Shown here piece by piece: positions 1-64,000 of a DNA stretch of 64,000 nt. The stretch comes from Beijerinckiaceae bacterium. Lineage in GTDB: Bacteria; Pseudomonadota; Alphaproteobacteria; Rhizobiales; Beijerinckiaceae. Below the pieces are notes generated by a model. The model searched no databases. It was given only the letters and a program-made list of their open reading frames with translations, and had not been told where the DNA came from. Positions within the stretch are counted from its first letter, which is position 1. Each line of letters opens with the position of its first letter. The DNA lies in assembly GCA_947454485.1 (NCBI GenBank), contig CANGJJ010000001.1, positions 248,001 to 312,000 on the forward strand, given 5' to 3'. The translations under genes and the position numbers were made by a program.

Positions 1-800
1 TTCAGCCGCAGGGTCAGCAGTGGCGTGCCTTCCACGAGCAGCGCTTGCCGCTGATCGGCGGCGCTGCCATTCTGGGCATGCTCGTTGCGCTTATCTTGTT
101 CTATCTGGTACGCGGGCGTATCCGCATCGAAAATGGCTTCTCGGGCATCACCATCACGCGCTTTGCGACGCTGGATCGCTTTGCGCATTGGTTGACGGCG
201 GGCTGCTTCATCGTGCTGGCTTTGTCGGGTCTCAACCTTTCCTTCGGGCGCATGTTGATCCTGCCTTACTTTGGGCCGGAGAGCTTTGCGACGCTCACCG
301 CCTGGGGCAAGCTGGCGCATAATTATCTCGCCTTCCCCTTCATGCTGGGCTTGGCTTTGATGTTCGTTTTGTGGGTGAAGGACAATATCCCGAACCATAT
401 CGACCTTGAGTGGATGAAGCAGGGCGGTGGTCTCTTCTCCAAGGGCCATCATCCCCCGGCCAAGCGCTTCAACGCGGGCCAGAAGGTCGTGTTCTGGATC
501 GTCATGTGCGGTGGCATTGTGATGTCACTCTCGGGCTGGTTCCTGCTCTTCCCCTATCTCGCGGGTATCGCAGATTTGCAGCTCTACACGACCATCCATG
601 CTGTTTTGGCTGTGGCCTTTGTCGCCGCCATGCTCGCCCATGCCTATATTGGTTCGGTGGGTATGGAGGGCGCTTTTGACGCCATGGGCAATGGTGAGGT
701 CGACATCAACTGGGCGCGTGAGCATCACTCGCTCTGGGTCGAAGAGGAGCAGGCCAAGGCGCGCGCCTCTGCTGGCTCGAAGGCTGTGCCGGCTGAGTAA
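1..800 (+). CDS. fdoI: Formate dehydrogenase gamma subunit (cytochrome b556), 5' truncated
   Basis: This is the membrane cytochrome b subunit that takes electrons from the formate dehydrogenase iron-sulfur subunit to the quinone pool. The reading frame is open from base 3, so the true start lies left of the window. The visible part begins with a periplasmic segment (QQWRAFHEQRLPLIG) typical of the family. Four hydrophobic helices follow, with histidines in helices such as FDRFAHWLTAGCFIVLALSG that can bind haem. It ends with a charged cytoplasmic tail. The neighbouring mobB and moeA make the molybdenum cofactor that the catalytic subunit needs, which supports the assignment. The family also contains cytochrome b subunits of hydrogenases, but the N-terminal pattern and context favour formate dehydrogenase. 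Confidence 0.88.
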   Translation, partial: QPQGQQWRAFHEQRLPLIGGAAILGMLVALILFYLVRGRIRIENGFSGITITRFATLDRFAHWLTAGCFIVLALSGLNLSFGRMLILPYFGPESFATLTAWGKLAHNYLAFPFMLGLALMFVLWVKDNIPNHIDLEWMKQGGGLFSKGHHPPAKRFNAGQKVVFWIVMCGGIVMSLSGWFLLFPYLAGIADLQLYTTIHAVLAVAFVAAMLAHAYIGSVGMEGAFDAMGNGEVDINWAREHHSLWVEEEQAKARASAGSKAVPAE

Positions 801-875
801 GCAATACCGCTTTTGCAATGATGAGGACTGTCTGGCACAACCAGGCAGTCCTTTGCGTTTCGTGACGAGGGTTGG

Positions 876-1400
876 ATGAAGGTCATTGGCATTGCGGGCT
901 GGAGCGGAGCGGGCAAGACGACCTTGCTGACGCGCCTCATTCCGCAGCTGACGGGTCAGGGCCTCAAGGTCTCGACCATCAAGCACGCGCACCACGCTTT
1001 TGATGTGGATGTGCCGGGCAAGGATTCCTGGCGCCATCGCGAGGCAGGGGCTAGCGAAGTGCTGGTCTCGTCGCGCAATCGCTTTGCCTTGATGCATGAA
1101 TTGCGCGGCGATGCGGAGCCCACTTTGCTTGAGCTTTTGGGCAAGCTTTCGTCGGTCGATCTCGTCATCATCGAGGGCTTCAAATTCGATGCCCATCCCA
1201 AGATCGAAGTGCATCGGCTGGCCAATGAGAAGCCTCTGCTCCATCCGCAAGATCCCCATATCGTCGCTATCGCCAGCGATGCTGTGACCCAGGCGCCGAT
1301 CCCTTGCGTTCATCTGGATGACGTGGCCGCCATTAGCGCTATGATCCTCGCCAAGGCAGCGCCGCTTGCGGCTCTGCGCGCTACTCTCAGCGGAGCCTGA
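876..1400 (+). CDS. mobB: Molybdopterin-guanine dinucleotide biosynthesis protein MobB
   Basis: MobB is a small GTP-binding P-loop protein that assists MobA in attaching GMP to molybdopterin. The start of the protein carries a clear Walker A motif (GWSGAGKTT, residues 8-16) after a short beta strand, and a later IIEGFK segment matches the family. At 174 aa the length is normal. The gene follows the formate dehydrogenase subunit by 75 bp and is followed 3 bp later by moeA, so the three probably share a transcript dedicated to loading a molybdenum enzyme. The start codon ATG has a weak purine-rich stretch (CGAGGG) in front. Confidence 0.92.
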   Translation: MKVIGIAGWSGAGKTTLLTRLIPQLTGQGLKVSTIKHAHHAFDVDVPGKDSWRHREAGASEVLVSSRNRFALMHELRGDAEPTLLELLGKLSSVDLVIIEGFKFDAHPKIEVHRLANEKPLLHPQDPHIVAIASDAVTQAPIPCVHLDDVAAISAMILAKAAPLAALRATLSGA

Positions 1401-1403
1401 TCC

Positions 1404-2654
1404 ATGGTGCAGCTCTCCAACGACTGCTTTGCCTTTGGTGGAAAGCTCATGTCGGTCGATGAGGGCGTGGCATTGATCTCGGCGCGCCTGTCGGCGGTCG
1501 AGGGTGTTGAGCACTTGCCTTTGTCGAACTGCGACAACCGCATTCTTGCAGATAATCTCTTCGCCCCCGTTCCGTTGCCGCTCTTCGCCAATTCGGCTGT
1601 CGATGGCTATGCGCTGCGTGGTGCTGATCTGCCCGTGGATGCGCCCAAATCTGTCATCGTCTCCGCGCGTGTTCAGGCAGGTTCGGTGGCTGAGCCTATC
1701 GTGCCCAATACAGCCGTGCGCATTTTCACCGGCGCGCCCATGCCGCCGGGCGCTGACACGGTCTTCATGCAAGAAGATGTCGAGCTTGATGGTGAGCGCG
1801 TCATTCTGCCCGCAGGATTGAAGCCCGGCGCGAATATGCGGCCTGCGGGCGAAGATGTGGCCAAGGGCGCGCTGGCTCTTGCTGGCGGCACGCGCCTTCG
1901 TCCGCAACATATCGCATTGGCCGCAGCCCTCGGGCAGACGCATCTGAGCGTGCGGCGTCCCATTCGTGTGGCGATCTTCTCAACCGGCAATGAGCTTGTC
2001 GCCCCAGGTGAGGCGCATCACGCGGCGCAGCTCTTCGACTCCAATCGCTTCATGCTGGCGGCCATGTTGAAGCGGCTGAATTGCGAGGTCATTGATCTTG
2101 GTATTCTGCGTGATGCGCGCGCGCCTCTGGCCGATGCTTTGCAGAGTGCGGCGCGCGACCATGATCTCGTCCTCACCTCGGGCGGTGTCTCGGCGGGCGA
2201 AGAAGATCATGTGCGCGCGGGGGTGGAGAGTGTCGGCTCGTTGGTGCTTTGGTCGATGGCGATCAAGCCGGGGCGACCTGTGGCCATGGGCGTGATCGAG
2301 GGCACGCCCTTTATCGGGCTTCCGGGCAATCCGGTGGCGAGTTTCGTCACCTTTGCCTATGTCGTGCGCCCGGCCATTTTGGCGCTGGCTGGCGCTCACC
2401 AAGAGCCCTTCTTCGCGCTGCCTGTGACCGCAAATTTTGCTTATCGCAAAAAGAAAGGCCGACGCGAATATGTCCGCGTCAGCCTGTCACATCTGGCAGA
2501 TGGTCAGGTCGAGGCCACAAAATTTCCGCGCGAAGGTGCGGGGCTTTTGTCGTCTCTGGCCTCAACCGATGGGCTCGTTGAACTCAGTGAAGAGGTGGAG
2601 CAGGTCACGCCCGGCGACCGCGTGAATGTCCTGCCTTATGCGAGCCTGCTCTAA
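1404..2654 (+). CDS. moeA: Molybdopterin molybdenumtransferase MoeA
   Basis: MoeA inserts molybdate into adenylylated molybdopterin, the last common step of molybdenum cofactor synthesis. The 416-aa protein has the family features in order: an N-terminal stretch with NSAVDGYALR, a central FTGAPMPPGADTV segment, the MogA-like domain with SGGVSAGEEDHV near residues 258-270 and GLPGNPVAS, and a C-terminal beta domain. A GGAG sequence sits about 10 bases before the ATG. An internal in-frame ATG at MSVDEGV (1449) is an alternative start. The cofactor would serve the formate dehydrogenase upstream and possibly the molybdenum hydroxylase encoded at 12.7-16.4 kb. Confidence 0.95.
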   Translation: MVQLSNDCFAFGGKLMSVDEGVALISARLSAVEGVEHLPLSNCDNRILADNLFAPVPLPLFANSAVDGYALRGADLPVDAPKSVIVSARVQAGSVAEPIVPNTAVRIFTGAPMPPGADTVFMQEDVELDGERVILPAGLKPGANMRPAGEDVAKGALALAGGTRLRPQHIALAAALGQTHLSVRRPIRVAIFSTGNELVAPGEAHHAAQLFDSNRFMLAAMLKRLNCEVIDLGILRDARAPLADALQSAARDHDLVLTSGGVSAGEEDHVRAGVESVGSLVLWSMAIKPGRPVAMGVIEGTPFIGLPGNPVASFVTFAYVVRPAILALAGAHQEPFFALPVTANFAYRKKKGRREYVRVSLSHLADGQVEATKFPREGAGLLSSLASTDGLVELSEEVEQVTPGDRVNVLPYASLL

Positions 2655-2807
2655 TTACATGCGCACCAGATTGTGGCCGGGATCACCCACGCGCGCGCCC
2701 GTTGTGGCGAATGCGTCAGCGGCAGTCTGCTGCTGCGTGTTGAGCACATAGGACGCGCCGACCGCCAGAATGATGGCGACCACGACGGCTGAGATAAAGG
2801 CCTTCAT
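2655..2807 (-). CDS. Small membrane or exported protein, 50 aa
   Basis: This short gene encodes a hydrophobic helix (MKAFISAVVVAIILAVGASY) followed by a polar tail of about 30 residues. That fits a single-pass inner-membrane protein or an uncleaved signal anchor. The start is chosen at the ATG preceded by a good AGGAG site; a longer reading upstream lacks one. It converges on moeA with no spare bases between the stops and lies 65 bp downstream of the WD40-cytochrome c gene on the same strand, so the two could be cotranscribed. No known family is recognised. The clean ribosome site and signal-like start make it a likely real gene. Confidence 0.6.
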   Translation of the reverse strand: MKAFISAVVVAIILAVGASYVLNTQQQTAADAFATTGARVGDPGHNLVRM

Positions 2808-2872
2808 CTTGCTCTCCTGCGCAACTGAACTCCCTTTTCTATGGCGATGCTGGCTCGGCAAATCAAGGCTTC

Positions 2873-4165
2873 TTATCGCGCTTGGGTCGCCCGCTCAATG
2901 AAATCAACGAGAGCTTCTCTGTCTTGCGGCGAGACCAGCTTCTGCTCGGGCATTTTTGTCCCCGGTGTAAAGACCGAGGGACCAAGTTCAAACAATCGGG
3001 CGATGGTTTCCTTGGTCCAGACTATATCGTGGCTGGCGAAGTCAGGGCTGTAAACATAACCGGGCGCGCGCCCGATGCGCCGTCCCAACACACCATAGAG
3101 GCTGGGGCCGGCACGGTTGCCGCCTTGTTCGGTGAGGCTATGGCAGGCGGCGCAGGCTTTGAACACTTGCGCACCCTGCGAGCCATCTGATTCAGGCCCC
3201 ACCTGCGCAGCGCTCTGCGGCACCAGCGGACCCATGTGATCGCCGCTGCGCGCATCCCAGCGCCGAATGATTGCATCGCCGCCACCTGTCAGCAATTGAC
3301 GACCATCGGGCGTAAAGGCGAGCGACCAGACGGGCAGGCCGGGGCCATTGAGCGTGACAAGCCGTTTGCCGCTGGCCACATCAAACAGGCTTACCGAACC
3401 ACGCGGACTGGCAGCTGCGATAGTGGTGCCATCGGCTGCAAAAGCGAGTGCAAGAACAGGCGCTTCGGCCGCCTCGATCTGGTGTCGTGGCGTGCCATCA
3501 GGCGCAAAGAGGAAGAGCGATCCATCTGCTCCGCCAGCTGCCAGATCGCCCAAGGGTGATATTGCGAGCGCATTGAGCGGTGTGTGGAGCGTAATGGTGC
3601 GTGTCTGCCCGCTGGCAAGTTCCGTGATGCGCAAGGTTGCATCATAGCCAATCGAAATGAGGCTCTTGTCATCGCGGGAAAAAGCAACGCCATTCACATT
3701 GCCCTGATGAAGATTGAAGCGCTGAATGGTGCTGTCGATGAGGCGCGTCACTGCGAAGCTGGAATCCCATGAGGCAGAGGCAATCAAGCTGCCATTTTGA
3801 GACACGGCCAGAGCCGCAATCGGCCCCTCATGCACTTTGATCTTGATCTGCGGCTTGGAAAAATCAGGAGCCTGCCACACAGCGATCTGCCCATCTTCTC
3901 CACCTGTGGCAAAGCCAGACTGCGGCAAGGCCAGCACTGCATTGACGGCACTATCATGCGCCCGCAGCACATGGAGGGTTGAGCCGCGCGGCAAAGACCA
4001 GATGATGGCCGATGTATCAAAGCTGCCGCTGATAGCCTGTTGCGCATCGCCGTTCACCGCAAGCGCGCGCACAGGACCGCCATGACCGCGCAGCTCGCCC
4101 TGTGCCAAGACGGGGGCGGTGAGCAGGCTTGCACAAACCAGCAGAGGGGTAAGACCGAAGCGCAT
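2873..4165 (-). CDS. Periplasmic WD40 beta-propeller fused to cytochrome c
   Basis: The 430-aa protein starts with a Sec signal peptide (MRFGLTPLLVCASLLTAPVLAQ). About seven WD40-type repeats follow, seen as repeating GH...V.A.....G......S.S.D....W units, making a beta-propeller. The C-terminal 110 residues are a class I cytochrome c with the haem site CAACH at residues 338-342 and a likely methionine ligand in PGTKMPEQ. It should therefore be a periplasmic haem protein in which the propeller recruits a partner. The start is the ATG with AGGAG in front and the signal peptide; an in-frame upstream ATG gives an implausible leader. The formate dehydrogenase and tusA neighbours suggest a redox role, but the partner is unknown. 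Confidence 0.85.
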   Translation of the reverse strand: MRFGLTPLLVCASLLTAPVLAQGELRGHGGPVRALAVNGDAQQAISGSFDTSAIIWSLPRGSTLHVLRAHDSAVNAVLALPQSGFATGGEDGQIAVWQAPDFSKPQIKIKVHEGPIAALAVSQNGSLIASASWDSSFAVTRLIDSTIQRFNLHQGNVNGVAFSRDDKSLISIGYDATLRITELASGQTRTITLHTPLNALAISPLGDLAAGGADGSLFLFAPDGTPRHQIEAAEAPVLALAFAADGTTIAAASPRGSVSLFDVASGKRLVTLNGPGLPVWSLAFTPDGRQLLTGGGDAIIRRWDARSGDHMGPLVPQSAAQVGPESDGSQGAQVFKACAACHSLTEQGGNRAGPSLYGVLGRRIGRAPGYVYSPDFASHDIVWTKETIARLFELGPSVFTPGTKMPEQKLVSPQDREALVDFIERATQAR

Positions 4166-4260
4166 GATCCACTCCTGTTGGCAGCTATCTAAGCGCGCTT
4201 TTGCGCTTTGACCACTCACAGCTGGTTGACGTGGCGCTGAAGGCTCGGCATGTGAGGGCT

Positions 4261-4485
4261 ATGGCACGTATCCATCTCAACCTCTCAGGGCTCAAATGCC
4301 CCTTGCCTGTGCTCAAAGCGCGCAAAGCGCTGCGGGCATTGACGGCAGGTGACGAGCTTGAGGTGATCGCCACGGATCCGATGTCGGCGATTGATATTCC
4401 CAATATGGTGCGCGAAGAGGGCGATGAGCTTGTGGAGCGCATACAGAACGAACGTCAGCTAACTTTCGTTATCATCAAACGCTAA
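4261..4485 (+). CDS. TusA/SirA-family sulfur carrier protein
   Basis: This 74-aa protein has the TusA fold signature: a beta strand, then the motif LKCPLPVLKARKAL with the sulfur-accepting cysteine at residue 13, and a conserved DPMSAIDIP loop. TusA-type proteins pass persulfide sulfur between enzymes for tRNA thiolation or molybdenum-enzyme maturation. The position next to moeA, mobB and formate dehydrogenase favours the latter here, by inference. The start is placed at MARIHLN because upstream in-frame residues do not fit the family. It diverges from the WD40-cytochrome c gene across about 95 bp, which must hold both promoters. Confidence 0.85.
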   Translation: MARIHLNLSGLKCPLPVLKARKALRALTAGDELEVIATDPMSAIDIPNMVREEGDELVERIQNERQLTFVIIKR

Positions 4486-5118
4486 TCAGCGTTTGCGCAA
4501 GATGCGCGCGCTTGCCCAGCCCTGTCCGTCAGGCTTGATGAAAAATACCCACACAGCGCTTTCACCCGGACCAAAGCGGTAGATCGGCAAGGCATCCACA
4601 GCGGATTTTTGGATATTGTCGAGATAATCAACAAGGATCTCGTCATCCATCGCTTTGCCTTGAATCGTCGCCAGTCGCGCCTGAATACCAAAATCGCGCA
4701 GCTCCGACGAACCCCAGCTCGCCATCATCACCAGATTATTTCCAAGGCGCTGCGTGGTGATGCGTGCATCGCTCTCAAAGCGCTTCGAGTAAGACTCGAT
4801 AGTGTCACGCGCTGATTTTTCCGTCAGCGGTATCGTCTCAAATTTTTTCGACATGAAGACGAGGCGTGCGCGCGTATCCAGCATGATTGCGGTTGTCGCC
4901 GTCACAGATTTCCATGTCTTGTGTTTGCGGCATTCGCGCTGCGCTTCTCGCCAGCGACTGTCGCGACATTCAAAGCCCTCAAGATCCTCAGCCGTGATTT
5001 CAGCCCCAAGCGTATAGCCTTCAAGGCTGAAGGTGTTTTCTTGTGCATGGACAAGGGGCGCGCCGAGGCTTGCAAGAAGCGCTGCCGCGAAGAGGAGGCG
5101 TGGAGGCCGCAGAAGCAT
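4486..5118 (-). CDS. Hypothetical exported protein, 210 aa
   Basis: The protein begins with a convincing signal peptide (MLLRPPRLLFAAALLASLGA, cleavage probably after VHAQ), so it should be periplasmic. The mature part is mixed alpha/beta with two cysteines in an early FECRDSRW...RECRKHK segment that could form a disulfide. It also has a cluster of positively charged residues and a C-terminal SAVWVFFIKPDGQGW strand. No known family is recognised. It converges on the tusA-like gene with adjoining stop codons. Codon use looks like that of its neighbours, so there is no sign of recent transfer. Confidence 0.7.
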   Translation of the reverse strand: MLLRPPRLLFAAALLASLGAPLVHAQENTFSLEGYTLGAEITAEDLEGFECRDSRWREAQRECRKHKTWKSVTATTAIMLDTRARLVFMSKKFETIPLTEKSARDTIESYSKRFESDARITTQRLGNNLVMMASWGSSELRDFGIQARLATIQGKAMDDEILVDYLDNIQKSAVDALPIYRFGPGESAVWVFFIKPDGQGWASARILRKR

Positions 5119-5254
5119 CGAAAAAAGCCTTTTATTCCATTAACTTAAGACTATCACTGGGCTGTGCGGCTGGCAATCGCGCCGGCGAGCGCGCAAGTTG
5201 CGGGCGCGCCGCTTTTGGCTAAGCTCTAACAAAAGCCTGTCAGGGAGCGAAACA

Positions 5255-6271
5255 TTGATCCGACATGGGATCGCGGGGGCTGTGGCCCTTTTGGTGTCTA
5301 CACTGGGCGTCTGCGCGCAGGGCGTGGGAGATTTTTACAAAGGCAAGACGCTCACCATCACGGTAGGCATCGAGCAAGGCACGGGCTTTGACCTGTATGG
5401 CCGCGCGCTCGCGCGCCATATTGGTCGCCATATTCCCGGCAACCCAACTGTCATCGTCAGCAATATGCCGGGGGCCAGTGGGCTCATTGCCTTTAACTGG
5501 CTCGCCAATGTAGCCCCGCGCGATGGGACCGTCTTTGCAACAGCCTCATTCTCGGTGCCGTTTGAGCCAATGTTTGGCAATCAGGGGGCGCGTTTTCAAG
5601 CCCCGCAGCTGGGCTGGATTGGCAATATGGACTCAGGTGTCAGTGCCTGTCTGGTGCGCACTGACTCGGGCGTGAAAACCTGGTCGGATATTTTCAACCA
5701 TCAAGTGACGATGGGCGCAGCAGGCCGTGCCGGACCCATCAGTCAGGCGCCGCGCGCGCTGATTGAATTGGGTGGTGCCAAGATCAATCTCGTCGAAGGC
5801 TATGTCGGCACAGCTAGTATCAAGCTGGCTATGGAGCGTAATGAAGTGCAGGGCATCTGCGGCATCTCGCTATCGACCGTGCGCTCTCAATGGCAAGATC
5901 TGGTCGAAAGCGGCATTGCAAAAATGGTGCTGCAATTGGGACCCAAAGCCGATCCTGAGTTAAAGGGCGTGCCGCATATTTTCGAATTTGCGCGCGATGA
6001 AGATGAGCGCAAACTCTACAATCTGATTTTTGGTCCGCAAGGATTGGGGCGCTCCTTTGCAACACCCCAAGGTGTACCAGAAGAGCGCGTGCAGGTTTTG
6101 CGTGCCGCATTCACCGCGACCATGTCTGACCCGCGCTTCCTTGAAGATGCGCGCAATGCAAAGCTCGACATCGCACCGCAAACAGGTGCCGAGGTTCAAG
6201 CCTTTATCGAACAGCTCTATAGTTCGCCGCCTGCCTTGGTGGAGCGCGCGAAAAAAGTTCTGGGACGCTAG
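5255..6271 (+). CDS. Bug-type solute-binding protein (tripartite tricarboxylate transporter family)
   Basis: This periplasmic receptor has a signal peptide followed by DFYKGKTLTITVGIEQGTGF, a glycine-rich ligand loop, and the family segments IPGNPTVIVSNMPGASG and NVAPRDGT. Bug proteins bind small carboxylates, amides or aromatic acids and usually work with TctA/TctB membrane proteins; none is encoded nearby, so this is an orphan receptor. The start is put at TTG, which has GGGAG seven bases upstream and gives a normal signal peptide; an earlier ATG at 5198 would add 19 unlikely residues. It is clearly related to the protein encoded at 7783, with a purine permease between them. Confidence 0.85.
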   Translation: MIRHGIAGAVALLVSTLGVCAQGVGDFYKGKTLTITVGIEQGTGFDLYGRALARHIGRHIPGNPTVIVSNMPGASGLIAFNWLANVAPRDGTVFATASFSVPFEPMFGNQGARFQAPQLGWIGNMDSGVSACLVRTDSGVKTWSDIFNHQVTMGAAGRAGPISQAPRALIELGGAKINLVEGYVGTASIKLAMERNEVQGICGISLSTVRSQWQDLVESGIAKMVLQLGPKADPELKGVPHIFEFARDEDERKLYNLIFGPQGLGRSFATPQGVPEERVQVLRAAFTATMSDPRFLEDARNAKLDIAPQTGAEVQAFIEQLYSSPPALVERAKKVLGR

Positions 6272-6341
6272 GCTTTGATGAATGAATGTTCCTGCTCTAT
6301 GGATGAGTTGCAGGACCAAGACAGCAAGATGAGGATTGAGA

Positions 6342-7631
6342 ATGATTGAGAGACTGTTCCAACTGCAGGCGCATGGCACGACAATGCGCCGCGAAGTTGT
6401 CGCGGGTCTGACGACCTTTTTGACGATGGCCTATATCATCTTCGTCAATCCCTCGATCTTGCAATTGGCAGGTATGGATTTTGGTGCTGTCTTCATGGCG
6501 ACCTGTCTGGCGGCCGCCTTTGGTAGCGCCTTCATGGGGCTCTACGCCAATTACCCCATCGCGCTTGCACCCGGCATGGGGCTGAATGCCTATTTCACCT
6601 TCGGTGTTGTGAAGGGCATGGGCTTTACCTGGGAGGTCGCGCTGGGCGCGGTCTTTATCTCGGGTCTTATTTTCTTGGTGATCTCTCTCGTCAAACTTCG
6701 CGAGATGATCATCAATGCGATTCCCATGTCCATGAAGCTGGGGATCGCTGCTGGTATTGGTCTCTTCCTCGGGATCATCGCCCTGAAGAATGCCAATGTC
6801 GTTGTGGCTCATCCTGCGACCTTCGTGACTTTGGGCGATATGAAGAGCCTGCCCGTTTTGCTTTCAGGTCTGGGCTTCGCCTTGATTGCAGCTTTGAGTG
6901 CAAGGCGTGTCCCCGGCGCCATCATCATCTCTATTCTGGTGGTGACACTGGTGGCCATTCCCCTTGGGCTCACTGAGTTCAAGGGCATCACCTCCGCACC
7001 TCCTTCCATGGCACCCACTTTCATGAAGATGGATATTGCAGGTGCGCTGAATATCGGCCTCTGGTCGATCATTTTTGTCTTCCTCTTTGTCGATCTCTTC
7101 GACAATACGGGTACGCTGATTGGCGTTGCGCATCGTGCAGGGCTTCTCGATAAAGAGGGCAAGCTGCCGCGCATTGGCCGCGCTCTCGTTGTTGACTCAA
7201 CCTCGGCCTCTGTCGGCGCCATGCTGGGCACATCGACTACGACCAGTTATGTGGAAAGCGCTGCGGGCGTTGATGCAGGTGGGCGCACAGGCCTCACCGC
7301 TGTCGTCGTGGCGCTCTGCTTCCTTGCAGCGATTTTCTTCGCACCGCTCGCTGGCACGGTTCCAGCCTTTGCGACAGCGCCCGCGCTGCTCTATGTCGCT
7401 TGCTTGATGACCATGGGCTTCAAGGATCTTGATTGGGACGATGTGACGGAATTCGTCCCCGCCGTTGTCACAGCCATCGCCATGCCGCTCACCTTCTCCA
7501 TTGCTCACGGCATTGGCATTGGCTTTATCTGCTATGCGGCTATTAAAATCCTCGCCGGTCGTGCAGGCGAGATGAAAATCGCCGTCCCGATGATTGCGGC
7601 GCTCTTTGTCGTTAAAATGATTGTGGGGTAA
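6342..7631 (+). CDS. NCS2-family purine permease (AzgA/GhxP-like)
   Basis: The 429-aa protein is a many-helix transporter of the AzgA branch of the nucleobase-cation symporter-2 family. This branch imports hypoxanthine, guanine or adenine with protons. Visible signatures are LTTFLTMAYIIFVNPSI at the first helix, LAPGMGLNAYF in helix 3 and DLFDNTGTLIGVAHRAG in the middle of the protein. The start is the ATG after a GAGGATTGAG stretch. Flanking Bug-type receptors on the same strand (70 bp upstream, 151 bp downstream) suggest a shared uptake theme for N-containing compounds, but the exact substrate cannot be read from sequence. Confidence 0.92.
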   Translation: MIERLFQLQAHGTTMRREVVAGLTTFLTMAYIIFVNPSILQLAGMDFGAVFMATCLAAAFGSAFMGLYANYPIALAPGMGLNAYFTFGVVKGMGFTWEVALGAVFISGLIFLVISLVKLREMIINAIPMSMKLGIAAGIGLFLGIIALKNANVVVAHPATFVTLGDMKSLPVLLSGLGFALIAALSARRVPGAIIISILVVTLVAIPLGLTEFKGITSAPPSMAPTFMKMDIAGALNIGLWSIIFVFLFVDLFDNTGTLIGVAHRAGLLDKEGKLPRIGRALVVDSTSASVGAMLGTSTTTSYVESAAGVDAGGRTGLTAVVVALCFLAAIFFAPLAGTVPAFATAPALLYVACLMTMGFKDLDWDDVTEFVPAVVTAIAMPLTFSIAHGIGIGFICYAAIKILAGRAGEMKIAVPMIAALFVVKMIVG

Positions 7632-7782
7632 GAGCTGTGCCAATCAAGGCAGCAATTCGCCTTCACTTTTAGCACAAAGCTGCCAAGTTGCAGTCAAACA
7701 AGGCGCTGCCGCCGGTCCCAATCTTGCTTTGGTCCGGGGCAGTGCGCTCTCAGATGAGCACGGAATCAAGAGGAGCTTTCTT

Positions 7783-8808
7783 ATGTTGCGACCCGCTCGG
7801 CAGATTTTAATGGCAGCGGCCCTGTGCATGGGCCTGGGCGCTCTGCCAGCGCAAGCCGACGAGGATTTCTATAAAGGCAAGCAGGTCACAATTCTGGTTG
7901 GCTTTACCACGGGCAATGGTGCTGATTCTTATGCACGCCTCATCGCACGCTGGATCTCCAAATATATCCCCGGCAATCCGACGGTCCTTGTGCAGAATAT
8001 GCCGGGATCTGGCAGCCTGACGATGGCCAATTTTCTCTACAATGTGGCGCCCAAAGACGGCACGACATTCGGCATTTTCAATCGCAATGTGCCGCTGGAG
8101 CCTTTGATGGGTAATGCAGCGGCCCGTTTCGAGCCACGCAAATTCACATGGATTGGCAGCACCAATGCTGAGCCGAGCTTGTGCGTCTCGTGGAATGAAT
8201 CTGGCATCTTGTCGCTCGATGATATGAAGAAGCGCGAATTTGCAGTTGCAGCGACTGGCATCAATGCCAATAGCGGCCTTGTACCAACAGTGCTCAATCG
8301 CGTGCTTGGCACGAAGATCAAGATCATCATGGGCTATCCCGGCGGCAATGAAATGAATCTTGCGATGGAGCGCCGCGAGGTCGATGGGCGTTGCGGCTGG
8401 TCGCGCAGTTCGCTCATGGCCTCAAAACCGACATGGGTCTCTGACAAGAAAGTCTCGCTGCTTGTACAGGCTGGTTTGCAAAAAAGCCCGCTCATGCCTG
8501 ATGTGCCTTTGGCGATGGATGGCGTTGCCAATGACAAAGATCGCCAGCTCCTGAAGCTTGCTGTGGCTTGGGACGAAATGGCTTGGCCCTTTGCTTTGCC
8601 TCCTGATGTGCCTGCAGATCGCGTGCGCATCCTTCGCAAGGCCTTCGTGGATGTGCTGCAAGATCCTGAGCTGAAGCTACAGGCACAAAAAGAAGGCCTT
8701 GATATCGGCCCCGTTCTGCATGAACAGATCGATCAGATTTTGGCTGATATCTATGCGACTTCGCCCGATGTGATTGCGACTATGAAGGGCATCATGGGCT
8801 CCAAGTAA
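7783..8808 (+). CDS. Bug-type solute-binding protein, paralogue of the 5255 gene
   Basis: A signal peptide (MLRPARQILMAAALCMGLGA, ending near AQAD) precedes a mature receptor starting DEDFYKGKQVTILVGFTTG. Family segments include IPGNPTVLVQNMPGSGS, NVAPKDGT and NVPLEPLMGNAAARFEP; the last shares its VPLEPMFGN-like motif with the protein encoded at 5255. The start codon has an excellent AGAGGAG ribosome site. No TctA/TctB genes are near, so it depends on a membrane partner elsewhere or acts as a sensor ligand carrier. The 151 bp before it probably hold its own promoter. Confidence 0.87.
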   Translation: MLRPARQILMAAALCMGLGALPAQADEDFYKGKQVTILVGFTTGNGADSYARLIARWISKYIPGNPTVLVQNMPGSGSLTMANFLYNVAPKDGTTFGIFNRNVPLEPLMGNAAARFEPRKFTWIGSTNAEPSLCVSWNESGILSLDDMKKREFAVAATGINANSGLVPTVLNRVLGTKIKIIMGYPGGNEMNLAMERREVDGRCGWSRSSLMASKPTWVSDKKVSLLVQAGLQKSPLMPDVPLAMDGVANDKDRQLLKLAVAWDEMAWPFALPPDVPADRVRILRKAFVDVLQDPELKLQAQKEGLDIGPVLHEQIDQILADIYATSPDVIATMKGIMGSK

Positions 8809-8906
8809 CATCGGAGCGGTCCACAAAAAGCCACGAATATTGCTATTTCTGAGGCCCAACTGTAGGTTCGCGGCGCGCGACCGGCGGCTGAGCTGAGGTG
8901 CCTTGG

Positions 8907-10211
8907 ATGTCAGATGAGACAAAGCGCGAGACAGTGATCATCTCCATGCTGGAGCAGGTGAGCAAGGCCTTGGGCCTGCGCTTCGGCTTCCTCTTGTGGG
9001 ATGGTCACGAAATCGCGCCAAGTCTCGGTGACGCTACTTTGCGTGTCGCTATATCTGACCCCGGCGCTATCGCGAGCCTTGTGCGCCGTCCCAATATCGA
9101 CACCTTCATTCGCCTGCATACAGAAGGTCGCATTGATTGGCGCGATGGAACGCTCTTTGATCTGGCAGCGCTTCGGCCGCGTGTTAAATTGCGCGCGCTC
9201 GTCAAAGAGATCGGATCTTGGCGCTTGCTGAAGGTTGCTTTGCGCCTTGCGCTGATGCCCGGCGACCCATCACTCGCGCGAGGTCATGGTGATGCAAAAT
9301 CGCTCCGCAAAGGCGATGCGCAGACCAATAAAAAGAACATCGCGCATCATTACGATGTGTCGAATGACTTTTATAAGCTCTTTCTTGATCCGCAGATGGT
9401 TTACACCTGCGCCTATTTCGCGCCCGACTTTCATGATGATCTGGCCAAGGCGCAATATGACAAACTCGATATGATCTGCCGTAAATTGCGGATGAAAGCT
9501 GGCGGGCGGCATTTGGACATTGGTTGCGGCTGGGGCGCGCTGATTTGCCATGCTGCCAAATATTACGGCGTCGAGGCTGTGGGCGTCACTTTGTCTGAAG
9601 AGCAGGCCCGTCTGGCCACGCAAAAAGTGGCGGCGATGGGCTTGTCCGATTGCGTCAGCATACGCCTCATCGACTATCATGATCTCGAAGAAGGTTCCTT
9701 TGATACGATCTCCTCCATCGGCATGTTTGAAGCCGTAGGGATTGACCATCATCCGAAATATTTTCGCACAGTGCATCGCCTGTTAAAGCCTGGTGGTCTT
9801 TATCTGCACCATGCGATTGCACGACCAGCTAAGGGCTCGGACAAAGATTTCCGCAAAATGCGGGCTGAATATCGCGCGTTGGTGCGTTATATCTTTCCCG
9901 GCGGTGAGCTTGATCATATCGGCATGTCGCTCGCCAATCTTGAGCGCGCGCGTTTTGAGATCCATGATGTGGAGGGCTGGCGCATGCATTATGCGCGCAC
10001 CACGCGTCTGTGGCATGATCGCCTGATCGCGCGGCGCGCCGAGGCAGAGGCTGAGATCGGCGCGGAGAAAACCCGTATGTGGATTCTCTATCTCGCGGGC
10101 TGTTCGCTGGCTTTTGAGCGCGGCGCTGTGGGGATTTTCCAGACTCTCGCATCGCGCAAAAATCATGGTATCTTGCCGATACCAGCCTCACGCGCAGATT
10201 TATATCACTGA
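8907..10211 (+). CDS. Cyclopropane-fatty-acyl-phospholipid synthase family methyltransferase
   Basis: This 434-aa enzyme should transfer a methylene or methyl group from S-adenosylmethionine to unsaturated acyl chains of membrane lipids. The N-terminal domain resembles the lipid-binding part of Cfa. The catalytic half begins with the hallmark HHYDVSNDFYKLFLDPQMVY and continues with the SAM site HLDIGCGWGAL. It then has SIGMFEAVG and IFPGGELDHI, close to the usual YIFPGG motif. The start is the ATG with GAGG about ten bases before it; a GTG three codons earlier is less likely. Some relatives make methylated rather than cyclopropane acids, and sequence alone does not separate these. Confidence 0.88.
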   Translation: MSDETKRETVIISMLEQVSKALGLRFGFLLWDGHEIAPSLGDATLRVAISDPGAIASLVRRPNIDTFIRLHTEGRIDWRDGTLFDLAALRPRVKLRALVKEIGSWRLLKVALRLALMPGDPSLARGHGDAKSLRKGDAQTNKKNIAHHYDVSNDFYKLFLDPQMVYTCAYFAPDFHDDLAKAQYDKLDMICRKLRMKAGGRHLDIGCGWGALICHAAKYYGVEAVGVTLSEEQARLATQKVAAMGLSDCVSIRLIDYHDLEEGSFDTISSIGMFEAVGIDHHPKYFRTVHRLLKPGGLYLHHAIARPAKGSDKDFRKMRAEYRALVRYIFPGGELDHIGMSLANLERARFEIHDVEGWRMHYARTTRLWHDRLIARRAEAEAEIGAEKTRMWILYLAGCSLAFERGAVGIFQTLASRKNHGILPIPASRADLYH

Positions 10212-10221
10212 AGGGAATGGA

Positions 10222-11010
10222 ATGATGAGTGCTGACCAGCAGGCCCAAATTCAGGCCTTCATCGTCAGTTGGACCGGGCAGAGTGACAATGCGCGACTGA
10301 TCGCATCACAGCTCGCACCCAGCTTTCCAGATATCTGCACGATCTATTCCAACAAGGAAGATGCAACCGAGACGGGGCCGGGGGTCTGGGTGAAAGTTCC
10401 AGACGACTATTTCTTTGGCCGCAAATTCCGCGAAATCGCCAAGCGGTTCACAGGCACCCATTGCTTCATCATCACAGCGGATGTCAGTTGCCAGGATTGG
10501 CTGACAGCGACCGCCTCATTGCGCGCCGCCATTACTCAATTTGGGGATGATATGGGCGTATGGAGCCCGAAGATTGATCATTCGGGCATGTCGATTGCCA
10601 AGAATGAACTCACAAAGGTTGCTGGGACGCATTACAGGGTCATGACCTATTCAGACTCCATCGTCTGGTGCCTCTCCAAAGATCTGATGGAGACGATGAT
10701 AGCGCTCGACTATGAGTGCAACAATCTTGGTTGGGGCGTCGACCGCGCTGCAAGCCTCATCACCCATTCGCAGAACAAGCTGGTGGTCTTTGATGACAGT
10801 GTCGAGATCAATCATCCACCCTCACGCGGCTATAGCAATGATGCTGCCAAGCGACAGTTGAGTGTCTTCTTCCGCCAGATTCCTTGGTCAGTGAAAGTGC
10901 ACGGTCTTTATCTGACGCGCGCACTGCGCCGCTTCCCTGTGGTTCGCAGCAAGCTTTATGCTTTGGTCAAGCCCGCACGGCTTGTGCAGAAATATCTGCA
11001 GGCGGGTTAG
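10222..11010 (+). CDS. Uncharacterised protein, possible GT-A-type glycosyltransferase
   Basis: The 262-aa protein follows the cyclopropane-synthase-like gene by 10 bp and is probably cotranscribed with it. No family is recognised with certainty. Features hint at a nucleotide-sugar transferase of the GT-A fold: an early beta-alpha pattern, CFIITADVSCQDW where many such enzymes carry an Asp-containing motif, and GWGVDRAASLITHSQNKLVVF with an acidic residue after GWG. The segment INHPPSRGYS is also reminiscent. There is no signal peptide and no membrane helix, so it is cytoplasmic or peripheral. Two adjoining ATG codons can serve as start; the first is used here. Confidence 0.55.
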   Translation: MMSADQQAQIQAFIVSWTGQSDNARLIASQLAPSFPDICTIYSNKEDATETGPGVWVKVPDDYFFGRKFREIAKRFTGTHCFIITADVSCQDWLTATASLRAAITQFGDDMGVWSPKIDHSGMSIAKNELTKVAGTHYRVMTYSDSIVWCLSKDLMETMIALDYECNNLGWGVDRAASLITHSQNKLVVFDDSVEINHPPSRGYSNDAAKRQLSVFFRQIPWSVKVHGLYLTRALRRFPVVRSKLYALVKPARLVQKYLQAG

Positions 11011-11025
11011 CGCCTGTCAGTTGCA

Positions 11026-11640
11026 TTATGAGGCAGATGGTAAAGACCAGCCGCGACTGATGGCCACCAGTCGCAGCGTTGTGCCCGCCAAGATTGAGCC
11101 CAGCAAGGCGAATTCGCGCTCAATGCCGATAGCGGCGAGCAAAACATAGAGGCCAGCCCCCACAGCGGCCGCTGTAATATAGATTTCGGATGAGAGAACC
11201 GCGGGGCTCTCATTGCCGAGCACATCGCGCATGATGCCGCCAAAGCTGGCCGTCACAACACCCATGGTGACGCAGACAAATGGCCCTGCGCCCATCAGCA
11301 TTGCTTTTTCCGCGCCAGTGACGGCAAAGAGCGCAAGGCCAATCGCATCAAGAAGCAAGAGCAGGCGATATTCGCCCAAGGGCAGTTTGCGCAGCACGAA
11401 GGCGAGGCAGGAGACCGCGATACAGGCCTGAAGATAGAGCGGCTCGCGCACCCAAAAGACTGGCACAGACCCCAGCAACACATCACGCAATGTGCCGCCA
11501 CCGATTCCAGTGACCGTCCCTAAAATGACAAAGCCGACGACATCCATCTTCTTGCGGCTGGCGACGACCGTTCCTGAAATGGCAAAGGTGATGATGCCCA
11601 GCCAATCCAGCACGGCCGCCATTGTCCCGACGGAAATCAT
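11026..11640 (-). CDS. TRIC-type trimeric cation channel family protein (UPF0126)
   Basis: The 204-aa protein has two related blocks of three transmembrane helices, with the repeated signatures DWLGIITFAISGTVVASRKK and GIGGGTLRDVLLG in the first and MGVVTASFGGIMRDVLGNE in the second. This is the bacterial TRIC/YicG family, whose solved members are homotrimeric cation channels with the GGG...RD motifs lining the pore. It converges on the uncharacterised gene upstream by coordinate and is followed on its 5' side by the LysR gene. A GGGG stretch precedes the ATG. Physiological role in bacteria is poorly known. Confidence 0.88.
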   Translation of the reverse strand: MISVGTMAAVLDWLGIITFAISGTVVASRKKMDVVGFVILGTVTGIGGGTLRDVLLGSVPVFWVREPLYLQACIAVSCLAFVLRKLPLGEYRLLLLLDAIGLALFAVTGAEKAMLMGAGPFVCVTMGVVTASFGGIMRDVLGNESPAVLSSEIYITAAAVGAGLYVLLAAIGIEREFALLGSILAGTTLRLVAISRGWSLPSAS

Positions 11641-11713
11641 AGATACCCCATTTCACGAATCTTTAGCCGATTTGCGCTGCCTATAGCATAGCGATCCTCG
11701 TGCTGCACCTTGG

Positions 11714-12610
11714 TCACTTCCCATCATGCAAAATACGATGCAGCAGGCGCAAAAATTCATCCACCGCTTTGGGCAGGCGTCGATCTTGTTGCACGCATAG
11801 ATCGACGCTTGCTTTTTTCATCTCGCGATCCGACAGAGGCACAGCCGTGACTTGACCAAGCTCTGCTTCGCGCTGAACTGTGATGGCAGGCAGAAAAGTG
11901 ATGCCATCGCCTGTGCGCGCAAATCCGCGCATCGCTTCGATGGAATTGGTCACTAAGGCTGGTTTCAGGGCGAGTTTGCTGATGCGTGCCTGCGCATCGA
12001 TCAATGCACGAATGCCGAAGTTCTTTTCAGGGATCGCATAGGGAAACTGCAGCGCCTCCGCCAAACCAAGCTTTGATTTGCTCGCCAGCGGATGGTCCGG
12101 GCGCATGATCGCACAGAGTGGGTGATGCAGGCGCGCTTCATAGCGCACCCAAGGATCAGGATCGGAGGTGAAGGCGATGCCTATATCTGTGTCGCCATCG
12201 CGCACGGCGCGCATAATATCTTCAGTACCCGTCACGGTGAGGCGCAGCGTAACGCCGCTGAATTTTTCTTTGAATTGCGCAAGCGCAATAGCAACGGGCG
12301 ATGCCACGACGCCCTCAACTGAATGAATGCGAATATGGCCGCGACGAAGCCCGCGCAGGTCGTCGATCTCAGCATTCACGCGTCCTTGATCCAGAAGAGC
12401 GCTGCGCACATAGCGCGCATAGATCTCGCCTGCAGGCGTCAGGGCGACGCCGCGCGCATGGCGCTCAAACAAAGGTGCGCCAAGCTCGTCTTCGAGATTT
12501 TTGATCTGACGGCTGACAGCCGAGGGCGCTATATGCAGTTTCTCGGCTGCAATCCGAATGGAGCCAGCCCGGACAACCTCGTCAAAGTAGCGCAGATGCG
12601 TCAGCGGCAT
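11714..12610 (-). CDS. LysR-family transcriptional regulator
   Basis: The N-terminal 60 residues form the winged helix-turn-helix (LTHLRYFDEVVRAGSIRIAAEKLHIAPSAVSRQIKNLE), and the remaining 230 residues are the effector-binding domain. The gene is transcribed away from the molybdenum hydroxylase operon across 104 bp, the classical LysR arrangement. It is therefore the probable activator of that operon, using the substrate or an intermediate as inducer. An inverted repeat fitting a LysR box lies in the shared intergenic region. Confidence 0.93.
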   Translation of the reverse strand: MPLTHLRYFDEVVRAGSIRIAAEKLHIAPSAVSRQIKNLEDELGAPLFERHARGVALTPAGEIYARYVRSALLDQGRVNAEIDDLRGLRRGHIRIHSVEGVVASPVAIALAQFKEKFSGVTLRLTVTGTEDIMRAVRDGDTDIGIAFTSDPDPWVRYEARLHHPLCAIMRPDHPLASKSKLGLAEALQFPYAIPEKNFGIRALIDAQARISKLALKPALVTNSIEAMRGFARTGDGITFLPAITVQREAELGQVTAVPLSDREMKKASVDLCVQQDRRLPKAVDEFLRLLHRILHDGK

Positions 12611-12647
12611 GACGGGACCATTCTTTTTTTCAGAACGCTTCGTTTCA

Positions 12648-12666
12648 TTCTTTCGACTTGAAAGAA
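12648..12666. promoter_or_regulatory. Putative LysR operator between divergent genes
   Basis: TTCTTTC and GAAAGAA form a perfect 7-bp inverted repeat with a 5-base spacer, which satisfies the T-N11-A pattern of LysR boxes. A TATATA sequence that could be the -10 of the hydroxylase operon begins 9 bases after it, so a bound regulator would sit near the -35 position as activators do. Seen in sequence; binding is inferred. Confidence 0.55.
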
Positions 12667-12714
12667 CACTCGGCTATATATTCCATCTTCGTCAGGCAAT
12701 GAAGGGACCTTAAT

Positions 12715-13584
12715 GTGAAGGCGCCGCGTTTTGACTATCGCCTCGCGCGAACAAGCCAGGAGGCATTCGAGTTGCTGGCGCAGCCGGGCAAGGATGTCCG
12801 CGTTCTGGCGGGTGGTCAGAGCCTCATCGCCGCCCTCAATCTGCGCCTGTCTCAGCCAGATCTCTTGGTCGATATCAGCCGCGTCGTGGATTGGAAGGGG
12901 ATTGGTCAGACGTCTGCGGGTCTCACCATCGGCGCGCTAACGACCCATGCGCAGATCGCCTGCTCGGCACATGTGAGGGGCCATGTGCCTTTGCTTGCCT
13001 TGGCCGCGCCTTTCATCGCCCATCCTGCGATCAGAAACAGTGGCACGCTGGGAGGCAGTGTCTGCCTCGCCGATCCTGCAGCCGAATGGCCTGCTTGTTT
13101 GATCGCGCTCGGCGCGACGATGAGACTTGAGCGCAGCGATGGGATGCGCAAGATTCCAGCCCTCAACTTTTTTCGTGGTCTCTATGAGACGGCGCTTGAG
13201 CCCGGCGAGATTCTCACAGGCGTAGAACTGCCCGCGCGTGAACCGGATGAAATTCATCTCTTTGATGAATTTGCGCGGCGCCCAGGCGATTTTGCCATCG
13301 CGGGTCTTGCGATGTCTGTGCGTTTTGAGAAAGCGCGTATCGCAAAGCTCAATCTGGGGTTTCTGGGTGTGGGGTCTACCCCGCTCAGCGCACCGCGCTT
13401 GGCGCAAGCCTGCATGGGCCTTTCCGCTGCAGAGGCCGGATTGCTCGCCAAGCAGACATTGGCTGAGGAGATTGAGCCGTCCAGCGATCATCATGCCAGT
13501 GCTGATTACCGTGTGCATTTGGCGCAGGTACTGATGGGTCGTTTGCTCACACGTGCTGCCCAACAAATGGAACAAGCCTCATGA
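12715..13584 (+). CDS. Molybdenum hydroxylase FAD-binding subunit (xanthine dehydrogenase/CoxM type)
   Basis: This 289-aa medium subunit carries the FAD that passes electrons from the iron-sulfur subunit to the final acceptor. Visible family features are VRVLAGGQSLIAALNLRL, the flavin-binding loop HPAIRNSGTLGGSVCLADPAAEWP, and a C-terminal CO-dehydrogenase flavoprotein domain. It starts at GTG, with GAAGGGA in front. It is the first gene of a long same-strand operon and overlaps the next gene by 4 bp, so the subunits are translationally coupled. The substrate is set by the large subunit. Confidence 0.9.
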   Translation: MKAPRFDYRLARTSQEAFELLAQPGKDVRVLAGGQSLIAALNLRLSQPDLLVDISRVVDWKGIGQTSAGLTIGALTTHAQIACSAHVRGHVPLLALAAPFIAHPAIRNSGTLGGSVCLADPAAEWPACLIALGATMRLERSDGMRKIPALNFFRGLYETALEPGEILTGVELPAREPDEIHLFDEFARRPGDFAIAGLAMSVRFEKARIAKLNLGFLGVGSTPLSAPRLAQACMGLSAAEAGLLAKQTLAEEIEPSSDHHASADYRVHLAQVLMGRLLTRAAQQMEQAS

Positions 13585-14075
13585 CCCATGCACGTGTTTC
13601 AATGACACTCAATGGCGTCCGCATTGAGGGATCTGCTGAGCCGCGCATGCATCTGGCCGATTTTCTGCGGTTGCGCGGTGATCTGCCGAGCATCCGCGTC
13701 AGTTGCGAATATGGTGTTTGTGGTTGCTGTTCGCTCATGGTGGATGGGTTGGTGGTTCGTGGCTGTTTGTTGTTGGCGGTCCAGGCTGACGGGCGTGATG
13801 TGCGCACGTTGGAGGGAATGGCGGAACAAACGCAGGACCTGCGCGCAGCTTTTGTTGAGCACAATGCCTTGCAATGCGGCTATTGCACACCCGCCATGCT
13901 GCTGACGGCGCATGAACTGATCACAGTCGCGCCGGATGCTGATCGTGACGCCATTCGCGATGGCCTGTCGGGCAACTATTGCCGTTGTACTGGCTATCAC
14001 GCCATCGTCGATGCTGTGGAGGCGACAGCACAGGCCCGCCGCACACATAAGGGAGATGATCACGATGGCCGGTGA
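13581..14075 (+). CDS. Molybdenum hydroxylase 2Fe-2S subunit
   Basis: This 164-aa small subunit holds two [2Fe-2S] clusters. The plant-ferredoxin-type cluster is bound by CEYGVCGCCSLMVDG and the downstream RGC, and the second by CGYCTPAM and CRCTGYH, exactly as in xanthine dehydrogenase, CO dehydrogenase and nicotinate or isoquinoline hydroxylases. It overlaps its upstream neighbour by ATGA and its downstream neighbour by 11 bp, so all three subunits are made together. Confidence 0.93.
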   Translation: MTHARVSMTLNGVRIEGSAEPRMHLADFLRLRGDLPSIRVSCEYGVCGCCSLMVDGLVVRGCLLLAVQADGRDVRTLEGMAEQTQDLRAAFVEHNALQCGYCTPAMLLTAHELITVAPDADRDAIRDGLSGNYCRCTGYHAIVDAVEATAQARRTHKGDDHDGR

Positions 14076-16449
14076 CGACATCTCCGCTTTTGCTCAGTTG
14101 CAGATGACGCATATCGGCAAGCCCCTGCCGCGTCCCAATGCAGAGCGCCTGTCGCGCGGCGCCGCGCGCTATACGCCCGATATTGATCTGCCGGGCCTCC
14201 TCCATGTGGCCTTTCTGCGTAGCCCCTATGCGCATGCGCGGATTATCTCCATTGATGGCTCATCTGCGCTCGCCTGCGAGGGTGTGATTGCTGTGTTGAC
14301 GGGCGCTGATCTGGCGACCATCGCGCGTCCCTTTGAAGCCAAGCTCGACCATCTGCCGAAGTTGAAAGCTGCCAAGCAATATCCCATGGCAGTTGATGTT
14401 GCGCGTCATCAAGGTGAGGCTGTGGCGGCGATTGTTGCAGCCACACGCGCGCTTGCAGAAGATGCGCTGGACGCTCTGCGCGTCGAATGGGAAGAGCTGC
14501 CAGCTGTTACAGACCCTGTGCGAGCGCTGGAGGCAGACGCGCCGCTTATTCATGCACAGATGCCTGACAATCTGGCTTTCATCGCAGAAATCAAGCAAGG
14601 CGACCATGCGGCTGTTGAGGCTGCTACCCAGCTTTCAGTGCAGCGTGACTTTACCTTTGCGCGCCATACGGGTGTGCCACTTGAGCCGCGCGCCATCATC
14701 GCAACCTTTGACGCGATTGAAGATCGTTTGACAGTTTACCAATCCACGCAAACGCCCTTCCAAACGCAGGCAGCTTTGTCTGCCATGTATGGAATGCGCG
14801 AGTCAGATATCCGTGTCGTCGCGCCAGATGTGGGTGGCTCCTTTGGTGTGAAACTGCACACTTATGCCGATGAAATGGCCCTGTGTGGCATCGCTCTTTT
14901 GTTGAAGCGACCGGTGAAATTTGTCAGCGATAGGCTGGAGAGTTTCGTCTCTGACATTCACGCGCGCGGTCAGTCAGTCACAGCCCGTATGGATCTGACG
15001 GCAGATGGCACATTGCTCGCGATGAATGTGGACGCTTTGAGCGGTATCGGCCCTTGGTCAGTTTATCCGCGCACCTCTGTGCTGGAGGGCTCGCAAGTTC
15101 TCACTATGAGCGGCTGCCCTTATCAGTTGCGGGCCTATGAGGGCCGGCTGCGCCTTGCGTTTCAAAACAAAGCGCCGATGGGCGCCTATCGCGCTGTTGG
15201 TCATCCCATCGCCATGGCCCTGGGCGAGTTGCTGATTGAATCGGCTGCACGTCAAGTGAAGATGGATCCGGTCGCGATTCGTCGACGCAATCTTGTGCCG
15301 GATGACTCTTATCCCTTCCGCACATTGACGGGGCTGCGCTTTGAGGCCTTGTCGCATCATCGCTGCCTTGATCGTCTTGTGGAGCTGATGGATTACGAGC
15401 GTCTGCGCCGTGAGCAGAAAGAGCTGCGGCAGAAGGGCGTCTATCGTGGCATCGGTTTGGCGGCTGTTGTCGAGCTTACTAATCCTGGGCCCGCTCTTTA
15501 CAGCGTCGGCAATGTGCGCGTCTCTGCGCAGGATGGCTGCCAGATCAGATTAGAGCCTGATGGACGGGTCACTTGCGCGATTTCGATCACCGATCAAGGC
15601 CAAGGCAGTTTTGCTGCCATTGGTCAGGTCATTGCCGATGTCGCCGGGCTCAACCAAGCCGACATTCGTATCATCATGGGCGACACGGCCCATGTGCCCT
15701 ATGGCGGTGGCACTTATGGCTCGCGCGGTGCTGGCGTGGGTGGTGAGGCAGCTTTGCGCGCTGCAGCAGCCTTCCGCCAAAATATGCTGAGCATTGCAGG
15801 CGCGCTGCTTCAAACAGGGCCTGACGAACTGGAGATGCGCGAAGGCGCGGTGATGTCGAAGGGCTCTGGTCAGCGCCAGCTTGATTTGCGGGCCATTGCG
15901 GATGTCGCTTATTTCAAGCCTGACCAGTTGCCCAAAGATTTGCAGCCGCTGCTGAGTTCAAGCGGGCATTTCACGCAGCTCACCGACACATTCGTTTTCA
16001 CCAATGGTTTTCAAGCCAGCCATCTCGAGCTCGATATTGAAACCGGCTTTGTGCGCTTGCTGGAACATTGGGCGGTCGAAGACTGTGGCCGCATCATCAA
16101 TCCGCTGCTCGTCGGCGAGCAAATGCGCGGCGGCATTGCGCAGGGCATTGGCGGCGCCCTGCTCGAAGAATGCGTCTATGACGAGAGCGGCCAATTGGTG
16201 AATGGCAGTCTGGTTGATTATCTGACGCCATCTTCCGCGATCATGCCCGATATTCGCATTGCCCATATCGAGACCCCGACCAAGACCTCGATTTTGGGGG
16301 CCAAAGGGGCGGGCGAGGCTGGGACGGCGGGGGCGCCGGCGGCAGTGCTCAATGCGATCAACGATGCTATGGCGCCTTTTGGGGCTGAGATCTTCCAAAT
16401 GCCTGCGACGCCGGAGCGAATTTTGAGGGCCATGGGGCGGTTGGGCTAG
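14065..16449 (+). CDS. Molybdenum hydroxylase large (molybdopterin) subunit
   Basis: The 794-aa catalytic subunit binds molybdopterin cytosine dinucleotide and hydroxylates the substrate with water. Signatures are VGGSFGVK for the cofactor, MGAYRAVGHP in the active-site loop, a glycine-rich YGSRGAGVGGEA segment and GAKGAGEAGT, whose Glu (residue 751) is the expected catalytic base. The active-site loop AYRAVGHP differs from AYxCSFR of true CO dehydrogenase, so this is a hydroxylase of another compound, probably an aromatic or N-heterocycle. The start is the ATG nine bases after GGGAG; another ATG directly after that site is too close. Confidence 0.92.
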   Translation: MAGDDISAFAQLQMTHIGKPLPRPNAERLSRGAARYTPDIDLPGLLHVAFLRSPYAHARIISIDGSSALACEGVIAVLTGADLATIARPFEAKLDHLPKLKAAKQYPMAVDVARHQGEAVAAIVAATRALAEDALDALRVEWEELPAVTDPVRALEADAPLIHAQMPDNLAFIAEIKQGDHAAVEAATQLSVQRDFTFARHTGVPLEPRAIIATFDAIEDRLTVYQSTQTPFQTQAALSAMYGMRESDIRVVAPDVGGSFGVKLHTYADEMALCGIALLLKRPVKFVSDRLESFVSDIHARGQSVTARMDLTADGTLLAMNVDALSGIGPWSVYPRTSVLEGSQVLTMSGCPYQLRAYEGRLRLAFQNKAPMGAYRAVGHPIAMALGELLIESAARQVKMDPVAIRRRNLVPDDSYPFRTLTGLRFEALSHHRCLDRLVELMDYERLRREQKELRQKGVYRGIGLAAVVELTNPGPALYSVGNVRVSAQDGCQIRLEPDGRVTCAISITDQGQGSFAAIGQVIADVAGLNQADIRIIMGDTAHVPYGGGTYGSRGAGVGGEAALRAAAAFRQNMLSIAGALLQTGPDELEMREGAVMSKGSGQRQLDLRAIADVAYFKPDQLPKDLQPLLSSSGHFTQLTDTFVFTNGFQASHLELDIETGFVRLLEHWAVEDCGRIINPLLVGEQMRGGIAQGIGGALLEECVYDESGQLVNGSLVDYLTPSSAIMPDIRIAHIETPTKTSILGAKGAGEAGTAGAPAAVLNAINDAMAPFGAEIFQMPATPERILRAMGRLG

Positions 16450-16545
16450 TGTTGCCCAAATAGCAACGCTCGGTCAGAAAAATAGCTCTTGCTGGTTGCC
16501 TGACCCCCACATAGCTTTTCCAGATAACTTCAAGTGGAGGGGTCG

Positions 16546-17763
16546 ATGAACGGATCAGCAAAGATTTCGCGGCGTCTGGTCGCTGCTCTGGGCGGCGTGG
16601 CAGCTATTAGCCTCGCAACCAGTGGTGCAGCGCTCGCGCAAGATGTCATCAAGATCGGCGCGCCTCTCCCTCTCACAGGGCCGCTCTCGCCCGAAGGTGT
16701 GAAGCAGCAGCAGGGTTATGATCTGTGGGCCGAAACGGCGAATGCCAAGGGCGGCATCAAGGTCGGGGCCAAGACCTATAAAGTGCAATTGGTCTATGCT
16801 GACTATGCGTCCAACACGCCGCGCGCTGTGCAGACGGCTGAGCGCCTCATCACCGAAGACAAGGTGAGCTTCTTGTTCTCGCCCTTCGGCTCGGGTGCTG
16901 CCAAGGCTGCGAGCACCGTGTCGGAAAAATATTCGATCCCCACAGTCGCAGCGACCGCGTCATCTGAGCAGGTCTATGATCAGGGCTATAAATATCTCTT
17001 CGGCACTTTCACGCCGAACGATACGCTCACCGAGCCGCTGGCCGATCTCGTCACGGGCAAGAACAAGAGCATCAAGCGGGTGGCCATTCTCGCGCGTAAT
17101 GATCTCTTCCCGCTTTCCATCGGCCAAGAGATGGAAAAGGCCGCCAAGAAGCGCAATCTCGACGTCGTCATGTCAGAGAAATATGCCATCGGCACGATGG
17201 ATCATGCCTCTGCCATCACACAGATGCGTGCTGCCAAGCCTGATTGGATTTTCGCGACCGGTTACATCAATGACCTCATTCTCATCCGCAAGCAGATGAA
17301 GGATCTGGGTGTGAAGGCACCAGTCGTCACCATGATTGCGGGCCCTGCTTATCAGGAGTTCATCGACGCATCGGCGGATCTGGCTGAGAATATTTCCAGC
17401 GCCTCATGGTGGCATCCAGCCGTGCGTTACAAGGGCGAAGATGTCTTTGGCTCGACCGAAGCGTTCAACAAGGCTTGGGCTGCTAAATACAAGTCAGAGC
17501 CTGACTATGCTCAGGCCTCCGCCGCTGCTGCAGGCGCTGTGTTGCAGATCGCCATCGAAAAGGCTGGCTCGATTGAACCGACCAAAGTTCGCGACGCTTT
17601 GGCAGCCATGGACACTGTGACCTTTTATGGCCGCATCAAATTTGGCCCCACGGGTCAGGTGACATCACTGCAGCCGCCCGTCTTCCAGATTCAGGGCGGC
17701 AAGCCGATGGTCATCGTGCCGGATGAGATCAAACAGGCCGAATTCAAATTCGGCGTGAACTAA
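16546..17763 (+). CDS. LIV-type ABC transporter substrate-binding protein
   Basis: The protein has a signal peptide (RRLVAALGGVAAISLATSGA, ending ALAQ) and the type I periplasmic binding fold of the branched-chain amino acid receptor family, with DVIKIGAPLPLTGPLSPEG at the mature start. In catabolic clusters this family often binds aromatic acids, amides or other small molecules rather than amino acids. It is followed by two permease and two ATPase genes that complete the importer. A strong TGGAGGGG site precedes the ATG. A hairpin after its stop probably sets its expression higher than that of the membrane genes. Confidence 0.92.
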   Translation: MNGSAKISRRLVAALGGVAAISLATSGAALAQDVIKIGAPLPLTGPLSPEGVKQQQGYDLWAETANAKGGIKVGAKTYKVQLVYADYASNTPRAVQTAERLITEDKVSFLFSPFGSGAAKAASTVSEKYSIPTVAATASSEQVYDQGYKYLFGTFTPNDTLTEPLADLVTGKNKSIKRVAILARNDLFPLSIGQEMEKAAKKRNLDVVMSEKYAIGTMDHASAITQMRAAKPDWIFATGYINDLILIRKQMKDLGVKAPVVTMIAGPAYQEFIDASADLAENISSASWWHPAVRYKGEDVFGSTEAFNKAWAAKYKSEPDYAQASAAAAGAVLQIAIEKAGSIEPTKVRDALAAMDTVTFYGRIKFGPTGQVTSLQPPVFQIQGGKPMVIVPDEIKQAEFKFGVN

Positions 17764-17774
17764 TCCTCTGAGGC

Positions 17775-17796
17775 GGAGGGCTCTTGCGAGCCCTCC
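17775..17796 (+). terminator. Intercistronic hairpin after the binding-protein gene
   Basis: A perfect 9-bp stem (GGAGGGCTC / GAGCCCTCC) with a TTGC loop lies 12 bases after the binding-protein stop and 23 before the permease. There is no T-run after it, so it is more likely a messenger-stabilising or partial-termination element, as known between binding-protein and permease genes. Confidence 0.65.
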
Positions 17797-17818
17797 TGGC
17801 CCTTCAATTGGAACAGCA

Positions 17819-18685
17819 ATGATCTATTTCCAGGTTCTGGCGAACGGGCTGGTCCTTGGTGGCCTCTACGCTTGTATTGCCGCCGGCTTTTCGCTCGTCT
17901 GGGGCGTGCTGAATGTCATCAACATTCTGCATGGTACCTTCATCGTCCTGGGCTCTTATATCGCGCTCTTCTCTTATAATTTTCTCGGCATCCACCCCTT
18001 TATCTCGGTGATCACAGCTGGCGCACTGCTCTATCTGATCGGTCATCTGGTTCAATCAAGTCTGATCAATCGCGTCATTGCTGCGCCCGTTTTGATGACG
18101 CTTACTTTGACCTTTGGTCTTGACCTTCTTCTCAACAATCTGATGCTCGTCGCATTCAAGGCCGATTATCGCAAGCTCGTTCTCGACAATCCGCTCGGGC
18201 GGCTTGAGCTTGGTCCCATCTTCATGCCGCTGGACCGCATCGCGGCCATGGGGCTTGCCCTTCTGCTGACTTTCTTGCTGCATCGTTTGCTGCGCGATAG
18301 CCGTATTGGGCGCGCCATCATCGCCGTGCGTATGGATCGCGAGGCAGCCTCGCTGATGGGTGTGAATGTTTCGCGTATCAATGCCATCACCTTCGGCCTT
18401 GGCGCGATGATGGCGGGGGCTGCTGGCAGTCTGCTCAGCATTGTCTATCCCATCTCGCCGCTCAACTCAGGCATGTTCTTGGGCAAGGCCTTTGTGATTT
18501 GCGTTCTGGGTGGCTTGGGCAGCGTGCCGGGTGCAATTGTGGGCGGTTTGGCTTTAGGCGTGATCGAAAGTTTTGGCGCGATCTGGTTTGGCCCAGAGCA
18601 TGCGGTGACGATCTCCTTCACGCTGCTCATTTTGATCCTGATCTTTCGACCGGCGGGCCTTATGGGCAAGAGGGGATTCGAATGA
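17819..18685 (+). CDS. LIV-type ABC transporter permease (LivH family)
   Basis: This 288-aa permease has about eight transmembrane helices and the family segments NGLVLGGLYACIAAGFSLVWG at the N-terminus and VNVSRINAITFGLGAMMAGAAG, with the EAA-like loop that docks to the ATPases. It ends with the ATGA overlap into the next permease gene. Together with the LivM-type partner it forms the membrane channel of the importer whose receptor is encoded just upstream. Confidence 0.93.
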   Translation: MIYFQVLANGLVLGGLYACIAAGFSLVWGVLNVINILHGTFIVLGSYIALFSYNFLGIHPFISVITAGALLYLIGHLVQSSLINRVIAAPVLMTLTLTFGLDLLLNNLMLVAFKADYRKLVLDNPLGRLELGPIFMPLDRIAAMGLALLLTFLLHRLLRDSRIGRAIIAVRMDREAASLMGVNVSRINAITFGLGAMMAGAAGSLLSIVYPISPLNSGMFLGKAFVICVLGGLGSVPGAIVGGLALGVIESFGAIWFGPEHAVTISFTLLILILIFRPAGLMGKRGFE

Positions 18686-19611
18686 AGCACTGGCTCTGGC
18701 TAGCTGCGTTTGTCGCCGCTTGTGCGCTCGTTCCTCTTTTTGGCAACAACTACGCGCTGCGCTTGGCAACGATCATGTGCCTTTACGCAGGGCTTGCCTT
18801 GTCGTGGAACTTCATTGGCGGCATGGCGGGCTATCCCTCTTTCGCGACAGCCGCCTTCTTCGGTCTGGGCGCTTATGTCTCGGCCGTCTTGCAAGCTAAG
18901 GGCGTTCCCTTTGTTGCAGCCTGGGCCGCAGCGGGTTTTGCTGCAACCATCTTCGCTGCGTTGATCGGCATGGCCATCTTGCATCTCAAGGGCCATTATT
19001 TTGCCATTGCAAGTCTGGCAGTCGTTGAAGTGTTGCGAGAAGTGGTAAACACAGCCGAAGGCCTCACAGGCGGCGGCATGGGCATCAATATTCCGCTGCA
19101 AGGCATGAGTGCTGATGTGCAAGCGCGCCTGTTCTTCTTCGTCATGTTGACCATGACCGTTGTGCTGCTCGCCGCCACGATCATCGTCAGCACGAGCAAA
19201 CTGGGCTTTGGTCTGCGCTGTATCAGCCAGAATGAAGATGCTGCCGATATTCTTGGCATCAACACGACCTTTTATAAGGTCGCCGCCTTCAGCCTGTCGG
19301 CCTTCGGTGTCGCCATCATCGGCGCGATCTATGCCTCTTGGGTGCAATATATCGAGCCGCCAGATGTGTTCGATATTCTTTATTCCGTGAAGCCTCTGGT
19401 CATGGTTCTGCTCGGCGGTCTGGGAACGATCTTTGGCCCCGTCATTGGTGCTGTGCTCTATCTTGCGCTTGAAGAACTCGTCTGGCGCAATTTCCTCACC
19501 GTTCATGCCGCCGTGCTTGGTGCGCTCATTGTGGCGCTGGTTCTCTTCTTGCCCAATGGTGTGGGCGCGATGTTCCGTCAATGGCGTAAACGCCCCGCGG
19601 TGCAGTCATGA
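18682..19611 (+). CDS. LIV-type ABC transporter permease (LivM family)
   Basis: This is the second permease, 309 aa, with the LivM signature LALSWNFIGGMAGYPSFATAAFFGLGAY near its N-terminus and GLRCISQNEDAADILGINTT as the coupling loop. It starts within the stop of the LivH-type gene (ATGA) and in turn overlaps the next ATPase gene by 4 bp. In-frame codons upstream of this ATG lie inside the previous gene and do not fit the family. Confidence 0.93.
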   Translation: MKHWLWLAAFVAACALVPLFGNNYALRLATIMCLYAGLALSWNFIGGMAGYPSFATAAFFGLGAYVSAVLQAKGVPFVAAWAAAGFAATIFAALIGMAILHLKGHYFAIASLAVVEVLREVVNTAEGLTGGGMGINIPLQGMSADVQARLFFFVMLTMTVVLLAATIIVSTSKLGFGLRCISQNEDAADILGINTTFYKVAAFSLSAFGVAIIGAIYASWVQYIEPPDVFDILYSVKPLVMVLLGGLGTIFGPVIGAVLYLALEELVWRNFLTVHAAVLGALIVALVLFLPNGVGAMFRQWRKRPAVQS

Positions 19612-20351
19612 CCGCTTTGCTCGAACTCAAAAATGTCTCGCGTCGCTTTGGCGGTCTTGTCGCCGTCAAGGATGTGTCGGTCAGTATCAAGCAGGGCGAG
19701 ATCGTGGGTTTGCTGGGGCCGAATGGCGCGGGCAAAACGACCTTGGTGAATGTTGTCACCGGCGTTCATCCTGCGACCGGTGGCAGCGTGCTGTTTGAAG
19801 GGCGCGACATCACCCATATGCCAGCATTCCGCATCGCGCGGTCAGGCCTCGCGCGCACTTTCCAGATCGTGCAGCCCTTCCCCAAGATGACGGTGGTGGA
19901 GAATGTAGCCGCGGCAGCGCTCTTTGCGGGTGGTGCGGGCGGCATGCAGGAGGCTTTTGAACTCGCCCGCCGACAGCTCGAATTTGCAGGCCTTGCTGAT
20001 GCAGCTGATCAGATCGCCTCGACGCTGACCTTGGCCAAGCGCAAGCGCCTTGAATTCGCCAAGGGGCTGGCGATGAATCCCAAGCTGCTGATGCTCGATG
20101 AAGTCAATGCAGGTCTCAATTCTGCTGAGGTCGAAGACGCTATGCGTCTCATTCGCCGCATCGCTGACTCTGGTGTCACCATTCTCATCATCGAACATAT
20201 TATGAAGGTCGTTCTGTCGGTCAGCGATCGCCTTTTGGTTTTGCATCATGGCGAATTGATCGCTGATGGATTGCCTGCAGAGGTGACGAATGACCGGCGT
20301 GTGATTGAGGCCTATCTCGGCAAGCGCTATGCGGAGAAGACTGAGCGATGA
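19608..20351 (+). CDS. LIV-type ABC transporter ATP-binding protein (LivG family)
   Basis: The 247-aa ATPase has Walker A GPNGAGKTT, the LivG-specific insert ITHMPAFRIARSGLARTFQ, and Walker B LLMLDEVNAGLN. The expected LSGGQ signature is degenerate: TLTLAKRKRLEFAKGLAMNP stands where LPYGQQRRLEIARAL is usual. That loss of the glycine-rich signature is seen in some LivG-type proteins and may be compensated by the partner ATPase. ATGA overlaps couple it to both neighbours. Confidence 0.9.
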   Translation: MTALLELKNVSRRFGGLVAVKDVSVSIKQGEIVGLLGPNGAGKTTLVNVVTGVHPATGGSVLFEGRDITHMPAFRIARSGLARTFQIVQPFPKMTVVENVAAAALFAGGAGGMQEAFELARRQLEFAGLADAADQIASTLTLAKRKRLEFAKGLAMNPKLLMLDEVNAGLNSAEVEDAMRLIRRIADSGVTILIIEHIMKVVLSVSDRLLVLHHGELIADGLPAEVTNDRRVIEAYLGKRYAEKTER

Positions 20352-21073
20352 GCACCAGCGCTGCAAAACTCCATGCGCAGAATCTGCAAGCCGCTTATGG
20401 CGATGTTCAGGTTTTGTGGGATGTGTCACTCACCGTCAATCGCGGTGAGATGGTCTGTATTGTTGGGTCCAATGGTGCAGGCAAGAGCACGTTCCTGCGC
20501 TGCGCCTCTGGTCTGCTGGGCATTACGGGCGGCCAGCTCTTGGTGGATGGTGAGGATATGGCTGGCGCATTGCCAGACGCATTCCTGCGCCGCAAGATTG
20601 CACATGTGCCCGAAGGTCGGCGACTGTTTCGCGCCATGAGCGTGCGCGACAATTTGCTGATGGGGGCTTATCTGCGCCATGACAAAGCACAGATCCGCCA
20701 AGATCTCGAACATGTCTATGAGATCTTCCCAATTCTCGCGGAGCGGCGCGATCAATATGGCGGCACTTTGTCGGGTGGCGAACAGCAGATGTGCGCCATC
20801 GGACGAGGCATTATGAGCCGCCCCGAACTTCTGATGATCGATGAATTGTCGCTGGGCCTTGCGCCGCGCGCGGTCGAATTGTTGATCATCGCACTACAGA
20901 CAATCCGCAAGTCCGGCACAGCCATTTTGCTCATCGAGCAGGATGTGATGACCGCGCTTGAACTGACCGAACGTGCTTATGTGCTCGATCGTGGGCGTGT
21001 GGTGAAGGCTGGTGTGTCAGCTGTCATGGCTGATGATCCTGCCATTCGCGATGCCTATATGGGCCAGCTCTAA
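20348..21073 (+). CDS. LIV-type ABC transporter ATP-binding protein (LivF family)
   Basis: The 241-aa second ATPase has Walker A GSNGAGKST, the full signature LSGGEQQMCAIGRGIMSRP, and Walker B LLMIDELSLGLAP, as in LivF proteins. It ends the transporter part of the operon; a RidA-like gene follows 34 bp later. With its intact signature it can complement the degenerate one in the LivG-type partner. Confidence 0.93.
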   Translation: MSTSAAKLHAQNLQAAYGDVQVLWDVSLTVNRGEMVCIVGSNGAGKSTFLRCASGLLGITGGQLLVDGEDMAGALPDAFLRRKIAHVPEGRRLFRAMSVRDNLLMGAYLRHDKAQIRQDLEHVYEIFPILAERRDQYGGTLSGGEQQMCAIGRGIMSRPELLMIDELSLGLAPRAVELLIIALQTIRKSGTAILLIEQDVMTALELTERAYVLDRGRVVKAGVSAVMADDPAIRDAYMGQL

Positions 21074-21107
21074 TTCAACCTGAGTTCGAAGAGATGGAGA
21101 AGTGACC

Positions 21108-21860
21108 ATGGCAGAAGTTTTGACCTTCCCTGAGGGCGGCTTCCGCTTCGTGAAGGGCGTCTTTCAATATTCGGCTGGCGTTGCAGCAGAGCCGGGCTTT
21201 GAGATCCATCGTGCACGCTTCACCAATCCTGTGCCATTGGCAGAAGGTTTCGCGCGGATCAAAGCACATCTGGAAAGTATCGGCCGCCCGCTGACAGCTT
21301 TCTGTGCCTGCGAGCTGCGCTCACCTGCGCCTTTCGATGATGCTGGCTTTGAGGCTTTCAATCGCGGCTATATCAAGCCACTCGAAGCTTGGGGCATCTT
21401 TCGCGATGGGCTCAATCCGATTGCGCGCAGCAATGTCTGCCCTGAACTCGACAAGCCCGCCGAGCCGTCGTTCTTTGCTTTTTCCTACACTGTGCCCTCA
21501 ACCAATGCACCCGACACATTCGTTGTTGCGGGCAGCGGTGAGTCCCCCGAAGGCAATGCGAGCTACAAAGACTTTGCCGTGCGTCCCGGCGATCGCTCGC
21601 CTGACGGTCTTGCTGAGAAAGCACGTTTCGTTTTGGGCGAAATGGAGCGCCGCATGGGCGCGCTCGGCTTTGGTTGGACAGATGCAACCTCAGCGCAGCT
21701 CTACACCGTTTATGACATCCACCATATCATCGGCTCAGAAATCGTTCGTCGTGGCGCGATGCGCGGTGGCCTCAACTGGCACTTCTGTCGCCCGCCGCTC
21801 GACATCCTTGACTATGAGATGGATGCGCGCGGCGTGAGGACGGAGATTGTGCTGCGGTAA
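21108..21860 (+). CDS. Uncharacterised protein with RidA-like C-terminal part
   Basis: The 250-aa protein probably belongs to the operon of the molybdenum hydroxylase and importer. Its second half (VLGEMERRMGALGFGWTDAT, then VYDIHHIIG and FCRPPLDILDYEMDARG) has the order of elements seen in RidA/YjgF proteins, which form trimers that hydrolyse reactive enamines and imines or act in ring-opened intermediates. The N-terminal half is not recognised, though it contains CACELRSPAPF. A role in handling a nitrogenous intermediate of the pathway is an inference. The ATG is chosen because GGAGAAG lies seven bases before it. Confidence 0.6.
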   Translation: MAEVLTFPEGGFRFVKGVFQYSAGVAAEPGFEIHRARFTNPVPLAEGFARIKAHLESIGRPLTAFCACELRSPAPFDDAGFEAFNRGYIKPLEAWGIFRDGLNPIARSNVCPELDKPAEPSFFAFSYTVPSTNAPDTFVVAGSGESPEGNASYKDFAVRPGDRSPDGLAEKARFVLGEMERRMGALGFGWTDATSAQLYTVYDIHHIIGSEIVRRGAMRGGLNWHFCRPPLDILDYEMDARGVRTEIVLR

Positions 21861-21884
21861 GTGGGCCGCAGGCCGTTGTGTAGT

Positions 21885-21910
21885 ATGGCCTGATTAAGAA
21901 CTCAGGCCAT
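21885..21910. terminator. Inverted repeat between convergent operons
   Basis: ATGGCCTGA and TCAGGCCAT form a perfect 9-bp inverted repeat with an 8-base loop, placed across the stop codon of the UbiD gene and just after the RidA-like gene. It could end transcription in both directions, but there is no clear T-run on either side. Confidence 0.4.
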
Positions 21911-23366
21911 CTAGCAGATAGCCGAACTTCTCACGCGCCTTGCGCGCAACTTCGGGGCTTGGCGTATTGGAAGCGGGAAACTCCGCACGCCAATGCCACG
22001 GACGGCATGCGTTGATAATGGCGACCGAATGGCTCATATCGCCATCCTTGCGTTTCTGCGGGGACAAGCGCGGATCGGCTGGGGAATCCCATGCGCCATC
22101 GAGAATCTGGATTGATTCTTTGGGATCGCTGCGCGTCAGCATCGCCCAAATCAGCGCTTCAAGATTGGTCACATCGACATCTTCATCGGTCACGACAATA
22201 TATTTCGATGCATAGGCAGAGCCGCCGCATTGCGCCGCGATCGTGCCAGCTTGAACCGCGTGACCGGGATAGCGCTGTTTGATAGAAACGCCATGGAACA
22301 TGCGCGCCCCACCAACTTCGTGGCACCAGACCTGCTGCACATCAGGGACGCCAGCATTTGTCATATTTTGCTTGATCGTTGCTGATCGCATGACCGCGCG
22401 ATAGCGCGCCATTTCGTCTGGCCCGGCCCCCATGGGCGGGACGCCCAAAAGAATGGGGTCATTGCGATGATAGATCGCTTTCACGTCAATGACGGTGCAG
22501 GGTTTTGCGCCGCCTGCATAGTGCCCCGTCCATTCGCCAAAAGGACCTTCAACAATCTTGCGGTCGGGATGCACATAGCCTTCCAGTACGATTTCAGCAT
22601 TGGCCGGAATGGGAAGACCAGTGATCTTGCCCTTCACCATTTTTTCTGCGCGTCCGCGCATTCCACCAATCAGGTCAAACTCAAATGTGCCATAGGGGGC
22701 TTCAAGGCCGCCTAGCAAGAAGGCGAGTGGGTCTCCGCCGACCACCATCACGACGGGCATGGGCTCGCCCTTTTTGAAATATTTGTCGCAATGGATCGCA
22801 CCATGATGGCCCGCTGCCATCAAAATTCCCACTGTCTTCTCGTCAAAGACCTGCCCGCGATAAGCGCCGGCATTGTGCCAGCCTTCATCAGGATCTCGCG
22901 TGATTGAATAGGTGCCTGTGCCGATATAGCGGCCGCCATCTTTCTCATGCCAAATAGGCGAGGGAAATTTGGTCACATCAACATCATCACCCATGAGGAT
23001 GTTTTCGAATATCGGGCCTGTTTCCACAATTTCGTGAGGAATATGTTTTTGGGTGGTCAAAAAGGCATCGCGATAGCCATCGCTTAACTCCGACTTTGTC
23101 AATTCGGTCGGAAATCCAAGCGTCATATTGCGGCGGCGCCCTGCGAACATATTGAGGAGTAGACGAAAGCCCTTGGGGCAACCTTCCACATCATCAAATA
23201 CGACGCAGGGACCGTTTTCGGCACGCAGAATCGCTTCAGCTACAAGGCCGATATCTTCGTGCCAATTTGCATGGCTGACAGTACGCACTTCGCCAAGACG
23301 TTCGGCTTCCGCGAGCCATTCGCGCAGATCATTATAAGCGATTACCGGTTTTGAATTTCCACTCAT
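21894..23366 (-). CDS. UbiD-family prenylated-FMN decarboxylase
   Basis: This 490-aa enzyme belongs to the UbiD family, which uses prenylated FMN to remove or add carboxyl groups on aromatic, heteroaromatic or unsaturated acids. It shows the family blocks DVTKFPSPIWHEKDGGRYIG with GTGTYSITRDPDEG, the cofactor loop AGHHGAIH, GPFGEWTGHYAGG with the catalytic Glu region, and VVTDEDVDVTNLEALIWAM. It ends in a short helical tail. No UbiX flavin prenyltransferase is seen in the window. It is the last gene of a minus-strand operon after a Bug receptor and a Rieske oxygenase, so an aromatic or heterocyclic acid is the likely substrate. Confidence 0.9.
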   Translation of the reverse strand: MSGNSKPVIAYNDLREWLAEAERLGEVRTVSHANWHEDIGLVAEAILRAENGPCVVFDDVEGCPKGFRLLLNMFAGRRRNMTLGFPTELTKSELSDGYRDAFLTTQKHIPHEIVETGPIFENILMGDDVDVTKFPSPIWHEKDGGRYIGTGTYSITRDPDEGWHNAGAYRGQVFDEKTVGILMAAGHHGAIHCDKYFKKGEPMPVVMVVGGDPLAFLLGGLEAPYGTFEFDLIGGMRGRAEKMVKGKITGLPIPANAEIVLEGYVHPDRKIVEGPFGEWTGHYAGGAKPCTVIDVKAIYHRNDPILLGVPPMGAGPDEMARYRAVMRSATIKQNMTNAGVPDVQQVWCHEVGGARMFHGVSIKQRYPGHAVQAGTIAAQCGGSAYASKYIVVTDEDVDVTNLEALIWAMLTRSDPKESIQILDGAWDSPADPRLSPQKRKDGDMSHSVAIINACRPWHWRAEFPASNTPSPEVARKAREKFGYLLDGLSS

Positions 23367-23444
23367 CACTTACCCCTGATTAGGCTTTGACCTGCGTAGC
23401 TCTTGAACTCGCCGCTTGCGTAAGGCAATTGCTGCTGCTCACTC

Positions 23445-24467
23445 TCAAGCGCGCTCTTTTTCTATCAATTGCTTGAGCATTCTGCGAGCTCGCAACTGTG
23501 CCGCGTCGGCCGTCAAGTCAACGAGATTGCTGATATCACCAGCGCTGAGATTTTTTTGTTCAGCCTCGAGCATCACAGCGTCTTCGAGGAAAGTCGCTTT
23601 GGAGCCCTCATAGAGCAACTTCGATGTTTCGCTGCTTTCAAGGTCAAAGTTGCGCGCGAAGCAGAACATATAATGTGACGACTCTTCGGTCTCAGGCGTG
23701 ATCAAGTGATTGGACCAGATCGTAATGCCCTTCGAACGATCACCTTCAGGGGCGCCCGTGCCAGTCGTTGCACAACCAACGTCCAAATAGACAGTGGCTG
23801 GTGCCTTCCATGTCACCCATTGCCAGCGGTCCACATTAGTCTCGAAATTTCCTACTTTCTTGAAGAGTGGCGGAGGGATGAAGTCGATCATCCAACGGCC
23901 CACGCGTACGCCATCTGGAAGGGGCTCAACGCGTGTGGGCGTCGTGGCTTCGCGCGGATCACCCGCAATGGTCTTGCGATGGACATAGCTGACATGCGTC
24001 AGGTCCAATAGATTGTCGACCAGCAATTGGTAGTTTGCTTTGAGATAGATGTAACCGGGAGTGGCGGTCCATTCGGGAGATTCGAGCCAGGTGAGACTTG
24101 GAATCAATGTCTCGTCGCATTTCTCAGGATCTCCCATCCAGATCCAGATCACCGTCCACCGCTCAACGATGGGATAAGAGCGAACGCGCGCTTTGGGAGG
24201 AACCGTGTCTTGGCCAGGTGCAAGGACGCAGGCGCCTGAATGATCAAAGCGCAGGCCATGATAGCCACATGCGATTGTTTCGCCGACGACTTCGCCTAAA
24301 GACAGGGGGGCGGCGCGATGACAGCATTTGTCTTCTAAAGCGTAAGGTTTGCCTTCATCCGTTCTGAACAGGACAACCTTTTCGCCAAGAAAAGTGCGCG
24401 CAAGCGTTTTGTTTTTTTCGAGCTCGTATCCCCAAGCCGCTGCGTACCACGCGTTTCTCAGAAACAT
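23445..24467 (-). CDS. Rieske non-haem iron oxygenase, vanillate O-demethylase-like
   Basis: The 340-aa oxygenase component has the Rieske [2Fe-2S] ligands C48, H50, C67 and H70 (CCHR and CGYHG). The mononuclear iron site DLTHVSYVH gives D155, H158 and H163. Length and the N-terminal RNAWYAAAWGYEL match the vanillate O-demethylase/dicamba monooxygenase group, which demethylates or hydroxylates aromatic ethers. No reductase gene is adjacent, so electrons must come from elsewhere. It lies between the Bug receptor and the UbiD gene on the same strand. Confidence 0.92.
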   Translation of the reverse strand: MFLRNAWYAAAWGYELEKNKTLARTFLGEKVVLFRTDEGKPYALEDKCCHRAAPLSLGEVVGETIACGYHGLRFDHSGACVLAPGQDTVPPKARVRSYPIVERWTVIWIWMGDPEKCDETLIPSLTWLESPEWTATPGYIYLKANYQLLVDNLLDLTHVSYVHRKTIAGDPREATTPTRVEPLPDGVRVGRWMIDFIPPPLFKKVGNFETNVDRWQWVTWKAPATVYLDVGCATTGTGAPEGDRSKGITIWSNHLITPETEESSHYMFCFARNFDLESSETSKLLYEGSKATFLEDAVMLEAEQKNLSAGDISNLVDLTADAAQLRARRMLKQLIEKERA

Positions 24468-24513
24468 ATTCCCCCTCCAATTGCTTGTTCAAGCATCATA
24501 GGCTGTGTTGGCT

Positions 24514-24537
24514 GGCTTTCTGCGCATGCGGAAAGCC
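24514..24537 (-). terminator. Hairpin between Bug receptor and Rieske gene
   Basis: GGCTTTC and GAAAGCC form a perfect 7-bp stem around a TGCGCATGCG loop that is itself self-complementary. It lies right after the stop of the receptor gene and before the oxygenase gene and lacks a T-run, so differential messenger stability is more likely than full termination. Confidence 0.5.
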
Positions 24538-24544
24538 GTGTGGT

Positions 24545-25510
24545 TTACTTCGTCATTGTGGCCTTCAGAGCAGATGTCCACATGCTGACTTCTCGCTGCA
24601 TGAATTGCGTAAAGTCTGCGGACGACATGGGGTCTGCCTTAATGCCATCACGTGCAAAAAAAGCTTTTACGTCGGGCTCTTCAAAGGCGCTGATAACCTC
24701 TTTGTTCAAACGCGCCACAATATCATCCGGTATGCCGCGCGGCCCCGAGATTGAAAACCAGGTGACGGTCACAAGGTCTGGATGACCCAGCTCCTTTAAC
24801 GTCGGGGTGTTGGGAATATCCGCCAATCGCTCAGCAGAGGTAATGGCAATCGGTCGCAGGCTACCAGCCAATACATGCTCTCGTGTCGTCGACCAGGTCA
24901 TGCTGCCAACCTTCACATGGCCTGAGATGAGATCGACAATTGCCTGCCCGCCGCCCTTGTAGGGAATGAGGGACATTTGGATGCCTTCCTTATGCCCAAG
25001 ATATTCGGCGACCACATTGCCGGTCGTTCCCAAGCCAGGAGACACATAGTGGACGCCAGCTTTTTCGGCGCGCCCCATCGCCAGAAAGTCTGCGTAAGTT
25101 TGGATCTCACTCGATGAGTGAACGCACAGCAGATTGGGTGGGCCGCCCAGATAGGCGATATGAGTGAAATCGTGAATGGGATCGAATTTCGCATTCTCAT
25201 TCATGAGCGGCGTCAGAACATGAGATGGCAGTCCTGAAATCATTAGCGTGTAGCCATCAGGCGCAGCGCGCATGACGGTTTGGATGCCGGTCAGTCCGCC
25301 ACCGCTTGCTTGGTTCTCGACATAGATCTGCTGGCCCAACTTCTTACTGATATGGTCGGCAAACAATCGTCCCATGACGTCGCCAGCTCCGCCAGCCGCC
25401 CATGGGACGATCAGTCGAATTGGTTTGGCAGGCCATTGCTGCGCCTCCACCGCTGCAGACAACAGAAAGAAGGAGGTGCCAACCAAAAATGCTCTCAGGA
25501 ATTTTCTCAC
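24545..25510 (-). CDS. Bug-type solute-binding protein, classical branch
   Basis: This receptor has a signal peptide (RKFLRAFLVGTSFFLLSAAV, ending VEAQ) and the classical Bug pattern: WPAKPIRLIVPWAAGGAGDV, the ASGGGLTG ligand loop, APDGYTL and a C-terminal helix. It differs from the two FYKGK-type receptors at 5-9 kb and is probably the uptake receptor for the compound attacked by the oxygenase and decarboxylase downstream in the same operon. The start is GTG with a G-rich stretch (GGGGGGA) upstream, since this gives a normal signal peptide. Confidence 0.88.
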   Translation of the reverse strand: MRKFLRAFLVGTSFFLLSAAVEAQQWPAKPIRLIVPWAAGGAGDVMGRLFADHISKKLGQQIYVENQASGGGLTGIQTVMRAAPDGYTLMISGLPSHVLTPLMNENAKFDPIHDFTHIAYLGGPPNLLCVHSSSEIQTYADFLAMGRAEKAGVHYVSPGLGTTGNVVAEYLGHKEGIQMSLIPYKGGGQAIVDLISGHVKVGSMTWSTTREHVLAGSLRPIAITSAERLADIPNTPTLKELGHPDLVTVTWFSISGPRGIPDDIVARLNKEVISAFEEPDVKAFFARDGIKADPMSSADFTQFMQREVSMWTSALKATMTK

Positions 25511-25858
25511 GGACAATCCCCCCGTTCTTTTATTATTTATTTTTGGAGGTTTACATAAAGCGAGCAAAATGACCAGAGCTCAGCAAGTAGTCTCGTTTGA
25601 TCTTTCGCTGCAATTTTATGCAGCAGCAAACCTGTTGCAGCTATTCAAATGTTGACTGTGATCGCGCATGCCAACGAGGCGCGGTCCTGGCTCCTCAAGT
25701 GCAGGTCATGTGTGCGAGAAGGGGTGTTCGGCAGAGCGGAATTATCCGTCAAGATCGATGCCGCGATGGCATTCAAGACATGGCGTCAACCCTGTCGGGC
25801 TTAGGCGCAATATCCCTGCTTATTCGGCAGGGTGGGTTTGTCTGATGCGCTCGGGATT
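25511..25858. other. Non-coding stretch left of the att repeat
   Basis: No gene is supported in these 348 bp. They should contain the promoter of the minus-strand receptor operon. A CCCTGC/GCAGGG hairpin at about 25815-25833 lies where the terminator of the tRNA-Arg gene would have been before the element integrated. Past the att repeat, 25911-26070 is also non-coding and holds the left integrase arm repeat. Confidence 0.5.
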
Positions 25859-25910
25859 ATTGGCGCACCCGACACGATTCGAACGTGTGACCTTTGCCTT
25901 CGGAGGGCAA
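25859..25910. repeat. attL: 52-bp copy of the tRNA-Arg 3' half
   Basis: This stretch is identical over 52 bases to the 3' half of the tRNA-Arg gene at the far end of the element, from the anticodon stem to two bases past CCA. It lacks the 5' half, so it is not a tRNA gene but the duplicated core left by site-specific integration. The integrase gene begins 160 bp to its right. Confidence 0.93.
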
Positions 25911-26024
25911 TTCCTAGCCTACGTTTTGATTTGCTGCGGTTTGGTCCCATCCAAAAATTATCGAAAAAACAATGATTTTTGGACGATTTTGTTTGATCGC
26001 GTTTGACCAGAGTTGAAAAAAGCT

Positions 26025-26050
26025 GGTAGCTATTTGGTAGCTTGGCTGAA
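26025..26050 (+). repeat. Left 26-bp repeat, probable integrase arm site
   Basis: This 26-base sequence matches the one near the right end of the element at 24 of 26 positions and lies in the same orientation. Each copy contains two GGTAGCT units 11 bases apart. Position just inside the att core and next to the integrase gene fits arm-type binding sites of tyrosine integrases. Confidence 0.7.
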
Positions 26051-26070
26051 AAAACGCTGACGGTGCATGC

Positions 26071-27348
26071 ATGCAAGGCAAACGCATTGGGCTGAAGGAA
26101 ATTCGTGCTCTTGGGGCTGGAGAGACGATTTGGGATGCTGCCGTCCCGTCCTTTGGGGCGCGTCGCCAGAAAGGCCCCGTAGTCTCCTACATCCTGAAAT
26201 ATAGAACTGCTGAGGGCAGGCAGCGTTGGCTTACGATTGGTCGTCACGGAGCGCCATGGACACCCGATACGGCTCGGGAAGAGGCGCGTAGGCTGCTGGG
26301 CATAGTCGTAACCGGCGGTGACCCGTCGGGCGACAAGGCCGCGCGCCGAACCGCACCTACGGTCGCAGAGCTTTGCGAGGACTACCTCCAGGACGCTGAG
26401 GCGGGCCGGCTGCTCACGCGGCGTAAGACTGCGAAGAAAGATAGCACCCTTATTACAGATCGAGGTCGTATTAGGAGGCACATCATTCCGCTGCTCGGTC
26501 GCTTGCAAGTCAGGGCGGTCGCGCGGCAGGATGTTGAGGCTTTTATGCACGCGGTGGCTGAAGGGAAAACTGCCGCGCGTACGAAGACCAAGAAAAAGCG
26601 GGGCCTCGCCAATGTTCGGGGTGGCAAGGGCACTGCAAGCCGTACTGTGGGCCTGCTTGGCGCAATTTTTACTTACAGCGTTCGCAAAGGTCTCCGTGCA
26701 GACAACCCAGTGCATGGAGTGACCCGCTTCGCCGATGGCAGGCGTGAGCGACGTTTGAGTGAGAAGGAATATGCTTTCTTCGGCGATGCTCTCCGTCGCG
26801 CTGAGGAGGCCGCTGTCTGGCCGGACGCCGTCCTAGCCATTCGCTTTCTGATGCTTACTGGGTGGCGCTCTGGTGAGGCTTTGGACCTCACGTGGCATGC
26901 TGTCGATCTCGACAGGCGTTCTGCAACCCTCTTCGACAGCAAGACAGGACGGTCCTTGCGTCCCTTATCTAACGCTGCATGTGACGTGCTCCGGCGGATG
27001 TCAGGGCGAGACGGCTTGGTTTTCAGGGCATCCCGCGGAGGAGGTAAACTCACCGGCCTGCGTAAAATCTGGAACAGGGTCATGGCAATGGGCTCGGTGC
27101 CTGCAGACATCACTCCTAACGTCTTGCGTCACAGCTTCGCATCTTTAGCCTCGGACCTTGGATACTCTGAAGCAACAATTGGAACCATGATCGGGCATAA
27201 GGGGCTCACGATTACGTCTCGTTATGTCCACTCTGCCGATGTCGTCCTCCTTGCTGCAGCCGATGCAGTTGCAAACAAAACGCTTGGTTTGATCGGCGAC
27301 GCAGCCGACTGCAAAGTTGTCGTTTTGCGGAAAAACGCTAAGCTTTGA
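26071..27348 (+). CDS. Tyrosine-type integrase of the tRNA-Arg element
   Basis: The 425-aa recombinase has an N-terminal DUF4102-like arm-binding domain (SFGARRQKGPVVSYILKYRT), a core-binding domain and a catalytic domain. Catalytic residues are R266 (LTGWRSGEA), K291 (DSKTGRS), R353 (PNVLRHSF), H376 (IGHKGL) and the nucleophile Y385 (SRYVHS). The usual histidine three residues before R353 is asparagine here, a tolerated but uncommon change. The enzyme should join the element to the tRNA-Arg site by attP x attB exchange. It is read away from the left att core. Confidence 0.93.
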   Translation: MQGKRIGLKEIRALGAGETIWDAAVPSFGARRQKGPVVSYILKYRTAEGRQRWLTIGRHGAPWTPDTAREEARRLLGIVVTGGDPSGDKAARRTAPTVAELCEDYLQDAEAGRLLTRRKTAKKDSTLITDRGRIRRHIIPLLGRLQVRAVARQDVEAFMHAVAEGKTAARTKTKKKRGLANVRGGKGTASRTVGLLGAIFTYSVRKGLRADNPVHGVTRFADGRRERRLSEKEYAFFGDALRRAEEAAVWPDAVLAIRFLMLTGWRSGEALDLTWHAVDLDRRSATLFDSKTGRSLRPLSNAACDVLRRMSGRDGLVFRASRGGGKLTGLRKIWNRVMAMGSVPADITPNVLRHSFASLASDLGYSEATIGTMIGHKGLTITSRYVHSADVVLLAAADAVANKTLGLIGDAADCKVVVLRKNAKL

Positions 27349-28137
27349 TTGCCCAACCTCTTCAGGGCATTGGAGGCGAGATTGTACCCAATCCCAACTC
27401 AACACGTTTTGACCCTCAGAGAGATTGCAAATCACTGGTCGAGACAGATCAATCCGAGGCGATCAAAGAAAGTTCTAGTTCGCTTTTTGGAGCGGGCGTG
27501 GTGGCGGGGCGAATTCACTTCGCAAAATCAAATTACACGCTTGGGGCTTCTGAGGAGCCTTTTTACATTGAGCGGGGATGCCATCCCCTTCTGGGTGGCC
27601 GGTGAAGAAGAGCCGAAGACCTTTTGGGACTTATCAGACGGAGGGGTCGAGATTAGACCCCTACCTCCTGTCCGTGTACCGAGTGCCAATCCCGCGAACT
27701 GGACAGATGAAGCATGTGAAGCCGCTTTCGAAGTCATTGCTGACAACTGGCGGGAGCCGAAGTGGGATGTCCCCGCATTCGGTTTGATCATGCCTGTTGT
27801 TTCCGCCGTCTGCTTATCTCAAAGCCAGTTTGCGGAGTGGATAAAGAGGTGTGGATACAACCCTCCCAGCTTCTGGGCTGCTGACGCGCCGCAGGGGCGT
27901 TCGGAGAAGCGGGAGCGAAAGGTGCCCGCGAAGAAACGGGGTCCAGCACCTATTAAGACTGATCGGGTCCGCCGCGACATGCTGAAGAAGATCAACGAGG
28001 GCAAACTTACACTCGAAGATCTAAGGACCATGAAACAGATTGCCCTTGGTGCGATGTTTGGCGTTCACAAGGATACCGCCCAGAACGCGGCTAGGGAAAT
28101 TTTGCTGGAGTTTGCCGGAGATAAGAACTCCGGCTAA
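27349..28137 (+). CDS. Uncharacterised element protein with C-terminal helix-turn-helix
   Basis: The 262-aa protein begins with TTG directly after the integrase stop, so it is probably translated by coupling; the exact start is uncertain because no strong ribosome site is visible. The first two thirds are not recognised. A Lys/Arg-rich linker (SEKRERKVPAKKRGPAPIKT) leads to a C-terminal helical segment ending MFGVHKDTAQNAAREIL. That segment resembles the DNA-binding tail found in many integrase-associated proteins of Alphaproteobacteria. It may help choose or regulate the integrase reaction, which is inference. Confidence 0.7.
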   Translation: MPNLFRALEARLYPIPTQHVLTLREIANHWSRQINPRRSKKVLVRFLERAWWRGEFTSQNQITRLGLLRSLFTLSGDAIPFWVAGEEEPKTFWDLSDGGVEIRPLPPVRVPSANPANWTDEACEAAFEVIADNWREPKWDVPAFGLIMPVVSAVCLSQSQFAEWIKRCGYNPPSFWAADAPQGRSEKRERKVPAKKRGPAPIKTDRVRRDMLKKINEGKLTLEDLRTMKQIALGAMFGVHKDTAQNAAREILLEFAGDKNSG

Positions 28138-28229
28138 TTCCGGCTAGCAACAAATAGCGCCACCCCAAAGCTGCATGTTTTTTCATCCTGTCTTGAGCGC
28201 GGTTCCCACCGCACATTGAGGATGAAGAA

Positions 28230-28508
28230 ATGCTGAACTTCCCTGAACACCACGAACTTGTAACGCGTGACCGCCTTGCTGCCTTGCTGACCTCTGCAGG
28301 GTTCCCGATCAAGTCACGGACGCTGGCTACACTTGCTACGCGCGGCGGCGGGCCCCGTTACCGTCTGTTTGGTTCCCGCCCCTTGTACCCTTGGGGTGAT
28401 GCTCTCCGTTGGGCACGGAGCCGCCTCAGCGTTGCCCGCTGCACCACGTCCGAGCATCGAGAGGCTGCCGCAAATCCCTCCGCGTCCGACGAGGACCTTC
28501 CCTTTTAA
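28230..28508 (+). CDS. AlpA-like small DNA-binding protein, possible excisionase
   Basis: The 92-aa protein starts LVTRDRLAALLTSAGFPIKS and continues LATRGGGPRYRLFGSRPLYPWGDALRWA. This is the plan of AlpA/excisionase-type winged-helix proteins: a helix-turn-helix, then a wing ending near a Tyr-Pro. Such proteins drive excision or activate integrase genes. A GAGG site precedes the ATG. The place between integrase and primase genes fits this role. Confidence 0.75.
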   Translation: MLNFPEHHELVTRDRLAALLTSAGFPIKSRTLATLATRGGGPRYRLFGSRPLYPWGDALRWARSRLSVARCTTSEHREAAANPSASDEDLPF

Positions 28509-28575
28509 TGACGCGAAAGCGCTTTAGGCGATCAGCAGGTGATCGCTCTGGGCGCTCTTACCTTGGATTTGTGCC

Positions 28576-31074
28576 ATGACCGACAACAATGAGACAGAAA
28601 TCACGCTTCCAACTTCAGACGATGCTGCCACGAAAGACGGTGAAGGCGGTGAAGCAGGGGGCATCCAGATCTCCAACTCCGAATTTATCTCCACAGTCTT
28701 TGGATCGCTGCTGGAGGGAGCCTATATCGCGGTGTCATCAAAGCCTGATAACCCCCTCAAGGGTGGGTGGATCGCGCGCCGCTTCGTTGCAGGCGATCCC
28801 AAACTTGAGACGCCAGCAAATCACTTTGTTGGTTGTTCTACCTTCTTTATGGGCGTGGATGGCAGCTTTAAGGCTCGCAAGACGAACTTCGCCAGCTGCA
28901 ATTTTCTCATGCTCGACGATCTCGGGACAAAGGTGCCCCTAGAGCGCCTGAGCGGTTGTGAACTTTCGTGGCTGCTCGAAACAAGCCCCGGAAACTTCCA
29001 AGGCGGGCTTATCTTTAGCGAGCCGTTGACAGATGGCTTGCAGGCGGATCGTCTGTTGAACGCGATTATTGATGCTGGGCTGTGTGACAGCGGCGCTAAA
29101 GGTGCAATGAGCCGTTGGGCGCGCTTGCCTAACGGCATCAATGGGAAGCCGAAATATCTCTGTCCTGAGACCGGGCAATCCTTTAAGTGCAAGCTGCATG
29201 AATGGCGACCTACAAAGCGGTATACGCCCGATGAGGTCGTTGCAGCGTTGAATTTGCAGTTCCCTAACATCGCTGATGTTTCTCAACGGCGCGCGAAAGT
29301 TGCGGGGCGCTCCTATTCAACTCCGGTCGCGGAAGGAGATGTCTTCATTCCGAAGGCGGACGAGAACCCGGTCATTCAGGCGTTAAAGGCGCGTGGGCTT
29401 TATAAGACGCCGTTGGGATCCGGACGCCATGACGTGACTTGCCCGTGGGTGCATGAGCATACCGACGGGGTTGATACTGGAGCCGCATATTTTGAACCAG
29501 ACGAGCATTACCCATTGGGCGGCTATTGCTGCCAGCATTCGCATGGCGATAAGTTTCACATCAAGCAGCTTTTGGAATATCTGGATATTTCAAAAACAAA
29601 CGCCCTTCATAAGGCGGTAATTCGTGTCATTGCAGGCGATCTTCACCGTGTCGTTGATGCCGCAGAAAAAGAGCTTGCCCTTCGCGGACGTCACTATCAG
29701 GCAGGGGGGTTGATCGTCTCAGTAGCGACGGACCCCGTTACTGGCGACCCGTCTATCGTGCCAGCAACTCTTCAGGCATTGACCCGCGAGTTGTCGATTG
29801 CAGCGACGTGGGAGAAATGGGACGCTCGTGCGAAGCGTTGGGTGCCGTGTGACCCACCAGCGCGTCACGCGTCGATTTTGTTCGATGCTCAAAACTTTCG
29901 TTCTCTGCCGCCTTTGGCGGGGGTGGTGCGTCAACCTTATTTTCGTGAAAGCGATGGCGTACTTGTACGCCAGCCCGGCTACGATCCTCAGTCGCAGTTG
30001 TTTGGTGTCTTTGACGCGCGGCAGTTTGTCGTCAAAGAGCCGACCCTTGAAGCCGCAGAGCAGTCGTTGGCCATGGTGGAAGAATTGCTGGCAGAGTTTC
30101 ACTTCGTCACCCCGGCTGACAAGACCGCTGCCCTTTCCGCCATCTTCACTGCAGTTGTTCGTCCAACGCTTCCTCATGCGCCTGCCTTTCATGTGCGGGC
30201 GCCAATCTTTGGGTCAGGAAAAACCTATCTGTGTGAACTGATCGGCTCATTCGCTGGGCCAGGAGGCAATCAGAAGGTCAGCTACCCAATGACTTCAGAG
30301 GAGGCCACGAAGGTTATTCTTTCGTTGCTTCTGACGAGCCCAGCAGTCGTGGAATTTGACGACATGGACACGGACTGGATCCCCCATGGGACAATCAAGC
30401 GTATGCTGACGGCTGAAAACATTACGGACCGCATTCTTGGTGTGAGCAAGACTGCAACTGTGTCCACGCGAACTCTGTTCCTTGGGTCCGGAAATAACGT
30501 TGGGCCTATTCGCGACTTGCTGCGCCGTGTCCTGACCATCCATGTTGATCCGCGTTGTCCGACGCCCGCGACCAATGTCTATGCTGGCCGTCCCGTTGAG
30601 AAGGTGCGTCGGCGGCGCGCTGACTATGTGTCCGCGGTTCTTACCATCATCGAAGCGTGGAAAGCGGCTGGCCAGCCGGTCCATGAGGCGAAGAACATTG
30701 TGACCTTCGACGGAGCATGGTCGCATTATTGCCGTTACCCGCTCATGTGGCTTGGGCATCCTGATCCAGCTACTTCACTGTTTGAGCAGATCAGCCGGGA
30801 TCCCGATGGCGATATTCTCGGAGCTCTCATGCATGAATGGCATTTGGAGTTTGGGTCGACGCCTACCACCGTTCGCCGGGTTGTTGATAGGACGCACACA
30901 AGCAGTAACTTGCTTGATGCAATCCGCGAATTTCCAGTTGAGGAACGTGGCGAGATCAATCGCTCCAAACTGGGTTGGATACTAAAGAAGAACGCAAACC
31001 GCATCGTGAATGGATTTGAGTTCCAGCAGTCGGAAGCTGATGGACGCGTTGCGTGGCGCGTTATGCGTCTTTGA
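28576..31074 (+). CDS. Primase-helicase of the element (RepB-type primase plus AAA+ ATPase)
   Basis: The 832-aa protein has a RepB-like primase region with FLMLDDLGTKVP and the hallmark LETSPGNFQ (residues 134-142). A Cys/His block follows (CPWVHEHT ... GYCCQHSHGDKFH), then an ATPase with Walker A FGSGKT (K549) and Walker B VVEFDDMD near residues 591-598. This combination starts and unwinds replication of plasmids, phages and phage satellites. It would let the element replicate after excision. No origin repeats could be recognised with confidence around it. The gene starts with ATG 67 bp after the AlpA-like gene. Confidence 0.85.
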   Translation: MTDNNETEITLPTSDDAATKDGEGGEAGGIQISNSEFISTVFGSLLEGAYIAVSSKPDNPLKGGWIARRFVAGDPKLETPANHFVGCSTFFMGVDGSFKARKTNFASCNFLMLDDLGTKVPLERLSGCELSWLLETSPGNFQGGLIFSEPLTDGLQADRLLNAIIDAGLCDSGAKGAMSRWARLPNGINGKPKYLCPETGQSFKCKLHEWRPTKRYTPDEVVAALNLQFPNIADVSQRRAKVAGRSYSTPVAEGDVFIPKADENPVIQALKARGLYKTPLGSGRHDVTCPWVHEHTDGVDTGAAYFEPDEHYPLGGYCCQHSHGDKFHIKQLLEYLDISKTNALHKAVIRVIAGDLHRVVDAAEKELALRGRHYQAGGLIVSVATDPVTGDPSIVPATLQALTRELSIAATWEKWDARAKRWVPCDPPARHASILFDAQNFRSLPPLAGVVRQPYFRESDGVLVRQPGYDPQSQLFGVFDARQFVVKEPTLEAAEQSLAMVEELLAEFHFVTPADKTAALSAIFTAVVRPTLPHAPAFHVRAPIFGSGKTYLCELIGSFAGPGGNQKVSYPMTSEEATKVILSLLLTSPAVVEFDDMDTDWIPHGTIKRMLTAENITDRILGVSKTATVSTRTLFLGSGNNVGPIRDLLRRVLTIHVDPRCPTPATNVYAGRPVEKVRRRRADYVSAVLTIIEAWKAAGQPVHEAKNIVTFDGAWSHYCRYPLMWLGHPDPATSLFEQISRDPDGDILGALMHEWHLEFGSTPTTVRRVVDRTHTSSNLLDAIREFPVEERGEINRSKLGWILKKNANRIVNGFEFQQSEADGRVAWRVMRL

Positions 31075-31220
31075 TCCGCCTTTGCCGCCTTTACCGCCTT
31101 CGACTTAAGCGATTATTGAAAATCGCACAGTAGAAGAAAGGTTGGGCGGTGGTTGAGGCATAGGGAGTTTCGTTGGTCGGTGACGTCCAATGTGGTATGA
31201 TTAAAGTAGGAGGAACGCGA

Positions 31221-31445
31221 ATGCAGAAGACGTGCATAGCTGCTGCAGAACGTATGCGTCTTCACCGTCAGAGAAAGCGCGCCGGATATCGCTGTATCAC
31301 AATCGAGTTGCGCGCAACTGAGATAGAGGCACTGGTGCAGCGACGCTTCTTGGACCGCGAACAAAGTTCCGATCTGACTGCTATTCGTAGCGCCCTCTAC
31401 GCGTTTCTGGACCGAGCGATGCTTGGTCGCGTAACGGGATTTTGA
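31221..31445 (+). CDS. Small basic protein of mobile elements, 74 aa
   Basis: This protein has an N-terminal basic helix (AERMRLHRQRKRAGYRC), then a beta strand and helix (ITIELRATEIEALVQRRFL), and a C-terminal helix ALYAFLDR. The pattern of a strand carrying a short EL motif followed by two helices is reminiscent of ribbon-helix-helix regulators, and very similar small proteins are common in integrated elements of Alphaproteobacteria. The start is the ATG after a clear GTAGGAGGA site. Function unknown. Confidence 0.7.
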   Translation: MQKTCIAAAERMRLHRQRKRAGYRCITIELRATEIEALVQRRFLDREQSSDLTAIRSALYAFLDRAMLGRVTGF

Positions 31446-31466
31446 CTGGCAACTTGGAGGCTCAGC

Positions 31467-31727
31467 GTGACGATGCGGAACAAAAGTAACCTTGTGACAG
31501 GGCAGCAACTTCGGGCAGCTCGCGCTCTGGCAGGGTTGACACAGCGGCAACTCGGGCGCGCTCTAAATGTCGATGAACGGTCAGTCCGTTTTTGGGAGCG
31601 CAAAAAAGATAGGCGACCAACGTCTGCCCCTAATGATGCGCGTATCGAAGAGGTGCTTCTGTCGCACGGGGTGATCTTATTTTCGGAGCCAACTGCCGGC
31701 GTTCGTCTTGTCAGAATTGACGTATGA
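31467..31727 (+). CDS. XRE-family helix-turn-helix regulator
   Basis: The 86-aa protein contains a Cro/CI-type helix-turn-helix (LRAARALAGLTQRQLGRALN then VDERSVRFWE) and little else, typical of small repressors of mobile elements. It is probably the switch that keeps the element quiet or controls the primase. The start may be GTG with GGAGG six bases before it, or an ATG two codons later. It lies 21 bp after the preceding small gene, so both are likely on one transcript. Confidence 0.82.
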   Translation: MTMRNKSNLVTGQQLRAARALAGLTQRQLGRALNVDERSVRFWERKKDRRPTSAPNDARIEEVLLSHGVILFSEPTAGVRLVRIDV

Positions 31728-31926
31728 GCCGGCCCGAAAAGAGGAACTTATCAGACAAGTATCGCGCGCACGCGCGCGCGACCGGTTTCCGGAAGTTATT
31801 TGTGCCCACATGATGGGCATTGAGCCATGATCCTTTTGTCTTTTTTCGGCTTGCTAGGCATTTATTAGAGGTATAGAACCTGCGCCGCCCGGCCGTGGTA
31901 TCGCGGTCCTTACGCGGTGTGCTCCA

Positions 31927-33867
31927 ATGAGCGAACAGCATACAGACGTCCTTCAGCCGTCACTTCCTGCTGAAGACAAGACCTCCCCCAAACCACAAAA
32001 TGAACATGGCAAAAGTGGCTTTGGGCCGCTCTTCGTGGGCTGTATCGGTGTCGTCTATGGCGACATTGGCACAAGCCCCCTCTATGCGTTTCGCGAAGCC
32101 ATGATGGCTGCGGGCGCAGCGCATAATGGCGTACAGCGGGCCGATGTGATTGGCATTCTCTCCCTCATTCTTTGGTCGCTGACTATCATCGTCACGCTGA
32201 AATATGTGATCATCTTGCTGCGCGCTGACAATGACGGCGAAGGCGGCACGTTATCCCTGATGGCACTCGCGCAACGCGCTATGGGGCGGCATTCCACTTT
32301 CGTCTTTCTGCTTGGCGTAACAGGGGCTTCGCTCTTCTTCGGCGATAGCATGATCACTCCCGCCATTTCTGTTCTCTCGGCGGTTGAAGGTTTAAAACTA
32401 GTCACTCCAGCTTTCACACCTTATGTGCTCGCTATTACGATCGGCATCATCATTGGCCTGTTCGTGGTACAAAAACATGGTACGGCGGCGGTTGCGGCTT
32501 TCTTTGGCCCAATCACCATTGTCTGGTTTGTCATGTTGGCGATCGGCGGGGCGATGCATATTGCCGACGATCTGGCCATCCTTCATGCGATCAATCCAAT
32601 CCATGCCGTGCGCTTTCTTGCACAAAATGGAACTCTCGGTGTGATTGCTCTGGGCTCAGTGTTCCTCGCCGTCACTGGTGCAGAAGCGCTTTATGCGGAT
32701 ATGGGGCATTTTGGCCGCAAACCGATCCAACTCGCTTGGATTGTGCTGGTCTTTCCCTCGCTGGCGCTGAACTATCTCGGACAAGGCGCTCTCGTTCTTT
32801 CCCATGCAGATGCGCTCGAAAATCCATTCTTCCTGCTATACCCCGAGTGGGCGCTGCTCAGCATGGTGATCCTGGCCACGATGGCGACAATCATTGCGAG
32901 CCAGGCTGTGATCACGGGTGCTTACTCGCTTGCACGACAGGCCATTCAGCTCGGGCTTTTGCCACGACTTGAAATCCGTCACACATCGGCGGAACAGGAA
33001 GGCCAAATCTATCTACCGCAGATCAATTTGATGCTGCTGATCGGTGTGCTCTTTCTCGTCGTGCTGTTTGGTTCGTCCGAAAAACTCGCCACCGCCTATG
33101 GCATTGCGGTGACGGGCACGATGGTGGTGACGGCGTGCCTCGCCTTTATCGTCGTCTGGCGCTGGTGGAAATGGCCCCTTTGGGCTGCAGGTGCGCTCAT
33201 GCTGCCATTCCTTGTCATTGATGCGATTTTTCTAGGCGCCAATCTCGTGAAGATCCTTGAAGGGGGCTATGTGCCGCTTGGCATGGGCATTTTCTTTATG
33301 ATCTGCATGTGGACTTGGATGCGCGGCACTAAAATCCTGCGAGAAAAAACGCGTAAGGATGACATTCCGCTAACCGAACTCATCGCTATGCTGTCGAAAA
33401 AGCCGCCACAAACAGTCAAGGGTACTGCCGTCTTTCTGACGGGTGATCCGGACACAGCGCCGCCTGCGCTCATGCATTCACTGAAACACTATAAAGTGCT
33501 GCATGAGAAAAATGTCATGCTGACCGTGATCAATTCCAATGCGCCACGCGTCTCAGAGGAGGATCGCATCCGTATGGAGCCTATCAATGACCAGTTCATG
33601 CGGGTTTTCATGACCTTCGGGTATATGGATGAGCCTAACGTGCCGAAGACACTAGCGCAGTGCCGCAAGATGGGCTGGCGTTTTGATATCATGGCGACGT
33701 CGTTTTTTGTTTCACGCCGGACATTAAGAGTGGCGCGTAATCATGCGATGCCGCTTTGGCAAGACAATCTCTACATACGTCTTGCGCATAATGCCGCAGA
33801 TGCCAGTTCCTACTTCCAAATCCCGACGGGACGCGTGGTAGAGATTGGCGCTCAGGTCTCAGTCTAG
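31927..33867 (+). CDS. kup: Kup potassium transporter
   Basis: The 646-aa protein is a low-affinity K+ uptake transporter of the Kup/HAK/KT family. It has about 12 helices in the first 450 residues, starting with GCIGVVYGDIGTSPLYAF, the family signature, and KYVIILLRADNDGEGGTLSLM. A cytoplasmic C-terminal domain follows. The gene stands alone on its strand, 199 bp after the XRE regulator and about 130 bp from the tRNA-Arg. By the att geometry it lies inside the integrated element and so would be cargo. Its codon use is like that of the host, so it may have been captured from a related chromosome. Confidence 0.95.
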   Translation: MSEQHTDVLQPSLPAEDKTSPKPQNEHGKSGFGPLFVGCIGVVYGDIGTSPLYAFREAMMAAGAAHNGVQRADVIGILSLILWSLTIIVTLKYVIILLRADNDGEGGTLSLMALAQRAMGRHSTFVFLLGVTGASLFFGDSMITPAISVLSAVEGLKLVTPAFTPYVLAITIGIIIGLFVVQKHGTAAVAAFFGPITIVWFVMLAIGGAMHIADDLAILHAINPIHAVRFLAQNGTLGVIALGSVFLAVTGAEALYADMGHFGRKPIQLAWIVLVFPSLALNYLGQGALVLSHADALENPFFLLYPEWALLSMVILATMATIIASQAVITGAYSLARQAIQLGLLPRLEIRHTSAEQEGQIYLPQINLMLLIGVLFLVVLFGSSEKLATAYGIAVTGTMVVTACLAFIVVWRWWKWPLWAAGALMLPFLVIDAIFLGANLVKILEGGYVPLGMGIFFMICMWTWMRGTKILREKTRKDDIPLTELIAMLSKKPPQTVKGTAVFLTGDPDTAPPALMHSLKHYKVLHEKNVMLTVINSNAPRVSEEDRIRMEPINDQFMRVFMTFGYMDEPNVPKTLAQCRKMGWRFDIMATSFFVSRRTLRVARNHAMPLWQDNLYIRLAHNAADASSYFQIPTGRVVEIGAQVSV

Positions 33868-33931
33868 CCAGTTGACGCGAAATTAATAGGTGGGGGCGGT
33901 AGTGCCCCTGCCTTAGCGGCGGGGCGAAATA

Positions 33932-33957
33932 GGTAGCTATATGGTAGCTTGACTGAA
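33932..33957 (+). repeat. Right 26-bp repeat, probable integrase arm site
   Basis: Second copy of the arm-like repeat, two mismatches from the left one, ending 38 bases before the right att core. In the circular form both copies would lie on either side of the core in the same orientation, as arm-type integrase sites do. Confidence 0.7.
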
Positions 33958-33995
33958 GCGCGCCTAAGTCGAGCGCGCGTTAAGCAATTGAAATC

Positions 33996-34047
33996 ATTGG
34001 CGCACCCGACACGATTCGAACGTGTGACCTTTGCCTTCGGAGGGCAA
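33996..34047. repeat. attR core within tRNA-Arg
   Basis: The 52 bases are identical to the left att repeat and cover the 3' half of the tRNA gene plus two flanking bases. The cut-and-join point lies somewhere inside them, commonly at the anticodon or T-loop part. Confidence 0.92.
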
Positions 34048-34074
34048 CGCTCTATCCAGCTGAGCTACGGGTGC
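33998..34074 (-). tRNA. tRNA-Arg (anticodon CCG)
   Basis: The minus strand folds as a standard 77-nt tRNA with encoded CCA: acceptor GCACCCG/CGGGTGC, D-arm TAGCTCAGC, anticodon stem TTGCC/GGCAA with loop CTCCGAA, and T-arm ACACG-TTCGAAT-CGTGT. The anticodon CCG reads the CGG arginine codon. Its 3' half is the attachment core of the element on its 3' side, and integration keeps the gene whole. Confidence 0.96.
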
Positions 34075-34145
34075 GGAGCCTTGTGGGCTGGAGCTTTGTT
34101 AGCTCAAAAGCCCCGATGGGGCAATTGGGGCGAGGGCCGGGTGCC

Positions 34146-35606
34146 TCAGCGGATGGGGCCAGAGCGCATCCGTCCGGCCAAGGGCCGCTCTTCCATCGCC
34201 CACAGAACCAAGCCCGCCAGCGCCAGACCGATAGCACCTGCCAGAAAGACATAGCTAAATTGCGTGACAAATGCGGGGTCCGCACCCGTGCTTCCGGGCA
34301 TTTTCATATCCGGTGAATGGCCGCTGCCCGCAATCACGATAGTGCCGCAGACGGCCACACCAGCGGCGGCCCCCAGATTGCGCAGGAAGGTGATGAGGGC
34401 GGTGCCTGTGCCAAGCTCATGGACGGCGACCGCATTTTGCACAGAGACCGTCGTCACCGGGAATATGGCGCCAACCCCGATCGCGACGATGGAAAGCAGA
34501 GTTTCCAGCGTCAGGATCGACAGTGATGTGGGCCACCAAAAGATCGGCAGCAATGAGATAGCGCCGATCATGAGGCCGATCAGGGGCACAAATTTATAGC
34601 GGTCGAGATGCGCCATGGCTCGGCCAGAGGCGAGCGCCCCAATCGTCGTGCACATCATCAGAGGCAAAAGCGCGAGGCCAGATTGTGTGGCTGTGAGGCC
34701 TAGAATGGTCTCGAAATAAATCGGCACATAGATCGAGAGAGCCACAAACACGCCCATTGCCAGGCCCACAGAGCCTGTCGCTGTCAGCACCACTTTGTTG
34801 GAGAATAGCGAGAGCGGAATGAGGGGCTCTTCTGCCGTGCGCAAGCGCCAGACAAAGCCAGCCCATGCGATGGCGGAGGCAGCGAGGAGCAGAAGAATCT
34901 GCGGCGAGCCCCATGAATAATGAGTGCCGCCCCAGCTGAGCGCCAGTTGCAACAAGACAGAGGCGACAACGAGCAAGACCGCACCAGCAAAATCGAGTGC
35001 ATGGGGGCGCTCATGACGCGGTGCTTTTTTCAGCTTGCCATTGGTCATGAGCAAAGCAGCAAGGCAGAGCGGCAGATTGATCCAGAAGATGAGAGACCAA
35101 TGCCATTGTTCAGCCAGCAAGCCGCCGAGCACAGGTCCGAGCAGGCTCGACCCTGTCCACATAACCGATGTGTAGATCTGATAGCGCGGGCGCTCGCGCG
35201 GGGGCACGATATCGCCAATGATGGTCATGGCGAGCGAGATCAAACCACCACCACCAATCGCCTGCACAGCGCGCGCCAAGGCGAGCAGAACAACACTGGG
35301 TGACAGCGCGCACAGAACAGAGCCTGCGGCAAAGATGCTGATCGCCCAGATGAGCATGATGCGGCGGCCGTGAATGTCGCTCAGCTTGCCATAGAGCGGC
35401 GTGACAGCGGTCGAGACGAGCAGATAAGAGGTGACGACCCATGGCAGATGTTCCACATCGCCCAATTCGCGACCAATGGTTGGCATGGCGGGGCCGATGA
35501 TGGTCGTGTCGAGCGCACCGGGAAACATCGCAACCATCAGGCCAATCATAATGCCATTGATGTCGCGCTGGGTGAGCGGTGTTGCGGGTGTCGAAGCTTG
35601 TGCCAT
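34146..35606 (-). CDS. MFS multidrug efflux transporter, 14-helix DHA2 type
   Basis: The 486-aa transporter has the MFS pattern of the DHA2 branch: [21 protein letters not shown] in helix 1, [15 protein letters not shown] between helices 2 and 3, and [21 protein letters not shown] in the proton-coupled motif C region. About 14 helices follow from the length. Members export antibiotics and dyes by proton antiport. The start is the ATG with AGAGGA in front ([15 protein letters not shown]); longer starts include an unlikely leader. It is in line with recQ but 52 bp away. Confidence 0.9.
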
Positions 35607-35658
35607 GAAATCCTCTGCTCCCCTGTTCATGGCGCACAGGCGCGGTGCGAGCAAGCTG

Positions 35659-37488
35659 TTATCGGTCGTCCTGCCGCAAGACTTCCAAAAACAGGGCCCC
35701 ATAACGGGCCAATTTGGCCTCGCCCACGCCATGGACCCGCGACATTTCGTCCAGAGTGAGCGGATGTTTCTGCGCCATATCGATCAGGCTGCGGTCATGG
35801 AAAATCACATAGGGCGGTTGACGTTCTGACTTGGCCAATTCGAGGCGGCGCGCTTTGAGTGCTGCGAACAATTGCTGCTGGCGCGCAGACAAGCCCGCAG
35901 CAGGATTGTCGACTGTAATACGCTCGGGCCTTGGGCCTTGGTCACGCGGGTCGCGCAGGCTCACATCGCCCTCGCCGCTGAGCACATCTCGGCCGCGCTC
36001 GGTCACATACCAGCGCCCTTCATCATCGACATCGTGGCCGATGAGATCGGTGGCGTGTAATTGCCGAAAAATGCTGCGCCATTCCTCCGGCGTCCTGTCT
36101 TTGCCCACGCCAAAGGTCTTGAGCTTCTCATGCGCATGGCGTTTGACAGTCTCGCTGGCTTCGCCTGTCAGAATGCTGATGAGATGACGCGCCATGAAGC
36201 GGCCTGATGTGCGGATGATGGCAGACATGGCCTTTTGCGCATCAAGTTTGCCACTGACATAGCGCAGGCCACTGGTGCAGATATCGCAGTGACCACAGGC
36301 TTTGGATGTTTCGCCAAAGGCTTTCAGCAGAGACTGTCGTCGGCATAAAGGCGTTTCTGCATAGGCCAGCAAAGCTTCGAGTTTGGCAATCTCGATACGC
36401 TGGCGCTGTGAGGGCGTGTCCGTGTCATAGATTTGCCGGCGACGCAGCGCGACGTCATCTTCGCCCCACAGGGTGAGCGTTTCTGAGGGCAGGCCATCTC
36501 GACCCGCGCGGCCGATCTCTTGATAATAGGCCTCAATTGATTGGGGCAGATCAGCATGGCAGACAAAGCGTACATCGGGCTTGTCGATACCCATGCCAAA
36601 AGCAATGGTCGCGACCATGACAACGCCGTCGCTCTCGATGAATTCATCATGCCGCGCCTGACGGATCGCAGGGTCAAGCCCCGCATGATAGGCGAGTGCG
36701 CGATGGCCTTGCGCACTCAAAGCCTCGGCGAAAGTCTCAGTGCGCTTGCGTGAATTGCAATAGATGATTCCGCTCTCGCCTTTATGGCGCGCAACGAAAG
36801 CACCAATTTGCTGGGCAGCATTCTTCTTGCGCTGCATGGAGAGATAGAGGTTAGGCCGATCAAAAGAGTGAATGAAAATTTGGGGCGGTGCATCAAACAG
36901 CTTGTCGATGATCTCATTACGTGTGGGCTCATCAGCTGTTGCGGTGACCGCAATGGTTTGCACAGGGCCAAGCGCATCACGAATGTCGCGCAGCGCCAGA
37001 TATTCGGGTCGAAAGTCATGCCCCCATTGTGAGATACAATGGGCCTCGTCGATGGCCAGCGTATGGGCGCCGCCGCGCTTGAACAGATCCGGCAGGCCGG
37101 GCAGCGCAAAGCGCTCTGGCGCCACATAGACGATGCGCAAGCGCCCCTCATTGATGGCCCGTTCTGTCGCCTGATTTTCACCCGGTCCATTGCCGGAGTT
37201 GAGCGCGCCAGCGGCAATCCCCAAGGCACGCAATTGGCGCACTTGATCTTGCATCAAGGCGATCAGCGGCGAGACGACAATGGTGAGGCCGGGTCGCAGG
37301 AGGGCGGGCAATTGGTAGCAGATGGATTTACCACTGCCGGTGGGCATGACGGCCAGCACATCGCGCCCTTCAAACAGGCTGGCCAGCACGTCTTCCTGGC
37401 CGGCGCGGAAGCTATCGTAGCCCCAGACGCGGCCTAATGTGGCGCGCGCCTCTTGCAGGCGGCTGGACAGATCGGGGGACGCTGGCAT
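35659..37488 (-). CDS. recQ: ATP-dependent DNA helicase RecQ
   Basis: The 609-aa helicase unwinds DNA 3' to 5' in recombination and fork repair. Seen in order are Walker A MPTGSGKS, the DEAH box IDEAHCISQWGHDF, and helicase motifs GIIYCNSRKRTE and QEIGRAGRDG. The RQC zinc site follows (CGHCDIC after an earlier CRR), then a winged-helix segment and a C-terminal HRDC domain. The length is typical. It is transcribed away from the cytochrome c gene across about 220 bp. Confidence 0.96.
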   Translation of the reverse strand: MPASPDLSSRLQEARATLGRVWGYDSFRAGQEDVLASLFEGRDVLAVMPTGSGKSICYQLPALLRPGLTIVVSPLIALMQDQVRQLRALGIAAGALNSGNGPGENQATERAINEGRLRIVYVAPERFALPGLPDLFKRGGAHTLAIDEAHCISQWGHDFRPEYLALRDIRDALGPVQTIAVTATADEPTRNEIIDKLFDAPPQIFIHSFDRPNLYLSMQRKKNAAQQIGAFVARHKGESGIIYCNSRKRTETFAEALSAQGHRALAYHAGLDPAIRQARHDEFIESDGVVMVATIAFGMGIDKPDVRFVCHADLPQSIEAYYQEIGRAGRDGLPSETLTLWGEDDVALRRRQIYDTDTPSQRQRIEIAKLEALLAYAETPLCRRQSLLKAFGETSKACGHCDICTSGLRYVSGKLDAQKAMSAIIRTSGRFMARHLISILTGEASETVKRHAHEKLKTFGVGKDRTPEEWRSIFRQLHATDLIGHDVDDEGRWYVTERGRDVLSGEGDVSLRDPRDQGPRPERITVDNPAAGLSARQQQLFAALKARRLELAKSERQPPYVIFHDRSLIDMAQKHPLTLDEMSRVHGVGEAKLARYGALFLEVLRQDDR

Positions 37489-37595
37489 GAGCGGAGAAGC
37501 CCCGGTTTGGGTGGCTGGAAGGTGGGGCCAACCTAGGCAAATTCGGACCGCGCGTCCATGTGATCTCGCCAGCGGCCAAATGCGTAACTGTTTGG

Positions 37596-37624
37596 TTGTC
37601 GGCTCGCACGACGTGACCTATATA
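37596..37624 (+). promoter_or_regulatory. Putative housekeeping promoter of the cytochrome c gene
   Basis: TTGTCG and TATATA are spaced by exactly 17 bases, about 85 bases before the cytochrome c start. A CCCCAG/CTGGGG hairpin (37642-37663) lies in the leader and is followed by CTTTTG, so it may modulate the messenger. Confidence 0.5.
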
Positions 37625-37708
37625 GCGCCGAGAGATTCAGTCCCCAGCCCGATCTCCCTGGGGGCTTTTGAACTCATAGATCCAAGCCCCTCGAAGGAGC
37701 CGTTTCGC

Positions 37709-38104
37709 ATGACGAAGATCCCTTATTTTGCTGCTCTCGTTCTTGGTGCGTCGCTCATCGCAGCGCCCGCTTTTGCGCAAGACGCCGCCGCTGGCAAGTC
37801 CGTGTTCAACCAGTGCCGCGCCTGCCATCAGGTCGGCCCCGATGCCAAGAATGGCGTTGGCCCTGCGCTGAACGGCATTGTGGGTCGCAAGGCTGGTGAA
37901 GTGGCTGGCTATAACTATTCGGACGCCAACAAGAACTCGGGCCTGACCTGGGACGAGGCGACCTTGAAGGAATATCTGAAGAATCCGCGCGCCAAGGTTC
38001 CTGGCACCAAGATGGTGTTCCCCGGCATCCAGCGTGAGAACCAGCTCGAAAATCTCGTCGCTTATCTGGCGTTGATCAAGCCCGATGGTTCGGGCGCTGA
38101 ATAA
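37709..38104 (+). CDS. Class I cytochrome c (cytochrome c2/c550 type)
   Basis: The 131-aa protein has a signal peptide (KIPYFAALVLGASLIAAPAF) and one haem site CRACH shortly after the mature start. The methionine ligand is in VPGTKMVFPGI, and the C-terminal helix LENLVAYLALIK is typical. Such soluble periplasmic cytochromes carry electrons from the bc1 complex to oxidases. An AAGGAG site precedes the ATG. A strong terminator follows. Confidence 0.93.
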   Translation: MTKIPYFAALVLGASLIAAPAFAQDAAAGKSVFNQCRACHQVGPDAKNGVGPALNGIVGRKAGEVAGYNYSDANKNSGLTWDEATLKEYLKNPRAKVPGTKMVFPGIQRENQLENLVAYLALIKPDGSGAE

Positions 38105-38113
38105 GCCACCATC

Positions 38114-38139
38114 AAGGCGCGCCTCGGGCGCGCCTTTTT
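38114..38139 (+). terminator. Rho-independent terminator of the cytochrome c gene
   Basis: AAGGCGCGC and GCGCGCCTT form a perfect 9-bp stem with a five-base loop, followed by TTTTTG-type T-rich sequence, ten bases after the stop codon. Confidence 0.9.
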
Positions 38140-38154
38140 GTTAGGGGGGCACTC

Positions 38155-38514
38155 ATGCAGACCTATGATGACGCAGCCATTGCTCGGAAGCTGACAGGGT
38201 CTTTGCGCCACTGGCGGCACGATCACAGCGCGCTCTGCCGCATCTATCGCACCAGCAACTGGCAAGCGACCGTCATGGCCTTCAACGCGGTCGCTCATCT
38301 GTGCGAACAGGCCTGGCATCACCCCGATATGCACGCAAGCTTCAATAGACTTGAAGTGCGTTTGAATACGCATGATGCAGGTGGCATTACTGATCGCGAC
38401 TTCGAACTTGCCGAGCGGATAGAGGCGCAGATTCAGTGGCGCCCTGCAGACGCGAGCGCGCTGGAGGCTGCACAGTCTGATGGGCGCGCGCCCTATATTC
38501 ATATCGATGATTGA
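38155..38514 (+). CDS. phhB: 4a-hydroxytetrahydrobiopterin (pterin-4a-carbinolamine) dehydratase-like protein
   Basis: The 119-aa protein matches the PCD/DCoH family, with the histidine core AWHHPDMHASFNRLEVRLNTHDAGGITDRD. Members dehydrate the hydroxylated pterin formed by aromatic amino acid hydroxylases, or act in molybdenum cofactor handling. The N-terminal part is less typical. The gene has no clear partner next to it; a pteridine-type cluster lies 8.5 kb away. The start is the first ATG after GGGGGG. Confidence 0.9.
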   Translation: MQTYDDAAIARKLTGSLRHWRHDHSALCRIYRTSNWQATVMAFNAVAHLCEQAWHHPDMHASFNRLEVRLNTHDAGGITDRDFELAERIEAQIQWRPADASALEAAQSDGRAPYIHIDD

Positions 38515-38639
38515 CGACGGGCTGCGCCTTGCAAAAGTGTAAGGCCGGGTTCGGGAAAGCCATGCGTTGCGTGGTCGGTCGTTCAAAACAGGTCTGAACG
38601 CGCAAATAAGCTCACAGCATCTATAGGCGAACTCCAAAC

Positions 38640-38664
38640 GGAACCGTCCGATTTCGGCGCGGTT
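38640..38664 (+). promoter_or_regulatory. EcfG-type promoter of the first KGG gene
   Basis: GGAAC and GTT are spaced by 17 bases, matching the known pattern of the alphaproteobacterial general-stress sigma factor EcfG. It lies 31 bases before the KGG gene. Confidence 0.8.
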
Positions 38665-38695
38665 ATGTCGTCAGGGGTTTATATAGGAGCTTGTT

Positions 38696-38908
38696 ATGCA
38701 GCAGGCAGTCAAAGCCTCGACATCCACGCGTGGATTCGCTTCGATGGATCGAGAGAAGCAGCGCGAGATCGCACGTAAAGGGGGACGTAGCGTCCCCAAT
38801 GAGAAGCGTAGCTTTTCGCAAAATCATCAGCTCGCGTCTGAAGCCGGCCGCAAAGGTGGGCACTCTTCTCACGGTCGGCGTCGCGCAGCGACTGAAGGCG
38901 GTCGCTAA
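38696..38908 (+). CDS. KGG-repeat stress protein (YciG/con-10 family)
   Basis: The 70-aa hydrophilic protein has two KGG repeats: ARKGGRSVPNEKRSFSQN and AGRKGGHSSHGRR. The family (YciG, con-10) is induced by stress or starvation and is thought to protect cells in dormant states. The EcfG-type promoter just upstream agrees with this. An AGGAG site precedes the ATG. Its start (TSTRGFASMD) is shared with the convergent three-repeat relative at 38960. Confidence 0.88.
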   Translation: MQQAVKASTSTRGFASMDREKQREIARKGGRSVPNEKRSFSQNHQLASEAGRKGGHSSHGRRRAATEGGR

Positions 38909-38920
38909 GTGTTGTGTGCG

Positions 38921-38955
38921 AAAAAGTGAGACGGGGTTGCGGTGCAGCCCCGTCT
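38921..38955 (-). terminator. Terminator between convergent KGG genes
   Basis: AGACGGGG and CCCCGTCT, extended by pairing of TTGC with GCAG, form a long stem. Read on the minus strand it is followed by CACTTTTT, so it ends the minus gene best, and it probably blocks the plus gene too. Confidence 0.8.
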
Positions 38956-38959
38956 GTCA

Positions 38960-39241
38960 TCAATCTTCCACATCGGTCTTTGCGCTGTCTTTTTTATGGG
39001 CGCCCCCATGTGAGGCATGCCCACCTTTGCGCCCCGCTTGCGAGGCGAGTTCATGGTTTTGCGAGAAGCTTCGTTTGGATGGGCTAACGCTTTGTCCGCC
39101 CTTGCGACCAGCAGCGGCCGCCAAAGCAGGGTTTTGCGAAAAGCTGCGCTTCTCGTTCGGAACGCTCTCTCCACCCTTGCGCGCGATGGCGCGTTGCTTG
39201 TCAGGATCCATTGATGCAAAGCCGCGAGTCGACGTGGGCAT
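38960..39241 (-). CDS. KGG-repeat stress protein, three-repeat paralogue
   Basis: The protein has three KGG repeats (ARKGGESVPNEKRSFSQN, AGRKGGQSVSPSKRSFSQN, AGRKGGHASHGG) and begins with the same TSTRGFASMD as its convergent neighbour. The two genes are thus an inverted duplication with gain or loss of a repeat. The start is the ATG six bases after GGAGGAGG; a GTG one codon earlier is possible. An EcfG-type promoter lies upstream. Confidence 0.87.
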   Translation of the reverse strand: MPTSTRGFASMDPDKQRAIARKGGESVPNEKRSFSQNPALAAAAGRKGGQSVSPSKRSFSQNHELASQAGRKGGHASHGGAHKKDSAKTDVED

Positions 39242-39282
39242 CACTATCCTCCTCCAACAGGTTATCGCTCAGCCATGACATA

Positions 39283-39307
39283 AACGCTGCCGTGGATGAA
39301 TGGTTCC
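39283..39307 (-). promoter_or_regulatory. EcfG-type promoter of the second KGG gene
   Basis: On the minus strand GGAAC-N17-GTT is found 42 bases before the KGG start codon, the same pattern and spacing as for the first KGG gene. Confidence 0.8.
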
Positions 39308-39443
39308 GCCAGACGTAATTGCTTCGCAAAAACTGCCTATCAGAGCCATGCCCGTTTCGCACTTATTGCGAGCCATCATTCCCCGCATCCATCACTTCAC
39401 AACAAACAGCGAGCAACGTTGAGCTGCCATATTGCGCGATTTT

Positions 39444-39468
39444 GGAACTGCATGAAGAGGGGTGCGTT
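39444..39468 (+). promoter_or_regulatory. EcfG-type promoter before the DUF3309 gene
   Basis: GGAAC-N17-GTT on the plus strand, about 180 bases before the DUF3309 start, so the leader would be long. No other gene is seen in between; the rest of 39308-39647 looks non-coding. Confidence 0.7.
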
Positions 39469-39647
39469 CACGTCTTGCATGCTGGATATTGATCCCCTCC
39501 CACTCGTCTGGCATGTGCCTTCACCCGCGATGGCTTGCCCGGCCATCGTGGGCCTTTCCTGGTGGGAAATTGTAATCACGCTGGCAGCAGTCACCTTGCA
39601 TGGCCAACCCATGATTTTCTGCAGCGCAGATTGTAAAGGATCGAGCC

Positions 39648-39806
39648 ATGATGCTTGGCCCAATGCTTCTGATCATGCTTGTTCTGTTGCTGATTGGCGT
39701 GATCCCATCATGGTCCCATAGCCGCGAATGGGGCTATGGACCGTCGGGATTTATCACTATCGCAATTGTGATCGTCGTTATCCTGCTTTTTATAGGCGGG
39801 CTATAA
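39648..39806 (+). CDS. DUF3309 small membrane protein, 52 aa
   Basis: The protein consists of two hydrophobic helices around the conserved centre PSWSHSREWGYGPSG, which is the mark of the DUF3309 family. Its members are very short, widespread in Alphaproteobacteria and of unknown function. AAGGA lies seven bases before the ATG-ATG start. The EcfG-type promoter upstream and the place next to phyR suggest it is a general-stress membrane protein. Confidence 0.85.
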   Translation: MMLGPMLLIMLVLLLIGVIPSWSHSREWGYGPSGFITIAIVIVVILLFIGGL

Positions 39807-39815
39807 CGCAGCTGT

Positions 39816-40625
39816 TTATGCCTGCGCAGCTTCGCGTCGATGGGAGCGGCGATCAAAGAACAAAGCTTGAGAAATTACGGCTTTCAAACTGTCAACGCCG
39901 AATGGCTTTGTAATCAAGAAGGCCGGTTCTGGCGGGCGTCCGGTCAAGAACCGCTCAGGATAAGCTGTAATGAAAATCACCGGCACTTCGAATTGTCCGA
40001 GGATTTGATTCACAGCTTCAAGACCTGAACTTCCATCCGCCAATTGGATATCTGCCAAGATCAAGCCCGGACGATGAGCCTCTACAGCGCGCACAGCTTC
40101 TTTGTGTGTGCGTGCAATACCAACGACACGGTGGCCAAGGTCTTCAACGAGTGTTTGTATATCAAGCGCGATGAAGGGTTCGTCCTCGATGATGAGAACA
40201 TCGGTGCGTATCTGGTTCGCGATTTCTTTGCCGGCCTGATCAATGAGGCCCGTTGCGTCTTGTGTGCGTACGCCAAGGATACTGGCGACTTCGCCTGTGT
40301 CGAATCCTTCAAGCGATGCGAGAAGGAAAGCCACCCTCGGGCGCAGAGAAATAGCGTCAAGGTTACGCCGCGCACCACGTTCATCGGGCGAGGACATGTT
40401 TGGATCTACATGCTCATTGACGGGCATCGATCCCCACACCGCCAGAAAGGTTCGATAGAGCGACGTGCGCGTTTCGCCACCCGCACGAAACGTGTCCGGG
40501 TCAGCGACAATCGCTTCCAATGTGGCGAGCACATAGGCATCGCCGCCGCTCTGGCTGCCCGACAAGGCGCGCGCGAAGCGACGCAAATACGGAATATGAG
40601 CAGAGATCTCTTGGGATACGGACAT
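39816..40625 (-). CDS. phyR: General stress response regulator PhyR
   Basis: PhyR has an N-terminal sigma-factor-like domain and a C-terminal receiver; when phosphorylated it binds the anti-sigma factor NepR and frees EcfG. Both parts are visible in this 269-aa protein: the EcfG-like region (PRVAFLLASLEGFDTGEVASIL) and the receiver with acidic pair E147-D148, phosphoacceptor D192 (ADIQLADG) and K240 (ITKPFG). It diverges from nepR across 195 bp that hold two EcfG-type promoters, so the module controls itself. The histidine kinase that should phosphorylate PhyR is not in the window. Confidence 0.96.
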   Translation of the reverse strand: MSVSQEISAHIPYLRRFARALSGSQSGGDAYVLATLEAIVADPDTFRAGGETRTSLYRTFLAVWGSMPVNEHVDPNMSSPDERGARRNLDAISLRPRVAFLLASLEGFDTGEVASILGVRTQDATGLIDQAGKEIANQIRTDVLIIEDEPFIALDIQTLVEDLGHRVVGIARTHKEAVRAVEAHRPGLILADIQLADGSSGLEAVNQILGQFEVPVIFITAYPERFLTGRPPEPAFLITKPFGVDSLKAVISQALFFDRRSHRREAAQA

Positions 40626-40673
40626 GCTGTGGGGATCCCCGGAACGAATGATAACTGTCCAGCTTCTTCAAAA

Positions 40674-40698
40674 AACCGGCGAGCATCTGGAAAGTTCC
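40674..40698 (-). promoter_or_regulatory. EcfG-type promoter of phyR
   Basis: GGAAC-N17-GTT on the minus strand, about 50 bases before the phyR start. It indicates positive autoregulation of PhyR by the sigma factor it releases. Confidence 0.82.
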
Positions 40699-40707
40699 CT
40701 CTGTGGC

Positions 40708-40732
40708 GGAACTGTTGCCTGACGGTCGCGTT
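40708..40732 (+). promoter_or_regulatory. EcfG-type promoter of nepR-ecfG-fumC
   Basis: GGAAC-N17-GTT on the plus strand, about 90 bases before nepR and ten bases from the divergent phyR promoter element. Confidence 0.82.
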
Positions 40733-40820
40733 AATCCCTCCGGTGAGATGGCGCGTGAGCGCACCAGCAGCTTGCGATTTTTCCAGCACAACAGCAAGCG
40801 CCGGCATCTGGAGGGGTAGC

Positions 40821-41153
40821 ATGGATGAGCCTTTGAAAAAAGACCTGCCGCCACGTCTCAGGCCCGTCATCCTGCGACGCGGAGCGGAGGTTGCTTTTCT
40901 GGAAACGGCTGCGCTTGAGCCATCAAGCTTGGTGCTGACGCGTAGCGCCGAGATCATTCCGTTGGGATCACGAAAGACATCCTCGCCCACGCATCTGCGC
41001 AAAGATCACTCACGGCAGAAAATCGATGACCATATCGGACAGCAATTGCAGGCTGTCTATGACGATGTGGTGAGTCAGCCCATTCCTGATCGTTTTCTCG
41101 AATTGCTCAGCCAGCTTGGGAAAGAACCCAGCAAGGAAGAGGATGCGCGATGA
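40821..41153 (+). CDS. nepR: Anti-sigma factor NepR
   Basis: NepR holds EcfG inactive until PhyR captures it. The C-terminal 45 residues carry the conserved NepR core (IGQQLQAVYDDVVSQPIP then DRFLELLSQL). The first 65 residues are a poorly conserved extension, longer than in many NepR proteins. The start is the ATG after GAGGGG; upstream in-frame codons run over the divergent promoters. The end overlaps ecfG by ATGA, so inhibitor and sigma factor are made in step. Confidence 0.93.
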   Translation: MDEPLKKDLPPRLRPVILRRGAEVAFLETAALEPSSLVLTRSAEIIPLGSRKTSSPTHLRKDHSRQKIDDHIGQQLQAVYDDVVSQPIPDRFLELLSQLGKEPSKEEDAR

Positions 41154-41728
41154 CTGTAAGCCCCCAGCTCAAACGCGACCTGATCTCATCCATCCCCAGC
41201 CTGCGTGCTTTTGCAGTATCGCTCTGTGGCAATCCCGACCGCGCAGATGATCTGGTGCAAGAAACTTTGATGAAGGCGTGGAGCAATCTCACGAGTTTCT
41301 CTGAGGGTACAAATTTAGCTGCGTGGCTCTTCACCATTCTTCGCAACATCTACTATTCCGAATATCGCAAACGTCGACGCGAAGTGCCCGATTCTGACGG
41401 TGCGATCGCAGCGCGGTTGGCCACAGCGCCCGCACAGTCTGGTCATATGGATTTTCTCGACTTTCGTGCAGCCTTGCAGAAGCTACCAACCGATCAACGC
41501 GAAGCGCTCATTCTGATTGGCGCGTCGGGCCTCTCCTATGAAGAGGCGGCGGGTGTCTGCAACTGTGCAATTGGAACGATGAAGAGCCGCGTCAATCGCG
41601 CGCGAAATCGTTTGGTTGAATTGCTGGCGATTGTCTCAAGCTCTGACTATGCAGCGGATATAGATTGGCAGCCGGGCATTGACTCGCTCATCATGGGCCA
41701 GAGATTTTCGCGCACTGGTAGTGATTGA
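41150..41728 (+). CDS. ecfG: General-stress sigma factor EcfG
   Basis: The 192-aa ECF sigma factor has region 2 ([17 protein letters not shown] with the core-binding and -10 helix, then [14 protein letters not shown]) and region 4 ([25 protein letters not shown] ... MKSRVNRAR), the EcfG (ECF15) pattern. It recognises GGAAC...GTT promoters, five of which are found within 2 kb of the gene. Its stop shares a base with the start of fumC (TGATG), an unusual coupling to a metabolic gene. Confidence 0.96.
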
Positions 41729-43122
41729 TGCCCGCAACACGTGTTGAAACGGACAGTCTCGGCACCATCGAGGTCGGGTCTGACCGATACTGGGGCGCAC
41801 AAACCGAACGCGCTCGCCGTAACTTCCGTATCGGAACAGATCCGATCCCGCTCCCGCTCATTGAAGCTCTCGGTTTGATCAAGCGCGTCGCAGCAGAAGT
41901 AAATCGCAACCTTGGACTGCTCGATGACCAACGCGCCAGCGCCATCATCACGGCCGCGCAAGAAGTGGTGGATGGCCGCTTTGCAACGCATTTTCCCTTG
42001 ATGGTGTGGCAGACAGGATCTGGCACACAGACCAATATGAATGTGAATGAGGTTATCGCCAATCGCGCCAATGAAATTTTGGGCGAACCTTTGGGTTCGC
42101 GCGCGCCTGTGCATCCCAATGACCATGTCAATCTGGGGCAATCCTCCAATGATTGCTTCCCAACGGCCATTCATCTGGCCTGCGCGCAGCTCATTCATGC
42201 TGAACTTTTGCCTTCGCTCGATTCCTTGGCCCGCGCTTTTGAATGGAAGTCACGCGAATATGCTGATGTGGTCAAAATCGGCCGTACCCATTTGCAAGAT
42301 GCAACGCCTATGACCTTGGGGCAGGAATTATCCGGCTATGGCACACAGATACGTCTTGGCTGCGAGCGTATTCGACGCGCACTGCCTGATCTGTTTTCGC
42401 TTGCTCAAGGTGGTACGGCTGTTGGCACGGGTCTCAATACGCATCCACAATTTGCAAGCGCTTTTGCAGGGCGTATTGCGGAACTAACTGGTCTGCCCTT
42501 TGTCAGCGCTGCGAATAAATTCGAAGCGCTTGCCTGTCATGATGCGATTGTTTTCATGCATGGTGCGTTGGATGCTTGTGCGGCGGGACTGTTCAAAATC
42601 GGCAATGATATTCGCTTATTGGCAAGTGGCCCGCGCAGTGGATTTGGAGAATTGCGGCTGCCAGAGAATGAGCCTGGCTCATCCATTATGCCGGGCAAGG
42701 TCAATCCCACTCAGGCTGAGGCCCTGACCATGGTCTGCGCCAAGGTCATGGGTAATCATACGACGGTTGTCTTTGCCGGCTCGCAAGGCCATCTCGAACT
42801 CAATGTGTTCAAACCAGTCATCGGCGCCTGCACATTGCAATCCATCCGTTTGCTGAGTGATGCAGCTACCAGCTTCCGTTCCAATTGCATCGAGGGTCTG
42901 CAGCCCGACCGCGCGCGCATGAATGAGTTGGTCGAACGGTCCTTGATGTTGGTGACGGCCCTTGCGCCGCGCATTGGCTATGATAGCGCAGCCGCCATAG
43001 CCAAGGCCGCCCATGCCAATGGCACGACTTTGCGCGAAGAGGCTGTGGCGAGCGGTTTGGTGAGCGAGCAGGATTTCGACACGATGGTCGATCCGCGCCG
43101 TATGTTAGGCCCGGGTCGTTAG
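41728..43122 (+). CDS. fumC: Class II (iron-independent) fumarate hydratase
   Basis: The 464-aa enzyme interconverts fumarate and malate in the citric acid cycle. It belongs to the aspartase/fumarase superfamily, with [32 protein letters not shown], the active-site HLQDATP, and the signature [13 protein letters not shown]. Class II fumarases lack the oxygen-sensitive iron-sulfur cluster and in other bacteria replace the class I enzyme under oxidative stress. Its ATG overlaps the ecfG stop codon, so it is probably made with the general stress sigma factor. The end overlaps the convergent DUF1624 gene by 4 bp. Confidence 0.95.
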
Positions 43123-44099
43123 GGCTCGCGCCGCAAACATTGGCGGGTGAATTTATCAATCTGGCTTTGATCGGTCGGTGACAGCTGGTTCTGCACCAAG
43201 CGCTGCCAGATGGGCGGCTGTTTGCGGATTTCACTTGCGATGCAATTGCACACAATCTGACATTGCATTTCACTGCCGCCTGAGACGCTGCATTGACGGG
43301 TGCAACTTGTCACAAAGGGTGCGTCATCGCTGCCAGGCAAGCCTGCGGCTGGTGAGCCCATCAACTGTGTGGCTATAAAGACAAGAGCGATGAAGACAGG
43401 TTGATGCAGCAGATAGATGCTGAGTGAGTGGCGCCCGCCCCAGACCATAGCGCGCAGACTATTGGAGCGCGGGCTCCACTGCGTGAGCTTGTGCGGCAGG
43501 CCGATGGTGAGCCAGAGCTTCATCGCGCCAAAGCCAAACAGTACAAAGCCCGCCCAGGGAAAGACAGGGCGCCAATCAAGACTTGGCGGATCGCGCGTGC
43601 CAAGCCCTACCCACCACCATATTGGCTTATCAAAGAGTGGTTGTGCGACCGTGAAGGGAGCGACCATCACCGCCAGCGCTATGGCAAGGGTGAACCACCA
43701 TGGCATGCGCATGAACAAGAGGGTGAGCAGGCTTGAAAGCGCGATGCAATGGAGGATGCCAAAAAAGATGAGCCCTTCGGGCGCCCACCATGCTGTAAGC
43801 GCGGTGATGGCTGAGGCTGCCAGAACGATTTGCAGCAAGCGTGGTGTGAAAGAGGCTAGCTGAAAACCGTTGCGCAGCGCGAGCGCCAATGACACGCCAA
43901 CCAGCAGCAAGAATGAGGCGGCCACCACATGGCCCAAAGCCATCATGCCGAAGTTATAGGGCAGTTCTGGCGACACGAGTCTGAAATATCCAAGATCCCA
44001 GACGAGATGATAGGCGAACATGCCCACCAGCGCCGCACCGCGCAGCAGATCAAAAGCTGCAAAGCGCGTGCTGGGGGGCTTAGGTGCGCTCACTGTCAC
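43119..44099 (-). CDS. DUF1624 membrane protein (acyltransferase-like) with Cys-rich tail
   Basis: The 326-aa protein has about eight transmembrane helices. It opens with the DUF1624 signature [28 protein letters not shown], a family related to heparan-alpha-glucosaminide acetyltransferase and other membrane acyltransferases, and has [16 protein letters not shown] near the end of the membrane part. From about residue 258 it continues with a soluble tail holding six cysteines ([14 protein letters not shown] and RQC), not part of the usual family. It starts at GTG inside the stop of the upstream gene (GTGA), so the opgH-unknown-DUF1624 genes are coupled. A role in modifying periplasmic glucans with acyl groups is inferred. 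Confidence 0.82.
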
Positions 44100-45112
44100 G
44101 GAGCAGGCTTGTCCGAGAAGTGGCTGAAGCTCATGTCAGGCGCGGAGAGATTATGAATGGAGGGTACGCTGCGTCCCGCCCACACTTCCGTTGCCTTGGC
44201 AGATTTGAACGGCATGATGGCGCTCTCGCCCCAGCCTTCTGCGCCCTTGCCACGCCATGCGATTTTGGCGACATCCGAATTGGTCTCGGTAATATACATC
44301 GAGCGCATGGCCGCAAAAGGCGCGCCACCGGGCATCGGGCCAGAGGTCGTTCCATCCAGCACGATGCGTTCCTGATCGATCATCGAGAGCTTGAGTGTCG
44401 CTGATCCGCCGCGTGCGAATTGCAACGTGAAAGTCTTGGTGGCGGGATCGAAGGCGACCTCCTTCAGGGCGACGATCGGGCGATCTTGAATCTCGACAGG
44501 ACCGACAAGGAAGGACGAGCCATAGGCAGTCCAGCGCATTTCGCCAAAGGGCAGGGGGCGCGCGCGCCAATAGCCATCGGGCGGATAGAAGACGAGCACT
44601 TCTTCGGCGCGCTCACGATGGCGCATCCACAATTGCACAAGATGCAGCCCCTGTTCGACGCGCTCACCCACGCGCACAGGTACAGTGGCGGGGCGCCAGA
44701 AGCTGGGGAATGTATAGCCCACCAACCAGAAGTCCGGTGTCTCCCAGAAGGTCACACGGCGCGAATTGTCGGATTTGAAATTGGGATCCTGCGTCATGTC
44801 GCATGAGGTGAAGTCAGGCGCGAAGCGATCCACCGCAATCGTGTTGATATAGGAGGGATGTGCGGCTTGAATGCGAAAGCGTCGCACTGTGGACGACACA
44901 AAATCAAGATGCACATTGTCCTTCTCAGCGCAAAGCACTGGCGTGCTTTTGTTCACCACATCAACCGCCAGTTCATGGGGGTCGATGCCATGGGCTGGTA
45001 CGAAGGGCTGTTCCATATTGGTGAGGGTCGAGGTCTGCGGGGGCTTGGTTTGCGCTTGCGCAGGCAGGACGGCGATCACAAGGAACAGGCTCGCAACGAG
45101 GCTGTGTTTCAT
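44096..45112 (-). CDS. Uncharacterised periplasmic protein coupled to opgH
   Basis: The 338-aa protein begins with a signal peptide (MKHSLVASLFLVIAVLPAQA) and is all beta-rich after it. It does not show the motifs of OpgG (MdoG), the usual periplasmic partner of OpgH, and is much shorter than the about 500 residues of that family. Parts such as FWETPDFWLVGYTFPSFWRP and VQLWMRHRERAEEVLVFYPPDGYW are Trp/Tyr-rich as in carbohydrate-binding proteins. The start is uncertain: a GTG at 45127 overlaps the opgH stop (GTGA), while the ATG used here gives a proper signal peptide. It probably handles the OpgH product, by inference from its place. Confidence 0.7.
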   Translation of the reverse strand: MKHSLVASLFLVIAVLPAQAQTKPPQTSTLTNMEQPFVPAHGIDPHELAVDVVNKSTPVLCAEKDNVHLDFVSSTVRRFRIQAAHPSYINTIAVDRFAPDFTSCDMTQDPNFKSDNSRRVTFWETPDFWLVGYTFPSFWRPATVPVRVGERVEQGLHLVQLWMRHRERAEEVLVFYPPDGYWRARPLPFGEMRWTAYGSSFLVGPVEIQDRPIVALKEVAFDPATKTFTLQFARGGSATLKLSMIDQERIVLDGTTSGPMPGGAPFAAMRSMYITETNSDVAKIAWRGKGAEGWGESAIMPFKSAKATEVWAGRSVPSIHNLSAPDMSFSHFSDKPAP

Positions 45113-45123
45113 GGGTCTGTGGC

Positions 45124-46911
45124 TCACGACTTGGAGGAAAGTTCGGTATCGAGTGCCTGCAAAATAGCAGGCTTTTGGATCTCTTCAGGTATGGCACATA
45201 ATTTCATGCGCATGAGAATGTGCCCCAGTCTTGGCGAGGCGCTCGCCATGGCAAAGGGTACGGCCAAGATATAGCCCAAAGTGAGGGGCAAAGACCACAA
45301 GATCAAACCGGGCGCCATCAGGCCTGCGGCTGCAAAGATCACGACACCAAACAGGGTCTGCGGCCACAGGCCCGCAAAGGCGGTGGCAAGAGACAGGGCA
45401 TGCGCATCACGCGCCTGACCATTCCATGTCACAGAGCGCCCCAGAACAAGACCGATCATGAAGAGGCTGGTGCGCAAAGTCGTCGCGGCGCCGAGCATGA
45501 AAGAGAAGGTGAGTTCGACGAGACAGCCGAGCGTGAAGCGCAGCGCCCCACCATAGCGCTTCAACTCACCGGGCGTCAGCGCAATATCAATGAAGCCTGC
45601 GAGCTTGGGCGCAAGATACATCAGCAAGAAAGTGCCATAGAGCAGCAGTGCTGAGGTGGCGGGAAATTGGGCCAGATCTTCACCATCAAGCGGCTTCAGC
45701 GCGCTCAGCAAAATGATCAAGGTCCAGGCAGGTACGCCGATGAACATCATGATTGCCCAGATGAGCTGAAAACGGCTCATCGGCTGCAGACCTCTGAGGC
45801 CGAGCAATTTCACATATTGCAGATTGCCCTGACACCAGCGCAGATCGCGGCGTGTGAATTCGATGAGCGTTGGTGGATTGTCTTCATAGCTGCCGCATTC
45901 TTCAGGCAAGACGCGCACTTCATAGCCAGCGCGCCGCATCAACACAGCCTCCACCTGATCATGGCTGAGAATGGGACCGCCCAAAGGCGGGCGTCCGGGC
46001 AGATCAGGCAAATCACAGTGCAAGAGAAAGGGCGAGATGCGCACCAAAGCATTATGGCCCCAGAAGGGGCCGCAATCGCCCGCCCACCAAGCACTGCCCA
46101 TTGTGTAGGGGCGCATGCCATGACGCATGCCAAATTGGAAGATACGTGCAAAGGCAGCTTGCGCCGGTGCGCCCACAACGAGGCTTTGCAGAATGCCAAG
46201 TTTGGGATGGGCCTGACCAATGCGTACCAAACGCAAAATCGTTTCGCCTGACATCAAACTATCCGCATCAAGCGGGATCATGAATTCATAGTCGCTGCCC
46301 CAACGCAGGCAGAAGTCGCGCACATTGCCCGCCTTATAGCCTTCGTTGCTGGTACGGCGGCGATAGACCATGCGTGATGCATCTTCGGCATTCTGCGCTT
46401 GCCATGCCGCGAAGGCCGCCTCTTCAGCGCGCGCAACCTCAGCATCATTTGTGTCGCTGAGAATGAACCACCCAAATTGCGCACCTTCACCCGTTGCATC
46501 CACATCGGCCTTGACCGTGCGCATGCGTGCAAAAGCGCGTTGAGGATCTTCATTGCGCAAGGTCATCAAGATCGCGGTCTTGGTGTGGATCGGTGTTGCT
46601 TCGTGACCCGCGCCTGCAAAAGGGGCAACCCGTTGCAGCGCGTCCGAACGTTGCAGCAGCCACAGGCCCAGCAGCGCATTCCAAACCCCGATCACGCTCC
46701 AGGGCGCGGCAATGGCAAAGCATAAGAAGATTAGACGATCGATCAGGCTCCAGCCGCTCGTGCCCAAAATGGACGCCAGCCAGGCGAGCAGGCCGATATA
46801 GGCGCTCACTGTGACAGCCGCAGCAAAGGCGCGGCGGCGGGTGAGAACGCGGCTTGATTGCAGACCGGTGGGGGTCATGGGCTCAAGGGCCGGGGCAGTC
46901 AGATCAGTCAT
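45124..46911 (-). CDS. opgH: Glucans biosynthesis glucosyltransferase OpgH (MdoH)
   Basis: OpgH is an inner-membrane enzyme that makes the glucan backbone of osmoregulated periplasmic glucans from UDP-glucose. The 595-aa protein has two N-terminal helices, the GT2 domain with LMTLRNEDPQRAFARM, DADSLMSGETILRLV (the DxD site), LSHDQVEAVLMRR and FTRRDLRWCQGNLQ. A cluster of C-terminal helices follows. It is shorter than the E. coli protein (about 850 aa), mainly in its cytoplasmic ends. The gene is followed by two coupled genes but not by opgG. Confidence 0.9.
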   Translation of the reverse strand: MTDLTAPALEPMTPTGLQSSRVLTRRRAFAAAVTVSAYIGLLAWLASILGTSGWSLIDRLIFLCFAIAAPWSVIGVWNALLGLWLLQRSDALQRVAPFAGAGHEATPIHTKTAILMTLRNEDPQRAFARMRTVKADVDATGEGAQFGWFILSDTNDAEVARAEEAAFAAWQAQNAEDASRMVYRRRTSNEGYKAGNVRDFCLRWGSDYEFMIPLDADSLMSGETILRLVRIGQAHPKLGILQSLVVGAPAQAAFARIFQFGMRHGMRPYTMGSAWWAGDCGPFWGHNALVRISPFLLHCDLPDLPGRPPLGGPILSHDQVEAVLMRRAGYEVRVLPEECGSYEDNPPTLIEFTRRDLRWCQGNLQYVKLLGLRGLQPMSRFQLIWAIMMFIGVPAWTLIILLSALKPLDGEDLAQFPATSALLLYGTFLLMYLAPKLAGFIDIALTPGELKRYGGALRFTLGCLVELTFSFMLGAATTLRTSLFMIGLVLGRSVTWNGQARDAHALSLATAFAGLWPQTLFGVVIFAAAGLMAPGLILWSLPLTLGYILAVPFAMASASPRLGHILMRMKLCAIPEEIQKPAILQALDTELSSKS

Positions 46912-46991
46912 GGGCGGTCTGGGGCTCTGGTCTTGAGGCTGAACATGTCGTAGCGATGCGGACCATAGTGGCAGAGCTGGACAGGGTCGAG

Positions 46992-48005
46992 ATGGCTAAC
47001 CCGACAGATGACAAGCGCCGCGAGGCCCGCGCCCTCTGGTACGCAGAGCCGGGCCGGGTGGAGCTGCGACGCGCAGAGCTTTTTCGCAAAGAGGGCGATG
47101 TGACTTTGCGCATGCTCTGGTCAGGCGTCAGTCGTGGCACGGAGCGGCTCGTCTGTCAGGGGCAGGTGCCAGCCTCAGAATATGAGCGCATGGCTGCGCC
47201 GCTTCAGGAAGGCGCCTTCCCTTTCCCCGTCAAATACGGCTATTGCGCGGTTGCCCGCGTTGAGGCCGCCGACGAGGCGGATCTGATTGGCCGTAGCGTT
47301 TTTTGCCTGCATCCGCACCAAACTCTTTTCGCGGCGCCGCGCGCCATGGTGAGCCCTCTGCCAGCAGGGCTGCCGCCGCGCCGCGCCACTCTGACCGCCA
47401 ATATGGAGACCGCGCTCAATGCTGTGTGGGATTCTGGCGCGGGGCCGGGAGATCGCATCTATGTCATCGGCGCGGGCGTGCTGGGCCTCTTGGTCGCTTA
47501 TCTTGCCGCGCGCTTGCCCGGGGCTGAGGTCTGCGTCGTGGATCTGCAAGACAGCCGCCGCGCTCTTGTTGAATCCTTCGGTGCGCGTTTTGCTCATCCT
47601 GCTCAGTTGGGCGCGCCGGGCGATGGTGATGTGGTCATTCATGCCAGCGCCTCTTCTGCAGGGCTCGGAGTTGCGCTGGGCGCGGCTGGACTTGAGGCGC
47701 GCGTGATAGAACTGAGTTGGTACGGCACAGCTGATGTTCTGGCCCCTTTGGGCGGCGCCTTCCACAGCCAACGCCTGCAGCTGATCTCATCGCAAGTGGG
47801 TCAAGTCTCGCCGGGCCGTCGCCCGCGCTGGTCCTATGCGCGCAGGCTCGCCAAAGCGCTGGAGCTTTTGTGCGATGATCGGCTCGATGGGCTGATCACC
47901 GATGAGATCGCCTTTGAGGATGCCCCTACGCAATTGCCTGACTTGCTGGGCAAACAGGCGCAGGGGCTCGCCACCGTGTTGCGCTATGCTGATCCGTCTG
48001 CCTGA
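46992..48005 (+). CDS. Zinc-type alcohol dehydrogenase-like protein (MDR family)
   Basis: The 337-aa protein has the fold of medium-chain dehydrogenases: an N-terminal GroES-like part (LRMLWSGVSRGTERLVCQG) and a Rossmann domain with IYVIGAGVLGLLVAYLAARLPG. The catalytic-zinc histidine motif GHE is not seen: KYGYCAV stands where it is usual. It is therefore probably a non-zinc reductase or dehydrogenase. It is the first gene of a set with PTPS-like, glycosyltransferase and methyltransferase genes. Starts at 46956 or 46992 are both possible; the latter matches the relatives better. Confidence 0.82.
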   Translation: MANPTDDKRREARALWYAEPGRVELRRAELFRKEGDVTLRMLWSGVSRGTERLVCQGQVPASEYERMAAPLQEGAFPFPVKYGYCAVARVEAADEADLIGRSVFCLHPHQTLFAAPRAMVSPLPAGLPPRRATLTANMETALNAVWDSGAGPGDRIYVIGAGVLGLLVAYLAARLPGAEVCVVDLQDSRRALVESFGARFAHPAQLGAPGDGDVVIHASASSAGLGVALGAAGLEARVIELSWYGTADVLAPLGGAFHSQRLQLISSQVGQVSPGRRPRWSYARRLAKALELLCDDRLDGLITDEIAFEDAPTQLPDLLGKQAQGLATVLRYADPSA

Positions 48006-48043
48006 CCAGACGTAAGCAAGAGACCTGACCTTGGGAGTTGTCC

Positions 48044-48448
48044 ATGTTTGCTGTTGAAGTGCGTGACCACATCATGATCGCGCATAGTTTCAAGGGGGAG
48101 CTTTTTGGCCCCGCGCAGAAGCTTCATGGCGCGACCTTTGTTGTCGATGTCGCTTTCTTTCGCGAGACGATCACCAATGATGGAGTCGTCGTTGATATCG
48201 GCCGCGCACATGATGCGCTCAAAGCAACTCTGGGTCCGCTCAATTATCAGAACCTCGACGAGCTGCCGCAATTTGCGGGCAAGCAGACGACGACAGAATA
48301 TTTGTCGAAATATATTTTCGACGCCATGGCTGAGGCAGCGCGTAGCGGACAGCTGGGCCCCGGCGGCGAAGGCATCAGCAAAATCCGCGTTAGCCTGCAT
48401 GAATCTCATGTGGCCCGCGCTTGGTTCGAAGGGCCTGTGGCTGCGTGA
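48044..48448 (+). CDS. 6-pyruvoyl-tetrahydropterin synthase/QueD-like protein, altered metal site
   Basis: The 134-aa protein has the tunnelling-fold pattern of PTPS/QueD: AHSFKGELFG, LHGATFVVDVAFF, VVVDIGRAHDALKATL, LDELPQF, and LHESHVARAWFEG with the Glu that binds the pterin. H14 and H28 can bind metal, but the usual HGH motif is HGA (Ala at 30) and the catalytic Cys position is Ala24. The substrate may still be a dihydropterin or a similar base, but the chemistry should differ from PTPS or QueD. GGGAG precedes the ATG. Its stop overlaps the next gene by 4 bp. Confidence 0.83.
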   Translation: MFAVEVRDHIMIAHSFKGELFGPAQKLHGATFVVDVAFFRETITNDGVVVDIGRAHDALKATLGPLNYQNLDELPQFAGKQTTTEYLSKYIFDAMAEAARSGQLGPGGEGISKIRVSLHESHVARAWFEGPVAA

Positions 48449-49503
48449 GCCAAGCGGTCTTTGCGATCCCCGGTGACTTGCAGACGCTGACCGGCGGCTA
48501 TGGCTATGACCGCGCTCTTCTTAGTTTTTTGCCCTCCTGCGGTGTGGATGTAAAATATCTGCCGCTGCCGGAGGGTTTTCCCTTTCCTGATGCAGCGCTC
48601 TGTGCGCAGGCGCTGACCAAACTCAAAAGCGTGCCGCCCGATCACATATTGCTGGTCGATGGTTTGGCGCTTGGTGCTTTACCTGCGCAAAGCCTGTCAG
48701 ATCTGCGCGCGCCTGTGGTGGCGCTGGTGCATCATCCTTTGGGGCTTGAGTCTGGCCTTGCGCCCGATGTGGCGCGCAAACTCATCGAGAATGAGCGAGA
48801 CGTCTTGGCGCAGACATGCGCGGTGATCGTGACAAGCGCGACAACGCGCGACACTTTGATCAGCGATTTTGCAGTGCCTGCTGATCGGATCACCATCGCG
48901 GAGCCCGGAACAGATCCTGCTGAGCGTGCGAGCGGGTCAGGCCGCGACGAGATCGAACTTTTGAGTGTGGGAACAATCACGCCGCGTAAAGGCCATGTGG
49001 TGCTGGTTGAGGCTTTGTCGCACTTGACCCATCTGCCTTGGCATTTGACGCTTGTGGGCAGCGAGATGCGTGACCCCTCATGTGCGCAAGCTCTGCATGG
49101 GGCCATTGCGAAGCATGGCCTGCAAGAGCGTATCGCTTTTACAGGCGAATGCGAGGCAGATGCCTTGGCGCAAGTCTATGCGGGCAGCGATCTGTTTATC
49201 TTGCCCTCGCTCTATGAAGGCTATGGCATGGTCCTGGCAGAAGCTATGGCGCGGGGCCTACCCATCATCACCACAACGGGTGGTGCGGCCGCTGCAACCG
49301 TTCCTGATACAGCCGCGCTCAAAGTGTCGCCCGGCGATGTCGAGGCTTTGCGTGCAGCTTTGATGCGCGCGTTGGGTGATGCAAAATTGCGCGCCTCTTT
49401 GAGTGAGGCGTCGTGGCAGGCAGCTGCCAAATTGCCAAGCTGGCAAGATACGGCAAGTGCTGTGGCGCAATGTTTAAAGCGCGTGAGAGAGGAAGCGATA
49501 TGA
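48445..49503 (+). CDS. Family 4 glycosyltransferase
   Basis: The 352-aa protein has the GT-B fold: an N-terminal half with FAIPGDLQTLTGGYGYDRALL and VALVHHPLGLE, then a C-terminal half with LLSVGTITPRKGH and the nucleotide-sugar motif LFILPSLYEGYGMVLAEAMARGLP. Such enzymes transfer a sugar from a nucleotide donor. It starts at GTG within the stop of the PTPS-like gene (GTGA). Coupled translation suggests the sugar is put on the product of the preceding step, perhaps a pteridine, which is inference. Confidence 0.87.
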   Translation: MSQAVFAIPGDLQTLTGGYGYDRALLSFLPSCGVDVKYLPLPEGFPFPDAALCAQALTKLKSVPPDHILLVDGLALGALPAQSLSDLRAPVVALVHHPLGLESGLAPDVARKLIENERDVLAQTCAVIVTSATTRDTLISDFAVPADRITIAEPGTDPAERASGSGRDEIELLSVGTITPRKGHVVLVEALSHLTHLPWHLTLVGSEMRDPSCAQALHGAIAKHGLQERIAFTGECEADALAQVYAGSDLFILPSLYEGYGMVLAEAMARGLPIITTTGGAAAATVPDTAALKVSPGDVEALRAALMRALGDAKLRASLSEASWQAAAKLPSWQDTASAVAQCLKRVREEAI

Positions 49504-50339
49504 GCGGCTTTTCGGCAGATTGGCTCGCGCTGCGCGAACCTGTGGATCATCGCTCTCGCAATGCGCAAGTCTGCGCTGCGATGCTGGCGCATCTTGGTGC
49601 GCTTGCGCAGCCGCGCCTGATTGATCTTGGTTGCGGCTCTGGGTCCAATCTGCGCGCATTGGCGCCGCTTTTGCCACAGCGCCAAAGCTGGCGGCTTGTG
49701 GATGCTGATCCGCTCTTGCTCGCAGCCGCACATGAGGCTCTGCAAGACTGGGCGCAATCATCGCGCAATGAAGGTGACGTGCTGCATCTGACTTATGCGG
49801 ATAAAGAGATCGAGGTGCGCTTTGATCAGGTCGATCTGTCGCGTGATCTTGAGCGCGTCCTCGACCAAGGTGCAGATCTCATCACAGCAGCTGCGTTTTT
49901 CGACCTCGTCGCGCCAGACTGGCTGAATAGATTTTGTGCAGCCCTCATTGCGCGCAAACTGCCCTTCTACACCGTGCTCACTTATGATGGTGTCGAGCAA
50001 TGGTCCCCGCCCCATAGCGCTGATGCGCAAGTGCTGGCTGCATTCCACGCTCATCAAGCCAGTGACAAAGGCTTTGGTCCCGCAGCAGGTCCGCGCGCCA
50101 CCGCATTGATGGAGGCGCAATTCAAATCAGCAGGCTGGCATGTCATGACCGGCGACAGCGCCTGGAAGATGACCGCTGCACAAGATGCAAAACTCATCAG
50201 CGCACTTGCGCAAGGGGCTGCGCAGGCTGTGGCTGAAACAGGCCGCGTGGCCTTGGCTGATCTTCAGTCGTGGTTGCAAGCGCGCACACAGGCTGAGCGC
50301 GCCAGCATTGGCCATCTTGATCTCTTCGCGCGGCCTTAA
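49500..50339 (+). CDS. Class I SAM-dependent methyltransferase
   Basis: The 279-aa protein has the SAM site LIDLGCGSGSNLRALAPLL near residue 40, the acidic loop LVDADPLLL, and a later TYDGVEQWSPPHSADAQVLAAF segment. It overlaps the glycosyltransferase gene by ATGA and ends in a 4-bp overlap with the convergent cytochrome b561 gene. The methyl acceptor is unknown; the neighbours suggest a pteridine- or pyrimidine-derived compound or its sugar. Confidence 0.87.
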   Translation: MSGFSADWLALREPVDHRSRNAQVCAAMLAHLGALAQPRLIDLGCGSGSNLRALAPLLPQRQSWRLVDADPLLLAAAHEALQDWAQSSRNEGDVLHLTYADKEIEVRFDQVDLSRDLERVLDQGADLITAAAFFDLVAPDWLNRFCAALIARKLPFYTVLTYDGVEQWSPPHSADAQVLAAFHAHQASDKGFGPAAGPRATALMEAQFKSAGWHVMTGDSAWKMTAAQDAKLISALAQGAAQAVAETGRVALADLQSWLQARTQAERASIGHLDLFARP

Positions 50340-50887
50340 GGTTTCGACCAGAGCAACATGCGCTGCAGAACGCCATCGCGGCGCACATAGTGATGCATCA
50401 AGCCAGCGCCTGCATGGATGATGATGATGGCTGCCATCAACATGCCGCCTGCCCCATGGATTTCCGCAAGAACATCATAGACCGCGCGATTTTCCGGCAA
50501 GATATTGGGCAGAATGAAGAGGCCAAACACGCTGACTTCAGCCCGATAGGTCGACATCATCATCCAGCCGAGCAGCGGCATGACAAACAAGAGCGCCAGC
50601 AACGTATGATGTGCGGCGGTTGAGGCGATGCGCTCAAAGCGCGTCAGGCCTTCATAGGGTGCGGGCACACCGTATAAGCGGCGCACCAGAACGCGGCACA
50701 GAGCCAAAAAGAAAACCGCCACGCCGAAAGAACGATGCAGATCGAAGAGCAAATTCTGCAGCGGCCCTTCATCCAATTCGCTCATGGCGATGCCACCGGG
50801 TATGATGCCAATCACGATAATGGCGGTCAGCCAGTGGATGATTTTGCTCAGGGTCGAATAAGCGAGGGGTCGTGCGGTCTCAGCCAT
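50336..50887 (-). CDS. Cytochrome b561
   Basis: The 183-aa membrane protein has four helices with the histidines of the bacterial cytochrome b561 family: LSKIIHWLTAIIVIG, LLFDLHRSFGVAVFFLALCR, ASTAAHHTLLALLFVMPLLG and LAEIHGAGGMLMAAIIIIHAGAG. It carries two b haems and moves electrons between quinol and another donor or acceptor. Its place between the methyltransferase and reductase genes suggests it gives or takes electrons in the same pathway. It lies 12 bp after the RibD-like gene on its own strand, so both are probably one transcript. Confidence 0.9.
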   Translation of the reverse strand: MAETARPLAYSTLSKIIHWLTAIIVIGIIPGGIAMSELDEGPLQNLLFDLHRSFGVAVFFLALCRVLVRRLYGVPAPYEGLTRFERIASTAAHHTLLALLFVMPLLGWMMMSTYRAEVSVFGLFILPNILPENRAVYDVLAEIHGAGGMLMAAIIIIHAGAGLMHHYVRRDGVLQRMLLWSKP

Positions 50888-50899
50888 GGTCGTGTCCCT

Positions 50900-51613
50900 T
50901 CAGGCCTTGCGTGGATCGCTTAAAGCACAGTCGAATAGAACATCTCCATCGCTCAATGGATAGGTGTGAACCACCGGGCGGCGGGCGCGGGATAAATCTC
51001 CTTGCGGGATGAGGTCGAGCCCCATTTTGCCAGACCCGATCAACACAGGCGCCAGCAAGATATGCAGCCGGTCGACGCAATTGGCCTCGATGAAACCAGA
51101 GATGGTGCGCGCACCCCCTTCAATGAGCAGTCGCCGCATTCCAAGCTTGAACAGCGCGTCGATGATCCGCGCAGGTGCCAGTGTGCCATTGTCCATCGGC
51201 AGGGGAATATGTGTGGCCGCCGTGATTTTGGTGTTGCCGCCGCTGATGACATAGCAAGGTGCCTCATCGGCACTTTCCCAGCGAAGGCCGGGCTCAAGCC
51301 GGCCTGATGGGTCGATGACGACGCGGGCAGGGCTCTTGCCGGGCGCGCGGCGTACCGTCAGCAAAGGGTCATCGGCGATGATCGTGCCTACCCCCACCAC
51401 CACAGCGTCCACGCAGGCGCGCAGCGCATGCAGATGGGTCAAAGCGCCCGGACCATTGATATAGCGGGACTCGCCCGTGACCGTGGCGATGCGCCCATCG
51501 AGCGATTGGCCCAGCTGAGCCACGACAAATGGCCGCTCTGGCGAGGCCTCCCGCACCCGGCGGAGAGCCTCGTCAGCCGAATTTTCTGGCGGGGCGGTTC
51601 TTAACCCAGTCAC
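50900..51613 (-). CDS. RibD C-terminal-type pyrimidine/pteridine reductase
   Basis: The 237-aa protein consists of the dihydrofolate-reductase-like reductase domain of RibD without the deaminase domain: RPFVVAQLGQSLDGRIA, INGPGALTHLHALRACVDAVVVG, PARVVIDPSGRL, and RRLLIEGGARTISGFI. Relatives reduce 2,5-diamino-6-ribosylaminopyrimidinone phosphate or related compounds with NADPH. It diverges from the GTP cyclohydrolase II gene across about 100 bp, so both start a shared pathway from GTP. The GTG start has AGGAGAG in front. Confidence 0.9.
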   Translation of the reverse strand: MTGLRTAPPENSADEALRRVREASPERPFVVAQLGQSLDGRIATVTGESRYINGPGALTHLHALRACVDAVVVGVGTIIADDPLLTVRRAPGKSPARVVIDPSGRLEPGLRWESADEAPCYVISGGNTKITAATHIPLPMDNGTLAPARIIDALFKLGMRRLLIEGGARTISGFIEANCVDRLHILLAPVLIGSGKMGLDLIPQGDLSRARRPVVHTYPLSDGDVLFDCALSDPRKA

Positions 51614-51715
51614 AGAGCTCTCCTATTTATTGGCTCTGATGTGGTCTACAAAGGCCATCCAGAGACAAGCTCGAACCGTAATTGGCCAGAGTGGCTCTAG
51701 TCAGTCGAGGGTAGC

Positions 51716-52843
51716 GTGGGCGAAATCAAGACGATTCTTGATGTTGATGGTGGGATTGGGCAGGTCGCGGTCGAGCGGGCGCTCGCCGAAGTGCGCGCGG
51801 GCCGTCCCCTGATTATTAAAGCGGGCCGGTCCCATTTGCTCATGATCTGCGTCGAGGCGCTCGATGAGCGCCATATCGCCAAGCTTGAAGCCTTGGCCAA
51901 GCGCCGCGCCCGTTTGTTGTTGCCCGCACCTCGCCTGCGCCGTATGGGCCTTGAGCGCACGCGCCCCGGCGCGATTGCCCTGCCCAGCATTGATTTGAAG
52001 CGCGTCGAAACGCTTGCCCTTGATGTCAGCGCCCGGATCGACGCCCCCGTCGCCAGTCTTGGGCGACTTGATCTTGCCGCGCTTGAGCTTGCCAGCCTTG
52101 CGTTGGTCCTGCCCGCTGTCATCGCCCTTCCGGTCTCGGTGCGCGATGTTGAGGGCGAGGGCCTTGTGCGCGTGGAGGCGGCTGCCATTGAGGGCTATCG
52201 CCGTCTGCGCCTGCATGATCTGCATATCGTGGGTCGCGCGCCCGTGCCGCTTGAGGGCGCACCGGAGACGGAATTTGTGATTTTCCGCGGTGGTGAGGGT
52301 CTGCGCGATCAGGTCGCGATCATGGTCGGCAAGCCCGATTTGTCGCAGCCGGTGACGGTGCGGCTCCATTCTGCCTGCCTGACGGGCGATCTCTTCGGCA
52401 GCCTGAAATGCGATTGTGGCGACCAATTGCGCCATACAGCGCAGCATATGGCGCAGAATGGCGGCGGCATTTTGCTCTATCTGGATCAGGAAGGGCGCGG
52501 CAACGGCCTCTCCAACAAGATGCGCGCCTATAAGCTGCAGTCGCAGGGTTTCGACACCTATGACGCAGATGAGGTTTTGGGCTTTGGCCATGACCAGCGC
52601 GGCTTCGACTTTGCCGCTGAAATGTTGAAGCAATTGGGTGTGACCAAAGTGCAGGTCATGACCAACAATCCGGTGAAGATCGGCGCTCTGAGCGAGGCTG
52701 GACTTGAAGTCGTGTCTGATCGCCGTATTCTGGGGCGTACGACCGATCAAAATGTGCGTTACCTCGCGTCCAAGCGCGACCGCGCCGGCCACTTCATCGA
52801 GATGGATGATTTGACCGTGCAAGGCGGCAAGGACGAGCGCTAG
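51716..52843 (+). CDS. ribA: GTP cyclohydrolase II with degenerate N-terminal RibB-like domain
   Basis: The C-terminal half is a complete GTP cyclohydrolase II: VRLHSACLTGDLFGSLKCDC with zinc ligands C221, C232 and C234, then LYLDQEGRGNGLSNKMRAY and MTNNPVKIGAL. It opens the imidazole ring of GTP to give the diaminopyrimidine used for riboflavin and related compounds. The N-terminal 180 residues have the length of a DHBP synthase (RibB) domain but lack its acidic motif (DxxRExEGD), with IIKAGRSHLLMICVEAL instead. They should be catalytically inactive. It starts at GTG. Confidence 0.92.
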   Translation: MGEIKTILDVDGGIGQVAVERALAEVRAGRPLIIKAGRSHLLMICVEALDERHIAKLEALAKRRARLLLPAPRLRRMGLERTRPGAIALPSIDLKRVETLALDVSARIDAPVASLGRLDLAALELASLALVLPAVIALPVSVRDVEGEGLVRVEAAAIEGYRRLRLHDLHIVGRAPVPLEGAPETEFVIFRGGEGLRDQVAIMVGKPDLSQPVTVRLHSACLTGDLFGSLKCDCGDQLRHTAQHMAQNGGGILLYLDQEGRGNGLSNKMRAYKLQSQGFDTYDADEVLGFGHDQRGFDFAAEMLKQLGVTKVQVMTNNPVKIGALSEAGLEVVSDRRILGRTTDQNVRYLASKRDRAGHFIEMDDLTVQGGKDER

Positions 52844-52861
52844 CGCGACCGGAATGGACCC

Positions 52862-55150
52862 ATGTCGCCAACCAACGAGCCGTCGGTCTATACCGGCAGG
52901 CTCTATTTGTACTTCTTCGCCTCGCTGATTTTCGTCGCGGGTGCGACGGTCATCTTCTGGCCTTGGCTGTCGGGCGCTGTCACCATTCCGTGGGACGCGA
53001 AAGCGCAGGCCTATTCGCAGTTAGGGTTCCTCGCGCGCACACTGGCCGCTGGTGACAGTCCCTTCTGGACGCCGAATGTCTTCACCGGTCATCCGCAGAT
53101 TGCTGACCCCCAATCGCTGATTTTCTCGCCGCCCTTTTTGCTGCTGGCTTTGTTCAATCCAGCTCCCTCGTTTCGCGCGGCCGATGCTGTGCCTTTTGTG
53201 ATGCTGGTGCTCGGCGGCTTGTCGATCATCGGTTTCTTTCGTGATCGACGCTGGCATCCTGCGGGGGCTCTGGTCGCGGCCTTTGCCTTTTCCTTTGGTG
53301 GTTCGAATGCCTGGCGCTTGCAGCATGTGGGCGAAGTGCTCTCGCTGTGCTGGTTCGCGCTGACTTTGTTTGCTCTCGCGCGCGGTCTTGATCGCGGCTC
53401 CATTCTCGCAGGCTTTTTGGCGGGCGTTCTGGCGGGCTTTATGGCGCTGGGGCGGGACCAGATCGCGATGCTCTGCATCTTCATTCTGGCAGCCTATGCC
53501 GTGACCTTTGTGCTGGGGGATCTCAGCGGCAGGCTCAAGCGCTCGCTGCCTGTGCTCAGTGCTGGTTTCATCGGCGGTGTGCTGACCATTGGCATTCCCA
53601 TCGCGCTCACACTGGCTTTGGCTGATGAGTCTAATCGCCCCGAGATTGATTATGCGGGCGCGATTGGTGGCTCGCTGCCGCCTTTCTCATTGCTGTCAGC
53701 GGTGGTTGCCAATCTGTTTGGCGTCGATGGTCCGATGAAAGACTTTTGGGGTCCGCCCGCTGAACTCATTTGGGGTCCGAGCCATCTGGCTTTGGCGCGC
53801 AATATGGGCGCGATTTATTTTGGGGCCATTCCGCTAGCAGCGCTCGCCTGCGGCTTTGCATCTTTGCGCGAAACGCGCATTCGCATTTTCGCCGTGCTCG
53901 CCATCATCATGCTGCTCTATGCGGTGGGAAGTTACACGCCCTTCTTTGGCTGGGTGTTTGAAATTCCCGGCGTCGCGCTCTACCGCCGTCCCGCAGATGC
54001 CACATTCCCGCTCTGCGCTTTGCTGGCGATTTGTGCAGGCTATGGCGTGCATATTTTGGCACTGCGCGGTGGTGGGATGCGCCTTGTGTGGGGCGCAGTG
54101 ATTGTGGCGGCTCTCTATGCCTTGTGTGTTGGGGTCGCCATTGACAAGGATCGTTTTGCGCAGTCCATGCCCGCACTCATCACAGGGGCCGTTGCGCTCA
54201 GCTGTGCCATGCTGGTTTTGTTATTGGCGCCTGTGCTCGCGCGCCGCGCGCCAGTTGCGCTGATCTTGCTCATTGGCTTTGGCATGACGGTGGATCTTTC
54301 TATCAACAACAAGCCGAATGAATCCACAGCTGCCTCGCCGCTTGATTATGAGATCCTGCGCTTTGGATCGCGTGATGAGACTTTGGTGCGCATGCGCGCC
54401 TTGCTCGCAGAGCAGCGTGGCCCCGACAGGCGTGATCGTGTTGAGCTTGCGGCGATTGATTACAACTGGCCCAATGCTGGCCTTGTCCATAATTTCGATC
54501 ACGACCTTGGCTTCAATCCCGTGCGTTTGAAGCTCTTTGTTGATGTGACCCATGCGCAAGATCAAATCGCCATTCCCGATCAGCGCACATTCTCGCCGCT
54601 CTATGCGGGCTTCAAATCGCCTCTAGCTGATTTGATGGGCGTGCGTCTTGTCTTGTCGCGCTATCCATTGGGCCAGCTTGATCCGACCTTCCGCGAGAGC
54701 GACTTCATCTCGCATGGACAGATCAACAGTATCTACATTTGGGAGAATCCGCGCGCTTTGCCGCGCGTCATGATGGTGGGCTCCGCGCAGGCGGTGAATT
54801 TTGAATCGCTCACCGGTTCGGGCAATTGGCCGAAGGTGGACTTCACGCAGACAGTGTTGCTTGAGAGCGATGATATTTTGGAGCCGCGCTCAAGGCCCAA
54901 GGGTGAGGCGCGCATCCTGCGTTATCGTAATACGCAAATCGACATCGAGGTGAATTCGCCCGAAGGGGGCTGGCTCGTCTTGAATGATATTTGGCATCCG
55001 TGGTGGCAGGCTAAGGTTGATGGCGCTGAAGCGTCAATCCTGCAGGCCAATGTGATGTTCCGCGCTGTGGCTGTGCCTGCAGGCCAACACCGCGTGCAAT
55101 TTACCTTCCATCCCCTGTCGGGTCTGTGGAACCAGCTGCGCGAGCGCTGA
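52862..55150 (+). CDS. Large membrane protein, YfhO/GT-C-like
   Basis: The 762-aa protein has about a dozen helices in its first 480 residues and a soluble C-terminal domain with a beta-rich end (GGWLVLNDIWHPWWQAKVDG). The plan and the conserved WDAKAQAYSQLGFLARTL after the first helix match the YfhO family of GT-C-type enzymes that move sugars from lipid carriers to cell-surface polymers. The gene starts 18 bp after ribA, so it may share its promoter. The next gene, of the YbhN family, also concerns envelope lipids or glycans. Confidence 0.75.
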   Translation: MSPTNEPSVYTGRLYLYFFASLIFVAGATVIFWPWLSGAVTIPWDAKAQAYSQLGFLARTLAAGDSPFWTPNVFTGHPQIADPQSLIFSPPFLLLALFNPAPSFRAADAVPFVMLVLGGLSIIGFFRDRRWHPAGALVAAFAFSFGGSNAWRLQHVGEVLSLCWFALTLFALARGLDRGSILAGFLAGVLAGFMALGRDQIAMLCIFILAAYAVTFVLGDLSGRLKRSLPVLSAGFIGGVLTIGIPIALTLALADESNRPEIDYAGAIGGSLPPFSLLSAVVANLFGVDGPMKDFWGPPAELIWGPSHLALARNMGAIYFGAIPLAALACGFASLRETRIRIFAVLAIIMLLYAVGSYTPFFGWVFEIPGVALYRRPADATFPLCALLAICAGYGVHILALRGGGMRLVWGAVIVAALYALCVGVAIDKDRFAQSMPALITGAVALSCAMLVLLLAPVLARRAPVALILLIGFGMTVDLSINNKPNESTAASPLDYEILRFGSRDETLVRMRALLAEQRGPDRRDRVELAAIDYNWPNAGLVHNFDHDLGFNPVRLKLFVDVTHAQDQIAIPDQRTFSPLYAGFKSPLADLMGVRLVLSRYPLGQLDPTFRESDFISHGQINSIYIWENPRALPRVMMVGSAQAVNFESLTGSGNWPKVDFTQTVLLESDDILEPRSRPKGEARILRYRNTQIDIEVNSPEGGWLVLNDIWHPWWQAKVDGAEASILQANVMFRAVAVPAGQHRVQFTFHPLSGLWNQLRER

Positions 55151-55260
55151 GCATTAATTGCGACTGTCACATAAGCGTGAACCATAAGCCGCTAGAATGA
55201 TTGCCTGATAAGCTCTGGCTCTTATAAGGGCTTGGTTGACCATAGCTCCGTGGATGACGA

Positions 55261-56316
55261 ATGGCATTGAACCAAGAGGAGGGACCGCGCGAGGCCTTGG
55301 CACAGGAGGCAGCCACGGCGTTTGTCGATCCCCTACAGGAAATCAGGACTGAGCGTCGTCGTCAGTTGTGGCGTCTTCTGGGTGCAACGCTCAGCATCGG
55401 TCTCATCATCGTCTCAGGCGTGGTTCTGACGAATATTCTGCGCCATGTGAATTGGGCAGAGCTACGCGGCGCATTTCGCGCAACAGGCTGGGACCAGATC
55501 TCGCTCGCGGCTCTCTTCACCGCGCTCTCTTATCTTGCCTTGACCGGCTATGACGCGCTGGCGCTGCGTCAGTTGGCTCTGCGTGTGCCCTATCGCACCA
55601 CGGCGCTTGGATCTTTCACCAGCTATTCCATCTCCTTCACGCTTGGCTTTCCGCTGATCACCGCCGGCACGGTGCGCTACTGGATCTATTCGCAAAAGGG
55701 TGTGTCGGCGGCAAAAGTCGCCAGCATGACCATCATTGCGGGCATTACCTTTTGGCTGGGCATGGCGATTGTCATCAGCGCATCTTTGTTGCTCGATCCT
55801 GCGGCTGTCGCTGAGGTCAATCATCTCAAAGTCTGGGTGAATGTGCTCATCGGCCTTGCGATTGCAGGCGGCGTCATTGCCTGGCTTGTGTGGGTGTCTT
55901 TGGGTGCGCGCCGTTTGCAGGTGCAGGGCCTGACTTTGGAGCTGCCGGGCTTTTGGGTGACTTTGGGTCAGATGGTGCTCGGCGTCATTGATTTATGCGC
56001 GGCCGCCATGGCGCTCTATGTGCTTCTGCCGCAGGGCCATACGACCGATTTCATCAGCTTCTCTGCAAGCTATGTGTTCGGCTGTATCGTGGGCATCGTC
56101 TCGCATACGCCGGGTGGTCTTGGCACATTTGAAGCTACGATGTTGAAGGCTGTCTCTGCGCCCTCGCAGGAGGGCGTTATCGCCTCGCTGCTGATGTTCC
56201 GCGCCGTCTATTATCTTGTGCCATTCATTTTCGCGCTGGCCCTTTTGGGTGCGCATGAATGTCTGCGCCGCTGGCGCTCGCTGCGCGAAGCCATGAGCAA
56301 GCGCGAAGATCTCTGA
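55261..56316 (+). CDS. YbhN/lysylphosphatidylglycerol-synthase-like membrane protein
   Basis: The 351-aa protein has a cytoplasmic N-terminus and about eight helices in the pattern of the UPF0104 family, with the motif VGIVSHTPGGLGTFEATML near residue 280 that is the family hallmark. It resembles the flippase part of MprF, but no lysyl-transferase domain is present. It may move or protect a lipid or lipid-linked sugar, which would fit the YfhO-like gene 110 bp before it. The evidence for a function is only family-level. Confidence 0.85.
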   Translation: MALNQEEGPREALAQEAATAFVDPLQEIRTERRRQLWRLLGATLSIGLIIVSGVVLTNILRHVNWAELRGAFRATGWDQISLAALFTALSYLALTGYDALALRQLALRVPYRTTALGSFTSYSISFTLGFPLITAGTVRYWIYSQKGVSAAKVASMTIIAGITFWLGMAIVISASLLLDPAAVAEVNHLKVWVNVLIGLAIAGGVIAWLVWVSLGARRLQVQGLTLELPGFWVTLGQMVLGVIDLCAAAMALYVLLPQGHTTDFISFSASYVFGCIVGIVSHTPGGLGTFEATMLKAVSAPSQEGVIASLLMFRAVYYLVPFIFALALLGAHECLRRWRSLREAMSKREDL

Positions 56317-56318
56317 GA

Positions 56319-56346
56319 TATAAAAAGGCCGGGTTGCCCCGGCCTT
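56319..56346 (-). terminator. Terminator of gcrA, between convergent genes
   Basis: AAGGCCGGG and CCCGGCCTT form a 9-bp stem around TTGC. On the minus strand it is followed by TTTTATA, so it works best for gcrA; it also sits right after the YbhN-like gene. Confidence 0.85.
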
Positions 56347-56349
56347 GGA

Positions 56350-56889
56350 TCATGCAATGCGCGCTTGCATTTTGCTCTTGTCGCGGCGGCGATCTTGCGC
56401 CGGCTGATAGGCGACCCCGGCGTGATGGGTGCAATAGGGCGTGCCCACCGGCGACTTGGCCCCGCAGTAGCGGAACTCAGCGGTGGAGGGATCCCCCAGC
56501 GGCCAGCGGCACATGGCCTCTTTCAGTTCCATGATCGTGACCCGCTCGGACATGGGGATGACCACATCTTCCATCGGGCGCAGCACAGGCTCAGCTTCCA
56601 TGCGCGGGGCATAGGCCAAGGCCGTGTTTCCACGGCTCATCGGAGCCGAGGGGCGCGGGGCGCTATCGCGGCGCGGTGCCTGCACGCTGGGCTTGGCAGC
56701 AGGGCGCGGCCGGGGGGCTGCAGCCTGACCAGGGCTCTTGACCCGGCCCGACAAGCCCAGACGGTGCACTTTGCCGATCACAGCGTTGCGCGTAATGCCA
56801 TTGGCCAGTTCAGCCGCAATCTGGCTGGCGCTTTTGCCATCGAGCCACAGTTTGCGAAGCTGCTCGACGCGCTCATCAGTCCAGGACAT
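56350..56889 (-). CDS. gcrA: Cell-cycle regulator GcrA
   Basis: The 179-aa protein has the GcrA N-terminal helix-turn-helix (WTDERVEQLRKLWLDGKSAS ... TRNAVIGKVHRLGL), a Pro/Arg-rich linker, and a C-terminal domain that binds sigma70 (CRWPLGDPSTAEFRYCGAKS and YCTHHAGVAYQP). GcrA activates genes through promoters methylated by CcrM at GANTC and is found only in Alphaproteobacteria, which supports the taxonomic call. A GGAGGA site precedes the ATG. Confidence 0.95.
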   Translation of the reverse strand: MSWTDERVEQLRKLWLDGKSASQIAAELANGITRNAVIGKVHRLGLSGRVKSPGQAAAPRPRPAAKPSVQAPRRDSAPRPSAPMSRGNTALAYAPRMEAEPVLRPMEDVVIPMSERVTIMELKEAMCRWPLGDPSTAEFRYCGAKSPVGTPYCTHHAGVAYQPAQDRRRDKSKMQARIA

Positions 56890-57247
56890 GCGTCCTCCAT
56901 CCCATTCAAATCGGCGGTCATCGGAGTGTGCAAAAACGTCCGCTGCGACAGGCTTTCCCCGTCGTCGTGGTACACGCGTTACGCTCTTCGATGAACCGTC
57001 GCACGAAATCTCGTAGTGACAAGGCGGACGCTACACTAGCCATTGAATCAGGCGCAAGGATCGCCCCTGCAGTCCGCTGGGGAAAACGCAGTGCGAACGC
57101 AATCAAGTCGTGGAAAACCATCTTTGCCGATCAATGGCCCCGCTCATTTGACCGTGGGGCGCTCCTTTCTTACAATAAGGCACTCACAACCAAAGTGCCG
57201 CCCGCCGGGCGGCATTTGATTTTCAGCCTGCTCAGAGGCTCAAGACC
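56890..57247. other. Intergenic region of gcrA and argD with leader hairpins
   Basis: These 358 bp hold no supported gene. They should carry both the gcrA and argD promoters. Just before argD, GGCACT (57179-57184) can pair with AGTGCC (57194-57199), and the latter overlaps a second hairpin, TGCCGCCCG/CGGGCGGCA (57196-57214), that is followed by TTTGATTTTC. The two folds exclude each other, as in attenuators. A GAATC (GANTC) site lies near 57045. Confidence 0.45.
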
Positions 57248-58468
57248 ATGGCCGATCCGACCGCAAGTGCCGCCCCGACTGCTTCTGCCGTGCTGCCCAC
57301 CTATGCGCGCGCCGATGTCGCTTTCGAGCGCGGTGATGGCTGCTGGCTCGAGGCGACCAATGGGCAGCGCTATCTCGACTTTGGCGCGGGCATCGCGGTC
57401 TGCTGCCTTGGTCATAACCATCCCCATCTGGTGGATGCCTTGATCGAGCAGGGCCGCAAGCTGTGGCATGTCTCGAACCTCTTCCGCATTCCGCAAGCTG
57501 AGCGTCTCGCCACACGGTTGGTTGAGGCGAGCTTTGCCGATTTCGTCTTCTTCACCAATTCAGGTGCTGAGGCGCTCGAAGGTGCGATCAAGACGGCCCG
57601 CAAATATCATGCAGCCGCCGGCCATCCCGAGCGCTTCCACCTCATTACCTTTGAGGGCGCGTTCCACGGTCGCACGCTGGCGACCATCGCGGCGGGCGGC
57701 AATCCCAAATATATAGAAGGCTTCGGCCCCAAGGCGGCGGGCTTTGATCAGGTGCCCTTCGACGATATCGAGGCTGTGAAGGCGGCGATCACGTCGGAAA
57801 CCGCTGGCATTCTGGTGGAGCCTATTCAGGGCGAGGGCGGCATTCGCGTGCCAAGCCCGACCTTCTTGCGCCAGTTGCGCGCGCTCTGCGACGAGCATGG
57901 CATTTTGCTGGTGCTCGACGAAGTGCAGTCGGGCATGGGCCGCACAGGCAAACTTTTCGCGCATGAACTTGTGGGCGTGACGCCAGATATTGTGGCAACG
58001 GCCAAAGGTATTGGCGGGGGTTTTCCGCTGGGCGCTTTCTTGACGACGCGCAAGGCTGGCAGCGGCATGGGCATCGGCACACATGGCACGACCTATGGCG
58101 GCAATCCGCTTGCCATGGCTTGCGGCAATGCGGTGATGGATGTGTTGATGGCGCCGGGCTTTCTGGAGGGCGTCGCGCGCAAGGGCCTTGTGCTGAAGCA
58201 GCGTCTGGCAGCGCTGGCCGATGCGCACCCCAAGATCATCGCCGATGTGCGCGGTGAGGGCATGATGCTGGGTCTGCGCACTCATGTGCCCAATACAGAT
58301 TTTGCAGTCGCTGCGCGCGCCGAGCAGATGCTCGTCATTCCCGCTGGCGACAATGTTGTGCGTCTCTTGCCGCCATTGGTGGCCGATGAGGCAGAGTTCA
58401 GCGAAGCGATTTCGCGTTTGGAGAAGGCTTGCCAAAAGCTTGAAGCCGATCTGGCAGCCAAGGGATGA
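57248..58468 (+). CDS. argD: Acetylornithine aminotransferase
   Basis: The 406-aa PLP enzyme converts N-acetylglutamate semialdehyde to N-acetylornithine in arginine synthesis and may also act in lysine synthesis. Visible are [33 protein letters not shown], and the PLP-binding lysine K253 in [15 protein letters not shown]. The neighbour argF starts in its stop codon (ATGA), which supports argD over other class III aminotransferases. Confidence 0.95.
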
Positions 58469-59409
58469 GTACCATGACGAGTGGCGTCCAGCATTTTCTC
58501 GACCTGACCGAGGTCTCCGCGCCCGAATTGCGGCGCATTCTGAATGCCTGCGCGCTGATCAAGAGCCGCCGCCGCAAGGGCGAATTTGCCAAAGAGCGTC
58601 CGCTCGAAGGCAAAGTGCTGGCGATGATTTTCGACAAGCCCTCCACACGCACGCGCGTCTCTTTTGATGTGGGCATGCGCGAATTGGGCGGCGAGACCAT
58701 CATGCTGACGGGCGCAGAAATGCAGCTCGGCCGGGGTGAGACCATTGCCGATACGGCGCGTGTTTTGTCGCGTTATGTTGATGCGATCATGATCCGCATT
58801 CTGGATCATGATGATCTGGCGGAGCTGGCAGCCCATGCCAGCGTTCCTGTCATCAACGGTCTGACCAAGCGCTCGCATCCCTGTCAGGTCATGGCCGATG
58901 TGCTGACATTCGAAGAGCATCGTGGCCCGATCAAGGGCCGCACGATCGCCTGGACGGGCGATGCCAACAATGTGCTCGCCAGCTGGGTTCATGCCGCTCA
59001 GCGCTTCGATTTTACGATGCGCATTGCAACCCCTGCCGAACTGGCGCCCCCACCAGCCTTGCTTGATTGGGCCGCCAAGAATGGCGCGAAGATCGAAACC
59101 ACCAGCGATCCTTTCGCTGCTGTCGATGGCGCTCATGCGGTCGTGTCTGATTGCTGGGTCTCGATGGGCGATGAAGATGAAGCGCGCCGTCGCCATAATC
59201 TGCTCTCGCCCTATCAGGTCAATGCACGTTTGATGGGCGCTGCGGCCAAAGACGCCGTCTTCATGCATTGCCTGCCCGCGCATCGCGGTGAAGAAGTCAC
59301 CGATGAGGTGATGGATGGTCCCCAGTCGGTGGTCTTTGATGAGGCCGAGAACCGCTTGCATGCCCAAAAGGGCATCATTGCGTGGTGCCTTGGAGTTTTG
59401 CCCGCATGA
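58465..59409 (+). CDS. argF: Ornithine carbamoyltransferase
   Basis: The 314-aa enzyme joins carbamoyl phosphate and ornithine to citrulline. Signatures are [16 protein letters not shown] for carbamoyl phosphate, [12 protein letters not shown], the ornithine motif [10 protein letters not shown] and [11 protein letters not shown]. The first ATG overlaps the argD stop; a second ATG three codons later has better spacing from AAGGG and may be the real start. hslO starts within its stop. Confidence 0.96.
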
Positions 59410-60401
59410 CACAGGCCTCGCGTCCTGTTTCTGACTCTGGCCGAGATGATGTGGTCCTGCCTTTCGCGGTTGAGCCGCTGGATGTGCGCGGCCGTGTTGT
59501 GCGTCTGGGGGCCACGGTTGATGCCATGTTGGCGCGCCATGCCTATCCTGCCCCCATCGCGCGGTTGCTGGGGGAGGCGGCCACGCTGACCGTTTTGCTG
59601 GGCTCCGCCCTCAAGCTCGAAGGTCGCTTCCAGTTGCAAACCCGCACCGATGGTGTGGTGGATATGCTGGTGGTGGATTTTGATGCGCCTGATCGTCTGC
59701 GCGCTTTTGCCCGTTTTGATGCTGATGCCTGGCAACAGGCGCAGGCCGCGCAAGCAACCTCTCCTGCGGCTTTGCTCGGCAAGGGCCATCTTGCCTTCAC
59801 CATTGAGCAGGGCGGTGATCTGTCGCGCTATCAAGGCGTCGTCGCGCTCAATGGGCAGGGGCTTGAAGATGCGGCGCATGAATATTTCCGCCAGTCTGAG
59901 CAGATCCCGACCCTCGTGCGTCTGGCTGTGGCGCAAGACATCAGTGCAAGCGGCGAGCGTTGGCGCTCAGGCGGCCTGATGATCCAGTTCCTGCCGGATA
60001 ATTCCGCGCGCATGCGCATGGCGGATATGGATCCGGGCGATGCGCCAGATGGCACCCCCAGCCATGCCGTCCCTGAGGATGATGCCTGGTCGGAGGCCAA
60101 AGCATTGGCTGCGACCGTGGAGGATCACGAACTCGTCGATCCAGCGCTCTCCAGCGAACGTCTGCTCTATCGCCTGTTCCATGAACGCGGTGTCACCGTC
60201 TATGAGGCGGGCGCTGTGCGCGATATGTGCCGTTGTTCGGATGGCCGTATCCGCGACATGCTGCGCCGTTTTACGCGGCAAGAGCGTCTCGATATGATTG
60301 GCGAGAATGGCAGTATCGGCGTCACTTGCGAATTCTGCTCGACGCATCGCTCCTATGACCCGGCCGAGTTTGAGGCGGGCCCTGACATCACGCCTGCGTG
60401 A
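59406..60401 (+). CDS. hslO: Redox-regulated chaperone Hsp33
   Basis: The 331-aa protein is a holdase that turns on when its zinc cysteines are oxidised. The redox switch is seen near the C-terminus as MCRCSDGRI and TCEFCSTH (CXC and CXXC). The N-terminal domain has [14 protein letters not shown] and LMIQFLP as in the family. The gene is coupled to argF by ATGA, a gene order common in Rhizobiales. Confidence 0.95.
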
Positions 60402-60759
60402 AGAGCGCGGCCCACTGTGGGCCATTGCGCGCAGTGCCCATGAACAGGGCTTTTGCACATGGTGAAGCGGCCAGAAACGCATTGACGCTTGTGGCCTTTC
60501 TCGTTACCTCTCGACCTAGATCGAAAGGTGCAGGCCAGCCCAACGGTGCGCACTTTTGGATGTTGGAAGGCCTGTCCGGCCGGCTGGAGAAACCCGCTGA
60601 CCGCGACAAACAAGAACAGCGCGTGCCGGGAACAGGACACGCTGCGCGACGGGAGCGAAGGGCGTTGGCGGCTTTGCCGTCTGTGCTGTTGCAATGGTCG
60701 TCAGCTGACTTCGGTGCGAGTGATGTCGGGTTCAGACCCGCAGCAGCAGGGTAGTCTTC
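60402..60759. other. Long GC-rich leader before an ABC transporter operon
   Basis: No gene with a plausible start is seen in these 358 bp. The second half is rich in short inverted repeats such as GGCGGC-TTT-GCCGTC and GGGTTCAGACCC, so an RNA structure in the leader is possible, but it matches no riboswitch class I know. It must contain the promoter of the ABC genes. Confidence 0.35.
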
Positions 60760-61596
60760 ATGTCCACGTCCACACTGACTTCGGCGCAGGATGCCTCAGA
60801 TGCGAATGTGAAAATTCGCATCCGTGACCTGACCAAAGTGTTTCAGACGAAATCCGGCCCCTTCGTGGCGCTGGATACGATCAATCTCGATATTCCCACA
60901 GGTTGCTTCTTCATGATCGTCGGCCCCTCGGGCTGCGGCAAGACAACCCTGCTTCGCATTCTGGCGGGTTTGGAAGACCATTCCACAGGCTCGCTCGAAA
61001 TCACCGCGCCCGCCGCTGGCCGTCCCAGCAATTCCATGGTGTTTCAGGGCGATTCTTTGTTCCCCTGGATGACTGTGTGGGAGAATGCAGCTTACGGCCT
61101 GACCATGCGCGGTCGCCCGAAATCTGAGATCAAAGAGGTTGTGGGCCATTATCTCGCGCGCACGGGCCTCTCGCGTTTCCATGATTCTTATCCCCATCAG
61201 CTCTCGGGCGGCATGCGCCAGCGCGTCTCCATCGCGCGCGCCTTTGCCAATGACCCTGACATTTTGCTGATGGACGAGCCCTTCTCGGCGCTCGACGAGC
61301 AAAACAAAGTGCTGCTGCAAGAAGAGCTGCTGCGCATTTGGGAAGAGACGCGCAAGACCGTCATGTTCATCACCCATTCGGTCGATGAAGCTGTGACTTT
61401 GGGCGACCGCATCATGATCATGACCGCCCATCCGGGCCGGGCCAAGGTGATGGTGGATGTGCCCTTCGAGCGTCCGCGCCGCGTTCTTGAGCTGCGCGCC
61501 CAGCCCGAATATGGCGAGCTCGTTTACAATATCTGGGGTCATCTGCGCGACGAAGTGCAGCGCGCCCGCGCTCAGGACGAAGGGAGGGCTTCGTGA
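60760..61596 (+). CDS. NitT/TauT-type ABC transporter ATP-binding protein
   Basis: The 278-aa ATPase has Walker A GPSGCGKTT, the signature LSGGMRQRVSIARAFANDP, Walker B LLMDEPFSALDE and the switch histidine in THSVDEA. A GDSLFPWMTVWEN segment marks the nitrate/sulfonate/taurine branch. The permease gene overlaps its end by GTGA. No binding protein is encoded on either side, so the importer must use one from elsewhere. Confidence 0.93.
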   Translation: MSTSTLTSAQDASDANVKIRIRDLTKVFQTKSGPFVALDTINLDIPTGCFFMIVGPSGCGKTTLLRILAGLEDHSTGSLEITAPAAGRPSNSMVFQGDSLFPWMTVWENAAYGLTMRGRPKSEIKEVVGHYLARTGLSRFHDSYPHQLSGGMRQRVSIARAFANDPDILLMDEPFSALDEQNKVLLQEELLRIWEETRKTVMFITHSVDEAVTLGDRIMIMTAHPGRAKVMVDVPFERPRRVLELRAQPEYGELVYNIWGHLRDEVQRARAQDEGRAS

Positions 61597-62414
61597 CCAA
61601 CGCTGTCGAGAATCCCGTCAAGACGCAGGCCTTCATCAAGCGCCGTCGCGGCCTCAGCCGTGACTCGGTTGAGCGGTTGATGAATATCGTCTCGCCTGTC
61701 GGCCTGCTTCTGATCTGGGAGGTTTGCGCCCGCACCGGCATCATCGATGTGCGCTTCTTCCCTGCGCCCTCCAAAGTCTTTCAGGTCATGTATAGCCTGA
61801 TCGAGAATGGTCAGTTGGTGAAGCACAGCTGGTCGAGCTTGCAGCGCTTGTGGTGGGGCATTTTGTTCGGCGGCATCCCGGCTTTGATTCTGGGTGTGGC
61901 CATGGGCATGTATCGCGGCCTGCGCGTTGTCGTTGAGCCGGTGATTGCCGCGACTTATCCGATCCCCAAGAGCGCCATTCTGCCCCTGATCCTGCTGATC
62001 TTCGGTTTGGGTGAAGCCTCCAAGATCGTCATGGTTGCGACGGGCGTCTTCTATCCCATCCTCATCAATGCGATGGCGGGCGTGCTCGAGATCAACAAGA
62101 TCTATTTCGACGTCAGCCGCAACTTCGGCGCCAGCCGTTGGCAGGTGTTCCGTACTGTGGCGCTGCCGGGCGCTCTGCCTCTCATCATGACGGGCGTGAA
62201 GCTGGGTGTGGGCCTTGGCCTCGTGCTGATCTCGATTGCAGAAATGGTCGGCGCCAAAAGCGGCCTTGGCTATATGATCTGGAATGCGTGGGAAATTCTC
62301 TCCGTCGAGACGATGTATGTCGGCCTCATCACCATTGCTGTGCTGGGCTTGCTCTTCACGCTGGCGCTCAATGAGATCGAACGATTGATCGTGCCGTGGA
62401 AGTCGTCACGCTGA
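61593..62414 (+). CDS. NitT/TauT-type ABC transporter permease
   Basis: The 273-aa protein has six helices and the coupling loop with NFGASRWQVFRTVALPGALP, as in SsuC/TauC-type permeases. It starts at GTG, coupled to the ATPase gene. A strong terminator follows. The substrate cannot be predicted without the missing binding protein. Confidence 0.93.
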   Translation: MTNAVENPVKTQAFIKRRRGLSRDSVERLMNIVSPVGLLLIWEVCARTGIIDVRFFPAPSKVFQVMYSLIENGQLVKHSWSSLQRLWWGILFGGIPALILGVAMGMYRGLRVVVEPVIAATYPIPKSAILPLILLIFGLGEASKIVMVATGVFYPILINAMAGVLEINKIYFDVSRNFGASRWQVFRTVALPGALPLIMTGVKLGVGLGLVLISIAEMVGAKSGLGYMIWNAWEILSVETMYVGLITIAVLGLLFTLALNEIERLIVPWKSSR

Positions 62415-62422
62415 TCGACTAC

Positions 62423-62448
62423 AAAGGGGCGGGCTTCCGCCCCTTTTT
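62423..62448 (+). terminator. Rho-independent terminator of the ABC operon
   Basis: AAAGGGGCGG and CCGCCCCTTT form a perfect 10-bp stem with a GCTT loop, followed by TTCTTT. Confidence 0.92.
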
Positions 62449-62462
62449 CTTTGGAGGATGTT

Positions 62463-63704
62463 TTGAGCGGCGGTGAGGTTCAGGCCAGCAACAGCGGTTA
62501 TGCCGCCTTTACACATCGCGACTTTCGCCTCCATTGCGCAGCGCGCTTGTTGTTCGGCATCGCTTTGTCGATGCAGACGGTGGCGATTGGCTGGTATGTC
62601 TATTCCGTCACCAAAAGCCCCCTGGCGCTTGGTCTGTCGGGCCTCTCATCTTTCTTGCCCGCCGCCTTGCTCGCTCTCTATACCGGCCATGTGGCCGATA
62701 GCTACAATCGCCGCACCATTATTGCGCTCTCCTTTGCAGGCTGTGCGGCAGGCTCGTCGGGTCTGGTTGGCCTTGTGTGGATGGGCTCTGACAATCTCAT
62801 CGCCATCTATGCCTGTATTCTGCTTAGCGGTGCCTCGCGCGCTTTTGCCAATCCTGCGGCACAGGCCTTCACACCCAATCTCGTGCCGCGCGAACATTTC
62901 GCCAATGCGGTGACATGGTATTCCTCAGTCTGGCAGGGCTCGCGCATTGTGGGGCCGACTTTGGGCGGCGTGCTTTATATTTTCGGCCCCTCTTTGCCTT
63001 TCATGATTGTTGCTTTGAGCTTTGCCAGCGGCGCGCTGCTCATTGCCAGTATCAAGACAGATGGCAAACCGCAGGGCGGGCGCGGTCCAATCAATTGGGA
63101 AACTTTGAGCGCGGGTCTGCGCTTCATCTGGTCACGTCAGGTGATCTTTGGCGCGATCTCGCTGGATCTGGTCGCCGTTCTCTTTGCAGGCGCGACCGCG
63201 CTAATGCCGGTGGTGGCGCAAGATATTCTGCATGTCGGCCCCTGGGGCCTTGGCCTCTTGCGCGCGGCTCCCGCTCTTGGCGCGGTCGCCATGGGCGCGT
63301 GGGTTGCTTATGTGCCGATCAGCGGTAAGGCTGGCAAGAAGATGCTCTGGGCGGTCGGCATTTATGGCCTTGCGACCATTGGCTTTGGCCTTAGCGATCA
63401 TTTGCTGCTTTCGATGCTGGCGCTCTTTGTCGTCGGTGCGGCGGATCAGATCAGCGTCGTCGTGCGTCACACAATGGTGCAGGCAGAAACGCCCGATGAG
63501 ATGCGCGGCCGCGTGGCAGCGGTTAATTCCATTTTCATCAGCGGCTCATCTGATTTGGGTGAATTTGAAAGTGGTTTGACAGCTGCATGGTGGGGCACGG
63601 TACCCGCCATCATTGTCGGCGGCATGGCGACTATCGGCTTTGCGGGTTTATGGTCTGTGATCTTCCCGCAATTGCGCGATCGCGATCAGCTTTTGGGTAA
63701 ATAG
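62463..63704 (+). CDS. MFS transporter, EntS/DHA3-like
   Basis: The 413-aa transporter has 12 helices, with FRLHCAARLLFGIALSMQTVAIGWYVYS in helix 1, GHVADSYNRRTII between helices 2 and 3, and GSRIVGPTLGGVLY in helix 5. This matches the EntS/YfiS group that exports siderophores or drugs. The start is TTG with GGAGGA four bases upstream; the region before overlaps the terminator of the previous operon. Its stop is one base from the convergent peptidase gene. Confidence 0.85.
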   Translation: MSGGEVQASNSGYAAFTHRDFRLHCAARLLFGIALSMQTVAIGWYVYSVTKSPLALGLSGLSSFLPAALLALYTGHVADSYNRRTIIALSFAGCAAGSSGLVGLVWMGSDNLIAIYACILLSGASRAFANPAAQAFTPNLVPREHFANAVTWYSSVWQGSRIVGPTLGGVLYIFGPSLPFMIVALSFASGALLIASIKTDGKPQGGRGPINWETLSAGLRFIWSRQVIFGAISLDLVAVLFAGATALMPVVAQDILHVGPWGLGLLRAAPALGAVAMGAWVAYVPISGKAGKKMLWAVGIYGLATIGFGLSDHLLLSMLALFVVGAADQISVVVRHTMVQAETPDEMRGRVAAVNSIFISGSSDLGEFESGLTAAWWGTVPAIIVGGMATIGFAGLWSVIFPQLRDRDQLLGK

Positions 63705-63705
63705 A

Positions 63706-64000
63706 TCACGCAGTTGCAAAGTGATCCGTGGCAGCAACCAGCTGTCGCAAAATGCCAGCTTCATGTGTTGCGTGACCTGCATCAGGCACGATCTCCAGAC
63801 GCGATCCCGCCCAAGCCTTATGCAGGGCATAAGCGGTGGTGGGCGGTGTGACGACATCATAGCGCCCTTGAATGAGAATGCCGGGCAGGCCCTCCAATTC
63901 GCGCGCGCGATGCAGAATCTCGCTTTCAGCGATGAAACAGCCATGCACGAAATAATGTGTTTCAATCTGCGCCAAGGCGATCACATGGCGGTCCGAGGAC
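63706..64000 (-). CDS. Prolyl aminopeptidase, C-terminal part, cut by the window end
   Basis: The frame is open to the right edge. The visible 97 residues match the end of proline iminopeptidase (alpha/beta hydrolase): ALAQIETHYFVHGCF, the catalytic Asp in ILIQGRYDVVTPP, and the catalytic His in VPDAGHATHEAG. The enzyme removes N-terminal proline from peptides. The nucleophilic serine lies outside the window. Confidence 0.88.
   Translation of the reverse strand, partial: SSDRHVIALAQIETHYFVHGCFIAESEILHRARELEGLPGILIQGRYDVVTPPTTAYALHKAWAGSRLEIVPDAGHATHEAGILRQLVAATDHFATA

Follow-up and report, generated by a model that had tools for sequence, protein, structure and literature searches.

Within COG0720, proteins carrying the signature FGPAQ have been set apart as the subfamily PTPS-IV (Phillips 2012, named in PMC5445326). 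A neighbourhood of PF00925 and PF01872 has been reported for cluster-node 62 of 561 sequences; in the part of that source consulted here PF00925 is labelled GTP cyclohydrolase I/FolE2, these two are the only neighbour families named, and PTPS-IV is given no function or pathway (PMC5445326). In riboflavin synthesis of the Rhizobiales, the creatininase-family enzyme BrbF deformylates a 5-formylamino pyrimidine, and S. meliloti is reported to separate flavin branches for secretion and for internal use (PMC9478397).

The window analysed here is a stretch of 64,000 nt from Beijerinckiaceae bacterium (GCA_947454485.1, CANGJJ010000001.1, positions 248,001-312,000). On balance, we lean towards reading its PTPS-IV gene as part of a dedicated operon in which an early riboflavin precursor would be converted into a 2-amino-4-oxo-pyrimidine or pteridine that is both glycosylated and methylated, because of the gene order, the co-distribution of the genes, the pattern of active-site residues and the alternation of an MdoH paralog with a CDP-alcohol phosphatidyltransferase.

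Layout of the locus

The genes of the set and their neighbours are as follows (positions in the window):

44096..45127, minus strand: uncharacterised protein beside the MdoH-like gene; tentative accessory (in 17/90 loci)
45124..46911, minus strand: MdoH/OpgH-like membrane family-2 glycosyltransferase, cluster-specific paralog, divergent from the operon
46912..46991, no strand: likely shared promoter region, 80 bp between the MdoH-like gene and the operon (from the sequence and ORF starts)
46992..48005, plus strand: MDR-superfamily dehydrogenase without conserved cysteines, weakly BchC-like
48044..48448, plus strand: PTPS-IV, pterin-binding homolog of the tunnelling fold that lacks the QueD/PTPS catalytic residues
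48445..49503, plus strand: GT4 glycosyltransferase, GTG start (Pfam Glycos_transf_1, 105.9 bits)
49500..50339, plus strand: class I SAM methyltransferase (alignments, AlphaFold2 fold)
50336..50887, minus strand: membrane protein of the cytochrome b561 family, common in the neighbourhood (Pfam Ni_hydr_CYTB, 93.9 bits)
50900..51613, minus strand: stand-alone RibD_C reductase without deaminase domain (Pfam RibD_C, 126.6 bits)
51716..52843, plus strand: GTP cyclohydrolase II (GCHII, RibA), long form, extended by 180 aa at the N-terminus (NCBIfam PRK08815)
52862..55150, plus strand: YfhO/PMT_2-type membrane protein; tentative accessory (Pfam YfhO, 57.3 bits; in 11/90 loci)
55261..56316, plus strand: LPG_synthase_TM (flippase-like) membrane protein; tentative accessory (Pfam PF03706; in 5/90 loci)

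All seven genes from the dehydrogenase to RibA that the initial annotation had listed are present, but the set does not begin at 46992 as was assumed there, since the MdoH-like gene, whose ORF starts 80 bp upstream of the operon, also belongs to it. The MDR dehydrogenase, PTPS-like, GT4 and methyltransferase genes form one operon with the 4-bp overlaps noted earlier, which are seen in the ORF coordinates: the GTG start of the GT4 gene overlaps the PTPS stop, and the methyltransferase gene overlaps the GT4 gene. The uncharacterised protein beside the MdoH-like gene has an N-terminus that resembles a signal peptide, as judged by eye, and no Pfam or NCBIfam match, while PF03706 members also lie inside a Streptomyces (L115) and a Microbacterium (L122) cluster.

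The relatives of the MDR dehydrogenase are named “zinc-binding alcohol dehydrogenase” by PGAP, yet in a 90-row alignment none of the columns with at least 88% conservation is a Cys; identity with the BchC bacteriochlorophyllide dehydrogenase is rejected (40.7 bits, NCBIfam cut-off 291.25). The AlphaFold2 model of the methyltransferase (pLDDT 96.8) adopts a class I methyltransferase fold. Its match is generic, which weighs against a specific pathway reading, and in six betaproteobacterial operons the methyltransferase gene is located on the far side, adjoining an ABC exporter gene.

Conservation of the gene set

The order-level survey covers 121 genomes, 33 with PTPS-IV and 88 without. The 33 genomes gave 30 loci, one being the window's own, and the order MDR, PTPS, GT is the same in all 29 others, with a methyltransferase match following in 28, so that the clustering is not due to chance. 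Nor are MDR and RibD_C distributed separately from PTPS-IV in relatives: a strong MDR match (E 1e-60 or better) is found in 33/33 PTPS-IV genomes and in 0/88 others, and RibD_C (E 1e-40 or better) in 27/33 and 0/88, respectively. The RibD_C protein is missing in six of the 33 (G019, G024, G058, G083, G095, G101) and unlinked in six others, lying 57 kb or more away on the same contig (G065, G070, G100, G106) or on another contig (G052, G089). The long RibA form occurs in 14/33 PTPS-IV genomes and in two of the 88 without PTPS-IV (G030, G073), and RibA is thus a looser member of the set than MDR or RibD_C. Both this and the six genomes without the RibD_C protein weigh against the pathway reading.

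Among 90 well-flanked loci GT and MDR are each present in 85, the methyltransferase in 75, RibD_C in 55, RibA in 39 and cytochrome b561 in 33, the last in both orientations and also in Thiodictyon. The core gene set recurs in Alpha-, Beta- and Gammaproteobacteria, in Actinomycetota and in one Acidobacteria MAG; it is therefore widely shared in bacteria, and the conservation for which the initial annotation had proposed a neighbourhood search extends beyond the Alphaproteobacteria. Two Streptomyces plasmids carry PTPS-IV alone, which weighs against the pathway reading. The single mixed pathway of GCHII, RibD-type reductase, pterin-fold protein, glycosyltransferase and methyltransferase that had been suggested at first gains from the conserved set, but loses its QueD label and has RibA less firmly attached.

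RibA and RibD_C beside riboflavin synthesis

The window GCHII scores 491.2 bits with NCBIfam PRK08815, over the cut-off of 464, and keeps the three zinc Cys, Tyr105 and the other catalytic residues when set against the E. coli RibA sequence, from whose numbering we take the residue roles. That no other riboflavin genes lie here had been noted before; searches for GCHII and RibD find a RibBA and a full RibD outside the window, and the ribB, ribE and ribH families have no match among the operon-region proteins scanned. The GCHII half of RibBA has lost its three zinc cysteines. This leaves the window RibA as the sole GCHII detected in intact form in the genome (98.57% complete, 20 contigs), and the protein may double as a riboflavin enzyme. 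Since a full RibD is encoded elsewhere in the genome, the stand-alone RibD_C reductase is an extra one. It is not a bifunctional riboflavin RibD, as it consists of RibD_C only, has no deaminase and reaches 103.4 bits with TIGR00326 (cut-off 156.35). Indeed, all of its NCBIfam scores are below cut-off, with 120.9 and 103.4 bits for the bacterial RibD models and 97.1 bits for the archaeal/fungal-type model TIGR01508 (cut-off 186.45). The best PDB match is 6p8c (2.4e-23), named 2,5-diamino-pyrimidinone reductase, while 4ha7 and 9l1f, which bear the same name, match less well than bacterial RibD.

The locus could instead consist of two neighbouring but independent units, RibA/RibD_C for riboflavin (e.g. 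secreted flavins) and MDR-PTPS-GT-MT-MdoH unrelated to a ribityl pyrimidine, an explanation that we consider unlikely, though far from negligible. It agrees with the role of the window RibA as the only intact GCHII found, with the long RibA in the two genomes without PTPS-IV, with the RibA and RibD_C genes of G065, G070 and G106, which are adjacent to each other but separated from the operon by at least 57 kb, and with the separate flavin branches reported for S. meliloti (PMC9478397). However, RibD_C is confined to PTPS-IV genomes in the order, though unlinked in several, and the protein lacks the deaminase required for bacterial riboflavin synthesis, while the genome has a complete RibD. In addition, RibD_C recurs in the clusters of Streptomyces globisporus (L149), Microbacterium (L122), Thiodictyon (L118) and the Acidobacteria MAG (L107), though it was undetected in the S. 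fungicidicus cluster (L115) and in an Arthrobacter locus (L119).

Four genomes outside the class (G164, G414, G420, G500) speak for the pathway reading, as each has one intact GCHII for housekeeping and another intact one in the cluster. In G041, G371 and G497 the search for an intact GCHII gave none, so that a different supply of the pyrimidine would be required, which weighs against the pathway reading; all three have creatininase-family genes. In the Streptomyces loci with RibA (L115, L149; four read) GCHII has Met at the Tyr105 position and a creatininase-family gene is present. Met-type GCHII reportedly makes a 5-formylamino pyrimidine, and SCO6655 is said to be of this type. The Streptomyces cluster creatininase (Pfam PF02633, 218.1 bits) is a candidate BrbF-like formamidase. 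The family is found in 12/90 loci, but also in the loci of 7/38 Tyr-type RibA rows, again weighing against the pathway reading; the proteobacterial cluster GCHII mostly keeps Tyr, and L103 has Leu.

Residues of PTPS-IV

The PTPS-like protein, called QueD-like in the initial annotation, belongs to PTPS-IV. It matches Pfam PTPS with 74.9 bits, its best PDB match is 3d7j (E 4.7e-45), filed as “uncharacterized protein SCO6650”, and FGPAQ precedes the HG motif in the window and in 108/110 loci, which fits PTPS-IV (COG0720). Identity with QueD is rejected, since the score of 34.6 bits is below the NCBIfam cut-off of 89.25 and the catalytic residues are lost: the positions of QueD Cys27, His33 and His71 are never Cys or His over 110 loci (A in 109 and G in one at C27), the catalytic/zinc motif CxxxHGH is absent and HGH occurs in 0/110. 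In QueD numbering we take C27 and one His of the H33/H71 pair to be catalytic and the other His to bind zinc. Glu86 and Glu110, presumably the residues gripping the 2-amino-4-oxo pyrimidine ring, are kept in 110/110 loci.

These residues bear on a further possibility, in which the substrate of PTPS-IV is the product of GTP cyclohydrolase I (GCHI) and the operon yields a biopterin/neopterin-type glycoside like cyanopterin, with RibA/RibD_C peripheral. Cyanobacteria make pterin glycosides by means of a glycosyltransferase, and GCHI (PF01227) is present in 31/33 PTPS-IV genomes of the order. Such a product is nevertheless improbable: the QueD catalytic Cys/His and one zinc His are replaced in all 110 loci, SCO6650 reportedly does not catalyse the PTPS reaction, no GCHI was found by PF01227 in G064 and G100 (96% and 98% complete; one genus), and the co-distribution of RibD_C would be left unexplained.

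The MdoH paralog

The MdoH-like protein scores 922.7 bits with the NCBIfam MdoH model NF003963 (cut-off 884). The paralog is located upstream in 65/101 loci; of the 36 others, 20 have a CDP-alcohol phosphatidyltransferase, and both together occur in 0/101. Among 20 selected carrier genomes, 18 have the cluster MdoH; four of these have no MdoG, and the remaining 14 have a distinct, MdoG-linked MdoH gene with 33-39% identity. The window's own genome has its MdoG copies on contigs C3, C5 and C9 and the cluster on C1, hence there is no MdoG link. That the locus serves the synthesis or decoration of osmoregulated periplasmic glucan (OPG), with MdoH as core, is highly improbable, since the passed MdoH cut-off and a betaproteobacterial ABC exporter sharing a homology cluster with an L073 gene that passes a glucan-exporter model are set against the missing or separately encoded MdoG partners and against the alternation with CDP-alcohol phosphatidyltransferase, a family that to our knowledge does not make glucan backbones.

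Proposed pathway

In the dedicated pathway that we favour, the intact GCHII would open GTP to 2,5-diamino-6-ribosylamino-4(3H)-pyrimidinone 5'-phosphate, and the deaminase-less RibD_C would reduce the ribosyl to the ribityl group while the 2-amino group is kept, which is the archaeal/fungal order of the riboflavin pathway. PTPS-IV and the MDR dehydrogenase may then alter the side chain, form a second ring or do both, after which, judging from their families, GT4 would glycosylate and the class I methyltransferase methylate the molecule. Finally, the product could be glycosylated or anchored at the inner membrane by the MdoH paralog here, and by the CDP-alcohol phosphatidyltransferase elsewhere; cytochrome b561 may exchange electrons with it there. 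A bolder version, which we regard as a long shot, is a pterin route free of GCHI that ends in an extracytoplasmic redox carrier, linked to the membrane or to a glycan and served by cytochrome b561. In this version RibA and RibD_C would supply a ribitylamino pyrimidine, the dehydrogenase would oxidise ribityl C2' to a ketone, and PTPS-IV, a relative of the GCHI fold, would close the ring with the 5-amino group to a dihydropterin monophosphate, such that a redox detour replaces the Amadori step of GCHI; the dihydropterin would become the carrier through GT4, the methyltransferase and either the MdoH paralog or the CDP-alcohol phosphatidyltransferase.

PTPS-IV, whose structure is solved, gains a candidate pathway and concrete substrates to try, with a partner list that rests on co-distribution beyond adjacency alone. 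If the favoured pathway is true, many soil and water bacteria have a new pyrimidine or pteridine metabolite, and the routine annotations QueD, MdoH, “zinc-binding” alcohol dehydrogenase and creatininase would have to be corrected at such loci.

Comparison with known systems

QueD/6-carboxytetrahydropterin synthase (PTPS-I) and PTPS-IV have the Pfam PTPS family and the two glutamates in common, but PTPS-I has the CxxxHGH motif, whereas PTPS-IV is without it and has lost the zinc and catalytic residues. Likewise, the cluster copy of MdoH/OpgH passes the curated model of the glucan glucosyltransferase, but is, unlike MdoH/OpgH as OPG synthase, not tied to MdoG. The closest solved structure to the window PTPS-IV is SCO6650 (3d7j) from Streptomyces coelicolor. 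Two related Streptomyces clusters have a GCHII of the Met type reported for SCO6655, whereas the proteobacterial GCHII mostly has Tyr and most such loci are without creatininase. In the BrbF branch of Rhizobiales riboflavin synthesis the formamidase yields 2,5-diamino-6-ribosylamino-4(3H)-pyrimidinone 5'-phosphate (PMC9478397), and the same family recurs in the 12 loci mentioned above; BrbF of S. meliloti is, however, a riboflavin enzyme in another context, and the window cluster has no creatininase. The nearest precedent is PTPS-IV itself, with which the locus shares both FGPAQ and the neighbourhood of PF00925 and PF01872, present in the window and, as RibA and RibD_C, in 39 and 55 of the 90 surveyed loci, respectively. 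The core of the set, taken initially to lead to an undescribed product, is to this extent already in print, and to the neighbours named in the consulted part of that source (PMC5445326) the present analysis adds MDR, GT4, the methyltransferase, the MdoH paralog, the CDP-alcohol phosphatidyltransferase and the creatininase.

Organization of the Cluster

The region 44096-56316 of the window was annotated from open reading frames and family scans, which yielded the following genes of the cluster:

45124-46911, divergent from the operon, with 80 bp between its start and that of the dehydrogenase gene: MdoH-like membrane glycosyltransferase
46992-48005, first gene of the operon: MDR dehydrogenase
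48044-48448, second gene of the operon: PTPS-like protein
48445-49503, GTG start, 4-bp overlap with the PTPS gene: GT4 glycosyltransferase (GT)
49500-50339, 4-bp overlap with the GT gene: SAM methyltransferase (MT)
50336-50887, strand opposite to the operon: cytochrome b561
50900-51613, strand opposite to the operon: RibD_C-only reductase
51716-52843, after the RibD_C reductase: GTP cyclohydrolase II (GCHII, RibA)

A BchC function for the dehydrogenase was dropped, as its match to the NCBIfam BchC model falls below the curated cut-off. The methyltransferase, modeled with AlphaFold2 on an alignment of 38 sequences (pLDDT 96.8), retrieved only generic class I methyltransferases in Foldseek, the best being 3mgg with a TM-score of about 0.6. 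Past the MdoH paralog and its neighbor, the family scan found a gene resembling HGSNAT_cat-type membrane acyltransferases (43119-44099), which is common to six loci including the window.

The PTPS-Like Protein Belongs to PTPS-IV

The closest solved structure to the window protein is 3d7j, SCO6650 of Streptomyces coelicolor, which reportedly has neither zinc nor PTPS activity. Active-site positions were placed by alignment with E. coli QueD, whose residue roles we take to be as commonly assigned. The positions of QueD C27, H33, and H71 carry Cys or His in none of 110 loci and that of D70 is Asp in three, while H16, H31, E86, and E110 are retained in all 110 and the FGPAQ motif is found in 108. 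This loss of active-site residues led us to reject QueD/queuosine or biopterin synthesis, so that of the label "PTPS/QueD-like" in the initial annotation the family assignment stands and the QueD identity does not. Judged by its sequence, the protein is a member of PTPS-IV, the subfamily for which FGPAQ is the signature and for which the available part of the source places PF00925 and PF01872 in the neighborhood and gives no function (PMC5445326). PTPS-I to III have assigned functions (PMC5041015).

Conservation and Co-distribution of the Operon

A search of 121 genomes of the order with the window PTPS found matches (E 1e-6 or better) in 33. The initial annotation had called for a neighborhood comparison, and this bears out the gene set: the order MDR, PTPS, GT is identical in 29/29 further loci, with the MT seen in 28 of them. 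It had also regarded separate distribution in relatives as speaking against a common set. Instead, strong dehydrogenase matches (E 1e-60 or better) occur in exactly the 33 PTPS-IV genomes, and matches to RibD_C (E 1e-40 or better) in 27 of the 33 versus 0/88 others, although the Fisher values for co-distribution, like those for the mutual exclusion of membrane enzymes, ignore the relatedness of genomes and loci. Looser thresholds add four genomes for the dehydrogenase (E 1e-30) and one, G035, for RibD_C (E 1e-25). In six genomes the RibD_C gene is not linked to PTPS-IV: in G065, G070, G106, and G100 it shares the contig at a distance of at least 57 kb, and in G052 and G089 it sits on a different contig. 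RibA in its long form shows a looser distribution (14/33 versus 2/88) and adjoins the unlinked RibD_C gene in G065, G070, and G106. G111, a genome with no PTPS-IV match that belongs to the same genus as the PTPS-IV carrier G034, holds a dehydrogenase fragment (C12:184817-185239; 59% identity over 141 residues), perhaps a decayed operon.

Beyond the order, the best 80 loci from a contig scan of 580 relatives, which does not amount to a census, belong to the Alpha-, Beta-, and Gammaproteobacteria as well as to one Acidobacteria MAG, and phylum-wide PTPS-IV (E 1e-20 or better) was present in 27 of 398 genomes. Plasmid records gave 20 matches, of which nine were examined, among them S. globisporus L149. 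Carriers include Methylosinus trichosporium OB3b, whose cluster sits on plasmid pOB3b1 and contains RibD_C (L120), and Chelatococcus sambhunathii, whose locus (L050) additionally contains RibA and b561. An HMM survey covered 110 loci (L033-L112, L115-L122, L149-L169, and the window), which were chosen via PTPS-IV, so that its presence in all 110 is by construction. Of these, 90 had flanks of no less than 3.5 kb upstream and 5 kb downstream, and their partners within 9 kb of PTPS-IV were GT (85), MDR (85), MT (75), MdoH-like (59), RibD_C (55), RibA (39), b561 (33), FkbM-type (28), ABC (25), CDP-alcohol phosphatidyltransferase (18), and creatininase (12). Reduced loci were also seen: Arthrobacter L119 holds MDR, PTPS, and GT only, and in the stretches examined of the Streptomyces plasmid loci L116 and L117 PTPS-IV is without any partner; in L117 it is followed by a MEKHLA-domain gene. 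In L164 and L165, from one genus (G325, G308), RibD_C and RibA directly follow PTPS-IV, and the GT match lies on the other side.

In a quick dehydrogenase tree with one support measure, betaproteobacterial operons (L063, L079, L087, L090, L091, L096, L101) nest among Bradyrhizobium-like alphaproteobacterial ones, which suggests that they were acquired by transfer of the whole operon.

Alternation of Membrane Enzymes

The MdoH-like protein scores above the curated MdoH cut-off, and a cluster copy is present in 18 of 20 selected carrier genomes. Four of these 18 have no MdoG, while the other 14 have a second MdoH adjoining MdoG with 33-39% identity to the cluster protein, which led us to reject OPG synthesis. 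The paralog lies upstream of the dehydrogenase in 65 of 101 loci; a CDP-alcohol phosphatidyltransferase is found in 20, 16 times in the same upstream position and four times elsewhere in the locus. The upstream paralog and the phosphatidyltransferase never occur together (0/101), and 16 loci have neither. A position-blind count gives four loci with both matches (L157, L158, L162, L163); the position-specific count was used since MdoH lies downstream there. On the dehydrogenase tree the state is clustered, with four changes between the two states (12 when "neither" is counted), so that the number of independent cases is far below 101. Six betaproteobacterial operons have the methyltransferase gene adjoining an ABC exporter gene, itself beside the MdoH paralog; the member of this homology cluster on which the model was run, from L073, passes a glucan-exporter model.

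GTP Cyclohydrolase II and the Riboflavin Branch

The window RibA retains the zinc cysteines and Tyr105. By contrast, the GCHII half of the RibBA encoded elsewhere in the same genome (L002, C1 about 437527-438018) lacks all three zinc cysteines, and comparably degraded copies are found in G041, G371, G386, G497, and G282; in G041, G371, and G497 the GCHII search returned degenerate copies only and no intact one. G164, G414, G420, and G500 each encode two intact GCHII copies, one housekeeping and one, RibA, in the cluster. With this separate RibBA, a complete RibD elsewhere in the genome, and a RibD_C protein without deaminase, a plain riboflavin operon is rejected, in agreement with the initial annotation.

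Among 43 RibA rows of the survey, the Tyr105 position is Tyr in 38, Met in two, and Leu in one, and two are fragments. Both Met-type rows (Streptomyces L115 and L149) have a creatininase gene in the locus, as do seven of the 38 Tyr-type rows, so that an exclusive association between creatininase and Met-type GCHII is not upheld. Work by Spoonamore (2006) reportedly found SCO6655 to produce a formylated pyrimidine. The same intermediate is deformylated by BrbF, a creatininase-family enzyme of Rhizobiales, as described in PMC9478397. Since one creatininase-family gene lies in the window's genome, outside the window, and at least one in 19 of 20 selected carrier genomes, the window RibA may be dispensable for riboflavin synthesis.

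The 180-residue N-terminal region of the long RibA (51716-52255) has no Pfam match and by eye resembles a degenerate RibB domain; the extended form occurs without PTPS-IV in G030 and G073.

Putative Pathway and Comparison With Known Systems

We somewhat favor a pathway in which an early riboflavin pyrimidine, with its 2-amino group kept, would be converted to a pyrimidine or pteridine bearing a sugar and a methyl group, with completion at the membrane. Our confidence is no higher because the type of the RibD_C reductase is mixed and no RibD_C was found by the HMM survey in the S. fungicidicus locus L115. The best PDB match of the window reductase is the 2,5-diamino-pyrimidinone reductase 6p8c, while other structures of that name match worse than bacterial RibD, and the protein does not reach the curated cut-off of either kind. 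The balance shifts slightly towards an alternative that we consider unlikely, namely that RibA and RibD_C serve riboflavin while MDR, PTPS, GT, MT, and MdoH make an unrelated product. A bolder version of the pyrimidine pathway, with ring closure and C2' oxidation, appears quite improbable. Within the literature searched, and the claim extends to that literature, no description of the pathway or its product was found. What is already known is PTPS-IV and part of its neighborhood, without a function; added here are the full operon, its co-distribution, the alternation of membrane enzymes, and the creatininase link.
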